In this document: positions 1-39,681 of the stretch, in pieces
How positions within the stretch are numbered: the first letter of the stretch is position 1
How the letters are laid out: each line of letters opens with the position of its first letter
From: Candidatus Omnitrophota bacterium
GTDB taxonomy: Bacteria; Omnitrophota; Gorgyraeia; Zapsychrales; Fredricksoniimonadaceae
Assembly: GCA_015233165.1 (NCBI GenBank)
Contig: JADFYF010000012.1
Span: 1 to 39,681, forward strand
Reading direction: 5' to 3'
Length of the DNA stretch: 39,681 bases
Translations under genes and position numbers: made by a program
The notes under the pieces: generated by a model
The model's input: the letters and a program-made list of their open reading frames with translations, nothing else
The model's database searches: none
Told to the model about the DNA's origin: nothing

Positions 1-1
1 A

Positions 2-1297
2 TCTGTTGCTGGTTTATCGCCAATGATGAATGCTCCCAAAACAATAAAGGTGACGCAAAGACATATCACAGGATTAGAACTTGTATCTCAGGGGAATAGA
101 TCGGAATCTTTTCAACACCCCTTAAGTCTTTCCGATGCGGCGATGTTGACGGGGGTGCTTAGTGGATTGAGACAGTGGATTACTGGGTGGTTAATAGCAT
201 TAAGATTAAGCCTCCCCAAGGTTGGGAACCTTGTGAATGAGAATCCGTATTTGGATTTGGAGTATTCGAAAGATGTTCCAGTTGCTGCGTTAAGGCTTAA
301 GGATCCTAAAATAGAATCAATTTTACGTTCTTACGATAAAATAATTAAATCTATGCAAGGAGTCCGAAGGGAGGAGTTAAATAGAATTAATTCGAAGGTT
401 CTTATGGAACGCATAGATCATATTGCCTCTCTTCAACGAGCTCCTGATGAAGAGTTTCTTGCAAGGATTAGAGAAATTCTTTCTTCTTTACCACAGCAAC
501 AATTAGATGGGCATGATCAGGCGATGTCGTCGATGTATAGTTATGTTAAACCTGCTTTATCGACGCTGACTATTCTAGCAGTGTTAGCTTTAGGAGGGGT
601 TAAGTTGTCTAGTTTAAGAAATGAAGAGGTTGGGTACCAACAACAGTTTCGATTGATCAAGGCAAGCAATCAATTGAGTGCATATGAAGAAGATGCTATT
701 AATGCGTTTATTAGAAAGCCGGCGAGTAAAACTATTAAAGAATTTCAATTTAACGATACTAATTTATCTGCTTATCGAAACCGACGAGATTCACAGGAGT
801 ATATCGCAAACTTTGAAGCCCTAGGAAATGCGTTAATTCGAGGAGAAAATGTCACTCAATTATTATCACTCTGGAGTGAGGGAGAGTTTAAAAATGCATC
901 TGACGCAATGGGTGGGGATAAGGCTTTTAGAGATGCTTTTTTAAGGGGTGGTGGAAAACCAACAGAGGATTCTCTTCGTAAAGCTATAGCAAGTTCTCCT
1001 GATACAGGATTGAGTGATTTTTTTAGATCGTTTTTACCATCCAATCAAGGTGTGAAGAGTCCAGTCAAATCGGATAAATCTTCAGAGCTCGGTGGTATCG
1101 ACTTTAATGCGGCTAATTTGAATCTGCAAATTAAGCGTGATGGCAAGGGTATTCCGCTTCCGATTTCTCAGCAGAATCTGGAGAATATCAAATTAGATGG
1201 GTTGACTCCTGTCATCCTGGATATCAAACCTGCCATGGAAGTGCCTCTGTTAGCTGAGCTGCGAGGTGGTTCTAAGGAGTCGTTGGCTAAGGTTTAG
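2..1297 (+). CDS. C-terminal part of a giant Omnitrophota-type secreted protein (5' end outside window)
   Basis: The reading frame is open to the left edge, so the Met codons near position 23 need not be the start; what is visible is the last ~430 residues. The tail carries a block with GIDFNAANLNLQIKRDGKG, PLPISQQ and DGLTPVILDIKPA, which I recognise as the recurring C-terminal module of very large secreted proteins in Omnitrophota genomes. One hydrophobic stretch (about nt 540-610, ALSTLTILAVLALGG) could span a membrane. The rest is charged and mostly helical-looking, with no enzymatic motif that I can name. The gene starting at 37610 appears to show the N-terminal half of the same family. 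Function unknown; family membership is from memory and moderately certain. Confidence 0.6.
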   Translation, partial: SVAGLSPMMNAPKTIKVTQRHITGLELVSQGNRSESFQHPLSLSDAAMLTGVLSGLRQWITGWLIALRLSLPKVGNLVNENPYLDLEYSKDVPVAALRLKDPKIESILRSYDKIIKSMQGVRREELNRINSKVLMERIDHIASLQRAPDEEFLARIREILSSLPQQQLDGHDQAMSSMYSYVKPALSTLTILAVLALGGVKLSSLRNEEVGYQQQFRLIKASNQLSAYEEDAINAFIRKPASKTIKEFQFNDTNLSAYRNRRDSQEYIANFEALGNALIRGENVTQLLSLWSEGEFKNASDAMGGDKAFRDAFLRGGGKPTEDSLRKAIASSPDTGLSDFFRSFLPSNQGVKSPVKSDKSSELGGIDFNAANLNLQIKRDGKGIPLPISQQNLENIKLDGLTPVILDIKPAMEVPLLAELRGGSKESLAKV

Positions 1298-1324
1298 AGA
1301 TGGATTTGAGATTTAAACTCAACC

Positions 1325-1353
1325 TTGCTAGATAAGGCGATGCGTGTTATATT
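1325..1353 (+). promoter_or_regulatory. Predicted sigma70-type promoter of the DUF433 gene, leaderless
   Basis: A TTGCTA box (1325-1330) is separated by 17 nt from TATATT (1348-1353). The ATG of the downstream gene lies only 6 nt after the -10 box, so transcription would start at or next to the start codon. No Shine-Dalgarno sequence is present, which agrees with a leaderless message. Prediction only. Confidence 0.45.
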
Positions 1354-1359
1354 TTCATC

Positions 1360-1569
1360 ATGAAGTCTAAAGCCATATCCTCAGATTTAAGAATTTTAGG
1401 AGGCACTCCGGTTTTTAAAGGTACACGGGTGCCTATGCAGACTCTTATTGATTATCTCGAGTCTGGTGAATCCATTGAAGATTTTTTAGAAGGGTTCCCC
1501 TCTGTTTCCAGAGAACAAGTCATCACCTTCCTCGAAGAAGCTAAGGAGAAGTTTCTTGCCAAAGTTTAA
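1360..1569 (+). CDS. DUF433 domain protein (antitoxin-like, orphan)
   Basis: This 69-residue protein matches the DUF433 pattern along its whole length: GGTPVFKGTRVPMQTLIDYL followed by an acidic helix (ESIEDFLEGFP) and a helical end (REQVITFLEEAK). DUF433 proteins are winged-helix-like DNA-binding proteins, often the antitoxin of a pair with a PIN-like DUF5615 toxin gene directly downstream. No such toxin follows here: the next 68 bases are non-coding and then tex begins. It is therefore an orphan, possibly a solitary regulator or the remnant of a toxin-antitoxin pair. The ATG sits 6 nt after a good -10 box and has no ribosome binding site. Confidence 0.8.
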   Translation: MKSKAISSDLRILGGTPVFKGTRVPMQTLIDYLESGESIEDFLEGFPSVSREQVITFLEEAKEKFLAKV

Positions 1570-1637
1570 GATTTCTGTACCCCTCGCAAAACCTGTTGTA
1601 GGTCAAGCCACGTATATTCGATAAAGGTCTAATCATT

Positions 1638-3920
1638 ATGAATAATCCCTTGCACATTGTTAAAGTGTCTCAAGAATTAAAACTCCGCGAAAAACAGGTT
1701 GTTTCCGTTGCTGTCCTTTTAGATGAGGGAAGCACGGTTCCTTTCATTGCTCGTTACCGCAAAGAAAATACCGACGGGTTAGATGAAGTTGCTATCACGG
1801 CTATTCGTGACCGCTTAGAGCAGATGAAAGAATTAGATGAGCGTCGCGGGGTTGTTCTTGAGACGATTCATAAGCAAGGCAAGCTCACCGATGAATTAAA
1901 GGCGAAGGTTGAAGCGGCTCAGACGATGACGGTGTTGGAAGATTTGTATCTGCCTTATAAGCCTAAGCGTCGGACCCGTGCCACCATTGCCAAGGAACGT
2001 GGACTTGAACCTTTGGCTCAGATGATCTTTGAACAGAAGGATGGCGTTGATCCTCGTAAGGAGGCAGAAGCTTACGTTAGCGAGGAGAAACAGGTCAAGA
2101 GTGTGGATGAAGCATTAGCCGGTGCCCGGGATATTATTGCTGAGTGGATTAATGAAGATGCGCCGGCTCGCGCCAAGATTCGTCAATTTTATTTGGAACA
2201 GGCCCTCTTTGATTCCAAGGTCATTAAGGCGAAGGAAGAAGAGGGGGTCAAGTTTAAGGATTACTATGATTGGCAGGAATCTGTCAAGACGGCTCCGTCG
2301 CATCGTGTATTGGCTATGCGTCGTGGAGAAAAGGAAGAAGTGTTAACCCTGCGTGTGCGGGTGGAAGAAGAGACGGCGATTGCTCTTTTAGAGGAGATTT
2401 TTGTTAAAGCTGATAATCTTTCTGCGTCTCAGGTTCAGATGGCGGTGGAAGATGGGTTCAAGCGTCTGTTGGCCATGTCGATGGAAACAGAGATTCGTCT
2501 TTTGACCAAGCAAAAAGCTGACGAGGAAGCGATCAGGGTATTTGTTGAGAATTTGCGTCAGCTTCTGATGGCCGCTCCCTTGGGACAGAAGAATGTGCTG
2601 GCGGTGGATCCCGGGTTTCGTACAGGGGCTAAGGTGGTTTGCTTAACGGCTCAAGGGAAGCTGGTTCATAATACGGTTATTTATGTCACACACAGTGACG
2701 ATCAGAAGGAACAGGCAGCAGCAACGATCAAGAAGCTTTGTGCTCTGTTTAATATTGAATGCATCGCCATCGGAAACGGTACGGCCAGTCGTGAGACGGA
2801 ACAGTTTATTCGCAGTCTGAAACTTCCTAATATTCAGGTGGTTATGGTTAATGAAAGTGGAGCCTCCATTTATTCAGCGTCGGATGTGGCTCGTCAGGAG
2901 TTTCCGGATCATGATGTCACGGTTCGTGGGGCAGTCTCGATTGGTCGTCGATTACAAGATCCTTTGGCGGAGCTGGTGAAGATTGATCCTAAATCTATTG
3001 GCGTCGGTCAGTATCAGCACGACGTGGATCAGAATCTTCTAAAGAAGAGTCTCGACGATGTCGTCATTAGTTGCGTTAACCAGGTGGGTGTGGAAGTTAA
3101 CTCTGCAAGTAAAGAACTTCTCATGTATGTATCAGGTGTCGGACCTGCTTTAGCTAAGGCGATTGTGGAATACCGTAACGAACACGATGCCTTTGCTTCT
3201 CGTGAAGATTTTAAGAAGGTTCCTCGATTATCTGCCAAGATTTTCGAGCAGGCGGCTGGGTTCTTGCGCGTTCGTGGGGGATCTAATCCTTTGGATTCAA
3301 GTGCCGTTCACCCTGAGAGCTATTGGGTCGTCGATCAGATGGCCAAGGATTTGGGACTTCAGGTTAAAACCTTACTCGACGATGAGAAGGCGCGTAAACA
3401 GATCCAAGCTTCTAAATATGTCAGTGACAAGATTGGTCTTCCAACCTTGGTGGATATCATCAATGAATTGGCTAAACCCGGTCGAGATCCTCGTGCGATG
3501 TTTGATCCTGTTCAGTTTAAAGACGATGTTCAGGGGATGGACGATTTAAAGTCGGGGATGAAATTACCTGGGATTGTCACCAACGTGACTAAATTTGGGG
3601 CCTTCGTCGATATTGGTGTGCATCAGGATGGTTTAGTTCATATTAGCGAAATTTCGGATCGCTTTATCAGTGATCCTTCCGAGATTATCAAGGTGGGGCA
3701 GAAGGTCGAGGTGACGGTGATTGAAGTGGACCTGGCTCGTAAGCGCATCTCGTTGTCGATGCGTTCCAAGCCCCGTGATCCTTCTGTGGCGGGGGCTTCA
3801 AAACCAATGACCTTACCTGGAAAACCATCATCCCCAGCAGCTGTTTCCTCGTCTGGGAAAGTGGTCATTAATAGCGTTTTTGATGCACCGAAGAAAAGAA
3901 AACCGCTTTACGATTTCTAA
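1638..3920 (+). CDS. tex: Tex family RNA-binding transcription accessory protein
   Basis: At 760 residues this is the normal length for Tex, a conserved cytoplasmic nucleic-acid-binding protein linked to transcription. Domains in order: the N-terminal Tex helical region, including VPFIARYRKENTDGLDE near residue 35; the YqgF/RNase H-like domain from about residue 320 (VLAVDPGFRTGAK); helix-hairpin-helix segments around residue 494 (VSGVGPALAKAIVEYR); and a C-terminal S1 RNA-binding domain at roughly 641-712 (GIVTNVTKFGAFVDIGVHQDG). A basic, Ser/Pro-rich tail ends the protein. The ATG is preceded by AAAGG about 9 nt upstream. All domains look intact. Confidence 0.96.
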   Translation: MNNPLHIVKVSQELKLREKQVVSVAVLLDEGSTVPFIARYRKENTDGLDEVAITAIRDRLEQMKELDERRGVVLETIHKQGKLTDELKAKVEAAQTMTVLEDLYLPYKPKRRTRATIAKERGLEPLAQMIFEQKDGVDPRKEAEAYVSEEKQVKSVDEALAGARDIIAEWINEDAPARAKIRQFYLEQALFDSKVIKAKEEEGVKFKDYYDWQESVKTAPSHRVLAMRRGEKEEVLTLRVRVEEETAIALLEEIFVKADNLSASQVQMAVEDGFKRLLAMSMETEIRLLTKQKADEEAIRVFVENLRQLLMAAPLGQKNVLAVDPGFRTGAKVVCLTAQGKLVHNTVIYVTHSDDQKEQAAATIKKLCALFNIECIAIGNGTASRETEQFIRSLKLPNIQVVMVNESGASIYSASDVARQEFPDHDVTVRGAVSIGRRLQDPLAELVKIDPKSIGVGQYQHDVDQNLLKKSLDDVVISCVNQVGVEVNSASKELLMYVSGVGPALAKAIVEYRNEHDAFASREDFKKVPRLSAKIFEQAAGFLRVRGGSNPLDSSAVHPESYWVVDQMAKDLGLQVKTLLDDEKARKQIQASKYVSDKIGLPTLVDIINELAKPGRDPRAMFDPVQFKDDVQGMDDLKSGMKLPGIVTNVTKFGAFVDIGVHQDGLVHISEISDRFISDPSEIIKVGQKVEVTVIEVDLARKRISLSMRSKPRDPSVAGASKPMTLPGKPSSPAAVSSSGKVVINSVFDAPKKRKPLYDF

Positions 3921-3935
3921 TTTCTAGGGCATAAT
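3907..3935 (+). promoter_or_regulatory. Possible promoter inside the 3' end of tex
   Basis: TTTACG (3907-3912), a 17 nt spacer and CATAAT (3930-3935) lie 9 nt before the ATG of the epimerase gene and overlap the tex stop codon. As with the DUF433 gene, this would give an almost leaderless message. The boxes are imperfect, so it is a weak prediction. Confidence 0.3.
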
Positions 3936-3944
3936 GACGTCCTT

Positions 3945-4841
3945 ATGAGAATTGCAATCTCCGGTGTTAATGGTTTGGTAGGTTCTACCCTCAAGGCCTT
4001 TTTTCTTGATCGAAGCGATGAGGTTTCTGAGATCTGTCGTCACAAGGGTACAAGTCATTCTTCAAAGATATATTACGATTTTAAAGAAAACACGATTGAT
4101 ACGGGGGCGCTCGAGGGGCATGATGTTATTATTCATTTAGCTGGAGCTAATATTAGCGACCAGAAATGGACAGATGCTTATAAGAAAGAGATTTTAGAAA
4201 GCAGGGTTCTAAGCACCAAGCTGCTCGTCAAAGCCATTAAGGAAATGAATCGTCGTCCCAAGGTTTTTATGTGTGCTTCAGCGGTGGGATATTACGGTCA
4301 GCACGATCCGTCCATCCCTTTTCATGAGAAATCTCCTAATGGGGATGGATTTTTGGCAAAGGTTTGTCAGGAGTGGGAGCAGGCTTGTGCAGAGTTGCCG
4401 CTTTTGGGTCTGCGTGTCATCCACCTGCGTTTTGGGATGATCTTAAGTAAAAAGGGTGGGGCCATGGCTAAAATGCTTCCTGCTTTTTCTATGGGTTTGG
4501 GCGGACGCTTAGGTTCTGGCGAACAGATGATGAGCTGGATTGCGTTAGAGGAGATTCCTCGTATTGTCGATTATGTGATGACGAATGATCAAATCAGAGG
4601 CCCGGTTAATTGTGTGACACCTCATCCGGTGACCAATGCTGAGTTTACCAAGATTCTAGGTGAAGTGATTCATCGTCCGACGGTGTTTTCTGTTCCTGGG
4701 TTTATGGTGAAAGCGTTGTACGGGCAGATGGGGCAGGAGCTGTTGTTAGAAGGAGTTCGGGTGATTCCTAAGGTCCTTCTGGAGTCTGGATACAAATTTC
4801 AATATGGACATTTAAAACAAACGTTAGAACAGGTGCTCTAA
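3945..4841 (+). CDS. TIGR01777 family NAD(P)-dependent epimerase (YfcH-like SDR)
   Basis: The protein begins with a Rossmann nucleotide-binding motif, ISGVNGLVGS (G7-x2-G10-x2-G13), typical of extended short-chain dehydrogenases. Family-specific segments follow: VIIHLAGANISDQKW, SRVLSTKLLVKAI, ASAVGYYG with the YG variant of the active-site Tyr region, and LRFGMILSKKGGAM. The C-terminal third fits the DUF1731 module (NAEFTKILGEVIHRP). At 298 residues it has full length. The family is often mislabelled as cell division inhibitor SulA; its true substrate is unknown. It ends 4 nt before dnaX, suggesting co-transcription with dnaX and recR. Confidence 0.9.
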   Translation: MRIAISGVNGLVGSTLKAFFLDRSDEVSEICRHKGTSHSSKIYYDFKENTIDTGALEGHDVIIHLAGANISDQKWTDAYKKEILESRVLSTKLLVKAIKEMNRRPKVFMCASAVGYYGQHDPSIPFHEKSPNGDGFLAKVCQEWEQACAELPLLGLRVIHLRFGMILSKKGGAMAKMLPAFSMGLGGRLGSGEQMMSWIALEEIPRIVDYVMTNDQIRGPVNCVTPHPVTNAEFTKILGEVIHRPTVFSVPGFMVKALYGQMGQELLLEGVRVIPKVLLESGYKFQYGHLKQTLEQVL

Positions 4842-4845
4842 AATC

Positions 4846-6519
4846 ATGTCTTATTTAGTTTTAGCCCGTAAATATCGTCCACAAAGTTTTGATGAGCTTC
4901 AGGGGCAGGAGCATATCATCAAGATTTTTAAACAAGCCATTGAAGCGAATCGTATTGCTCATGCCTTTTTGTTTTGTGGTCCTCGAGGGATCGGAAAAAC
5001 ATCCTGTGCCCGTATTCTGGCGAAGTCGCTGAATTGCGAGAAAGGCCCAACACTTCAACCCTGCGGCACCTGTTTTGCCTGCCAGGAAATTGCTAAGGGA
5101 AACAGCTTCGATGTCATCGAGATCGACGGTGCGTCTAACCGCGGGATAGATGAGATCCGCGCTCTTCGTGAGAATGTCAAGTTTGCCCCCAGTTACGGCC
5201 GTTATAAGATTTATATTGTCGACGAAGTTCATATGCTGACCACCGAAGCGTTTAACGCGCTTTTAAAGACCCTAGAAGAGCCACCACCGCATGTTGTTTT
5301 TATTTTCGCTACGACGGAAGCCAATAAGGTTCCGGCTACTATTCTGTCTCGTTGTCAGCGTTTTGATTTCAAACGGATCTCTCTGGAGACGATCAGTCAT
5401 AATCTGAAAGAGATTAGTCAGAAGGAAGGCGTTAAGATTCAAGACGAAGCGTTATTTGCCATTGCCAAGGCTGCTGGCGGCAGTATGCGGGATGCTCTTG
5501 GGATTTTAGATCAGCTTAGCGCCTTGGGACAAAAAGGGGTGGAAGCCTCTGACGTGTTCTCGATGCTGGGGATTGTGGAGATGGAATACCTTTTTGCCTT
5601 GACGGATGCTCTGGTGGATAAGGATTGCGTGCAGGCGATGATTGTTTTGAATCAGATCATTGATGCTGGTAAGGATTTAAAGCAGTTGGGTAAGGATGTC
5701 ACCGAACATTTTAGGCATATGATGATTGCTAAGATTGGCGGAGCCGCGTTGAATAATCTGATTGATTATCCCAAGAACGTGAAGGAACGTCTGGCGTCTC
5801 AGGCGAATCGAACCACTGTTGGGGCTATTCTTAAAGCGATTGAATTGTTGATTCAGGCCCAGGAAACGTCTCGGGTGATGGAAACCATGCGGATGCCTTT
5901 GGAAGTGGCTTTTGCCAGAATGACCTTAGCACCTGTGCCGAGCACTTCATTAGTTTCTACCTCAGCTCCTGTTGCTGCAGCGTCGATGGCTCCTGCAGCA
6001 GTGAGAGCGGTTACGCCTTCTCCTGTTCCGTCATCGGTAACATCAAGTTATAAACCTTCCATTCAAGCTCCTAAAGCTGTTTCTGTTGTTGAGTCTAAAG
6101 AGCAAGAGAAGGTTCTTTCCATGGTGGCGGAGGGAACAGATCTGACGTTATCCTACATTCAACAGCAATGGCATGCTTTAACGCATGCTGTCTCCGAGAA
6201 GAAAATGTCTCTGGCTACCTATATGCAGGAAGCAGCAGCTGTTTCCTATAATGACGGCAATTTGGTGATTGGGTTTGCTAAGGAACACAATTTTGCCAAA
6301 GATAGTATGGCCGGTAAGGATAATGCTGCCTTAGTAGAAAAGATTTTTTCCCAGAAATTAGGCAGGTCCATTTATATTACGATTCGGCTTCTCGACGAGG
6401 CTGTTGCTAAAGAGGCTCAGCCCATTGTTCAGGATGCGATTGAAATGTTTGGCGGTAAGGTGATCAACGAATGGCATAATGAAGTCAAACCACCCGAAAG
6501 ACGTAATCCCAACGCGTAA
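4846..6519 (+). CDS. dnaX: DNA polymerase III subunit gamma/tau
   Basis: This is the clamp-loader ATPase of the replicative polymerase. Visible are Walker A GPRGIGKTS (45-53), the four zinc-binding cysteines C64, C73, C76 and C79, Walker B IVDEVH (124-129) and the SRC arginine-finger motif (168-170). After the three clamp-loader domains comes an Ala/Pro/Ser/Val-rich linker (about residues 360-420) and a C-terminal tau-like region. The length of 557 residues is ordinary. Only 4 nt separate it from the epimerase gene upstream and 9 nt from recR downstream. The small ybaB/ebfC gene that commonly sits between dnaX and recR is absent here. Confidence 0.97.
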   Translation: MSYLVLARKYRPQSFDELQGQEHIIKIFKQAIEANRIAHAFLFCGPRGIGKTSCARILAKSLNCEKGPTLQPCGTCFACQEIAKGNSFDVIEIDGASNRGIDEIRALRENVKFAPSYGRYKIYIVDEVHMLTTEAFNALLKTLEEPPPHVVFIFATTEANKVPATILSRCQRFDFKRISLETISHNLKEISQKEGVKIQDEALFAIAKAAGGSMRDALGILDQLSALGQKGVEASDVFSMLGIVEMEYLFALTDALVDKDCVQAMIVLNQIIDAGKDLKQLGKDVTEHFRHMMIAKIGGAALNNLIDYPKNVKERLASQANRTTVGAILKAIELLIQAQETSRVMETMRMPLEVAFARMTLAPVPSTSLVSTSAPVAAASMAPAAVRAVTPSPVPSSVTSSYKPSIQAPKAVSVVESKEQEKVLSMVAEGTDLTLSYIQQQWHALTHAVSEKKMSLATYMQEAAAVSYNDGNLVIGFAKEHNFAKDSMAGKDNAALVEKIFSQKLGRSIYITIRLLDEAVAKEAQPIVQDAIEMFGGKVINEWHNEVKPPERRNPNA

Positions 6520-6528
6520 ATATCATCC

Positions 6529-7128
6529 ATGTATCCCAAATTAATAGAAAAACTGTTAGAACAATTATGCAAGCTCCCCGGTGTGGGACGCCGTAGCGCT
6601 GAGAGAATTGTTTTCTGGCTTTTAAGTAAAAGTACCGAGGAGGTCAGAGAATTAGCGAATGCCATGATTCTTCTTAAAGAAGGAATGCGTTTTTGCAAAT
6701 CCTGTAACAATTTAAGCGAGCAGGAATTATGTTTGGTCTGCGCCGATGCTAATCGTGACCGTAAGATGGTTTGCGTCGTGGAAAGCCCTAAGGATCTTTT
6801 GGCGATTGAACGAACAGGTAGCTATCGCGGTCTTTATTATGTGCTTCTGGGAAATATCTCTCCGTCGGAAGGACGCGGACCTGACGATTTAAATCTTCCT
6901 AAACTTTTAAGCCGTATCAAGGAGGAGGAGATTGCTGAAGTGGTGATCGCCACCGATCCTGACGCTGAAGGCGAGATGACGGCGCTGCATATTGGTAAGG
7001 TTTTAAAGGGAAGTCCGATCAAGGTGAGTCGTATTGGTCTAGGAATACCTATGGGATCCGCCGTTGAGTATGTGGATATTTCAACGCTAACGATGTCCCT
7101 AAATTCTCGCAGACCGGTTGACATCTAA
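6529..7128 (+). CDS. recR: Recombination protein RecR
   Basis: RecR acts with RecF and RecO to load RecA at gaps. The 199-residue protein is full length. It has an N-terminal helix-hairpin-helix (LCKLPGVGRRSAERI), a C4 zinc finger (C56, C59, C68, C71), a Toprim domain starting at VCVVESPKDLLAIERTG and the conserved GRGPDDL loop. In the Toprim domain the common RecR wording ATNPTVEGE is replaced by ATDPDAEGE, closer to topoisomerase-type Toprim motifs, with the acidic residues kept. It follows dnaX by 9 nt; the ATG has no clear Shine-Dalgarno sequence. Confidence 0.97.
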   Translation: MYPKLIEKLLEQLCKLPGVGRRSAERIVFWLLSKSTEEVRELANAMILLKEGMRFCKSCNNLSEQELCLVCADANRDRKMVCVVESPKDLLAIERTGSYRGLYYVLLGNISPSEGRGPDDLNLPKLLSRIKEEEIAEVVIATDPDAEGEMTALHIGKVLKGSPIKVSRIGLGIPMGSAVEYVDISTLTMSLNSRRPVDI

Positions 7129-7183
7129 AGTTTTTTAAGTATAATATCGAAATCAATTTTGAAGCAAGCTCTTAAATAATAGA

Positions 7184-7207
7184 TATTCTCCTGTAGCTCA
7201 GTTGGTA
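7184..7207 (+). repeat. Duplicated 5' part of tRNA-Asn (24 bp direct repeat, copy 1)
   Basis: These 24 bases are identical to 7472-7495, which contain the last 3 bases before the tRNA-Asn gene and its first 21 bases (acceptor strand and most of the D arm). After this copy the sequence departs into a G/C-rich palindrome (CCTGCCGGCAGG, 7212-7223), so this is only a tRNA fragment. With the real tRNA it brackets the GIY-YIG gene, like a target duplication. Confidence 0.9.
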
Positions 7208-7241
7208 CCTGCCTGCCGGCAGGGAGCGGCAAGCAACGGAT

Positions 7242-7484
7242 ATGTTTTATGTTTATGTTCTTCAAAGTATCAAAGATGATTCGCAGTATATAGGCTTGTC
7301 ACAAGACCCTGCTAAAAGATTGAAAGAACATAATCAAGGCGATTCAAAATATACAAAAGGTCATAGACCTTATAAGTTAATATATCAAGAATTTTGTGAA
7401 ACCAGACAGGAAGCACGCGTTAAAGAAAAGTTTTATAAGTCTGGTGTTGGTCGTGAAAAGTTGAAAAACATTATTCTCCTGTAG
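7242..7484 (+). CDS. GIY-YIG nuclease domain protein, C terminus encoded by the tRNA gene
   Basis: This 80-residue single-domain protein has the GIY-YIG pattern as FYVYVLQS followed by YIGLSQDPAKRLKEHN, then the basic and acidic residues of the fold (TKGHRPYKLIYQEF, EARVKEKFYK). Relatives are UvrC-type and homing-type endonucleases; small stand-alone copies are common next to tRNA genes. Its last residues (ILL) and its TAG stop codon are read from the first bases of tRNA-Asn, overlapping the tRNA by 10 nt. It is bracketed by a 24 bp direct repeat of the tRNA 5' end. There is no clear ribosome binding site upstream (the 5' flank is a palindrome). Nuclease activity is inferred from the fold. 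Confidence 0.85.
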   Translation: MFYVYVLQSIKDDSQYIGLSQDPAKRLKEHNQGDSKYTKGHRPYKLIYQEFCETRQEARVKEKFYKSGVGREKLKNIILL

Positions 7485-7550
7485 CTCAGTTGGTAGAGCG
7501 GCACGCTGTTAACGTGCATGTCCGAGGTTCGAGCCCTCGCGGGGGAGCCA
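7475..7550 (+). tRNA. tRNA-Asn (anticodon GTT)
   Basis: A full cloverleaf can be drawn by eye: acceptor TCTCCTG pairing with CGGGGGA, D arm GCTC/GAGC, anticodon stem GCACG/CGTGC with loop CTGTTAA (anticodon GTT at 7508-7510), variable loop ATGTC and T arm CGAGG/CCTCG with TTCGAGC. Discriminator G and an encoded CCA end the gene. A strong terminator follows 8 nt later. Confidence 0.97.
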
Positions 7551-7557
7551 ATATGAT

Positions 7558-7594
7558 GTCAGCCACAGTAGCAATGCTGTGGCTGACTTTTTTT
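7558..7594 (+). terminator. Rho-independent terminator of tRNA-Asn
   Basis: A perfect 11 bp stem (GTCAGCCACAG pairing with CTGTGGCTGAC) with an 8 nt loop is followed directly by seven T residues. Confidence 0.95.
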
Positions 7595-7699
7595 ATAGAC
7601 GTAAGTGTTGTAAAAGCTGGAGCCAGAAGGGTTAGCTTCAATCCTGCCAAATCAGTATCAATTAAGGTGGAGCCCCCAGTTGGTCGAAATATTAAAAGA

Positions 7700-7739
7700 G
7701 AGGAATTTAGCCCATCAATGGGCTAGGTTCCTCGTTTTT
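7700..7739 (+). terminator. Second terminator-like hairpin
   Basis: GAGGAA plus TAGCCCA pair with TGGGCTA plus TTCCTC around a 4 nt loop, with a small internal bulge; five T residues follow one base after the stem. No gene directly upstream explains it, so it may be left over from a lost gene. Confidence 0.6.
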
Positions 7740-7925
7740 ATTTGTATTAAGGGGGTAGGTTAGACTCCGCAAAATTCTTTTAGGTTTTTCTAGCCCCCCC
7801 CCTACCGTGGCTTTCTCGGAGTTGGACGTAATTTTGAAATCTTCTCATGCTAGAAACCATTAACCATTCTAAGAAGAAAATGATATATTATTTCATTAAT
7901 TCTAGAAGATAATCCTACACAAAAT

Positions 7926-8163
7926 ATGACAAAAATTACTGTATCAAAATTAATTAGCTCTAGCGAATCAACGACCATTGAATGGAAACCGTCGCTGTCG
8001 CAAATTCACGAAATCATTGAGAGTATCACAGCTTTTGCTAATACTGAAGGCGGATGCTTGTTTGTTGGGGTGTCAAAGTACGGTGAGATTGGTGGTGTTC
8101 AAATTGGTAAAGGTACAGTTGAAGATTTGGTTAACCGTATCGCTCAACACACTGATCCAAGAA
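7926..8163 (+). pseudogene. AlbA_2 (Schlafen-type) domain protein, truncated by IS insertion
   Basis: The first 79 residues are a good AlbA_2 domain: ESTTIEWKPSLSQIHEIIES, ITAFANTEGGCLFVGVS and GTVEDLVNRIAQHTDPRI. Such domains form the N-terminal part of larger proteins that bind nucleic acid, sometimes as regulators or defence proteins. The frame runs into the left end of an IS3-type element at 8164 and stops inside it (last residues LTPPQ come from the IS). I could not find the missing part on the other side of the element at 8823, so the 3' part of the gene is lost. Confidence 0.75.
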
Positions 8164-8242
8164 TTCTGACCCCACCCCAATAATTAAAGCCATTTGCATG
8201 TAGAGTTTCCTGGGGTAAACTAACCCAACAAGGAGGCTTCAC

Positions 8243-8506
8243 ATGTCAAAACGATACACAGAAGAACAGATTATTGCCGTATTAAAAGAAGCTGAAGCAG
8301 GTGCTAAAACGGTAGATGTTTGCCGTAAGCATGGTATTTCAGATGCCACGTTTTACAAGTGGAAGGCTAAATATTCAGGACTTGAGACATCTGATTTAAG
8401 GAAGATGAAAGTTCTTGAAGAAGAAAATGCTAAACTCAAGCGAATTGTAGCCGACTTATCCTTGGACAATCGGGCTTTGAAGGATGTGCTCTCAAAAAAC
8501 TTCTAA
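8243..8506 (+). CDS. IS3 family transposase OrfA
   Basis: This 87-residue helix-turn-helix protein begins KRYTEEQIIAVLKEAEAGAK and continues with VCRKHGISDATFYKWKAKYSG and a leucine-zipper-like C terminus (LRKMKVLEEENAKLKRIVAD). It is the DNA-binding half of IS3 transposases. A strong AAGGAGG site lies upstream. The run of six A at 8494-8499 near its end is a plausible -1 slippage site into orfB. Intact by itself but without a working partner in this copy. Confidence 0.93.
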   Translation: MSKRYTEEQIIAVLKEAEAGAKTVDVCRKHGISDATFYKWKAKYSGLETSDLRKMKVLEEENAKLKRIVADLSLDNRALKDVLSKNF

Positions 8507-8803
8507 GGCCCAAAGCAAAGAAGAACGCGGCGTTGTATATGATTGAACGTCATGGTTTTTCACAACGGCGGGCCTGCAGTTTGGTAGCAGTTTCACGGAC
8601 GATTCAGAGATGAATGCTTAAATGAGAATTATTTCTTAGACCTTCAGGAAGCAAAAGATATTATTGAATCTTGGAGAATTGAATATAATACGTTCAGACC
8701 ACATAGTTCTTTGAATTATCAAACGCCTGAACAATTTTTGAAGCAATATGAACAAATGAACTTAAACGAAAATACCCAGAAACCCTTTTTGCAGGTGGTT
8801 TAA
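8500..8803 (+). pseudogene. IS3 family transposase OrfB, internally deleted
   Basis: In the -1 frame relative to orfA the start of OrfB can be read (LLRPKAKKNAALYMIERHGF, then SQRRACSLVAVSRTIQ). It then jumps at about 8606, with a frame change, to the typical OrfB end (RDECLNENYFLDLQEAKD, then WRIEYNTFRPHSSLNYQTPE). Roughly 170-200 residues that hold the DDE catalytic core are gone. Confidence 0.85.
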
Positions 8804-8950
8804 TTTAGGGGTGGGGTCAGAAGTATTCAGTATGTTTTAAAACAATAAACCCGACAAACACGACATTTAGGTGTTCTAACATTAATAAGTTTAGGAGTAT
8901 GGAAAAATAGATGGATTGTGATGGAATTGCTTTTAACTAGAGTTTTTAAT

Positions 8951-9015
8951 TTAGAATAATCCATTTGTTCCCGTTTTTGGCATTTGTTAGCCCTAGAAGC
9001 ACTTCATATGAATTT
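8951..9015 (+). repeat. Island intergenic repeat, copy A (partial)
   Basis: This stretch shares the order AATAATCCAT, TTTTTGGCA, an AGCCC-containing block and an ACTTCATA-like block with 15139-15200 (copy C). It covers the start region of the M48 toxin gene. Copy B (11310-11410) overlaps the second half of the same repeat. The match is diverged and was aligned by eye. Confidence 0.5.
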
Positions 9016-10807
9016 TCTTAAACTAATAGTTTCTCTAATTTTATTTGTTTCTGCAGGATGTCAATCTATTCCTTCTTTGTCTTCTTTTGAAAACAAGTCT
9101 ATAACGCAACAATTTATCAATATGACCTCCGCAGGGGAACCTTATGAGAAACGTCTATTTGGAAAAGATTCAGACATCTGGCTAGTCAAACAGGATGTGG
9201 ACGATGCTGTTCTTATAAATTATCTTCAGAGTGTTATGGATAAGCTCTGGCCATTTTATAAGGATAAGGTGCAACATTATTATGTCCACATAGATAATAA
9301 TGCGTATGTTCAATCATTAATTGTATTACCTCCCAGTAATCAGGTTTATATTTCTTATAGCTTGCTTAATGTGATAGCCAATGAAGATGAATTAGCAGGG
9401 TTATTGGCTCATGAAATAGGGCATATTGCTTCTTACAATGATCAAAAGGAGCTGGAATCTAAAAATACCAAACCGGGTTTATTTGAAAAAGTATTAGATA
9501 TGTCAGGAGTAGACAATGGCCTCAAAGGTTGGTTAACAAAGCAAAAGAATGAGATCAACCTATCTCAAATCAGCCAGGATATAGAAATAAAAGCGGATTT
9601 ATATGGAGCTGAGTTATCTAGGCAAGCAGGCTATGACCCGTTTGCTTTATGTGATTTGTTGAATCGTCTGGCCCAGATTAAAGGAGACAGCTTAGTTTAT
9701 CAATTATCGAAACTCAAAGGTACCCATCCACCATTGAAGTATCGAGCCCAGTTTTTAGAAAAAGAATTAATTGGTAAGGGGTATAAACGTATTGGGCAGC
9801 TTGACAGTAATGCTTATCAGAAAATGATTGCACGTTTATGGAAGAATTCTTTTGGTCAAGCTGGCCCTGATGCAGCAAAGAATGAGTTTTATGATGATTG
9901 GCAAAAGATACGAGCTATTAAAAGTAAGATCGCGGCTTCTCAAAGGGTTTCGTCTGAAGAGTTTCTTGGTTTAATGAATGGCTTGCAGGGATTGTGTCTG
10001 AAATACAACATCACCCGTCAGGATTTGCAGCTTCCTTTCAAGGATGATTTTAATCAACGATATTTTGTTGGAGAGAAAATTTACGTTCCTTTTCCTCAAG
10101 CGGGACGGGCTAGTTTTATAGAAGCGCTCAAGCAAGAGATTAACGATATTCTGTCCTTAACTGCTCAAATGGGTGTGGGTGCTATTCCAGTTATTGGCAA
10201 TGCCATAAGTCTCAATGAAGTATTAGTGGGCAAAGATTTCTTTACTGGTACAGAATTGACTACAATGGAGAGAACTATTAGCTGTATTGGGGTGTTTATT
10301 GATAATAGTAAAGCTTGGAGAGAAGTATCTAAAGGGGTTGAGAAAGAATTAGCTAATGAAGTCGTTGTTAAGATTTCGCATAATATACCAGAAAGTAAGA
10401 AGAGTTTAAAAGCAGCTGAAGAAGTTTATGAAGACACTTTAGCAGAAACAAGTTTTATTGCTCATGAGCCAGTTAAAGAGGGACAAAAAGTATACAGGAT
10501 TTATGGTGAAGATGTAGACAAGAATATTGATAGAAATGGGGCTTTGCCATTCAAGCATTCTTGGACGCCAATCGATCCTAGGACAATGTCTAATCCAAGG
10601 TCTAAATTGGGACTACCTACTGTTGAAGGTTTTAGAAATGAAGGCAGGTTCGTGATTGAAGGTAGGATTGTTAATATAAAAGGTATTAAAGTCAAATCAG
10701 CAGATGAATTACATGGTAATCCTGGAAAGGAAACAGAGTATCTTGTTCCGAATCCCGAATCTCAAATTAAAATAGAAAGAGTTTCAGGTGTAAATCCTGA
10801 ATTTTAG
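9008..10807 (+). CDS. Lipoprotein with M48 metalloprotease domain, pre-toxin TG-like motif and putative C-terminal toxin
   Basis: I start at the ATG at 9008, which gives a lipoprotein signal (MNFLKLIVSLILFVSAGC, lipobox cysteine C18) and 599 residues. An M48 peptidase domain follows: HEIGH zinc motif at 135-139 and the third ligand E193 in EIKAD. Near residues 385-430 is a segment GAIPVIGNAISLNEVLVGKD, FFTGTELTTMER that resembles the PT-TG pre-toxin domain of polymorphic toxins. The last ~105 residues (from VYRIYGEDVD to the ending ERVSGVNPEF) are a separate globular block, positioned as a toxin warhead. An immunity-like gene follows after 25 nt. Protease and lipoprotein calls are strong; the toxin role is inferred from architecture and neighbour. 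Confidence 0.72.
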   Translation: MNFLKLIVSLILFVSAGCQSIPSLSSFENKSITQQFINMTSAGEPYEKRLFGKDSDIWLVKQDVDDAVLINYLQSVMDKLWPFYKDKVQHYYVHIDNNAYVQSLIVLPPSNQVYISYSLLNVIANEDELAGLLAHEIGHIASYNDQKELESKNTKPGLFEKVLDMSGVDNGLKGWLTKQKNEINLSQISQDIEIKADLYGAELSRQAGYDPFALCDLLNRLAQIKGDSLVYQLSKLKGTHPPLKYRAQFLEKELIGKGYKRIGQLDSNAYQKMIARLWKNSFGQAGPDAAKNEFYDDWQKIRAIKSKIAASQRVSSEEFLGLMNGLQGLCLKYNITRQDLQLPFKDDFNQRYFVGEKIYVPFPQAGRASFIEALKQEINDILSLTAQMGVGAIPVIGNAISLNEVLVGKDFFTGTELTTMERTISCIGVFIDNSKAWREVSKGVEKELANEVVVKISHNIPESKKSLKAAEEVYEDTLAETSFIAHEPVKEGQKVYRIYGEDVDKNIDRNGALPFKHSWTPIDPRTMSNPRSKLGLPTVEGFRNEGRFVIEGRIVNIKGIKVKSADELHGNPGKETEYLVPNPESQIKIERVSGVNPEF

Positions 10808-10832
10808 TTGAACCTTTTAAAGAAGGAGTTCT

Positions 10833-11294
10833 ATGGCTATGGGTGGTCCAGGCGATGATCCAATCATTGATATTTTAATTCATAAGCTTTCTGTCTTTTC
10901 TCCTAAAATTGATGGTCTTATAAGAGAATTGGATAAATATATGCCTCAAGATCAACTAGAAAAGTTGATGAATTGGTTTTCTCCACCACCTTTAGTTCAA
11001 ATGGAAATCATTTTAACTAAAAAATTGGAAGAATTAGAAAAGGACGCGAAAGATCGAGGTTGGGACTTAGATTTAATTAAGAATGATTCTAAGGAAGGGA
11101 AGAGATTCGGGTGTATGACTGTTAATGAAAGATTATTTGAGGCTAAATTACTAGAGGTATTCGATCTGGCAGTAAATAAAAAAGATAGAAAACAACTTCT
11201 CGAGATTTTAAAGAAAGTTGAATTAAGTGATGAACAGGCAAATTCTACCATTAATGCAATCTTTTTAAATCCGAGAAAATATGGTTATGAATAG
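10833..11294 (+). CDS. Putative immunity protein for the M48 toxin
   Basis: This cytoplasmic 153-residue protein has no signal peptide and is rich in charged, helical segments (LEKLMNWFSPPPLVQMEIIL, VNERLFEAKLLEVFDLAVNK, LSDEQANSTINAIFLNPRKY). A strong AAGGAG site precedes the ATG. I do not recognise a named family. Its size, its position 25 nt behind a toxin-like gene and its acidic surface fit an immunity protein that neutralises the toxin domain. That role is inference. Confidence 0.6.
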   Translation: MAMGGPGDDPIIDILIHKLSVFSPKIDGLIRELDKYMPQDQLEKLMNWFSPPPLVQMEIILTKKLEELEKDAKDRGWDLDLIKNDSKEGKRFGCMTVNERLFEAKLLEVFDLAVNKKDRKQLLEILKKVELSDEQANSTINAIFLNPRKYGYE

Positions 11295-11309
11295 ACTCTT
11301 GAATAGATC

Positions 11310-11410
11310 AATTAGTTTAAGACAATCCAACGATGGCTGCTATTAGACTTAGTAAGTCCTAAAATAATTTCATAAGAAAAGTTCGGATTTCTAGACGTTT
11401 CGGGGAGCCA
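11310..11410 (+). repeat. Island intergenic repeat, copy B
   Basis: It follows the first immunity gene. Its best-conserved part, 11370-11397, matches 15191-15218 (copy C) with 2 differences in 28 bases, and both copies continue with a similar GACG...GGGAG end. Confidence 0.7.
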
Positions 11411-11414
11411 ATTT

Positions 11415-11461
11415 AGCCGTTTGTAAACCATTGTAATTAGGTCGTTTGCAAACGGCTTTTT
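11415..11461 (+). terminator. Rho-independent terminator after the first toxin-immunity module
   Basis: AGCCGTTTG pairs perfectly with CAAACGGCT across a 25 nt loop, followed by a run of five T residues. It ends the 9008-11294 transcription unit. Confidence 0.8.
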
Positions 11462-11723
11462 ATTTCCCCGTCGTCAAGATTTAGGATTTTTATACTACAA
11501 ATGTTTTGTCCGATTCCCCATCGGAAAATATTTAATATTTCCAAAATAATAATTTAATTTTAGATAATTTCTCTAGGTTATAAAGAAATAGAGAGGAATT
11601 AGAGGCTATGTTAATATGTTGACCTTGAATCAATGCGATGCAGTAGGTGTATCTTAAGTACTAGAAATTCTAGACAGTGTTTGGAGAATTCGTATCAAGA
11701 ACTGAATTGTGGGAGTGAACTAA
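11462..11723. other. AT-rich stretch without a recognisable gene
   Basis: Together with repeat B and the terminator this makes up the 430-base gap before rhuM. I see no coding potential, RNA gene or clear repeat in it; only the GGGAG ribosome binding site of the broken rhuM near 11711 stands out. Confidence 0.5.
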
Positions 11724-12175
11724 ATGGGGAAAAAATTACAACCGATTCGTAAGGACAACAAAGTCATTCTTTATACTACGGCAGATGGTAAGGTCACCGT
11801 TGATGTGTTTTTTTACAGGACAATTTCTGGTTGACGCAAAGAACTTTGGCAGATTTATTTGGAGTTAATGTTCCAGCGGTATCTTGGCATTTAAAGAATA
11901 TTTATGCTAGTAAAGAGCTTGTGAGGGAGGCAACTGTTTTCAAAATGGAAACGGTTCAAGCCGAAGGTAGTTGCAAGATTTCTAGAGATGTTGAGTATTA
12001 TAATTTGGACGCTGTTATTGCCGTAGGGTATCGGGTTAATTCTGCTAAAGCACATCAGGAGTACGATAAATTTCGGGTTATGCAAGATAGTGAGTACGTG
12101 TCTAATTTCGATCAGGAGTTTGCCAGGTGCTTGAAAGGTGTTTCTGGAGGAACAGGAGCTCAAGGCAGCGTTTAA
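11724..12175 (+). pseudogene. rhuM: RhuM family protein, frameshifted and internally deleted
   Basis: Reading from the ATG at 11724 gives a RhuM-like start (KVILYTTADGKVTVDVFF) that runs out of frame at a stretch of seven T (11808-11814). The family then continues in the next frame with FWLTQRTLADLFGVNVPAVS, HLKNIYASKEL and YYNLDAVIAVGYRVNS. Directly after NSAKA the text jumps to the distal part (YDKFRVMQDSEYVSNFDQEF), so a segment of the KilA-N-like family core is missing near 12055. RhuM proteins are common in pathogenicity islands and defence-rich regions; their function is unclear. Two independent lesions make this a pseudogene. Confidence 0.85.
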
Positions 12176-12299
12176 GCGAAACGTTTAAGAGTGTACAGGG
12201 GGAAATAATTTGGCGATTACCTTACGATTCTGGTGATTGGTTGGCGATTATAGGTGATGATTAAAGATGTACGGTAAAATTAGATATGGGCTCATAAAT

Positions 12300-12331
12300 G
12301 GTTCAATTGGTTTATGGGTGAGAATTGAACC
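12300..12331. other. Perfect 9 bp inverted repeat
   Basis: GGTTCAATT and AATTGAACC are separated by 14 nt, upstream of the PRiA4_ORF3 gene. There is no T-run, so it is not an obvious terminator; it could be an operator or part of a lost gene. Confidence 0.35.
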
Positions 12332-12381
12332 TATAAATATGTCATAATAAAAGGGGCGCAAAAGGGGCAAGTTTGGGAATT

Positions 12382-13149
12382 ATGCGAAAACATCTTCAAA
12401 AAATATCATTCTTGGTAAATAAGAAAGAATTAGCGCTTTTAGAAGAAGCTTGTGATTATGGTGCTGATTCGGAAGAGATTTTAGAAAAAGTGATTAAAGA
12501 AAAGAATAAATACCGACTAGAATTTCTTTATGAAGAGTTGGATGATTTAGCAGGGTTTATTGCTAGTTGTGCTAATCACGAAGCAATACAAGAACATCAA
12601 GAAGAATGGGACGCTTTGTCTGATAAAATTGAAAACTTTCTCAAATTAAGCGAGAAAATGAGCGTTTTCAAAAATAACGAAGGAACAATGGAATCCTCCT
12701 GTAGTCTTCGATACTTTATTTTCGATGTATCGGTTATTAATAGGGAGAATAAAAAAGCTGTTCGAAGAATTCAAATAGCGGAAACAAAAAGTCTATATAA
12801 TTTTGCCAAGGTTATCACTCAAGCATTTGATTTCTATTTTGATCATTGCTTTGGATTTTATGACAATTTAAAGAAACCGGAGATGAAAGAAGCTTATGAG
12901 CTATTTGTTGATATTGGAGAAGGTTCCACATACTCATTTGCGAAGGGGGTTAAAAAGACAAAGATTTCTAAAGTTTTCAAAGCAGTCGGAAAGAGAATGA
13001 TATTTTTATTTGATTATGGTGATGGCTGGCAGTTTACGGTTGAATTGAAAGAAATTTGTCAGGCTGAAAAATGGGATCTTAAGCCAAAAATTTTAGAGAG
13101 CATAGGAGACGCTCCTTTGCAATATCCACCACTTGATGAAGAAATTTGA
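12382..13149 (+). CDS. PRiA4_ORF3 domain protein (plasmid pRiA4b ORF-3-like)
   Basis: The C-terminal half fits the PRiA4_ORF3 family: YFIFDVSVINRENKKAVRRI, KSLYNFAKVITQAFDFYFDH and the signature FLFDYGDGWQFTVELKE. The N-terminal 100 residues are helical and acidic and are not part of that domain. The family is found on plasmids and islands; its function is unknown. The start is uncertain: TTG at 12373 has a GGGG site 5 nt upstream, while the ATG at 12382 lacks good spacing. It runs into the following lipoprotein gene with about 20 nt between, so the two are probably co-transcribed. Confidence 0.8.
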   Translation: MRKHLQKISFLVNKKELALLEEACDYGADSEEILEKVIKEKNKYRLEFLYEELDDLAGFIASCANHEAIQEHQEEWDALSDKIENFLKLSEKMSVFKNNEGTMESSCSLRYFIFDVSVINRENKKAVRRIQIAETKSLYNFAKVITQAFDFYFDHCFGFYDNLKKPEMKEAYELFVDIGEGSTYSFAKGVKKTKISKVFKAVGKRMIFLFDYGDGWQFTVELKEICQAEKWDLKPKILESIGDAPLQYPPLDEEI

Positions 13150-13172
13150 AGGCCCATAATATAAAGGAAATG

Positions 13173-14834
13173 ATGGGTATTACAAGATTAAAGAATAAGA
13201 TAATTAATAGTTTTTTTTTATTATTTCTTATTTTTTTTACTTCCTGTGCAACAATCGACCCTGCCGTAGATTCAGGCTACAGTGGAAAAATTCCCGATCA
13301 ACTTCTTCAGGCGACGCCCAATGTCATTACTGAACAAATTTCTCGCTATGATGGGCTCAAACAAAAGATTTCTGCTTTCAGGCAGAGGTTAAATGCTGGC
13401 GGTGCTTTATCAGATGAAGATTGGCGCCTGCACGATGAGCTCCTGCAGGCGTATGCATCTTTAAAATCGATTACAATTGATAATAAAATACAAATTCCTG
13501 CCCATAGTCGCATAAGTATCCCTATACAAACATTTTGTTTAAACCCTGGTGTTCCTGCCCCTGTACCTGGAGAGAAATTTATTTGGAAAACTGATGATAC
13601 GGAAATTCCCTATTTCCGTGATGTCGTTGCTTATGCGATTAAACATCCTGAAATTGACCAGCCGACGATTCAGACTCTTATTTGGAATTTAAAGAAAGAA
13701 ACACGATGGGAAAATTATCCCATCAATATGCAGTCTATTTTACTGGCTATTGATCCACAATCATCTTTGAAATTACCTTCCAACGTTAAAGATCAAATTC
13801 AAACTAAGGTAACCAATGCTGTTACCGATAAACTGAAAGAATGGGGATTATGGCAGGACAGTCAAAGGTTAACAGATTGGGTCAAAGGCGAATACCGTAA
13901 TTTTGATAGTATTCAACAAGAGCTCTTGAGCCTCAAATCAAAGTTCCCATTGACACCAGATAATTCTCTGGGGAGCATTCCGGGCACGCCCTTATATGCC
14001 GACACACAAACTAATAGCTATTCTAGTCACGTGATTATTTTTTATAATTCGACCGATAGTCCGGTTACTGTGGATTTAGGTAAGTATTACATGCAATCCA
14101 AGCGTCCTGATGTTCAGCGTATGGCTTTAAAGAAGATAATCCCCGCTGAACTGGCTGGTGTCGATGATCCTGAGCAGGCACCTATCGTTCAAGATTTGAA
14201 AAATGTGCTTTATAAAGATATGTTGCGTTTAGGGCTTGGTTTTGTTCCTGTTGTTGGTGATGTTGCAGATCTTTATGAGCTATTTAAAGGGAAAGATTTT
14301 GTAAGTGGAGAAGGATTGACTTGGCAGGGGAGATTGCTGTCTGGATTAGGACTAATTGCTGGAAGCGGATCAGGTTATCGTTACGCCTTGCGTGTCATCA
14401 ATTCTCCGGGTGAATTTATTAATGAATTCGAAAAAGGCTTGTCAAAAGTTCTCAATAAGCCAGTTGTTTTAGAAAAAGAGAAACTGAAAGATGTGGAGAA
14501 TATTTTTAAAGATGGGACATTTCAAGGACTTAAGCAGGAAATCAAACAAGGTGATAAAATAAAAGTTATCGGGCGGCGTCCGGATACTGCTGTTGCGAAA
14601 GAGTGGTCAGGGCACGATGTTTTAGATTTACCCAATAAGGAATGGACGCCAGAAAGAAACGATCAGTGGGTAGATGAGGGAATAGCTAATAAGCATCCTT
14701 TTTATAAAGCTTCTCCTGAAACAAAAGAGAATATATGGAGAAACGATGGGACTAAAACAGTGTATGGTCAAGAATTAGAGAGAATCAGGCGGGCTGGTTA
14801 TAAAGACAACGGGGATTATTTATTGGCTCCTTGA
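13173..14834 (+). CDS. Lipoprotein with pre-toxin TG-like motif and putative C-terminal toxin
   Basis: Starting at the second ATG of the ATGATG pair (AAGGA upstream) gives 553 residues with a membrane-anchored signal ending at a lipobox-like FTSC (C25). Residues to about 330 form a periplasmic domain that I cannot name (IPIQTFCLNPGVPAPVPGEK, TIQTLIWNLKKETRWENYP). Near residue 353 comes GLGFVPVVGDVADLYELFKG, KDFVSGEGLTWQGRLLSGLG, the same pre-toxin layout as in the gene at 9008. The last ~95 residues (VIGRRPDTAVAKEWSGHDVL, TVYGQELERIRRAGYKDNGD) resemble C-terminal domains that I associate with polymorphic toxins. The immunity-like gene follows after 8 nt. The toxin role is inferred. Confidence 0.68.
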   Translation: MGITRLKNKIINSFFLLFLIFFTSCATIDPAVDSGYSGKIPDQLLQATPNVITEQISRYDGLKQKISAFRQRLNAGGALSDEDWRLHDELLQAYASLKSITIDNKIQIPAHSRISIPIQTFCLNPGVPAPVPGEKFIWKTDDTEIPYFRDVVAYAIKHPEIDQPTIQTLIWNLKKETRWENYPINMQSILLAIDPQSSLKLPSNVKDQIQTKVTNAVTDKLKEWGLWQDSQRLTDWVKGEYRNFDSIQQELLSLKSKFPLTPDNSLGSIPGTPLYADTQTNSYSSHVIIFYNSTDSPVTVDLGKYYMQSKRPDVQRMALKKIIPAELAGVDDPEQAPIVQDLKNVLYKDMLRLGLGFVPVVGDVADLYELFKGKDFVSGEGLTWQGRLLSGLGLIAGSGSGYRYALRVINSPGEFINEFEKGLSKVLNKPVVLEKEKLKDVENIFKDGTFQGLKQEIKQGDKIKVIGRRPDTAVAKEWSGHDVLDLPNKEWTPERNDQWVDEGIANKHPFYKASPETKENIWRNDGTKTVYGQELERIRRAGYKDNGDYLLAP

Positions 14835-14842
14835 GGAATATA

Positions 14843-15133
14843 ATGAAAAAATATACAAAAGATGATGTAATTATAGCTGTTTCTAAAATTTTTCCTAATG
14901 AATCAAAGGATTGTATTTTAGATTTGTTGAATTCCTATGGCATAAAAGATTATGAATATGAAAAAGAAAGGGTTCATTTGTCTATTCTTAAACTTAGTAT
15001 GGGTGACACAAATAAATTGTTACAATATATTCAAGCAGCTAAAGGAGACTATAGGGATGTGCTTTCTTTGGCTGAATATGATAAGGATGGGAAAGAAATC
15101 TTTAATCCTTATCAGGAGCTAGGGATTAATTAA
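14843..15133 (+). CDS. Putative immunity protein of the second toxin
   Basis: The ATG at 14843 is preceded by GAGGA, which overlaps the stop codon of the toxin gene and implies coupled translation. The 96-residue product is cytoplasmic and acidic, with the block RVHLSILKLSMGDTNKLLQY, IQAAKGDYRDVLSLAEYDKD that recurs in small proteins encoded next to toxins. I know no named domain for it. Immunity function is inferred from size and position. Confidence 0.6.
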   Translation: MKKYTKDDVIIAVSKIFPNESKDCILDLLNSYGIKDYEYEKERVHLSILKLSMGDTNKLLQYIQAAKGDYRDVLSLAEYDKDGKEIFNPYQELGIN

Positions 15134-15230
15134 TTTAAAATAATCCATCGGTCACTGCTCTTTTTGGCACTAGTCAAGCCCAGGATTACCTCATAAGAAA
15201 AGTTTGGATTTCTGGACGCTTTTGGGAGTT
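15131..15230 (+). repeat. Island intergenic repeat, copy C (most complete)
   Basis: It directly follows the second immunity gene. Its first half matches copy A (8951-9015) and its second half matches copy B (11310-11410), so it appears to be the fullest version of the repeat. Confidence 0.65.
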
Positions 15231-15344
15231 TATATTCTGTATAGAATTTGCAACATTTTTTCTGTCTCCGTTTTATTATACCTGCGTACAATTGCTTCAT
15301 TTTAAGTCCTTTTCTAAAATACGATCCAATAATAATTTAAGAAA

Positions 15345-15431
15345 GCTCCAGTGTTAGTCCAGGCAGACGTGGGTTTAGTAATGGGAACAGGTACAGATGT
15401 GACCATTAAAAGTGCTGGGATAACCTTATAA
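15345..15431 (+). pseudogene. Fragment of a heavy-metal P-type ATPase
   Basis: Twenty-eight codons read APVLVQADVGLVMGTGTDVT, IKSAGITL and then a stop. This is the nucleotide-domain hinge region of copper-type P1B ATPases (usual wording ALAQADVGIAMGTGTDVAIE). Nothing of the rest of the gene is left nearby. Confidence 0.85.
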
Positions 15432-15684
15432 AATTTTTGGTCCGGTATGGTCACTTCTTTATTTGATGATGGCTGTGGCGGGGTGGATGGTTTGGGAGAG
15501 ATTGCCACAAAAAGGCTTCAGCGTACCGCTGGCGCTTTTCTTTGTTCAATTAGTTTTGAATACTTTATGGTCAGTTATATTCTTTGGCCTTCGTAGTCCT
15601 GGCTGGGCTTTTGGAGAAGTAGTTCTTTTGTGGATTAGTTTTGCTACGTTTCTTAATTTTACTATTTGGCGGTTAAATAGATGA
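15424..15684 (+). pseudogene. tspO: TspO/MBR family protein, truncated and internally deleted
   Basis: The frame reads KIFGPVWSLLYLMMAVAGWM, VWERLP and then LALFFVQLVLNTLWSVIFFG, matching membrane segments two and three of the tryptophan-rich sensory proteins. The first membrane segment is missing. A join at EVVLLW/ISFATFLNFTIWRLN removes about 25 residues including most of segment four. It abuts the ATPase fragment, so the two were brought together by deletion. Confidence 0.85.
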
Positions 15685-15790
15685 TTCTGATGTGATTTCT
15701 GGTTGTTTTGACCGTTTTGAATCGTTTATGCTGATATAAAAGCTCGCAATCAGGCAGTTGACCGGGGAGTTTAAATTAAAGAGCACGTAA

Positions 15791-16048
15791 TGGACAGATT
15801 GTCAAAATGATCTTGTCTTTATCGACAAGGATATGCCTGGCATCGACGGGATTGAGACCTGTCGTGAAATAATGAAGCTGAGTCCTGATTCGATATGTAT
15901 ATTCATGACCGGCAAGTTTGAAAAAAATAATATCCTCAAAGAAGCGGAATTCATCGACGCTGGTGGAAAAACATACTATTTGTATAAGCCCTTTGCAATA
16001 GGCGAGCTGGAAGAAGTGATTCAAAAGGCATTGAGCGAGAAGAATTAA
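15791..16048 (+). pseudogene. Response regulator receiver domain fragment
   Basis: The frame reads NDLVFIDKDMPGIDGIETC, with the phospho-acceptor-type Asp in FIDKDMPG, then ICIFMTGKF and the conserved Lys-Pro of YYLYKPFAIGELEEVIQKAL. The first beta strand and the acidic pair of a receiver domain are missing and a stop codon lies upstream at 15788. No output domain or kinase gene is nearby. It is most likely a remnant. Confidence 0.75.
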
Positions 16049-16104
16049 TAGTGTTATTTCAATATATTTAATGGTGTGATGATTCTCGTTTGATTCTCGT
16101 GTGA

Positions 16105-16133
16105 TTGACGGTTCTATATATTTAATGTACTAT
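16105..16133 (+). promoter_or_regulatory. Predicted promoter of the small secreted protein gene
   Basis: TTGACG (16105-16110), a 17 nt spacer and TACTAT (16128-16133). The leader would be about 45 nt and holds AAAGGA before the ATG. A near-tandem TGATTCTCGT repeat sits just upstream (16079-16100). Confidence 0.55.
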
Positions 16134-16186
16134 CTCATCTACTATCTACGATTTATCAAATTAAATGTCAACGAAAGGATATTAAA

Positions 16187-16402
16187 ATGAAAATATTAGC
16201 TCTGATTGTAACTTTATTGGTGAGCATTGTTACAACTCCTGCTTTTTCTGAGGAAGCAAAGAAAGTAGATCTTATGAAAATGTATGAGATGGTACAGGCT
16301 ATGAAACACAATGAGGCTCTTATGAAGGATCCCGCCGTTTTGGCAGCTATGAGTCGGATAGCAGAAGCTTATAAAAAGGTTCATCCTGTAAATACAAAAT
16401 AA
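16187..16402 (+). CDS. Small secreted protein of unknown function
   Basis: The 71-residue product has a clear Sec signal peptide (MKILALIVTLLVSIVTTPAFS, cleavage expected after AFS) and a mature part of about 50 residues that is one or two amphipathic helices (VDLMKMYEMVQAMKHNEALM, DPAVLAAMSRIAEAYKKVHP). There are no cysteines, so it is not a lipoprotein. A good AAAGGA site and a well-spaced promoter indicate a real gene. It ends 28 nt before ygiQ. I do not recognise a family. Confidence 0.75.
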   Translation: MKILALIVTLLVSIVTTPAFSEEAKKVDLMKMYEMVQAMKHNEALMKDPAVLAAMSRIAEAYKKVHPVNTK

Positions 16403-16430
16403 TTCTAAACTTTTGTGTTTCATCCAACCT

Positions 16431-18173
16431 ATGAGTTCACCGTTTCTTCCAATGTCTTTAAGTGAAATGAAGCGGCTGGGGTTTAATGAGTTAGATATTC
16501 TCATTGTTACCGGTGATGCTTATGTGGATCATCCTGCCTATGGAGCCGCCTTGATTGGGCGGCTTCTGGAATCCAAAGGGTATAAGGTGGGCATCATTGC
16601 TGAGCCGGATTGGAGGGATCCTGAAAGTTTTATCCGTCTAGGTCGTCCTCGATTAGCTGCTCTCATCACGGCAGGGGCCGTCGATTCCATGATTGTCAAT
16701 TACACGGCCAATAAGCGTCTTCGTCGTGACAGCTATAGTTACATGCCCGATCGGGCATCGATTGTGTATACCAATCGTATCCGTGCTGCCTTTAAAGGAA
16801 TTCCAGTCATTTTAGGAGGGACGGAAGCCAGCATGCGTCGCTTGGCACATTATGATTATTGGGATGATTCCCCTCGTCGATCGCTTCTGTTGGACTCTAA
16901 AGCAGACATGATTGTTTATGGCATGGCCGAGCGACCAATTGTAGAGGTGATCAATCGTCTTAACAATCAAGAGCCTATCAGTTCTATTCGTGATGTCGCA
17001 GGGACTGTCGTTGCGGTTAAACCATCAGAGGTCCCATCGACGGCAGTAATGCTTCCTTCGTTTGAAGAGGTTCTTAAGGATAAGATTCTTTTTAATAAAG
17101 CTTTTGCCTTGGTCTATCGTGAAATGAATGCGGTGCGCGGCAAACCCGTGGCTCAGCCGCATGCCGATCGGGTTGTTCTACAATTGCCTCCAGCTAAACC
17201 TTTAACGACACAAGAATTAGATAATAGTTACGATTTACCTTACGCCCGACGATGGCATCCTGCCTATGATGCTAAAGGAGGAGTTAAAGGATTTGAAGTG
17301 GTGCGCTGGTCTATTACGGCTGTCCGAGGATGTCCGGCGGATTGTTCCTTTTGTGGATTGACGATGCATCAAGGTCGGGTGATTCAAAGCCGCAGTGAAC
17401 GTTCCATCTTACAAGAGGTGGATCGGATGGTTAAGGATCGTGATTTCCGAGGAACGATTACGGATGTGGGCGGGCCAACGGCCAACCTATACGCCGCTTC
17501 TTGTAAGGTTTGGGACAAGGCTGGTCCCTGTTCGAATAAGCAATGCATGATGCCGCACCAATGTCCCTCGCTGGAGTTGGGTTACGCTAAGGCACTATCA
17601 CTGTATCGGTCTATCCGACGGGTGAAGGGTGTTAAGCATGTCTTTATCGGAAGCGGTCTTCGCTATGATCTTCTGGTGGAACCTGAGTCTCAGGAATATT
17701 TGAGGGAGTTGTGTGAACATCATATCAGCGGTCAGATGAAGGTGGCGCCTGAGCATACTCAGGATAAGGTCCTACGTCTGATGAACAAGCCGTCGTATTT
17801 AGTGTACGAAAGATTTGTTGAACAGTTTGAGAAAATTAATCGTAAGCTTCCCAGTCGTCGGTATTTAGTCAATTATTTTATTACGTCTCATCCTGGTTGT
17901 GATTTAAATGATGCTAAAGCCTGCGCAGAGGTCCTGGATCGTCGAGGAATGAGGCCTGAACAGGTGCAAGATTTTATTCCGCTACCTATGACGATGTCGG
18001 CGTGTCTGTATTACACGGGGACACATCCCATCACAGGGGAAAGGCTGTATGTCCCTAAGACTCATAAAGAACGCACCATGCAAAGAGCTCTGATCCAACT
18101 GCAGAATGAAAAAAGCTATCCATTAATTGCCAAAGCCAAATCCATTCTTTCTAACCCACGTAGAAAATCTTAG
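16431..18173 (+). CDS. ygiQ: YgiQ family radical SAM protein
   Basis: The start chosen is the ATG at 16431 (580 residues); an upstream TTG in the same frame is less likely. YgiQ proteins have an N-terminal cobalamin-binding-like domain (TGDAYVDHPAYGAALIGRLL) and a radical SAM core whose cluster cysteines are C301, C305 and C308 in CPADCSFC. Further family marks are GGTEASMRRLAHYDYWDD, MKVAPEHTQDKVLRLMNKP and the C-terminal DFIPLPMTMSACLYYTGTHP. The reaction catalysed is unknown for the family. Complete and not linked to an operon partner here. Confidence 0.95.
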   Translation: MSSPFLPMSLSEMKRLGFNELDILIVTGDAYVDHPAYGAALIGRLLESKGYKVGIIAEPDWRDPESFIRLGRPRLAALITAGAVDSMIVNYTANKRLRRDSYSYMPDRASIVYTNRIRAAFKGIPVILGGTEASMRRLAHYDYWDDSPRRSLLLDSKADMIVYGMAERPIVEVINRLNNQEPISSIRDVAGTVVAVKPSEVPSTAVMLPSFEEVLKDKILFNKAFALVYREMNAVRGKPVAQPHADRVVLQLPPAKPLTTQELDNSYDLPYARRWHPAYDAKGGVKGFEVVRWSITAVRGCPADCSFCGLTMHQGRVIQSRSERSILQEVDRMVKDRDFRGTITDVGGPTANLYAASCKVWDKAGPCSNKQCMMPHQCPSLELGYAKALSLYRSIRRVKGVKHVFIGSGLRYDLLVEPESQEYLRELCEHHISGQMKVAPEHTQDKVLRLMNKPSYLVYERFVEQFEKINRKLPSRRYLVNYFITSHPGCDLNDAKACAEVLDRRGMRPEQVQDFIPLPMTMSACLYYTGTHPITGERLYVPKTHKERTMQRALIQLQNEKSYPLIAKAKSILSNPRRKS

Positions 18174-18235
18174 ATCAACAAGTTCAGGTGTAATTTAGGT
18201 TGGTTATTTCTTGAGTTGGATGGTGTGTGAGATTG

Positions 18236-18300
18236 TAAATGTTTAGCTGATCGAGAAGGATGATTCCCTCCCACTCCGTGGGGAGGGTTAGGGAGGGGGG
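18236..18300 (+). repeat. Left inverted repeat of the IS66-type element
   Basis: Outer part TAAATGTTTAGCTGAT matches the complement of the right end exactly. The inner part (from about 18263) is the palindromic repeat ATTCCCTCCCACTCCGTGGG and so on, also present in frame in the gene at 37610. Confidence 0.85.
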
Positions 18301-18355
18301 ATAAAAAAATAAAAAGTCTATTGATATCCGTCGCTGATTGATTAATAATAACTCC

Positions 18356-19294
18356 ATGGTCGACGGGAGAATTCTCAGCGAACAAAGCAAAGAAGAACTA
18401 ATCCGCATTATTCTCGAACAAGATAAACTTATCAAAGAACAAGCGGATAAGCTTAAAGAATTCGAACAAAAAGTCAAAGACCAACAGCAACGCAATGTTG
18501 AGAAGATTGTTAAAGCCAATGTCAAAAAGAAGCGCCGGATACGTCCCGGGCAAAAGGCCGGTCATGTTGGAATCACCCGCTCACTGCCCGATCACATTGA
18601 TGAAGTTTTTGAACAAGAATTAAATACCTGCCCGCATTGCCAGAATCATTTAAAAGTATCGATCAAAGTTATTGAACACATTCAAGAGGATATAATTCCA
18701 GCCCGCGTTATCGTGCGTAAATACCGTCGACACCGATATTATTGCGCCTGTTGTCAGAAGGTTGTGGCTACGGCATATCATCCATCCCAAGTTCCTGAAG
18801 GCAGACTTGGGGGCAATGTGTTGATTCATACTTCGCGTGAGTATCAAGAGAATTATAAGACAATCAAACGATTGTTCAATGACGCCATCAGATTACATAC
18901 TCAAAGCAGTCAATTACCCGAGGATACTTACCATCGGCGAGTTCAGTGGATCAAAATGAGATTGTTTATATTTATGCATGGCCATTATCGTAATAAAAAT
19001 CTGCAGCGTCTGTGTAAAAGATTCTCAAAGTTTTGGCTGGATATGTTCGTCTTCTTGGATGGTCCAGAAGTTGCGTGGAATAATAATTTGGCAGAGCGGA
19101 TGATTAGGCCTAACGTTATCTATCGCAATTGGTCTTTTGGTAATCGTTCCAAGGCGGGGGCTGAGGCTCATGCAACGCTGATGTCGCTTATTCAAACATT
19201 GATCTTACAAAAACAAAATGTCGCTGAGTTCCTTAAAACTTCTTTTATTGCCCATCGTCAAGGTGATTTAAAACCACAGCTTTTAATGAGTTGA
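18356..19294 (+). pseudogene. IS66 family transposase, catalytic core deleted
   Basis: The N-terminal coiled coil (SKEELIRIILEQDKLIKEQA), the zinc finger (CPHC ... CACC) and the segment VPEGRLGGNVLIHT belong to IS66 transposases. Just after this (about nt 18835) it jumps to SREYQENYKTIKRLFNDAIR and the distal region, which keeps the last catalytic glutamate in NNLAERMIRPNVIYRNWSFG. The part between, with both catalytic aspartates, is missing: 312 residues instead of nearly 500. I start at the ATG at 18356. The frame itself stays open, so a DNA-binding protein without activity could still be made. Confidence 0.88.
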
Positions 19295-19295
19295 A

Positions 19296-19360
19296 CCCCC
19301 TCCCTTACCCTCCCCACGGAGGGGGAGGGAATAAAACCCTCTCAATCAGCTAAACATTTA
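19296..19360 (-). repeat. Right inverted repeat of the IS66-type element
   Basis: Complement of 18236-18300 with a few differences and one extra base. The arsR promoter begins 9 bases outside it. Confidence 0.85.
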
Positions 19361-19368
19361 CTTCTTTA

Positions 19369-19396
19369 TTGACATTACCGAGAATTTTCCTACTAT
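19369..19396 (+). promoter_or_regulatory. Predicted arsR operon promoter
   Basis: TTGACA (19369-19374), a 16 nt spacer and TACTAT (19391-19396). The -10 box overlaps the dyad operator, a layout expected for repression by ArsR. The -35 box lies just outside the IS66-type element, so the insertion left the promoter whole. Confidence 0.7.
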
Positions 19397-19416
19397 ATAG
19401 CCATGTAGCTATATAG
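19393..19416. promoter_or_regulatory. Probable ArsR operator O1
   Basis: A perfect 9 bp dyad, CTATATAGC and GCTATATAG, with a 6 nt spacer, overlaps the -10 box and probable start point of the arsR promoter. A similar dyad lies between arsR and arsC. Confidence 0.65.
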
Positions 19417-19422
19417 GAAATT

Positions 19423-19767
19423 ATGATTACCGAATACGAAAAAATATTAAAAGTGCTTTCCGATCAGAATCGCATAAGGATTGTCAAACTCCTAGAGAAG
19501 CAGAAACTGTGCGTTTGTGAGCTTGCTTTTGTTTTAGCTATTAAGCAGCCGAGCGTTTCGAGACATTTAAAGAAACTCAAGGGCGTTGGGCTGATTAAAG
19601 AAGAGCAGGATAGTTTCTGGACGAATTATGTTCTTACCATCAAAGGCCATAAGCATTTGATAACATTGATTCGAACCATCAGCGCATGGTTAAACGATGA
19701 TGATCAAATTAAGGAAGATTTGAAGAGGCTACGTCAGGCAGATCGTACGCAGTTGTGTTGCTCGTAA
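19423..19767 (+). CDS. arsR: ArsR family metalloregulator
   Basis: This 114-residue winged-helix repressor shows VLSDQNRIRIVKLLEKQ, the metal-sensing KLCVCEL with C30 and C32 in the recognition helix region, and the DNA-reading helix KQPSVSRHLKKLKGVGLIKE. The CxC in this position is the classic As(III)/Sb(III) sensor site; a further C112-C113 pair sits at the C terminus. It precedes arsC and ACR3 and is flanked by two dyads, so it should repress its own operon and release it when arsenite binds. Confidence 0.92.
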   Translation: MITEYEKILKVLSDQNRIRIVKLLEKQKLCVCELAFVLAIKQPSVSRHLKKLKGVGLIKEEQDSFWTNYVLTIKGHKHLITLIRTISAWLNDDDQIKEDLKRLRQADRTQLCCS

Positions 19768-19786
19768 AAATTTTTATGTTATTTAT

Positions 19787-19802
19787 ATAGCTTATTAGCT
19801 AT
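19787..19802. promoter_or_regulatory. Probable second ArsR operator O2
   Basis: ATAGCT and AGCTAT separated by 4 nt, with TATATAG on the left as in O1. It lies between arsR and arsC, where a second site could tune repression or mark an inner promoter. Confidence 0.45.
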
Positions 19803-19818
19803 TTAACCAGGAGGGGGT

Positions 19819-20244
19819 ATGAAAAAGAAGGTGTTATTTGTTTGCATCCATAATTCTGCTAGAAGTCAAATGGCGGAAGAGCTGTTGCGAAAGCTAGGGA
19901 GCGATCGTTTTGAGGTTGAAAGCGCTGGGATTGAACCGGGGAAGTTAAACCCTATTGTTATTGAAGCTTTAAAAGAAGAGGGGATTGATATCAGAGAAAA
20001 AACTACGAAGGCCGTCTTTGATTTGTATAAGAATGGGCATCGTTATCATTATGTGATTACAGTCTGTGATGAAGCTAGCGCTGAGAGATGTCCTGTTTTT
20101 CCTGGGATTACCCAACGATTGCATTGGGGATTTACGGATCCTTCCAAATTTGAAGGCACCTTGGAGGAAAGATTAGCTAAAACAAAGGCTGTTAAAGAAG
20201 AAATTCGTCTGAAGATTGAACAGTGGTTGAAAACTAATCCCTAA
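19819..20244 (+). CDS. arsC: Arsenate reductase, thioredoxin-coupled
   Basis: The 141-residue protein has the low-molecular-weight phosphatase loop VCIHNSARSQMAEELL (C9, R15, S16) at the N terminus and two more cysteines, C83 and C91, in ITVCDEASAERCPVFPG. Three such cysteines are the mark of the Bacillus/Staphylococcus-type ArsC, which reduces arsenate to arsenite and passes the disulfide to thioredoxin. A strong GGAGGGGG site lies before the ATG. The arsenite produced would be exported by the ACR3 pump encoded next. Confidence 0.94.
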   Translation: MKKKVLFVCIHNSARSQMAEELLRKLGSDRFEVESAGIEPGKLNPIVIEALKEEGIDIREKTTKAVFDLYKNGHRYHYVITVCDEASAERCPVFPGITQRLHWGFTDPSKFEGTLEERLAKTKAVKEEIRLKIEQWLKTNP

Positions 20245-20268
20245 TATTGATTTTAAGAGGAGTCGAGC

Positions 20269-21306
20269 ATGGCAACATCGATCCGTCCCAAGCTTTCATT
20301 TTTAGATAGGTTCTTAACGTTGTGGATATTTTTGGTTATGGCGATTGGAGTGGGAGTGGGTTTCTTTTTACCAGCCGTGGGACATTATTGGAGTCATTTT
20401 CAGTCGGGGACGACGAATATTCCGATTGCGATTGGACTTGTTGTGATGATGTATCCGCCCTTGGCGAAGGTTAAATACGAAGAGCTGCACGATGTGTTTA
20501 AGGATTATAAGATTCTTGTCCTGTCTCTTGTCCAGAACTGGATTATCGGACCTATCCTTATGTTTATCCTCGCGATTGTTTTCTTACGGGGATATCCGCA
20601 ATACATGGTGGGGCTTATTATGATTGGATTGGCTAGGTGCATTGCGATGGTCATCGTTTGGAACGATATTGCCGACGGTGACAGAGAATATTGTGCGGGT
20701 CTTGTGGCGTTGAATGCTATTTTTCAGGTGCTTTTCTTCTCTGTCTACGCTTGGGTGTTTATTTCGATTTTGCCCGGATGGTTCGGAATCAAGGGGGCTA
20801 TTGTTAATGTAACGATGATGCAGATCGCTAAGAGTGTTTTTATTTATCTGGGTATTCCGTTTCTTGCGGGAATGATTTCAAGGGTAGTTTTGCTTAAGTT
20901 CAAAGGAAAGCAATGGTATGAGAAGATATTTATTCCGCGCATCAGCCCGATGACTTTGTTTGCCTTGCTTTTTACGATATTTGTTATGTTCTCGCTTAAG
21001 GGGGAGTATATTGTAAAGATTCCGATGGATGTGATTCGAATAGCTATTCCTTTACTGGTCTATTTCATTGTGATGTTTTTTGTGTCGTTCTTTATGAGTC
21101 GAAAGGCGGGTGCTGATCACAAAAAGACGGTCACTCTGTCGTTTACAGCGGCGAGTAATAATTTTGAACTTGCCATTGCGGTCGCTATTGCTGTCTTTGG
21201 GATCAACTCAGGGGTGGCTTTTGCCGCGGTCATTGGTCCTCTGATCGAGGTTCCAGTGATGATCGGTTTGGTTAACGTGGCTCGTTCGTTTTCATCCGTG
21301 AAGTAA
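20269..21306 (+). CDS. acr3: Arsenite efflux permease, ACR3 family
   Basis: The 345-residue membrane protein has about ten hydrophobic segments. It opens with [20 protein letters not shown] and carries the conserved [14 protein letters not shown] segment with the cysteine needed for arsenite transport in this family, plus the late motif [23 protein letters not shown]3 pumps arsenite out across the inner membrane. It sits 24 nt after arsC with an AGAGGAG site, so it belongs to the ars operon. Confidence 0.95.
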
Positions 21307-21383
21307 GGTGTTATAAATTTGAAATAAGGGAAGATTAAGACGATGTTGAAATGCTCAAATAAAAGCAAGTCGAGGGATTTAAT

Positions 21384-21797
21384 ATGAACATATCTTATGT
21401 GCATGGTTTGATAGGGGGAATGTTCATAGGTGCCGCAGCGGTGATTTTGTATTGGTTTAATGGGCGCATCATGGGAGTCAGCGGGATAGCCTCTAGGTTA
21501 TTGGCAAGGCCAGGTCAAGATTATTGGTGGCGCGCAGCTTTTATTCTGGGGCTTGTGTTGGGAGGATTTATTTATCAGTTAAAATCTCCTATTGCCGTTG
21601 TTGTTGATGCCTCCGAATGGGTTTTGATGATTGCTGGGGTATTAGTAGGGTTTGGGACGGTGATGGGTAACGGTTGTACCAGTGGCCATGGCATATGTGG
21701 TATGGCAAGATTGTCCAAGAGGTCTATTGTAGCAACCCTTGTTTTTATGATGACGGGCATTGTAACTGTGTGGCTTAAAAAAGTTGTGGGGGTTTAA
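21384..21797 (+). CDS. YeeE/YedE family membrane protein, first half
   Basis: This 137-residue protein has four membrane segments and the family motif GNGCTSGHGICGMARLS with two cysteines. YeeE/YedE proteins import thiosulfate or related sulfur compounds through a cysteine relay. Here the transporter is split: the second half is encoded immediately downstream. It lies in the wake of the ars operon, 77 nt after ACR3. In other bacteria such split pairs are controlled by ArsR-type sulfide sensors, so regulation by the upstream ArsR is possible but not shown. Confidence 0.9.
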   Translation: MNISYVHGLIGGMFIGAAAVILYWFNGRIMGVSGIASRLLARPGQDYWWRAAFILGLVLGGFIYQLKSPIAVVVDASEWVLMIAGVLVGFGTVMGNGCTSGHGICGMARLSKRSIVATLVFMMTGIVTVWLKKVVGV

Positions 21798-21798
21798 T

Positions 21799-22209
21799 AT
21801 GGTTATTATTATGGCATTGGTGAGTGGACTCATGATGTCTATAGGATTGATCGTATCAGGCATGGTTAATCCTCTCAAAGTTATTGGATTCTTGGATCTG
21901 TTTGGACACTTTGATCCTACGCTGGCCTTTGTCATGGTCGGGGCCTTGGGTGTTGCTGCTATTGGGTATCGATTAGTTGGCTGCTCCAAACCTTTGTTAT
22001 GTGAAAGTTTTGATCTTCCTAAAAAGAGTAAAATAGATGCTCCCTTAATTTTAGGGGCGGCCTTATTTGGGATAGGTTGGGGGTTAGCAGGTTTTTGCCC
22101 AGCCCCTGCGATTGTTGGGCTGGGTTTAGGTTTACCCAAGGCTCTTCTTTTTGTATGTGCGATGTTGGTGGGGATGTTTTTGGCTAGAAGATGGGCGCTT
22201 AGATTGTAA
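21799..22209 (+). CDS. YeeE/YedE family membrane protein, second half (DUF6691)
   Basis: The true start is the ATG at 21799, one base after the stop of its partner, giving 136 residues. Visible are SGMVNPLKVIGFLDLFGHFD and the cysteine motif GIGWGLAGFCPAPAIVGLG, which marks the DUF6691 half of split YeeE/YedE transporters. Four to five membrane segments. It likely forms one unit with the preceding protein for uptake of a sulfur species. Confidence 0.9.
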   Translation: MVIIMALVSGLMMSIGLIVSGMVNPLKVIGFLDLFGHFDPTLAFVMVGALGVAAIGYRLVGCSKPLLCESFDLPKKSKIDAPLILGAALFGIGWGLAGFCPAPAIVGLGLGLPKALLFVCAMLVGMFLARRWALRL

Positions 22210-22228
22210 ACCATATCAATAAGAAAAA

Positions 22229-22257
22229 TTGACAATTCAAATTCTTTGTAATATTCT
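22229..22257 (+). promoter_or_regulatory. Predicted bioB promoter, nearly leaderless
   Basis: TTGACA (22229-22234), a 17 nt spacer and TATTCT (22252-22257) lie 8 nt before the bioB ATG. There is no Shine-Dalgarno sequence between them. Confidence 0.5.
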
Positions 22258-22265
22258 GCTGATCT

Positions 22266-23363
22266 ATGAATCAAGATTTTTATACTCAATTATCCCATCA
22301 AAGTATTTCTGGTCAGGAATTAGATGATGCCACTTGTCGAGCGATTCTCTTGGGAGATGGTGTTGATCTTTTGCCTTTGATTAATGCGGCCTATACGGTG
22401 CGTAAGCATTTTCGGGGGTTAGAAGTTGTCATCCATATCATCAACAATGCTCAAAATGGGCATTGCCCCGAAGACTGTCATTATTGCGCCCAGGCGAAAA
22501 GCTCTGAAGCTCAAATTGAAGAATATGGTTTAAAATCTGAGGAAGAGATGCTGGCGGAAGCTCGTGAAGCTTATTCCAAGGGGGCGTATCGCTATTGCAT
22601 GGTTTATGCTGGTCGAGGTGCTTCTGAGCAGAGGATTGAACGGTTAAGTCGTTTAATCAGAAAAATCAAAGCGGAATTTCCTAAAAATGAAATCTGCGTA
22701 TCGACGGGATTTGTTACTCCTCCAGGAGCTCGCGAGTTGAAAAGTGCGGGGCTTGATCGTCTGAATCATAATTTAAATAGTTCTGAAAGTTTCTACCCAA
22801 ATATATGCACGACTCACACTTTCAGTGATCGATTAAATACGTTGATGGCGGCTAAGGAGGCAGGGATTGAAGTGTGTTCTGGGATGATTGCCGGAATGGG
22901 AGAGGCGCATAGTGATGTGATTGAAATTGCGAAACGTCTTCGTTCGATTAAAGCAGCGTCGATTCCTGTGAATTTCTTGATCCCTATTGAGGGAAACAAA
23001 TTATCGGTTCCTCAAGGACTAACTCCGCAGTATTGTTTAAGAATTCTATGTTTGTTTCGTTTTTTGAATCCTGATGCGGAAATTCGTGTCGGAGCTGGTC
23101 GAGAGGGGCATCTGCGCAGCATGGAGATTATGTCCTTATATCCGGCAAGCTCTTTGTTTCTTCAAGGGTATTTGAATACCAAGGGATCATCGAATGCCAG
23201 AACCTTACGGATGATTAAAGACGCTGGATTTGAGATTAAATCCGACGAGAATTTAGATCATCTGATCGCCGCCGAAACAGAAGATATTTCCATCCAAGGT
23301 TTTGACGATGCCAAAGCCATCATTAAGGATCTCAAAGACCTCCGTCCGGTATTGAAAGCCTAG
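22266..23363 (+). CDS. bioB: Biotin synthase
   Basis: BioB inserts sulfur into dethiobiotin in the last step of biotin synthesis. The radical SAM cluster cysteines are C67, C71 and C74 in NGHCPEDCHYCAQAK. Further marks are EICVSTGFVTPPGARELKSA, NHNLNSSESFYPNICTTHTF, and PVNFLIPIEGN with the family's late VGAGREGH. The length of 365 residues is slightly above usual because of an extra C-terminal tail. No other bio gene is in the window, so dethiobiotin must come from elsewhere. A 9 bp tandem duplication (AAAGCCTAG twice) repeats the stop codon. Confidence 0.95.
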   Translation: MNQDFYTQLSHQSISGQELDDATCRAILLGDGVDLLPLINAAYTVRKHFRGLEVVIHIINNAQNGHCPEDCHYCAQAKSSEAQIEEYGLKSEEEMLAEAREAYSKGAYRYCMVYAGRGASEQRIERLSRLIRKIKAEFPKNEICVSTGFVTPPGARELKSAGLDRLNHNLNSSESFYPNICTTHTFSDRLNTLMAAKEAGIEVCSGMIAGMGEAHSDVIEIAKRLRSIKAASIPVNFLIPIEGNKLSVPQGLTPQYCLRILCLFRFLNPDAEIRVGAGREGHLRSMEIMSLYPASSLFLQGYLNTKGSSNARTLRMIKDAGFEIKSDENLDHLIAAETEDISIQGFDDAKAIIKDLKDLRPVLKA

Positions 23364-23470
23364 AAAGCCTAGATTTTAATTGATAAAATTCCCCCTCGTG
23401 ATATATTTGAAAACTGCATCGTCATTGCTTCTCTGATAAATTATTGTTATCGCTCTAATAAGGAAAAATT

Positions 23471-25282
23471 ATGTCAATTGAAAAAAGATCCGTCACAAGG
23501 TTTGAATTACTCATGGATGCTGGTTTTGGTGCACAGAAAGCCGGAGACATTCTCTTGGGGGCTTTTGTGGCTATGGGCAAGTACATTTACGTCGAGCCTA
23601 TGATTCCTTCCGAAATTTCACCTCCCGCTAGAAGCAAGGCTGCTCTTTCAGGTGTTATTATTCGATTGGCTGATTTTGATGCGACCAATATTGGAAATGA
23701 TTCTGACTTAATTTTGGCCTCTCATGAGATTGTCTTGGATCGTCGTCTGGAAGATAAAGAATATAATGATAAATGTGTTGTTTTGTTGGATATGGGAGAC
23801 AAAGAATCTAACCCTGATTCTTACGAAATGGTTCTCAAGAAATGTACCCAGCAGGGTTTAAGCGTTATTCCTTTTGTTACCGATGAATCGTCGAAGAATA
23901 TTATTAAAGAAATGGGTGGTAAAGGGCAGAACCTCTACTATTTGGGTATGTTAAGTTATATCTATGACATGGATGAGGATCTTGTTAAGGTAGAAATCCA
24001 AAAAACCTTTGGCAAGAAATTGAAGCCAGAGATTATGGAGAAGAATTTAGCGCTTTACCATCATGGGTATCAATTGGCTAAAGAGAAGGTTTTTTTCAGA
24101 ATTCACGTCGACAGCAAACCTCGTGAGGGTGAAAAGATTCTTATTGATGGGAACAGTTCTTTGAGCCTGGGTATTATCGATGCTGGATTTAAAATATTTT
24201 CTGGATATCCAATTACCCCAGCTTCTTCGATTATGCATACCTTGGCTAAGGAGTTACCTTCTTATGGGGGACTTGTGCATCAAGCTGAGGATGAGATCGC
24301 CGCGATTGGTGCTGCCATTGGTGCCTATTATGGAGGGGTGCCGTCAATCACCTGTACGTCTGGTCCAGGCTTGTCTTTGAAACAGGAGTTTATTGGGTAT
24401 TCTCAGATGGCTGAAATTCCTTTGGTTGTTGTTAATGTTCAACGCGGTGGTCCATCGACGGGTATGCCGACGAAGACAGAACAGTCGGATCTTCCTGCAG
24501 CTATTTTTGGCAGTCACGGCGATTATACGAAGGTCGTCATCAGCGTTTCCAATGTCATTGATTGTTTTTATGCGCCGCATCTGGCTCGTTACCTGACAGA
24601 GAAACTTCGTTTACCTGTCTTTATTATGAGTGATTTTCAGACGGCGAATTGTTATAAGGTCATCGCCAAACCCAAGGCTGTTGTGATGGATAAGGTCGAT
24701 GAGATCCCCGATTTTATCCTTGAAAGATTTCATATGAAACGTTTGCCCGATCATATCGAAATGGTGCGGACAGCTCAGGATGCTCCTGGGGTAGAAGGTG
24801 GCATGCGCCGAGTTTCTGGTTTAAATACGGATAAAGAAGGAAGGGCTGCTTATTCCGCTTACACCAGTAACCGTGCTCATGAAATTCGCAATGAAAAGGT
24901 TCATATTGTCAGCAGAGCTTTAACCTTGCCCGAAATGTTTGGGGCTGATTCCGGAGATATTCTTGTTGTTAGTTGGGGGAGTACTAGAGGGGCTAATGAA
25001 GAGGCTATTGGACTTTGTGCCAAGGAAGGAATTAAGGCTTCTGGGATGCATTTTAGAATGGTGTATCCATTACCGTTAATGCTCAAAGAAGCTTTTTCTA
25101 AATTCAAGAATGTTGTGACGATTGAAGTGGCCTTCGGTGATGAGCTTAAACCACCACCACTGGCCCTATTACTTCGAGCTCATACACTTGTTGATATTAA
25201 ACCTTTAATTTCTAATGCGACGGGACGTCCTATCCGTCCAAGGAAGATTGTAGAAAAGGTTAAGGAGGTTTTGTCCAAATGA
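23471..25282 (+). CDS. korA: 2-oxoacid:ferredoxin oxidoreductase, fused gamma-alpha subunit
   Basis: The 603-residue protein joins an N-terminal gamma domain (about 1-190) to an alpha (pyrimidine-binding) domain beginning near residue 235 with GYPITPASSIMHTLAKELPS. Further family marks are QAEDEIAAIGAAIGAYYGG, TCTSGPGLSLKQEFIGYSQM and the C-terminal VVSWGSTRGANEEA. With the beta subunit it would oxidise a 2-oxoacid with CoA to acyl-CoA, CO2 and reduced ferredoxin. Substrate (2-oxoglutarate, pyruvate or other) cannot be read with certainty. AAGGAAAA precedes the ATG; the gene overlaps korB by 4 nt. Confidence 0.93.
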   Translation: MSIEKRSVTRFELLMDAGFGAQKAGDILLGAFVAMGKYIYVEPMIPSEISPPARSKAALSGVIIRLADFDATNIGNDSDLILASHEIVLDRRLEDKEYNDKCVVLLDMGDKESNPDSYEMVLKKCTQQGLSVIPFVTDESSKNIIKEMGGKGQNLYYLGMLSYIYDMDEDLVKVEIQKTFGKKLKPEIMEKNLALYHHGYQLAKEKVFFRIHVDSKPREGEKILIDGNSSLSLGIIDAGFKIFSGYPITPASSIMHTLAKELPSYGGLVHQAEDEIAAIGAAIGAYYGGVPSITCTSGPGLSLKQEFIGYSQMAEIPLVVVNVQRGGPSTGMPTKTEQSDLPAAIFGSHGDYTKVVISVSNVIDCFYAPHLARYLTEKLRLPVFIMSDFQTANCYKVIAKPKAVVMDKVDEIPDFILERFHMKRLPDHIEMVRTAQDAPGVEGGMRRVSGLNTDKEGRAAYSAYTSNRAHEIRNEKVHIVSRALTLPEMFGADSGDILVVSWGSTRGANEEAIGLCAKEGIKASGMHFRMVYPLPLMLKEAFSKFKNVVTIEVAFGDELKPPPLALLLRAHTLVDIKPLISNATGRPIRPRKIVEKVKEVLSK

Positions 25283-26193
25283 GTGAACACATCCAACAAC
25301 CAGCTGTTCCTATAACCGTTAAGGATTTGCAAACAGAGAATCCCCGTTGGTGTGCAGGGTGCGGTGATTTTGGTATCATCATGGGGCTTAAGAGGTTTAT
25401 CGTTGAGCGCCAACTCCAACCGGCCCACACCGTTAATGTTTCTGGAATCGGCTGTTCTTCTCGAGCACCATTTTATTTTAACACCTATGGTGTTCACTCT
25501 ATTCATGGTCGTCCCATTACGGTGGCTATGGGGTTGGCCTTGGCTAGACCAGATCTAAATCTTTTCGTTCATGCTGGAGATGGGGATGCTCTGAGTATCG
25601 GGGGTAATCATCTCATCCATGGGATCAATAAGAATTTTAAATGTGTCTTTATGATGTATGACAATGAGATTTACGCGTTAACAAAGAATCAAACTTCTCC
25701 GACGACGCGCAAGGATCATAAGACCAATACGCAGCCTCAGGGAAGTTTCTTGAACCCCATTAATCCTTTAAGTGTGGCAATCGGACTGGGAGCGTCGTTT
25801 GTAGCATCGACGGCAGATTGGATTCCGGATCATTTGACCAATACGCTAAAGATTGCTTTTGATCATCCTGGGTTTGCTTTTGTACATATTTCTCAGAGAT
25901 GTCCGCATTTTGATCCTACTAATTTTGATCATAAATCTTCCGATTGGTTTTCATTCTTAAAACATCCTAATGGGATTGAGCCTGACAGAAGATTAGCGGA
26001 TAAAACAGAAGTGGTCGAACATGACCCTTCCAATATTGCTAAGGCTTTTGAATTTGCCGCTGCGGAGCGTCGCTATTTTGGGTTGTTTTATCAAAATAAG
26101 AATAAACCCCGTTATGATGAAGTGATGCACAATTTAGTTAAGAATGCGACACCTAAGGATCGTTCTAAGATTCTTGATAGTTTTGATATTTAA
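25279..26193 (+). CDS. korB: 2-oxoacid:ferredoxin oxidoreductase, beta subunit
   Basis: This 304-residue subunit binds thiamine diphosphate and an iron-sulfur cluster. RWCAGCGDFGI supplies two cluster cysteines and SGIGCSSRAPFYFNTYG a third. The TPP motif is HAGDGDALSIGGNHLIH, then MYDNEIYALTKNQTSPTT. The ATGA overlap with korA indicates coupled translation. The trxB gene follows 14 nt later, so the three genes may form one transcript. Confidence 0.94.
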   Translation: MSEHIQQPAVPITVKDLQTENPRWCAGCGDFGIIMGLKRFIVERQLQPAHTVNVSGIGCSSRAPFYFNTYGVHSIHGRPITVAMGLALARPDLNLFVHAGDGDALSIGGNHLIHGINKNFKCVFMMYDNEIYALTKNQTSPTTRKDHKTNTQPQGSFLNPINPLSVAIGLGASFVASTADWIPDHLTNTLKIAFDHPGFAFVHISQRCPHFDPTNFDHKSSDWFSFLKHPNGIEPDRRLADKTEVVEHDPSNIAKAFEFAAAERRYFGLFYQNKNKPRYDEVMHNLVKNATPKDRSKILDSFDI

Positions 26194-26207
26194 TATTTGG
26201 AGATAAT

Positions 26208-27137
26208 ATGGAAAACGTCATTATCATCGGTTCAGGACCCTCAGGACATACAGCTGCCATCTATGCTGCTCGCGCCAATTTAAAACCTTTGATGTTTGAA
26301 GGCCTTTTTGCAGCGGGTGTCGCCGCGGGGGGGCAATTAACCACGACGACAGATGTGGAAAATTTTCCTGGGTATATGGCTATTTCTGGTCCAGAGTTGA
26401 TGGTTAAGATGCGCGAACAATCCGAGCATTGTGGGACACGGATTGTGACCGATACCGTTGAGAAGGTGGATTTATCCAAAAGTCCTTTCCAAGTGTTTGT
26501 GGGTGATCAGGTCTATGAAACCCAATCCTTGATTATTGCGACGGGTGCAACAGCTAAACGAATGAATTTGCCAGGCGAGGATCGCCTGTGGCAAAAAGGA
26601 GTTTCCGCTTGTGCTGTCTGTGATGGGGGTTTGCCTTTTTTCCGTAATAAGGTGTTAGCTGTTGTTGGTGGAGGAGACTCGGCGCTAGAGGAGGCAACCT
26701 ATTTAACCAAGTTTGCTTCGAAAGTTGTGCTGATTGTTCGTCGAGATGTTCTTCGCGCCTCTAAGGTTATGCAAGAACGTGCTAAGCATAATTCTAAGAT
26801 TGAGATTCTTTTTAATACCCTGCCATTAGAAATTTTGGGAGATAAATCTGTCATAGGTTTGAAAATTAAAAACACTTTGACCAATGCTGAGTCAATCTTA
26901 GATGTCGGCGGTTTGTTTTATGCGATCGGTCATGTGCCTAATACGGCTTTTTTAAACGGACAGGTAGAAGTAGATGAGGTGGGTTATATTAAAACTAAAC
27001 CCGGAACCACCCAGACCAACGTGCCGGGTGTTTTTGCAGCAGGCGATGTTCAAGATAAAGTGTATCGCCAGGCGATCACATCTGCCGGAACAGGCTGTAT
27101 GGCCGCCCTGGACGCTGAACGGTATTTGAGTCATTAG
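26208..27137 (+). CDS. trxB: Thioredoxin reductase
   Basis: The 309-residue flavoprotein has the FAD motif IGSGPSGHTA (G8-x-G10-x2-G13), the redox-active CAVC at 135-138, the NADPH motif VGGGDSALEEATYL and the second FAD site GVFAAGDVQDK. The usual CATC is CAVC here. It reduces thioredoxin, which in turn would serve ArsC, encoded 6 kb upstream. It lies directly behind korB and has GGAG before the ATG. Confidence 0.95.
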   Translation: MENVIIIGSGPSGHTAAIYAARANLKPLMFEGLFAAGVAAGGQLTTTTDVENFPGYMAISGPELMVKMREQSEHCGTRIVTDTVEKVDLSKSPFQVFVGDQVYETQSLIIATGATAKRMNLPGEDRLWQKGVSACAVCDGGLPFFRNKVLAVVGGGDSALEEATYLTKFASKVVLIVRRDVLRASKVMQERAKHNSKIEILFNTLPLEILGDKSVIGLKIKNTLTNAESILDVGGLFYAIGHVPNTAFLNGQVEVDEVGYIKTKPGTTQTNVPGVFAAGDVQDKVYRQAITSAGTGCMAALDAERYLSH

Positions 27138-27173
27138 ATGGTGTGGTAGCTATATAAAATTATCTCTATTCTG

Positions 27174-27202
27174 TTGAAGTCAAATTTCCTTTCCGTTAGT
27201 AT
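27174..27202 (+). promoter_or_regulatory. Predicted promoter of the fchA-folD operon
   Basis: TTGAAG (27174-27179), a 17 nt spacer and TAGTAT (27197-27202). The leader is about 55 nt and contains a small hairpin just before the start codon. Confidence 0.5.
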
Positions 27203-27239
27203 AAATCCATTAATTTAAAATCAATCCAAGAATTTATCC

Positions 27240-27253
27240 CTGCCTATCGGCAG
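27240..27253. repeat. Short palindromic element before fchA
   Basis: CTGCC-TATC-GGCAG, 8 nt before the fchA ATG. It resembles the CCTGCCGGCAGG palindrome at 7212-7223 next to the tRNA fragment. It occupies the place where a ribosome binding site would be. Confidence 0.5.
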
Positions 27254-27261
27254 ACAGTCCC

Positions 27262-27753
27262 ATGAAAATCCAATTTTCTGATACAACACTTAACGACTAT
27301 TTAGATCAGCTTTCTCGAAAAGAACCTGTGCCTGGTGGAGGTTCCGCAGCGGCTGTTACAGCAGCCTTAGGAGCGGGGTTGGTCTCTATGGTTGCCAATT
27401 ATTCGATCGGTCGTAAGGCCAATACGCCGGAGGTAGATAAGAAATTTAATGAGATTCTAAAGAAAGGTGAAGTCTCTCGAAAGAGATTTTTGGAATTGGC
27501 AAGCTTGGATTCCGAAGCTTACTTGCAGTTATGCGCAGCACGTTCCTTGGATGTCAAGGCTCAAAAGAAGGCTTCTCAAGGTGCGCGTGCTGTTCCTTTG
27601 GAAATCTGTAAGCTTTGTTATAAGACGCTGGATTTGATTCCGTTTCTTGTGGATAAGGGGAATCCTTATTTATTATCTGATGTGGAAGTGGCGATTGAAT
27701 TGCTTAATGCCGGTTATAACGGAGCGATGGTGATGGTGAGGATTAATTCATGA
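27262..27753 (+). CDS. fchA: Methenyltetrahydrofolate cyclohydrolase (cyclodeaminase/cyclohydrolase family)
   Basis: The 163-residue protein belongs to the FTCD C-terminal/FchA family: PVPGGGSAAAVTAALGAGLV, SMVANYSIGRK, then LASLDSEAYLQLCAARSLD and NPYLLSDVEVAIELLNAGYN. FchA interconverts 5,10-methenyl- and 10-formyl-tetrahydrofolate. It is about 40 residues shorter than typical FchA because it ends soon after the last conserved helix. The ATGA overlap with folD ties the two steps of C1-folate metabolism together. There is no clear ribosome binding site; a palindrome lies in its place. Confidence 0.85.
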   Translation: MKIQFSDTTLNDYLDQLSRKEPVPGGGSAAAVTAALGAGLVSMVANYSIGRKANTPEVDKKFNEILKKGEVSRKRFLELASLDSEAYLQLCAARSLDVKAQKKASQGARAVPLEICKLCYKTLDLIPFLVDKGNPYLLSDVEVAIELLNAGYNGAMVMVRINS

Positions 27754-28595
27754 GTGCGCAGATTTTAGATGGCAAGCTTTTAGCAGCTCAGTTGAAGAAG
27801 CAGTTGAAGGATGTTATTGAAGAGCTCCATAAGGATAATAAGAAGGTTTCTGTTGTGAGTATTACCGTCGGTAATGATCCCAGCACCTTTTCCTACCTGA
27901 AGTCGCAAAAGAAAGCCGCAGAAGACTTAGGAATTCGATATAAAGAAATTAATTTTCCTATCACTAGCCGGCAGGATGAGGTGTTGAATCTCATTAACCA
28001 AATCGATCAGGATAGTAGCATCCATGGGGTCATTATTAACAAACCTCTTCCGGCGCATATTGAAGATTCTATCCTCATTAATCGCTTGGACGCCTCTAAA
28101 GACATTGAGGGGTTGGGTGAGAGAAATCAGGGCCGTTTACTTTTAGGTAAAAGTAGTATTTTGCCTTGTACGGCGGCAGCCGCTTTGGAGTTATTAAGAT
28201 TTTCAGGGGTCGTTTTAAAGGGTAAGCAGGCTGTTGTGATTGGCCGCTCCGAGATTGTCGGTAAACCGATGGCGCTTTTGTTGCTAAAAGAAGATGTGAC
28301 GGTAACGATCTGTCATTCCAAGACGGAGAATCTACCGGCGATGATTCAAAGGGCAGACATTGTTGTGGCGGCCATTGGCAAGCCGTTGTTTGTCAAGGGT
28401 GATTGGCTTAAACCTGGTGCCATTGTCATTGATGTTGGGATTAATCAACAGGATGGTAAGATTGTCGGAGATGTGGATTTTGAGTCGTGTAAGGAGAAAG
28501 CCTCGTTTATTACTCCGGTTCCCGGAGGAGTGGGGCCTGTAACCTCGGTGATGTTAATGAAAAATGTGGTGGAGGCTTTTAAGAACATTTTATGA
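27750..28595 (+). CDS. folD: FolD-type methylenetetrahydrofolate dehydrogenase, catalytic Lys replaced
   Basis: The 281-residue protein is a complete FolD: VGNDPSTFSYLKSQKKAAED in the folate site, GVIINKPLPAH, DIEGLGERNQGRL, the nucleotide-binding VIGRSEIVGKPMALLLL and the signature FITPVPGGVGPVTSVML. Aligned by hand with E. coli FolD, Tyr49 is kept, but the position of the catalytic lysine (K54 in E. coli, K56 in human MTHFD1) is Gln53. That lysine is needed for the cyclohydrolase half-reaction, so this FolD may act as a dehydrogenase only, with FchA supplying the cyclohydrolase. It overlaps its neighbours on both sides by 4 nt. Confidence 0.93.
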   Translation: MSAQILDGKLLAAQLKKQLKDVIEELHKDNKKVSVVSITVGNDPSTFSYLKSQKKAAEDLGIRYKEINFPITSRQDEVLNLINQIDQDSSIHGVIINKPLPAHIEDSILINRLDASKDIEGLGERNQGRLLLGKSSILPCTAAAALELLRFSGVVLKGKQAVVIGRSEIVGKPMALLLLKEDVTVTICHSKTENLPAMIQRADIVVAAIGKPLFVKGDWLKPGAIVIDVGINQQDGKIVGDVDFESCKEKASFITPVPGGVGPVTSVMLMKNVVEAFKNIL

Positions 28596-29632
28596 GTAAA
28601 ATTCTAATTGTAGGAAATTCATTGGCCGTAACGAAGGCGATAGAAAATATTCGTCAGAATGATCAGAAATCAGAGATTGTGTTGTTTTGTACGGAGAGCG
28701 TGCTGCCCTATGATCGTTTCACCTTGCCATCCTTGGTGGCAGGACTGATTAAAGAATCCAAGACTCATCCTTTGCCGGAGGATTTCTTTAAGGAAAACCG
28801 TGTTGAGGTTATTGCCAATGAAAAGCTGTTACGAATCAGTTTAAAGCGTAAGTATTTAACGACGGAGAAAAAGACTCAGATCGATTATGATCAGCTGATG
28901 ATTGCCGATTTAGGAACGCTCACACCTTTGTCCATTAAAGGACATCAGAAGAAAGGTGTTTTTGATTGCGCCTTATTATCCTCGGTGAAAGAACTTATCA
29001 AGTATCTGCCTTTTGCGGATACCGTCTTTGTGTCGGTCACTAACTTTCAGGGTTTTAATATGGCCTGTGCTTTACATGCCCAGGGTAAGGAAGTTGTGAT
29101 CGTGACGACGGATCCCTTTCTTTTATCTAATGTTTTTGATGAAGAAACGAGTACCTTGCTTAAACAGATTATTGAGAGTAAGGGTATTCGTGTAATGGCT
29201 AATAATTCTATTGATGAAATTTTAGGTGATTCTGAAGTCAAGGCGGTCAGACTTCAAAGTGCTAAGGTGGCGGCGGCTCAAATTGTAATAGTCGATGGTC
29301 TTCCTTTAGATTGGCAGCTGGTTGAACAAGGTTCGGAATTTCAAGTCATCGATGATGAATACTTCTTAATGAGAATACCATTTAAGCCTTCTTATTTTGG
29401 TTCAGGGGTGTTGGAAGGGTTTTGTATGGGGATGACTAAATTGCCTGATGGTGGACGAGAATACCTAAGATTTGATGCGCCTCAAAATGTGTTTAAAAAG
29501 ATTTTTGCTCAAGGAGACTGCTTAGTAGGGACGGTTTTATTTAATGCTCCGGTTCATGAGAAAGCCTTGTTTAAAATTATTTCTGAGTCTTCTTCTGTTG
29601 TTGGTCAAGAAGAAGCATTATTAGGAGGATAG
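28592..29632 (+). CDS. Degenerate NirB/rubredoxin-reductase-like flavoprotein
   Basis: The 346-residue protein follows the layout of FAD-dependent pyridine nucleotide oxidoreductases of the NirB type: Rossmann start KILIVGNSLAVTKAIENIRQ, the LPYDRFTLPSLVAGLI segment, and a second nucleotide domain from about residue 145. Yet the key glycines are gone: the first motif reads GNSLAV instead of GxGxxG, the ATG-type motif reads IADLGT, the second Rossmann reads VSVTNFQGF and no final GD motif is visible. It may be a non-enzymatic partner or bind its cofactor differently. The overlap with folD points to a role around C1 metabolism. Confidence 0.65.
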   Translation: MSKILIVGNSLAVTKAIENIRQNDQKSEIVLFCTESVLPYDRFTLPSLVAGLIKESKTHPLPEDFFKENRVEVIANEKLLRISLKRKYLTTEKKTQIDYDQLMIADLGTLTPLSIKGHQKKGVFDCALLSSVKELIKYLPFADTVFVSVTNFQGFNMACALHAQGKEVVIVTTDPFLLSNVFDEETSTLLKQIIESKGIRVMANNSIDEILGDSEVKAVRLQSAKVAAAQIVIVDGLPLDWQLVEQGSEFQVIDDEYFLMRIPFKPSYFGSGVLEGFCMGMTKLPDGGREYLRFDAPQNVFKKIFAQGDCLVGTVLFNAPVHEKALFKIISESSSVVGQEEALLGG

Positions 29633-30430
29633 ATGGAAAGAATTCAAATATTCTTTTTATCATTGTTTTGTTTGATCAATATCGGTTGGGTATCGCAGGA
29701 GCCATCTAAGCTTCAAGATAGGCTTAACAAGGGTTACCAAGCTTGGCAACAAGGAAACCTAACGGAGGCTTTAAATTATTATCAAGATGCCCTGATGCTT
29801 GAACCCAGACAGGTGGATGTGATGAATACCATAGGAGCGATCTATGAACAGTTAGGTTGGCCACAGAAGGCGGAAATGAAATATTTGACAGCCATTAGGA
29901 TTAAGAAAACATACCTACCATCGTATTATAATTTGGGACTTTTTTATTGGAATCAGGGGCAGACACAAAAAGCTATGGATTATCTTCAAAAACGTATTGA
30001 TTTGGGAGATCCTAAAGATACGTGGACAATCAAAGCTCGACGATATTTGGAGGATATCAAATCGAATAGAAAGATGGAACTTGAGAAAGCGATAGAACAG
30101 TTTGAATTACCCAATTCAGTCCAGGGGGCTTCACTTCAAAGTAATCATCGTGATCAAAGGGTTGTCAATCAGGATTTAGATAACCTTGAAAACAAGAAGC
30201 AGGGTAAGGATTTAGTCGTGAGTCAGGTGTTGGATCAAGTTTCGCAACAGAAACCTTCTAATCAGCCTTTCTTTCATAACGGGCAGGAGTTGGCTTCCCA
30301 GGGAAGGTATGAAGAGGCTATCGCAGAATATGATAAAGCTTTAAAGATAACTCCGGGCGTCCCACAAATTATTAAAGCCAGAGTAGAGGCTTTTATGAAT
30401 TTGAAACAGCACTCTAATAATTGGCGTTAG
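29633..30430 (+). CDS. Exported TPR-repeat protein
   Basis: The 265-residue product starts with a signal-like segment (MERIQIFFLSLFCLINIGWV). It has TPR units at about residues 30-135 (KGYQAWQQGNLTEALNYYQD, NTIGAIYEQLGWPQKAEMKY, YYNLGLFYWNQGQTQKAMDY) and one more near the end (GRYEEAIAEYDKALKITPG), with a polar Gln/Asn-rich linker between. It probably acts as a scaffold in the periplasm. It begins directly after the stop of the flavoprotein gene and ends 6 nt before polA. Confidence 0.85.
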   Translation: MERIQIFFLSLFCLINIGWVSQEPSKLQDRLNKGYQAWQQGNLTEALNYYQDALMLEPRQVDVMNTIGAIYEQLGWPQKAEMKYLTAIRIKKTYLPSYYNLGLFYWNQGQTQKAMDYLQKRIDLGDPKDTWTIKARRYLEDIKSNRKMELEKAIEQFELPNSVQGASLQSNHRDQRVVNQDLDNLENKKQGKDLVVSQVLDQVSQQKPSNQPFFHNGQELASQGRYEEAIAEYDKALKITPGVPQIIKARVEAFMNLKQHSNNWR

Positions 30431-30436
30431 TTTTTC

Positions 30437-32824
30437 ATGTCTAATCAAAAAGTTTTCCTCATTGATGCTCATGGCGTTTGTTATCGGGCTTTTTATGCCG
30501 TTAAAGCCCTCGCGAATTCTAAAGGACAGCCGACTAATGCTGTTTTTGGTTTCTGTAATATCTTAAGAAAATTGATGCGTGATTTTCAGCCGGTGTACAT
30601 GGCGGCCTGTTTTGATGTGAGTCGAAGGACTCTTCGTCAGGAGAAGTTTGCGGAGTATAAGGCTCAGCGTCAGGCGATGCCAGAAGATTTAAAGGCTCAG
30701 ATTCCGGTGATTCGCGATATTTTACGTGCGTATCAAATTCCAATTTTTGAGTTGGAAGGGTTTGAAGCGGATGACGTGATGGCCACCTTAGCAACCCGTT
30801 TTAGCAGCAAGGATATGGATGTTGTCATTGTCTCGGATGACAAGGACCTCAGTCAGTTGATGGGAGAACATATTCATGTGTTTAGTCCTCGTCAAGAGAA
30901 GATCCTGACGCAGAGGGATGTTCAAGAGAAGTTTGGAATACCATCCTCGTTGATTGTGGACTATATTGCTTTAGTAGGAGATTCCTCCGATAATATCCCT
31001 GGTGTTGCTGGTGTTGGTCCGGTTTCTGCGGTAAAGCTTCTGACAACCTACGGATCCTTGGAGAGAATTTATCAAAATATTGAACAGATTAAACCGGCAG
31101 GTCTTCAAGAGAAATTAAGAATGGGGAGGGCTCAGGCTCATTTATGTCAGGATTTAGCCCTTGTGGATACCCAGGTTCCCTTAGATGTGAAATTAGAAGA
31201 TTTAAAGTTATTGCCTCCGAATGAAAACCGTCTTTATGAGATGTATACCCAATTAGAGTTTCGTAAGTTTGCGCAGGAACTGTCTCAGCCATCCTCACTC
31301 TTGGATTTATCAGCCGTCAATCCTATTGAACAAACGCTAGCCCTTGGTGTTGATCATTTACAGGTGAAAGAGGATGGACATATAGTTAATGTGGTCTATG
31401 ACCTTAAAAGTATTCGTAAAGAATCTCACGAGGCGACCCAGAAACCTGTTTTTGATGTATTTTTAGCCCAGTATCTTTTAAGCGGAGGGTTGAATCGTGC
31501 GGAAATAGTCCGTCCATCGTCGGAGAAGGAGCTTGAGCAGTTATATAAAGATTTAAAGCAGCAGATTCATGAACAGCAGCTGGACTTTTTATTTTACGAC
31601 GTAGAGATGCCTTTGGCGGACGTTCTTTATGAAATGGAACGTAATGGTGTTCAGCTGGATATAAATATTTTAAAAGAATTTTCTATCGAATGTGCGGCAA
31701 AGATCGTTGAGGTTCAGGACTCTTTGTATAAGATTGCCGGGGTGGAGTTTAATGTCAATTCTCCCAAGCAGCTTAGCGAGATTCTATTTGAACGTTTAAA
31801 GTTGCCGGTTGTTAAGAAGACCAAGACAGGATTCTCAACAGATGAAGAGGTTCTTCATAAATTAGTTTCTCAGCATCCTTTACCGGCCTTGATTCTAGAG
31901 TACCGTCAATTGGCGAAGTTAAAATCCACGTACATTGATGCTCTTCCTTTGATGGTGGACTCTCAATCCAGAGTGCATGCTAGTTTTAATCAAACAGGGA
32001 CGGAAACAGGACGTTTGAGTTCCAACAATCCTAATTTGCAGAATATTCCGATACGTACGGAATTAGGTCGCAAGATTCGTAAAGCTTTTGTCTCCTATGG
32101 TAAGGATCATTGGCTTTTATCGGCAGACTATTCTCAGATTGAGTTGCGTCTGTTAGCGCATTGTTCTAGGGATGAGAATTTAATGAGGGCTTTTCAGTCC
32201 GACGGTGATATTCATCGATATACAGCATCCTTGATGTTTGATGTGTCTGAGGATCAGGTGGATGATCAGATGCGTTATGCGGCTAAGCGTATTAACTTTG
32301 GTATTATTTATGGGATGAGTGCCTTTGGTTTAGCCAAGGATATGGAAATTTCTAATGCGCAGGCTCAGGAATTTATTAACAAGTATTTTTTGCGTTATCC
32401 TCGGGTGCGTGAAATGATGGATCTTTCTATGGCTCAGGCCAAGGACTATGGCTTTGTGGAGACCTTGTTTCATCGACGTAGATATTTGCCGGATATCAAC
32501 AGCGCTAATATTGGATTAAGACAGTTTGCTCAACGTCAGGCGATTAATGCTCCTTTGCAGGGGGCCGCGGCGGATTTGATTAAATTGGCCATGGTTAAGA
32601 TTGACAAAACAATGAAGGACAGAAAGTTGGCTTCAACCATGATTATGACGGTTCATGACGAGCTGGTCTTTGACGTTCCTCTGAATGAGAAAGAAGAAAT
32701 GATTGCGTTGGTGCAACAGGGTATGGAAACAACCATGGAGTTATCCGTCCCTCTTAAAGCTTCTTTAAAAATTGGGCCTAATTGGTTTGATATGTCCGCC
32801 ATAGGCGGATCAGCCTCCGGCTGA
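30437..32824 (+). CDS. polA: DNA polymerase I, without a functional proofreading domain
   Basis: The 795-residue protein has an N-terminal 5' nuclease domain (1-285; FLIDAHGVCYRAFYA, FEADDVMATLA, GDSSDNIPGVAGVGPVSA). A shrunken middle region of only ~100 residues follows. The polymerase domain has motif A DYSQIELRLLAH (about 563), motif B RINFGIIYGMSAFGL (about 613), QAINAPLQGAAADLIK and motif C HDELVF (about 739). The middle region lacks the DEDD residues of the 3'-5' exonuclease. The last ten residues (SAIGGSASG) come from a palindromic repeat that has entered the 3' end. Confidence 0.96.
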   Translation: MSNQKVFLIDAHGVCYRAFYAVKALANSKGQPTNAVFGFCNILRKLMRDFQPVYMAACFDVSRRTLRQEKFAEYKAQRQAMPEDLKAQIPVIRDILRAYQIPIFELEGFEADDVMATLATRFSSKDMDVVIVSDDKDLSQLMGEHIHVFSPRQEKILTQRDVQEKFGIPSSLIVDYIALVGDSSDNIPGVAGVGPVSAVKLLTTYGSLERIYQNIEQIKPAGLQEKLRMGRAQAHLCQDLALVDTQVPLDVKLEDLKLLPPNENRLYEMYTQLEFRKFAQELSQPSSLLDLSAVNPIEQTLALGVDHLQVKEDGHIVNVVYDLKSIRKESHEATQKPVFDVFLAQYLLSGGLNRAEIVRPSSEKELEQLYKDLKQQIHEQQLDFLFYDVEMPLADVLYEMERNGVQLDINILKEFSIECAAKIVEVQDSLYKIAGVEFNVNSPKQLSEILFERLKLPVVKKTKTGFSTDEEVLHKLVSQHPLPALILEYRQLAKLKSTYIDALPLMVDSQSRVHASFNQTGTETGRLSSNNPNLQNIPIRTELGRKIRKAFVSYGKDHWLLSADYSQIELRLLAHCSRDENLMRAFQSDGDIHRYTASLMFDVSEDQVDDQMRYAAKRINFGIIYGMSAFGLAKDMEISNAQAQEFINKYFLRYPRVREMMDLSMAQAKDYGFVETLFHRRRYLPDINSANIGLRQFAQRQAINAPLQGAAADLIKLAMVKIDKTMKDRKLASTMIMTVHDELVFDVPLNEKEEMIALVQQGMETTMELSVPLKASLKIGPNWFDMSAIGGSASG
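32795..32822. repeat. Palindromic repeat at the 3' end of polA
   Basis: Two adjacent hairpins, TCCGCC-ATA-GGCGGA and AGCC-TCC-GGCT, overlap the last codons of polA and reach its stop codon. The pair resembles dispersed G/C-rich palindromes seen between genes of related genomes. Confidence 0.6.
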
Positions 32825-32848
32825 ACGTAAAGTTGAAGAGGTTAAATT

Positions 32849-34231
32849 ATGAAAATCGTTTTTTGTGCTTCAGAGGTTGTCCCTTTTGCAAAAACAGGGG
32901 GGTTAGCTGATGTCTGTGGTTCCTTGCCGTTAGCTCTTGAATATTTGGGGCATGAGGTGATTGTCATTACACCTCGCTATGCTTCATCGGGCTCCAAGGT
33001 TCCTACACCTGTTGTACGTATTGGTCGAAATATAGAGGTTCATTTTATAGAGCACAAACATTATTTCGGACGTGAAGGATTGTATGGAGATATTAATGGA
33101 GATTATAAGGACAATCTCGAGCGTTTTTCTTTCTTTTGTCACCAGTCGTTGAAGGTTCTTAAAGAAATTAATTTTAAGCCCGATATTGTGCATTGCCATG
33201 ATTGGCATACCGCCTTGATACCTGTGCTACTTAAGACTAAATATGAAGGGGATCCTTTCTTTAAAAACACAAAGTCTGTGTTAACTATTCATAATTTGGC
33301 CTATCAGGGCGTATTCCCTAAGGATCAATATTCAACCCTTGGAGTGGAAGGTCGCTTATTTCATACTCAGGGATTAGAGTTTTATAATCAAATCAACATT
33401 CTTAAAGGCGGCCTTATATTTTCAGATGCGATTACAACGGTTTCTCCTCGCTATTCTCAGGAAATGCAAACGGTGGAAATGGGATGTGCCTTAGATGGAG
33501 TTCTAAGAAACAGGTCTGAAGATATTTACGGTATTCTCAATGGTCTAGATTATGAAGCCTGGAATCCTCATGACGATCCTTTTTTGTTTGCGCCTTTTTC
33601 AACCCATAATTTAGATAATAAGGATCGTAATAAGGCCATTTTACAGGAGGAGTTTAAGATTGATGTTGACCCTGCTCGTCCGTTGTTTGGCTTTGTAGCC
33701 CGTCTTTGTCATCAAAAAGGGGTTGGCCTCATTATAGACGCCCTTGCGGATATTATTCGTATGGGAGGGCAGATAGTCTTAACAGGGACGGGAGATCGAA
33801 AATATCACTGGATGTTAGAAGAAGCGGTTAAGGAGTATCCTAAGCATATTGGTATTTATTTAAAGTTTGAAGAACGGGTGGCTCATCAGATTTATGCAGG
33901 ATCAGATTTCTTTTTAATGCCATCGGTCTATGAACCCTGCGGCTTAGGTCAGATGATTGCTCTGCGTTATGGGAGTATTCCCATTGTTTATAAAACGGGT
34001 GGTTTGGCGGATACGATTTCTTTGTATGATTCCATTCATCAGACGGGTAATGGGTTCTTATTTACAGAATATACAAAATCAGCTTTTGTAAAGGCTATCG
34101 TGGCGGCGGTTAAGGCGTACAATGATCCTCAGCAAAAAAGCTTTTTATTAACTAATGCCATGAAATATCGTTTCTCATGGGAAAAATCAGCCAAAGATTA
34201 CGTCAGGGTTTATCATAAATGTTTATCATAG
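32849..34231 (+). CDS. glgA: Glycogen synthase (ADP-glucose type)
   Basis: The 460-residue GT5 glycosyltransferase carries the ADP-glucose-binding KTGGLADV at residues 15-22 (K15). It also has DIVHCHDWHTALIPVLL, the YNQINILKGGLIFSDAITTV segment and the catalytic-loop motif MPSVYEPCGLGQMIALRYGS with the E...GLGQ signature. It extends alpha-1,4-glucan chains from ADP-glucose. No other glycogen genes are nearby. Its 3' end overlaps coaE by 13 nt. Confidence 0.95.
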   Translation: MKIVFCASEVVPFAKTGGLADVCGSLPLALEYLGHEVIVITPRYASSGSKVPTPVVRIGRNIEVHFIEHKHYFGREGLYGDINGDYKDNLERFSFFCHQSLKVLKEINFKPDIVHCHDWHTALIPVLLKTKYEGDPFFKNTKSVLTIHNLAYQGVFPKDQYSTLGVEGRLFHTQGLEFYNQINILKGGLIFSDAITTVSPRYSQEMQTVEMGCALDGVLRNRSEDIYGILNGLDYEAWNPHDDPFLFAPFSTHNLDNKDRNKAILQEEFKIDVDPARPLFGFVARLCHQKGVGLIIDALADIIRMGGQIVLTGTGDRKYHWMLEEAVKEYPKHIGIYLKFEERVAHQIYAGSDFFLMPSVYEPCGLGQMIALRYGSIPIVYKTGGLADTISLYDSIHQTGNGFLFTEYTKSAFVKAIVAAVKAYNDPQQKSFLLTNAMKYRFSWEKSAKDYVRVYHKCLS

Positions 34232-34821
34232 GATTAACAGGCGGTATCGGATCAGGTAAGACGACGATTGCCGGTATGTTTAAAGACCTGGGGGCAAAGG
34301 TTATAGATGCCGATGCCATTACTCGGGATATTTTGACGCATGATGGAAAATGTATAAAAAAAGTGGCAAAAGCCTTTGGGCATGGTATACTTGCGTCCAG
34401 TAAAGAAATTAATCGATCTGTTCTAGCCAACATTGTTTTCCAAGATCCGCGTGAATTAAAGAAACTCACCGATATCCTTTATCCAATTGGCTTAAAAGAA
34501 GTAAAGAAACAAATTGCAAAAGCAAAGAAAACGAAACTGATTGTCCTGGATGTTCCTCTATTATTTGAATCCGGCTGGGATAAACTAGCAGATGTAATCA
34601 TAGTCGTACAATCAACTCAACATATACAGATTCAACGGATGCAGAAGCGTACAGGGCTTTCAAAAGCAGATATTTTACGGCGTATGCGGTGTCAGATGCC
34701 CATCAAAGAGAAGCTTCAAAGAGCAGATATTGTTATAGATAACCGGAAGACTTTTAACCAAACAGACGCTCAAGTCAGGGCGATCGTTCATAGATTGTAT
34801 CAACGAATCAACTCAAAATAA
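34219..34821 (+). CDS. coaE: Dephospho-CoA kinase
   Basis: The 200-residue kinase catalyses the last step of CoA synthesis. It has the P-loop GLTGGIGSGKTTIAGMF (residues 5-21), the dephospho-CoA-binding DADAITRDIL and DVPLLFESGWDKLAD, and the lid region QRMQKRTGLSKADILRRMRC. The length is normal. The overlap with glgA suggests coupled translation. Rho follows 15 nt later. Confidence 0.95.
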   Translation: MFIIGLTGGIGSGKTTIAGMFKDLGAKVIDADAITRDILTHDGKCIKKVAKAFGHGILASSKEINRSVLANIVFQDPRELKKLTDILYPIGLKEVKKQIAKAKKTKLIVLDVPLLFESGWDKLADVIIVVQSTQHIQIQRMQKRTGLSKADILRRMRCQMPIKEKLQRADIVIDNRKTFNQTDAQVRAIVHRLYQRINSK

Positions 34822-34836
34822 AATCAGGAGAAATGC

Positions 34837-36177
34837 ATGGCCAGGGCCGAATCAAAACAAGAAAAGCAAGATAAAGAAGATAAAAGCGAAAATGGGGATT
34901 ATAAACCCGCTAATCCATCGGGTAAGACGGTTAATATCGAGAATCTTAAAGAAATGAAGATGACCGAGCTAACCAAATTGGCTCAGACGATGGAAGTGCA
35001 GGGGGCTAGTGGTTTAAAGAAACAGGAATTGATTTTTAAGATTCTTCAGGCTCAGGCTGAAAAAGAAGGCTTGATGTTTGGCGAAGGAACTTTAGAGATT
35101 CTTTCTGAAGGTTTTGGTTTCTTGCGTTCCGCTAAATACAATTACCTCCCATGTCCTGATGATATTTATATTTCTCCCTCTCAAATACGCCGTTTTGACC
35201 TCAAAACAGGTGATACTGTTTCCGGTCAAATCCGTCCTCCTAAGGAAGGTGAGAAATACTTTGCTTTATTAAAGGTAGAGGCTGTTAATTTTGAAAATCC
35301 TGAAAAGTGTAAGGATAAGATTTTCTTTGATAATTTAACTCCGCTTTACCCTAAAGAACGTTTAAACCTGGAAACAACTCAGAATGAAGTTTCTACCCGT
35401 ATTATCAATTTGTTAACACCGATTGGTAAGGGGCAGCGCGCCTTGATTGTTGCTCCTCCTTATAGTGGTAAAACCGTGTTGATGCAGAAGATGGCCAATG
35501 CCATTGTTCAGAATCACCCAGAAGTTATTCTGATTGTTCTTCTGATCGATGAACGTCCTGAAGAAGTTACAGATATGCAGCGCAGCGTTAAGGGTGAGGT
35601 TATTGCTTCAACCTTTGATGAACCTGCGGAACGTCACGTTCAGATTGCCGAAGTTGTAATCGAAAAAGCCAAGCGTTTAGTGGAGCACAAACGTGATGTG
35701 GTAATTCTCTTAGACTCGATTACCCGTTTAGCCCGCGCTTACAATACGGTTGTTCCTCATTCCGGTAAGATTCTCTCCGGTGGTGTGGACTCCAATGCGT
35801 TGCATAAGCCCAAACGTTTCTTTGGAGCTGCTCGTAATATTGAAGAGGGTGGTTCTTTAACAATCATCGCAACGGCCCTGGTGGATACCGGAAGTCGTAT
35901 GGATGAAGTTATCTTTGAAGAGTTTAAAGGGACGGGTAACATGGAATTGCAGTTGGATCGCAACCTGTTCCAACGTCGTATTTATCCAGCGATCGATATT
36001 AAACGGTCCAATACTCGCCATGAAGAGTTATTGGTTCCTGAGGGTGATTTACAAAGAGCCTGGTTGTTGCGCAAAGCCTTCAATGATCTTAATGCGGCTG
36101 AAGCCATGGAGCTTTTAATCAGTAAAATCGCCAAATACAAGAGCAATGCAGAATTCTTGCAAAATATGAACAAATAA
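34837..36177 (+). CDS. rho: Transcription termination factor Rho
   Basis: The 446-residue hexameric RNA helicase has a charged, lysine-rich N-terminal extension (about 1-30). The RNA-binding cold-shock-like domain follows ([20 protein letters not shown]), then the ATPase with Walker [11 protein letters not shown], Walker [18 protein letters not shown], the Q-loop region [20 protein letters not shown] and the R-loop segment [11 protein letters not shown]. The usual basic residue in the P-loop (PPKAGKT in E. coli) is Tyr here. An AGGAG site precedes the ATG. Confidence 0.97.
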
Positions 36178-36246
36178 GGTAGTATATCCGCTTTATTAAA
36201 CGCCTTTAAAAGGCTTATGTTTAAAGCGATTTTGAGGAGAAAAGAA

Positions 36247-36450
36247 ATGAAAACCGAGATTCATCCTTCATATGAAGAAACCACCATCAGCTGCGCTTGC
36301 GGGAATGTGATTCATACACGCGCAACCAAGAAGAATATCCGCGTGGAAATCTGTTCTCAATGCCATCCTTTCTTTACAGGCGAGAAGAAATTCGTAGATA
36401 CCGCCGGCCGTATCGAAAGATTCAATAAGCGTTATGCTAAAGGCAAATGA
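36247..36450 (+). CDS. rpmE: Ribosomal protein bL31 (zinc-binding form)
   Basis: The ATG at 36247 has a GAGGAG site at the right distance, giving 67 residues, the usual L31 size. The start [20 protein letters not shown], the zinc cysteines in CAC and CSQC (four in all) and the conserved [20 protein letters not shown] mark the zinc-binding form. A small GCCT...AGGC hairpin (36202-36214) lies in the leader. It overlaps prfA by 17 nt, so translation is probably coupled. Confidence 0.97.
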
Positions 36451-37516
36451 TCAAGCCAAATTGGTCAGGGCTCAAGAACGCTTTCGTGAGCTAGAGAGGC
36501 TTCTAGCTGACGAAAGCGTTGTTTCTGATCAGAGCCAGTACGGGAAATTAGCCAAAGAGTTTTCCGAATTGACCGGTTTGATGGAACTTTATAATTCCTA
36601 CCAAAAGACGCTCTCTCAAGTTCAAGAACTTCAGGAAATGTTAAAAGGCAAAGCTGATGCCGAATTTAAAGAATTAGCTCATCTAGAGCTGACGGATTTA
36701 GATTCGAAAATTAACGAGTATGAAACTCAGCTCTCCGATTATTTTGACCCCACTAAGAATGAACCCGATGTCGATGTGATTATGGAAATCCGCGCCGGCA
36801 CCGGTGGATTGGAAGCTAGTTTATTTGCCTCCGATCTTTACCGTATGTATTCCAAATATGCCGATCTTAAGGGTTGGAAGTTGGAAGTCATGGACTACGC
36901 CACCACCGAAGCTGGCGGGGTTAAGGAAGTGGTGTTTTCTTTAAGTGGTAAGGAATGTTCCCGACGGTTGAAGTGGGAAAGCGGGGCTCATCGTGTTCAA
37001 CGTGTTCCAAGTACGGAAGCTTCCGGACGTATTCATACCTCAGCCGTGACTGTGGCTGTTTTGTTTGAACCTAAAGAAATTGAATTAGAAATTTTGCAGA
37101 AAGACTTAAAGATCGACGTGTATCGTTCTTCAGGTCCTGGCGGTCAGAGTGTTAACACGACGGACTCTGCTGTTCGTATCACCCATTTACCGACCAACAC
37201 CGTTGTTGTTTGTCAGGATGAACGTTCTCAGATCAAGAATAGGGCGAAGGCGATGCGTATTTTGCGTGCCCGTATTTTAGATAAAATGCAGCAGGAGTCT
37301 TCGGCGAAGCAAGCCAATGCGCGTAAGTCGCAGGTTGGGACCGGAGACCGTAGTGAAAAGATTCGTACTTATAATTTTCCTGACAGAAGAGTTACGGATC
37401 ACCGTATTGGTTATACCAGCCATCAGTTAGAATCTATTCTCAACGGAGATATGGACGATCTAACCACCGCTCTGATGACAGCGGAAAGAGAATTAAAAGA
37501 ACAAGCCCAGCAGTAA
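36434..37516 (+). CDS. prfA: Peptide chain release factor 1
   Basis: The 360-residue RF1 carries the GGQ tripeptide at 236-238 in [20 protein letters not shown], which triggers peptide release. The codon-recognition domain (about 105-235) includes the PST anticodon-like motif in [17 protein letters not shown], the RF1 form that reads UAA and UAG. The start lies inside the end of rpmE; no separate ribosome binding site is evident. The prmC methylase gene often found next is not in the window; a giant secreted-protein gene follows instead. Confidence 0.96.
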
Positions 37517-37609
37517 TTGTCCTATCCAATTTCTATATAAATAACGCTTCCTTGAAACTGTCTTTCACCCTTGTTTTGCCCATGTTTATATGTCATCTTT
37601 AATATAGAT

Positions 37610-39681
37610 ATGAGAACCCCATTCATTGCCCTCATTTGTGCAGCGTTTATATTAAACACCTTAGCTCCTTTGCGTATACAGGCTCAGGAATTATCTTTAC
37701 CAAAGCCCGGGGTGATGGTTCATCGGAGCCCTGAATTTAATCCACCTATTCTCAAAGGGATCAAGGTTCACACGGATAATCCTTTTCGTTTTGATTTTAT
37801 TTTAGATCAGGGCGATTCCCTCCCACACCGTGGGGAGGGTAAGGGAGGGGGGAATGAATTAAAAGAACAATCCACCAAATTAATCAAATATTTTCTAGCC
37901 TCATTAACGATTCCAGAAAAAGACCTATGGGTCAACTTGTCTCCCTATGAAAAAGACCGCATCGTCCCCGAGTCCTTTGGACAAACAGAAATGGGTCGAG
38001 ACTTATTGGCTGAGGATTACATGCTCAAACAAATTACAGCATCCTTGATTTATCCTGAAGATGAGGTGGGAAAGAAATTCTGGAAAAGAATTTATGAGGA
38101 GGCGCAAAATAAATTTGGCACGACGAATATTCCGGTGAATACGTTTAATAAGGTTTGGATTGTTCCTGAGAAAGCTGTTGTCTATGAGAATGCGAAGGCC
38201 GGAACAGCGTATGTGGTGGAGTCTAGGTTGAAGGTGATGTTGGAAGAAGACTATTTGTCATTAGAAAAACATTCCACAATTAATTCCCCTCCCCTTGTGG
38301 GAGGGGTAAGGGGAGGGGGAGATTCACAAAATCCCCCCGCCCTAACCCTCCCCACAAAGGGGGAGGGAATAAACCAATTAGGCTCTCAAATCATCCGCGA
38401 AATCGTCATCCCCGAACTCACCAAGGAAGTCAACCAAGGCAAGAATTTCGCTCAGCTGCGACAGGTATACAATTCTCTTATCTTAGCGACGTGGTACAAG
38501 AAGAAAATCAAGGACAGCATCTTATCTCAGGTGTACAAGGATAAGAATAAAGTCGCAGGCGTCAATATTGATGATCCGCAAGAGAAACAGAGGATTTATG
38601 AGCAATATCTGAAAGCCTTTAAAAAGGGAGTTTATAGTTATATCAAAGAAGATATTGATCCTGTTTCTCAGGAAAGAATTCCAAGGAAATATTTTTCAGG
38701 CGGGGTTGTTTTAGAATTTGGTACGGGGATTGATTCTGCAATGCGTATTGAACCAATGCCAAGAATTATAGGATTAGGCTTGGGAGATAACGAGGTTCAA
38801 ATTCAAACGATGTTTACTCCGTTTAGGAGTTTTTTAAAGAATCTAACTGGGACTGAACAGCAAAGTTTACCTATAAAAAGAACTTCAAGTCTTTTTCCTG
38901 AAGAACAAGTTCTAATCGATAGAATTAAACAAAGTATCGGATCGGCAAATGAAAATGCTATTGATTCTTCACTTAAAGAGTTAGATTCCCTTGTGCGCAG
39001 CAGATTAAGATCAGCTTCAAATGATTACAATAAATGGCTTGCTAATCAGCTTTTAGAACTAGATACAATAGCTAATGAAAAGGGTTTTGTTATACAACGT
39101 AGTCCTCTTGGTGTTAGAGATGAACATCTTTTTGTTTTGTACCGTATTTATAAAATCATTGTTGATCATACTTCTCAAGGAGACGTGCGAAATTTTTTGA
39201 TAGGGCAGGTAACACAATTTACGGACGGATTATTGAGAGGAAATCCTGGCTGGAGCGGGTTATTTAATAATTATACTGTAACATTTCATGATTATTATGA
39301 GATGCATCAACAAAATATAGATCGTATAGTCTCAGGGGCATCGCCATTTCATTCTAGTGGGGGAGTATCTCGACGTCAGGCTCAGATAATTAATCATGCC
39401 GCATTTATTATCTCATCTCTTTTGATTAAAGCATTTAAAGGAGAGTCCAGACAAAGACGAATTGCTTTGCAAGAAGAGTCAACAAGAATTCATGAACGTG
39501 ACCATGAGGTCAGGCGAAGAATAGCTAATCTTAAAGAAGGAGATGCTCTTCATTTAGGGCTTGATGAACAATTAGCAGAGTTAAAATCAATTATTGAAGC
39601 TGAAGAACCGTTACATATTTTAGCTCATATTTTAGAGTTAGCTGTTGGCGGAACAGAATTTGCTTGGGATATCTTACGTGG
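37610..39681 (+). CDS. N-terminal part of a giant Omnitrophota-type secreted protein (3' end outside window)
   Basis: From the ATG at 37610 the frame stays open to the window edge (690 codons). A signal peptide (MRTPFIALICAAFILNTLAP, cut after RIQA or near it) is followed by the conserved N-terminal module: FRFDFILDQGD, KLIKYFLASLTIPEKDLWVN, SFGQTEMGRDLLAEDYMLKQ, FNKVWIVPEKAVVYEN and LRQVYNSLILATWYKKKIKD. I associate this module with very large secreted proteins of Omnitrophota; its function is unknown. Beyond about residue 370 the sequence becomes family-specific, helical and unrecognised. Three palindromic repeats are translated in frame. The gene at the left window edge shows the C-terminal module of the same family. 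Confidence 0.75.
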   Translation, partial: MRTPFIALICAAFILNTLAPLRIQAQELSLPKPGVMVHRSPEFNPPILKGIKVHTDNPFRFDFILDQGDSLPHRGEGKGGGNELKEQSTKLIKYFLASLTIPEKDLWVNLSPYEKDRIVPESFGQTEMGRDLLAEDYMLKQITASLIYPEDEVGKKFWKRIYEEAQNKFGTTNIPVNTFNKVWIVPEKAVVYENAKAGTAYVVESRLKVMLEEDYLSLEKHSTINSPPLVGGVRGGGDSQNPPALTLPTKGEGINQLGSQIIREIVIPELTKEVNQGKNFAQLRQVYNSLILATWYKKKIKDSILSQVYKDKNKVAGVNIDDPQEKQRIYEQYLKAFKKGVYSYIKEDIDPVSQERIPRKYFSGGVVLEFGTGIDSAMRIEPMPRIIGLGLGDNEVQIQTMFTPFRSFLKNLTGTEQQSLPIKRTSSLFPEEQVLIDRIKQSIGSANENAIDSSLKELDSLVRSRLRSASNDYNKWLANQLLELDTIANEKGFVIQRSPLGVRDEHLFVLYRIYKIIVDHTSQGDVRNFLIGQVTQFTDGLLRGNPGWSGLFNNYTVTFHDYYEMHQQNIDRIVSGASPFHSSGGVSRRQAQIINHAAFIISSLLIKAFKGESRQRRIALQEESTRIHERDHEVRRRIANLKEGDALHLGLDEQLAELKSIIEAEEPLHILAHILELAVGGTEFAWDILR
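37815..37855 (+). repeat. In-frame palindromic repeat, copy 1
   Basis: Encodes SLPHRGEGKGGG inside the conserved N-terminal module. It differs from the core of the IS66-type left end (from about 18263) in only a few bases. Confidence 0.85.
38283..38324 (+). repeat. In-frame palindromic repeat, copy 2
   Basis: Encodes SPPLVGGVRGGGD. Same element type as copy 1 with a few changes; followed after 6 bases by copy 3 in the opposite direction. Confidence 0.8.
38331..38370 (-). repeat. In-frame palindromic repeat, copy 3 (inverted)
   Basis: Encodes PPALTLPTKGEGI. Its complement matches copy 1 and the IS66-type inverted repeat, so copies 2 and 3 lie head to head within the coding sequence. Confidence 0.85.

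Follow-up and report, generated by a model that had tools for sequence, protein, structure and literature searches.

SegB, a free-standing GIY-YIG homing endonuclease of phages T4 and T6, occurs at tRNA genes of many isotypes (PMC13096335, PMC2988022). It cuts within tRNA genes and, together with recombination, duplicates and amplifies tRNA segments (PMC13096335). The GIY-YIG domain is known, and so is the idea of homing directed at tRNA genes; what appears to be new here, in that we did not find it described, are chromosomal 80-residue units that restore the tRNA, partial tRNA copies that bear hairpins, and sister elements with inverted repeats. In the literature we searched, whose coverage leaves out most subscription papers, there was no description of chromosomal GIY-YIG units lodged at tRNA genes. 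Tyrosine integrase islands also insert at tRNA genes, and they leave the tRNA whole, with a partial tRNA copy at their far end. We know of no mobile context for the small GIY-YIG proteins of the UPF0213/YhbQ type.

The locus analyzed here lies in a stretch of 39,681 nucleotides, which we call the window. An earlier note on this DNA had proposed that a tiny element inserted at a tRNA and restored it, and this proposal is supported by empty sites and by recurrence of the arrangement at other tRNAs. To that picture we add a mirror layout, the finding that hairpins are usual in the partial tRNA copies, and a sister clade whose units are bounded by inverted repeats in place of tRNA.

Results

The window holds one tRNA gene, an intact tRNA-Asn(GTT) at 7475-7550 on the forward strand (ARAGORN; Rfam tRNA 62.3 bits, E 2.6e-11); of the 30 distinct tRNA sequences read for this genome, which has 44 tRNA hits in total, no other is a tRNA-Asn. 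Its conserved left neighbor, at 6529-7128 on the same strand, is a gene that we take to be recR from its family, and it served as the anchor for finding empty sites. Within the end of recR, at 7118-7145 (+), the sequence reads as a candidate sigma70-type promoter for the tRNA (TTGACA, 16 bp, TATAAT), and a TATAAT box stands at a comparable distance 5' of the tRNA in three relatives (L123, L127, L070). A candidate intrinsic terminator, GTCAGCCACAG...CTGTGGCTGAC followed by a T run, lies 3' of the tRNA at 7558-7594 (+). Farther downstream, in 7926-8506, an 85-aa ORF ending at 8183 is followed by an IS3-type ORF at 8243, possibly a gene split by insertion.

As the earlier note had claimed, the 5' end of the tRNA occurs twice as a perfect 24-bp repeat: 7184-7207 (+), corresponding to tRNA positions -3 to 21, is identical to 7472-7495 (+), which marks the boundary of a unit whose length, taken as the spacing of the two copies, is 288 bp. 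No longer repeat occurs in the 500 bp around it, where shuffled sequence gave a maximum of 12 (n=200). The note was right that the upstream copy is partial and that only the downstream tRNA is full, but the copy is longer than it supposed. The palindrome that it placed in the intervening space, CCTGCCTGCCGGCAGG at 7208-7223 (no strand), is real but interrupts the D-loop of the copy, as comparison of the two sequences makes plain; beyond it the tRNA sequence resumes with GAGCGGCA at 7224-7231 (+), equal to 7496-7503, so that tRNA positions 22-29 are included and the copy reaches the anticodon stem. The same palindrome is dispersed through the window's genome (17 forward and 14 reverse matches, against 0 for a reversed control pattern), with several copies, among the sites inspected, sitting in the loops of other hairpins, and it recurs in the tRNA-Leu copy of another unit of this genome (L003) and in L062, L063, L069 and L202. 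A scan for inverted repeats against shuffled sequence reported none for the window unit.

Between the two tRNA sequences lies a GIY-YIG endonuclease ORF of 80 aa plus stop at 7242-7484 (+; Pfam PF01541, 59.8 bits against a cut-off of 22.6, 3.2e-16). It ends in the 10 bases TCTCCTGTAG, which are also positions 1-10 of the tRNA, and its stop codon TAG is U8-A9-G10, bearing out the observation that the nuclease takes its stop and last residues from tRNA bases. The ORF and the tRNA should share the tRNA promoter at 7118-7145, because the partial copy occupies the place that the tRNA has in empty alleles; the mRNA might be processed at the tRNA 5' end.

The domain match places the protein in the GIY-YIG superfamily. 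In the family alignment Y5, Y16, G18, R26, H30, E62 and K66 are at least 99% conserved, and the catalytic Tyr, Arg and Glu are kept (Y5, Y16, R26 and E62 at 99-100%). Judging by dN/dS values of about 0.1, mostly 0.04-0.3 with synonymous sites often saturated, the protein is under strong purifying selection. Solely GIY-YIG-type domains match it, with no transposase of a known class, and it has no separate DNA-binding domain, unlike I-TevI. The closest solved structures by sequence are 1ywl and 1zg2 (E about 1e-7). Matches to PHROG homing endonucleases are weak (best E 0.0015); searches for homologues gave none in IMG/VR or plasmids and three weak hits in phages.

We searched for the protein in genome contigs (55 loci) and in 92 related genomes (79 with a match), which merged into 151 distinct homologue places. 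A same-strand tRNA lies within 250 bp in 67 of these and an opposite-strand tRNA in 1 of the 151, where by our own estimate, from the 44 tRNA hits in the 2.29 Mb of the window's genome, chance would give less than 1%; since the places are related by descent, we give no p-value. The adjoining isotypes include Asn, Leu, Ser, Glu, Asp, Val, Ala, Tyr, Cys, Gln, His, Lys, Met, Arg, Pro, Phe and Ile, and among the hosts are several lineages of Patescibacteria, Scalindua (Planctomycetota) and members of the Flavobacteriaceae (Bacteroidota). The assemblies behind the window and its close relatives are drafts. Flavobacterium sp. 11, apparently an isolate (one 3.76-Mb contig, not labelled a MAG), has 8 or more copies, some of them in tandem, and 11 matches turn up in a chromosome record of Roizmanbacteria; the pattern is therefore not an assembly artefact of the window. 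An Rfam search of 40 homologues lacking an adjacent ARAGORN tRNA found no other RNA target common to the vicinity of the ORF. For one homologue (L186) the neighbor is a tmRNA, encoded on the same strand about 200 bp upstream, which may be a further target.

The units adopt two layouts. In layout A, that of the window, a partial tRNA copy is followed by the ORF and then by the intact tRNA; layout B is its mirror, with intact tRNA, ORF and a partial 3' copy (L005, L047, L077, L058, L195, L199). The search that the earlier note had recommended, for similar genes running into a tRNA behind a tRNA copy, yielded 30 layout-A units whose upstream partial copy scores above 100 dinucleotide shuffles, and 22 layout-A cases in which the ORF stops in or just past the tRNA; in 6 of these cases the stop coincides with positions 8-10 or adjoins them. 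In two layout-B units (L005, L047) the ORF stop is a TAG inside the partial copy. The first contiguous tRNA match ends at positions 13-38 in most layout-A units and mostly begins at positions 17-57 in layout B. Many tRNA-adjacent units have no detectable partial copy.

Upstream folding energy separated the tRNA units poorly from controls (z < -2 in 45% vs 30%), so we counted hairpins by perfect stems. In 23/30 layout-A units the interval from the start of the partial copy to the ORF contains a perfect stem of 7 bp or more, versus 8/30 upstream controls of equal length, and 22 of the 23 stems have at least 5 G-C pairs. Reading by eye, the tRNA sequence resumes after the hairpin in many units (e.g. 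L003, L010, L033, L062); in L074, L087 and L088, and likewise in units of Flavobacterium sp. 11 and Algoriphagus, the hairpin replaces the anticodon arm. In Algoriphagus sp. A40, three GIY-YIG ORFs about 360 bp apart stand beside tRNA-Val (L290, L293, L296), with partial copies whose anticodon arm is replaced. The hairpins may be selected, or they may be palindromes that favor loops in a spare copy. Fragments of the tRNA-Asn 5' end that have hairpins and lack an ORF also lie 5' of the tRNA at L124, L136, L138, L141 and L142, as relics or as a separate repeat.

The recR/tRNA-Asn locus shows that the gene is optional. It is occupied in L001 (the window), L070, L062 and L075, and the empty sites that the earlier note had asked for exist in the same genus (L123) and at L120, L127 and L146; counted by genome, the junction is empty in G001, G006, G028 and G057 and occupied in G012, G018 and G047. 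At the same-genus empty site (G001) the junction consists of 67 bp and a single tRNA-Asn. These observations bear on the alternative that the note itself had named as refuting, a remnant of a tandem tRNA array; in the form weighed here, an unrelated nuclease gene fell into that array. Partial tRNA copies in direct orientation and extra copies without an ORF (L142, L136) would fit such a history, but empty sites with a single tRNA-Asn, unit boundaries at the tRNA and the recurrence of the layout at many isotypes and in many phyla make it highly improbable. We also think it very unlikely that the nuclease is a domesticated host gene that trims or protects the adjoining tRNA or tRNA gene and keeps its position for co-transcription. 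The strong purifying selection, the conserved catalytic residues and the likely co-transcription with the tRNA are what one would expect of a host function, whereas such a function would not lead one to expect that close relatives differ in having the gene at one locus, that the unrelated isotypes are so many, that some copies are broken (L073, L075) or that units occur in tandem in several copies.

Three relatives carry diverged GIY-YIG genes at recR/tRNA-Asn. In protein trees built from 78 columns, in which few forks are well supported, the window protein groups with a Flavobacteriaceae protein encoded next to tRNA-Arg (L005; SH-aLRT 89), apart from L070 and L075 at its own locus; the units that it groups with lie in other phyla, at tRNA-Arg, tRNA-Val and tRNA-Gln. 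Because the window protein groups with these units and not with L070 or L075, the tree suggests that the GIY-YIG genes at recR/tRNA-Asn arrived separately. Elsewhere, units at tRNA-Ser(TGA) (L205) and tRNA-Ser(GCT) (L229) are the same element, 84% identical over -13..318, and in the pair L074/L185 (86%) homology is confined to the stretch from the partial copy through the tRNA end. Isotype labels change 35 times on the tree versus a minimum of 45 in 200 shuffles, which means that the tRNA clade tracks isotype. From comparison of these loci, the mobility of the tRNA-lodged unit is well supported.

The same junction is used by another kind of element. All 11 of the 11 relatives tested have RF00028 group I introns in tRNA-Asn at the recR junction (L121, L124, L125, L126, L128, L136, L138, L141, L143, L144, L147), and several of the introns hold what looks by eye like an HNH-like ORF. 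This one tRNA-Asn gene, with both RF00028 introns and GIY-YIG units, is therefore a hotspot for homing systems of two unrelated kinds. At L070 (L122), a GIY-YIG ORF unit lies 5' of a tRNA-Asn that itself holds a group I intron.

Among homologues without a tRNA, 37/81 have inverted repeats around the ORF that score above all 100 shuffles. These units are mostly 270-320 bp long, often with the ends ATCCCGTTAGAGAT...ATCTCTAACGGGAT, and copies with unrelated flanks are dispersed within single genomes (L014/L020 94%, L044/L059 92%, L184/L191 92.5%). L184 and L191 lie between ATGA repeats where the stop of one gene would overlap the start of the next, and relatives (L254, L255) have an uninterrupted ATGA overlap at an M50 protease/aroB junction; no empty site was found for L184, its neighbor being kept in none of the relatives compared. 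L009 combines both end types, with inverted repeats inside the duplicated start of a tRNA-Pro. Two Algoriphagus species also share the position of an inverted-repeat unit (L017, L037), which lies apparently within a gene, which we take to resemble that for the 23S rRNA intervening-sequence protein.

All of these features except the shared Algoriphagus site speak for a reading in which the tRNA-lodged units are the tRNA-associated branch of a family of miniature transposons. The GIY-YIG protein would then be a transposase or nickase that acts on the element ends, and tRNA-derived sequence would take the place of inverted repeats. There is, however, no strand-transfer enzyme, and a GIY-YIG nuclease would be expected to give breaks only; the terminal duplications vary in length, and tRNA-clade units mostly lack inverted repeats (present in 7/45 upstream units). 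We consider this reading rather unlikely. Somewhat less doubtful, though still tentative, is the idea that all members of the family together form a separate class of autonomous miniature mobile elements of about 270-320 bp. An ~80-residue GIY-YIG nuclease would be their sole protein, their ends would be either inverted repeats or host tRNA sequence, and their two types of target, both sparing the host, would be ATGA stop/start overlaps and rebuilt tRNA genes.

Discussion

The reading that we prefer, and hold with moderate confidence, is that the window unit is a minimal, free-standing, tRNA-targeting element of homing type. DNA cleavage, the cut site, the route of repair and what the hairpin does are inferred, with SegB as a precedent by analogy. 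The 80-aa GIY-YIG enzyme would cut an empty tRNA gene mid-way, at about tRNA positions 13-38 to judge by the observed joints, and an occupied copy would then serve to mend it by break-induced copying. With the partial copy and the intact tRNA, which flank the ORF, acting as two homology arms, the ORF would be copied in and one full tRNA would always be rebuilt. After insertion the ORF would borrow the tRNA promoter and often the tRNA stop codon, while the hairpin would most likely disable the partial copy as a cutting target or pseudo-tRNA. It counts against this homing reading that the intact tRNA keeps the supposed cut sequence, and the reading does not explain how self-cutting is avoided. 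The absence of a DNA-binding domain apart from the nuclease, the many units beside a tRNA in which no partial copy is detected, the few forks resolved by the trees and the draft state of the assemblies also weigh against it. We considered protection of the target through loss of flanking sequence as a general role of the layout and set it aside, as the tRNA flanks of L195 also look unchanged for about 90 bp.

The layout looks like that of a large, little-described family of tiny self-spreading genes. If that is true, few known self-spreading genes would be smaller than these, which would lie hidden next to tRNA genes in the window's own lineage, Patescibacteria groups, Bacteroidota and Planctomycetota. 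They would illustrate how a tRNA can serve a selfish gene at once as its target, repair arm, promoter and stop signal, and would account for one kind of partial tRNA copy that muddles annotation. An 80-residue enzyme with isotype specificity would also be informative about how a nuclease of that size locates its site.

How does the window unit compare with systems already described? Like UPF0213/YhbQ-type proteins, whose structures 1ywl and 1zg2 are its closest, the window protein has a single domain. With tyrosine integrase islands the unit shares its place at a tRNA, the whole tRNA left behind and the partial copy at the far end, but it has no integrase, measures 288 bp and carries a partial copy interrupted by a hairpin, which in the family is often the 5' part. 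Like group I introns in tRNA anticodon loops, it would be selfish and of homing type, and it sits at the same tRNA-Asn gene; unlike them, its ORF lies outside an intact tRNA and it has no ribozyme, Rfam returning only the tRNA in the window. With SegB the family shares the GIY-YIG fold, a free-standing gene and a place at many tRNA isotypes. SegB belongs to phages, whereas the window family is chromosomal and its protein has 80 aa, with a layout of its own: one unit per tRNA, a hairpin-bearing partial copy and an ORF that ends on a tRNA stop codon. If our reading is correct, tRNA targeting of the SegB type extends from phages to bacterial chromosomes.
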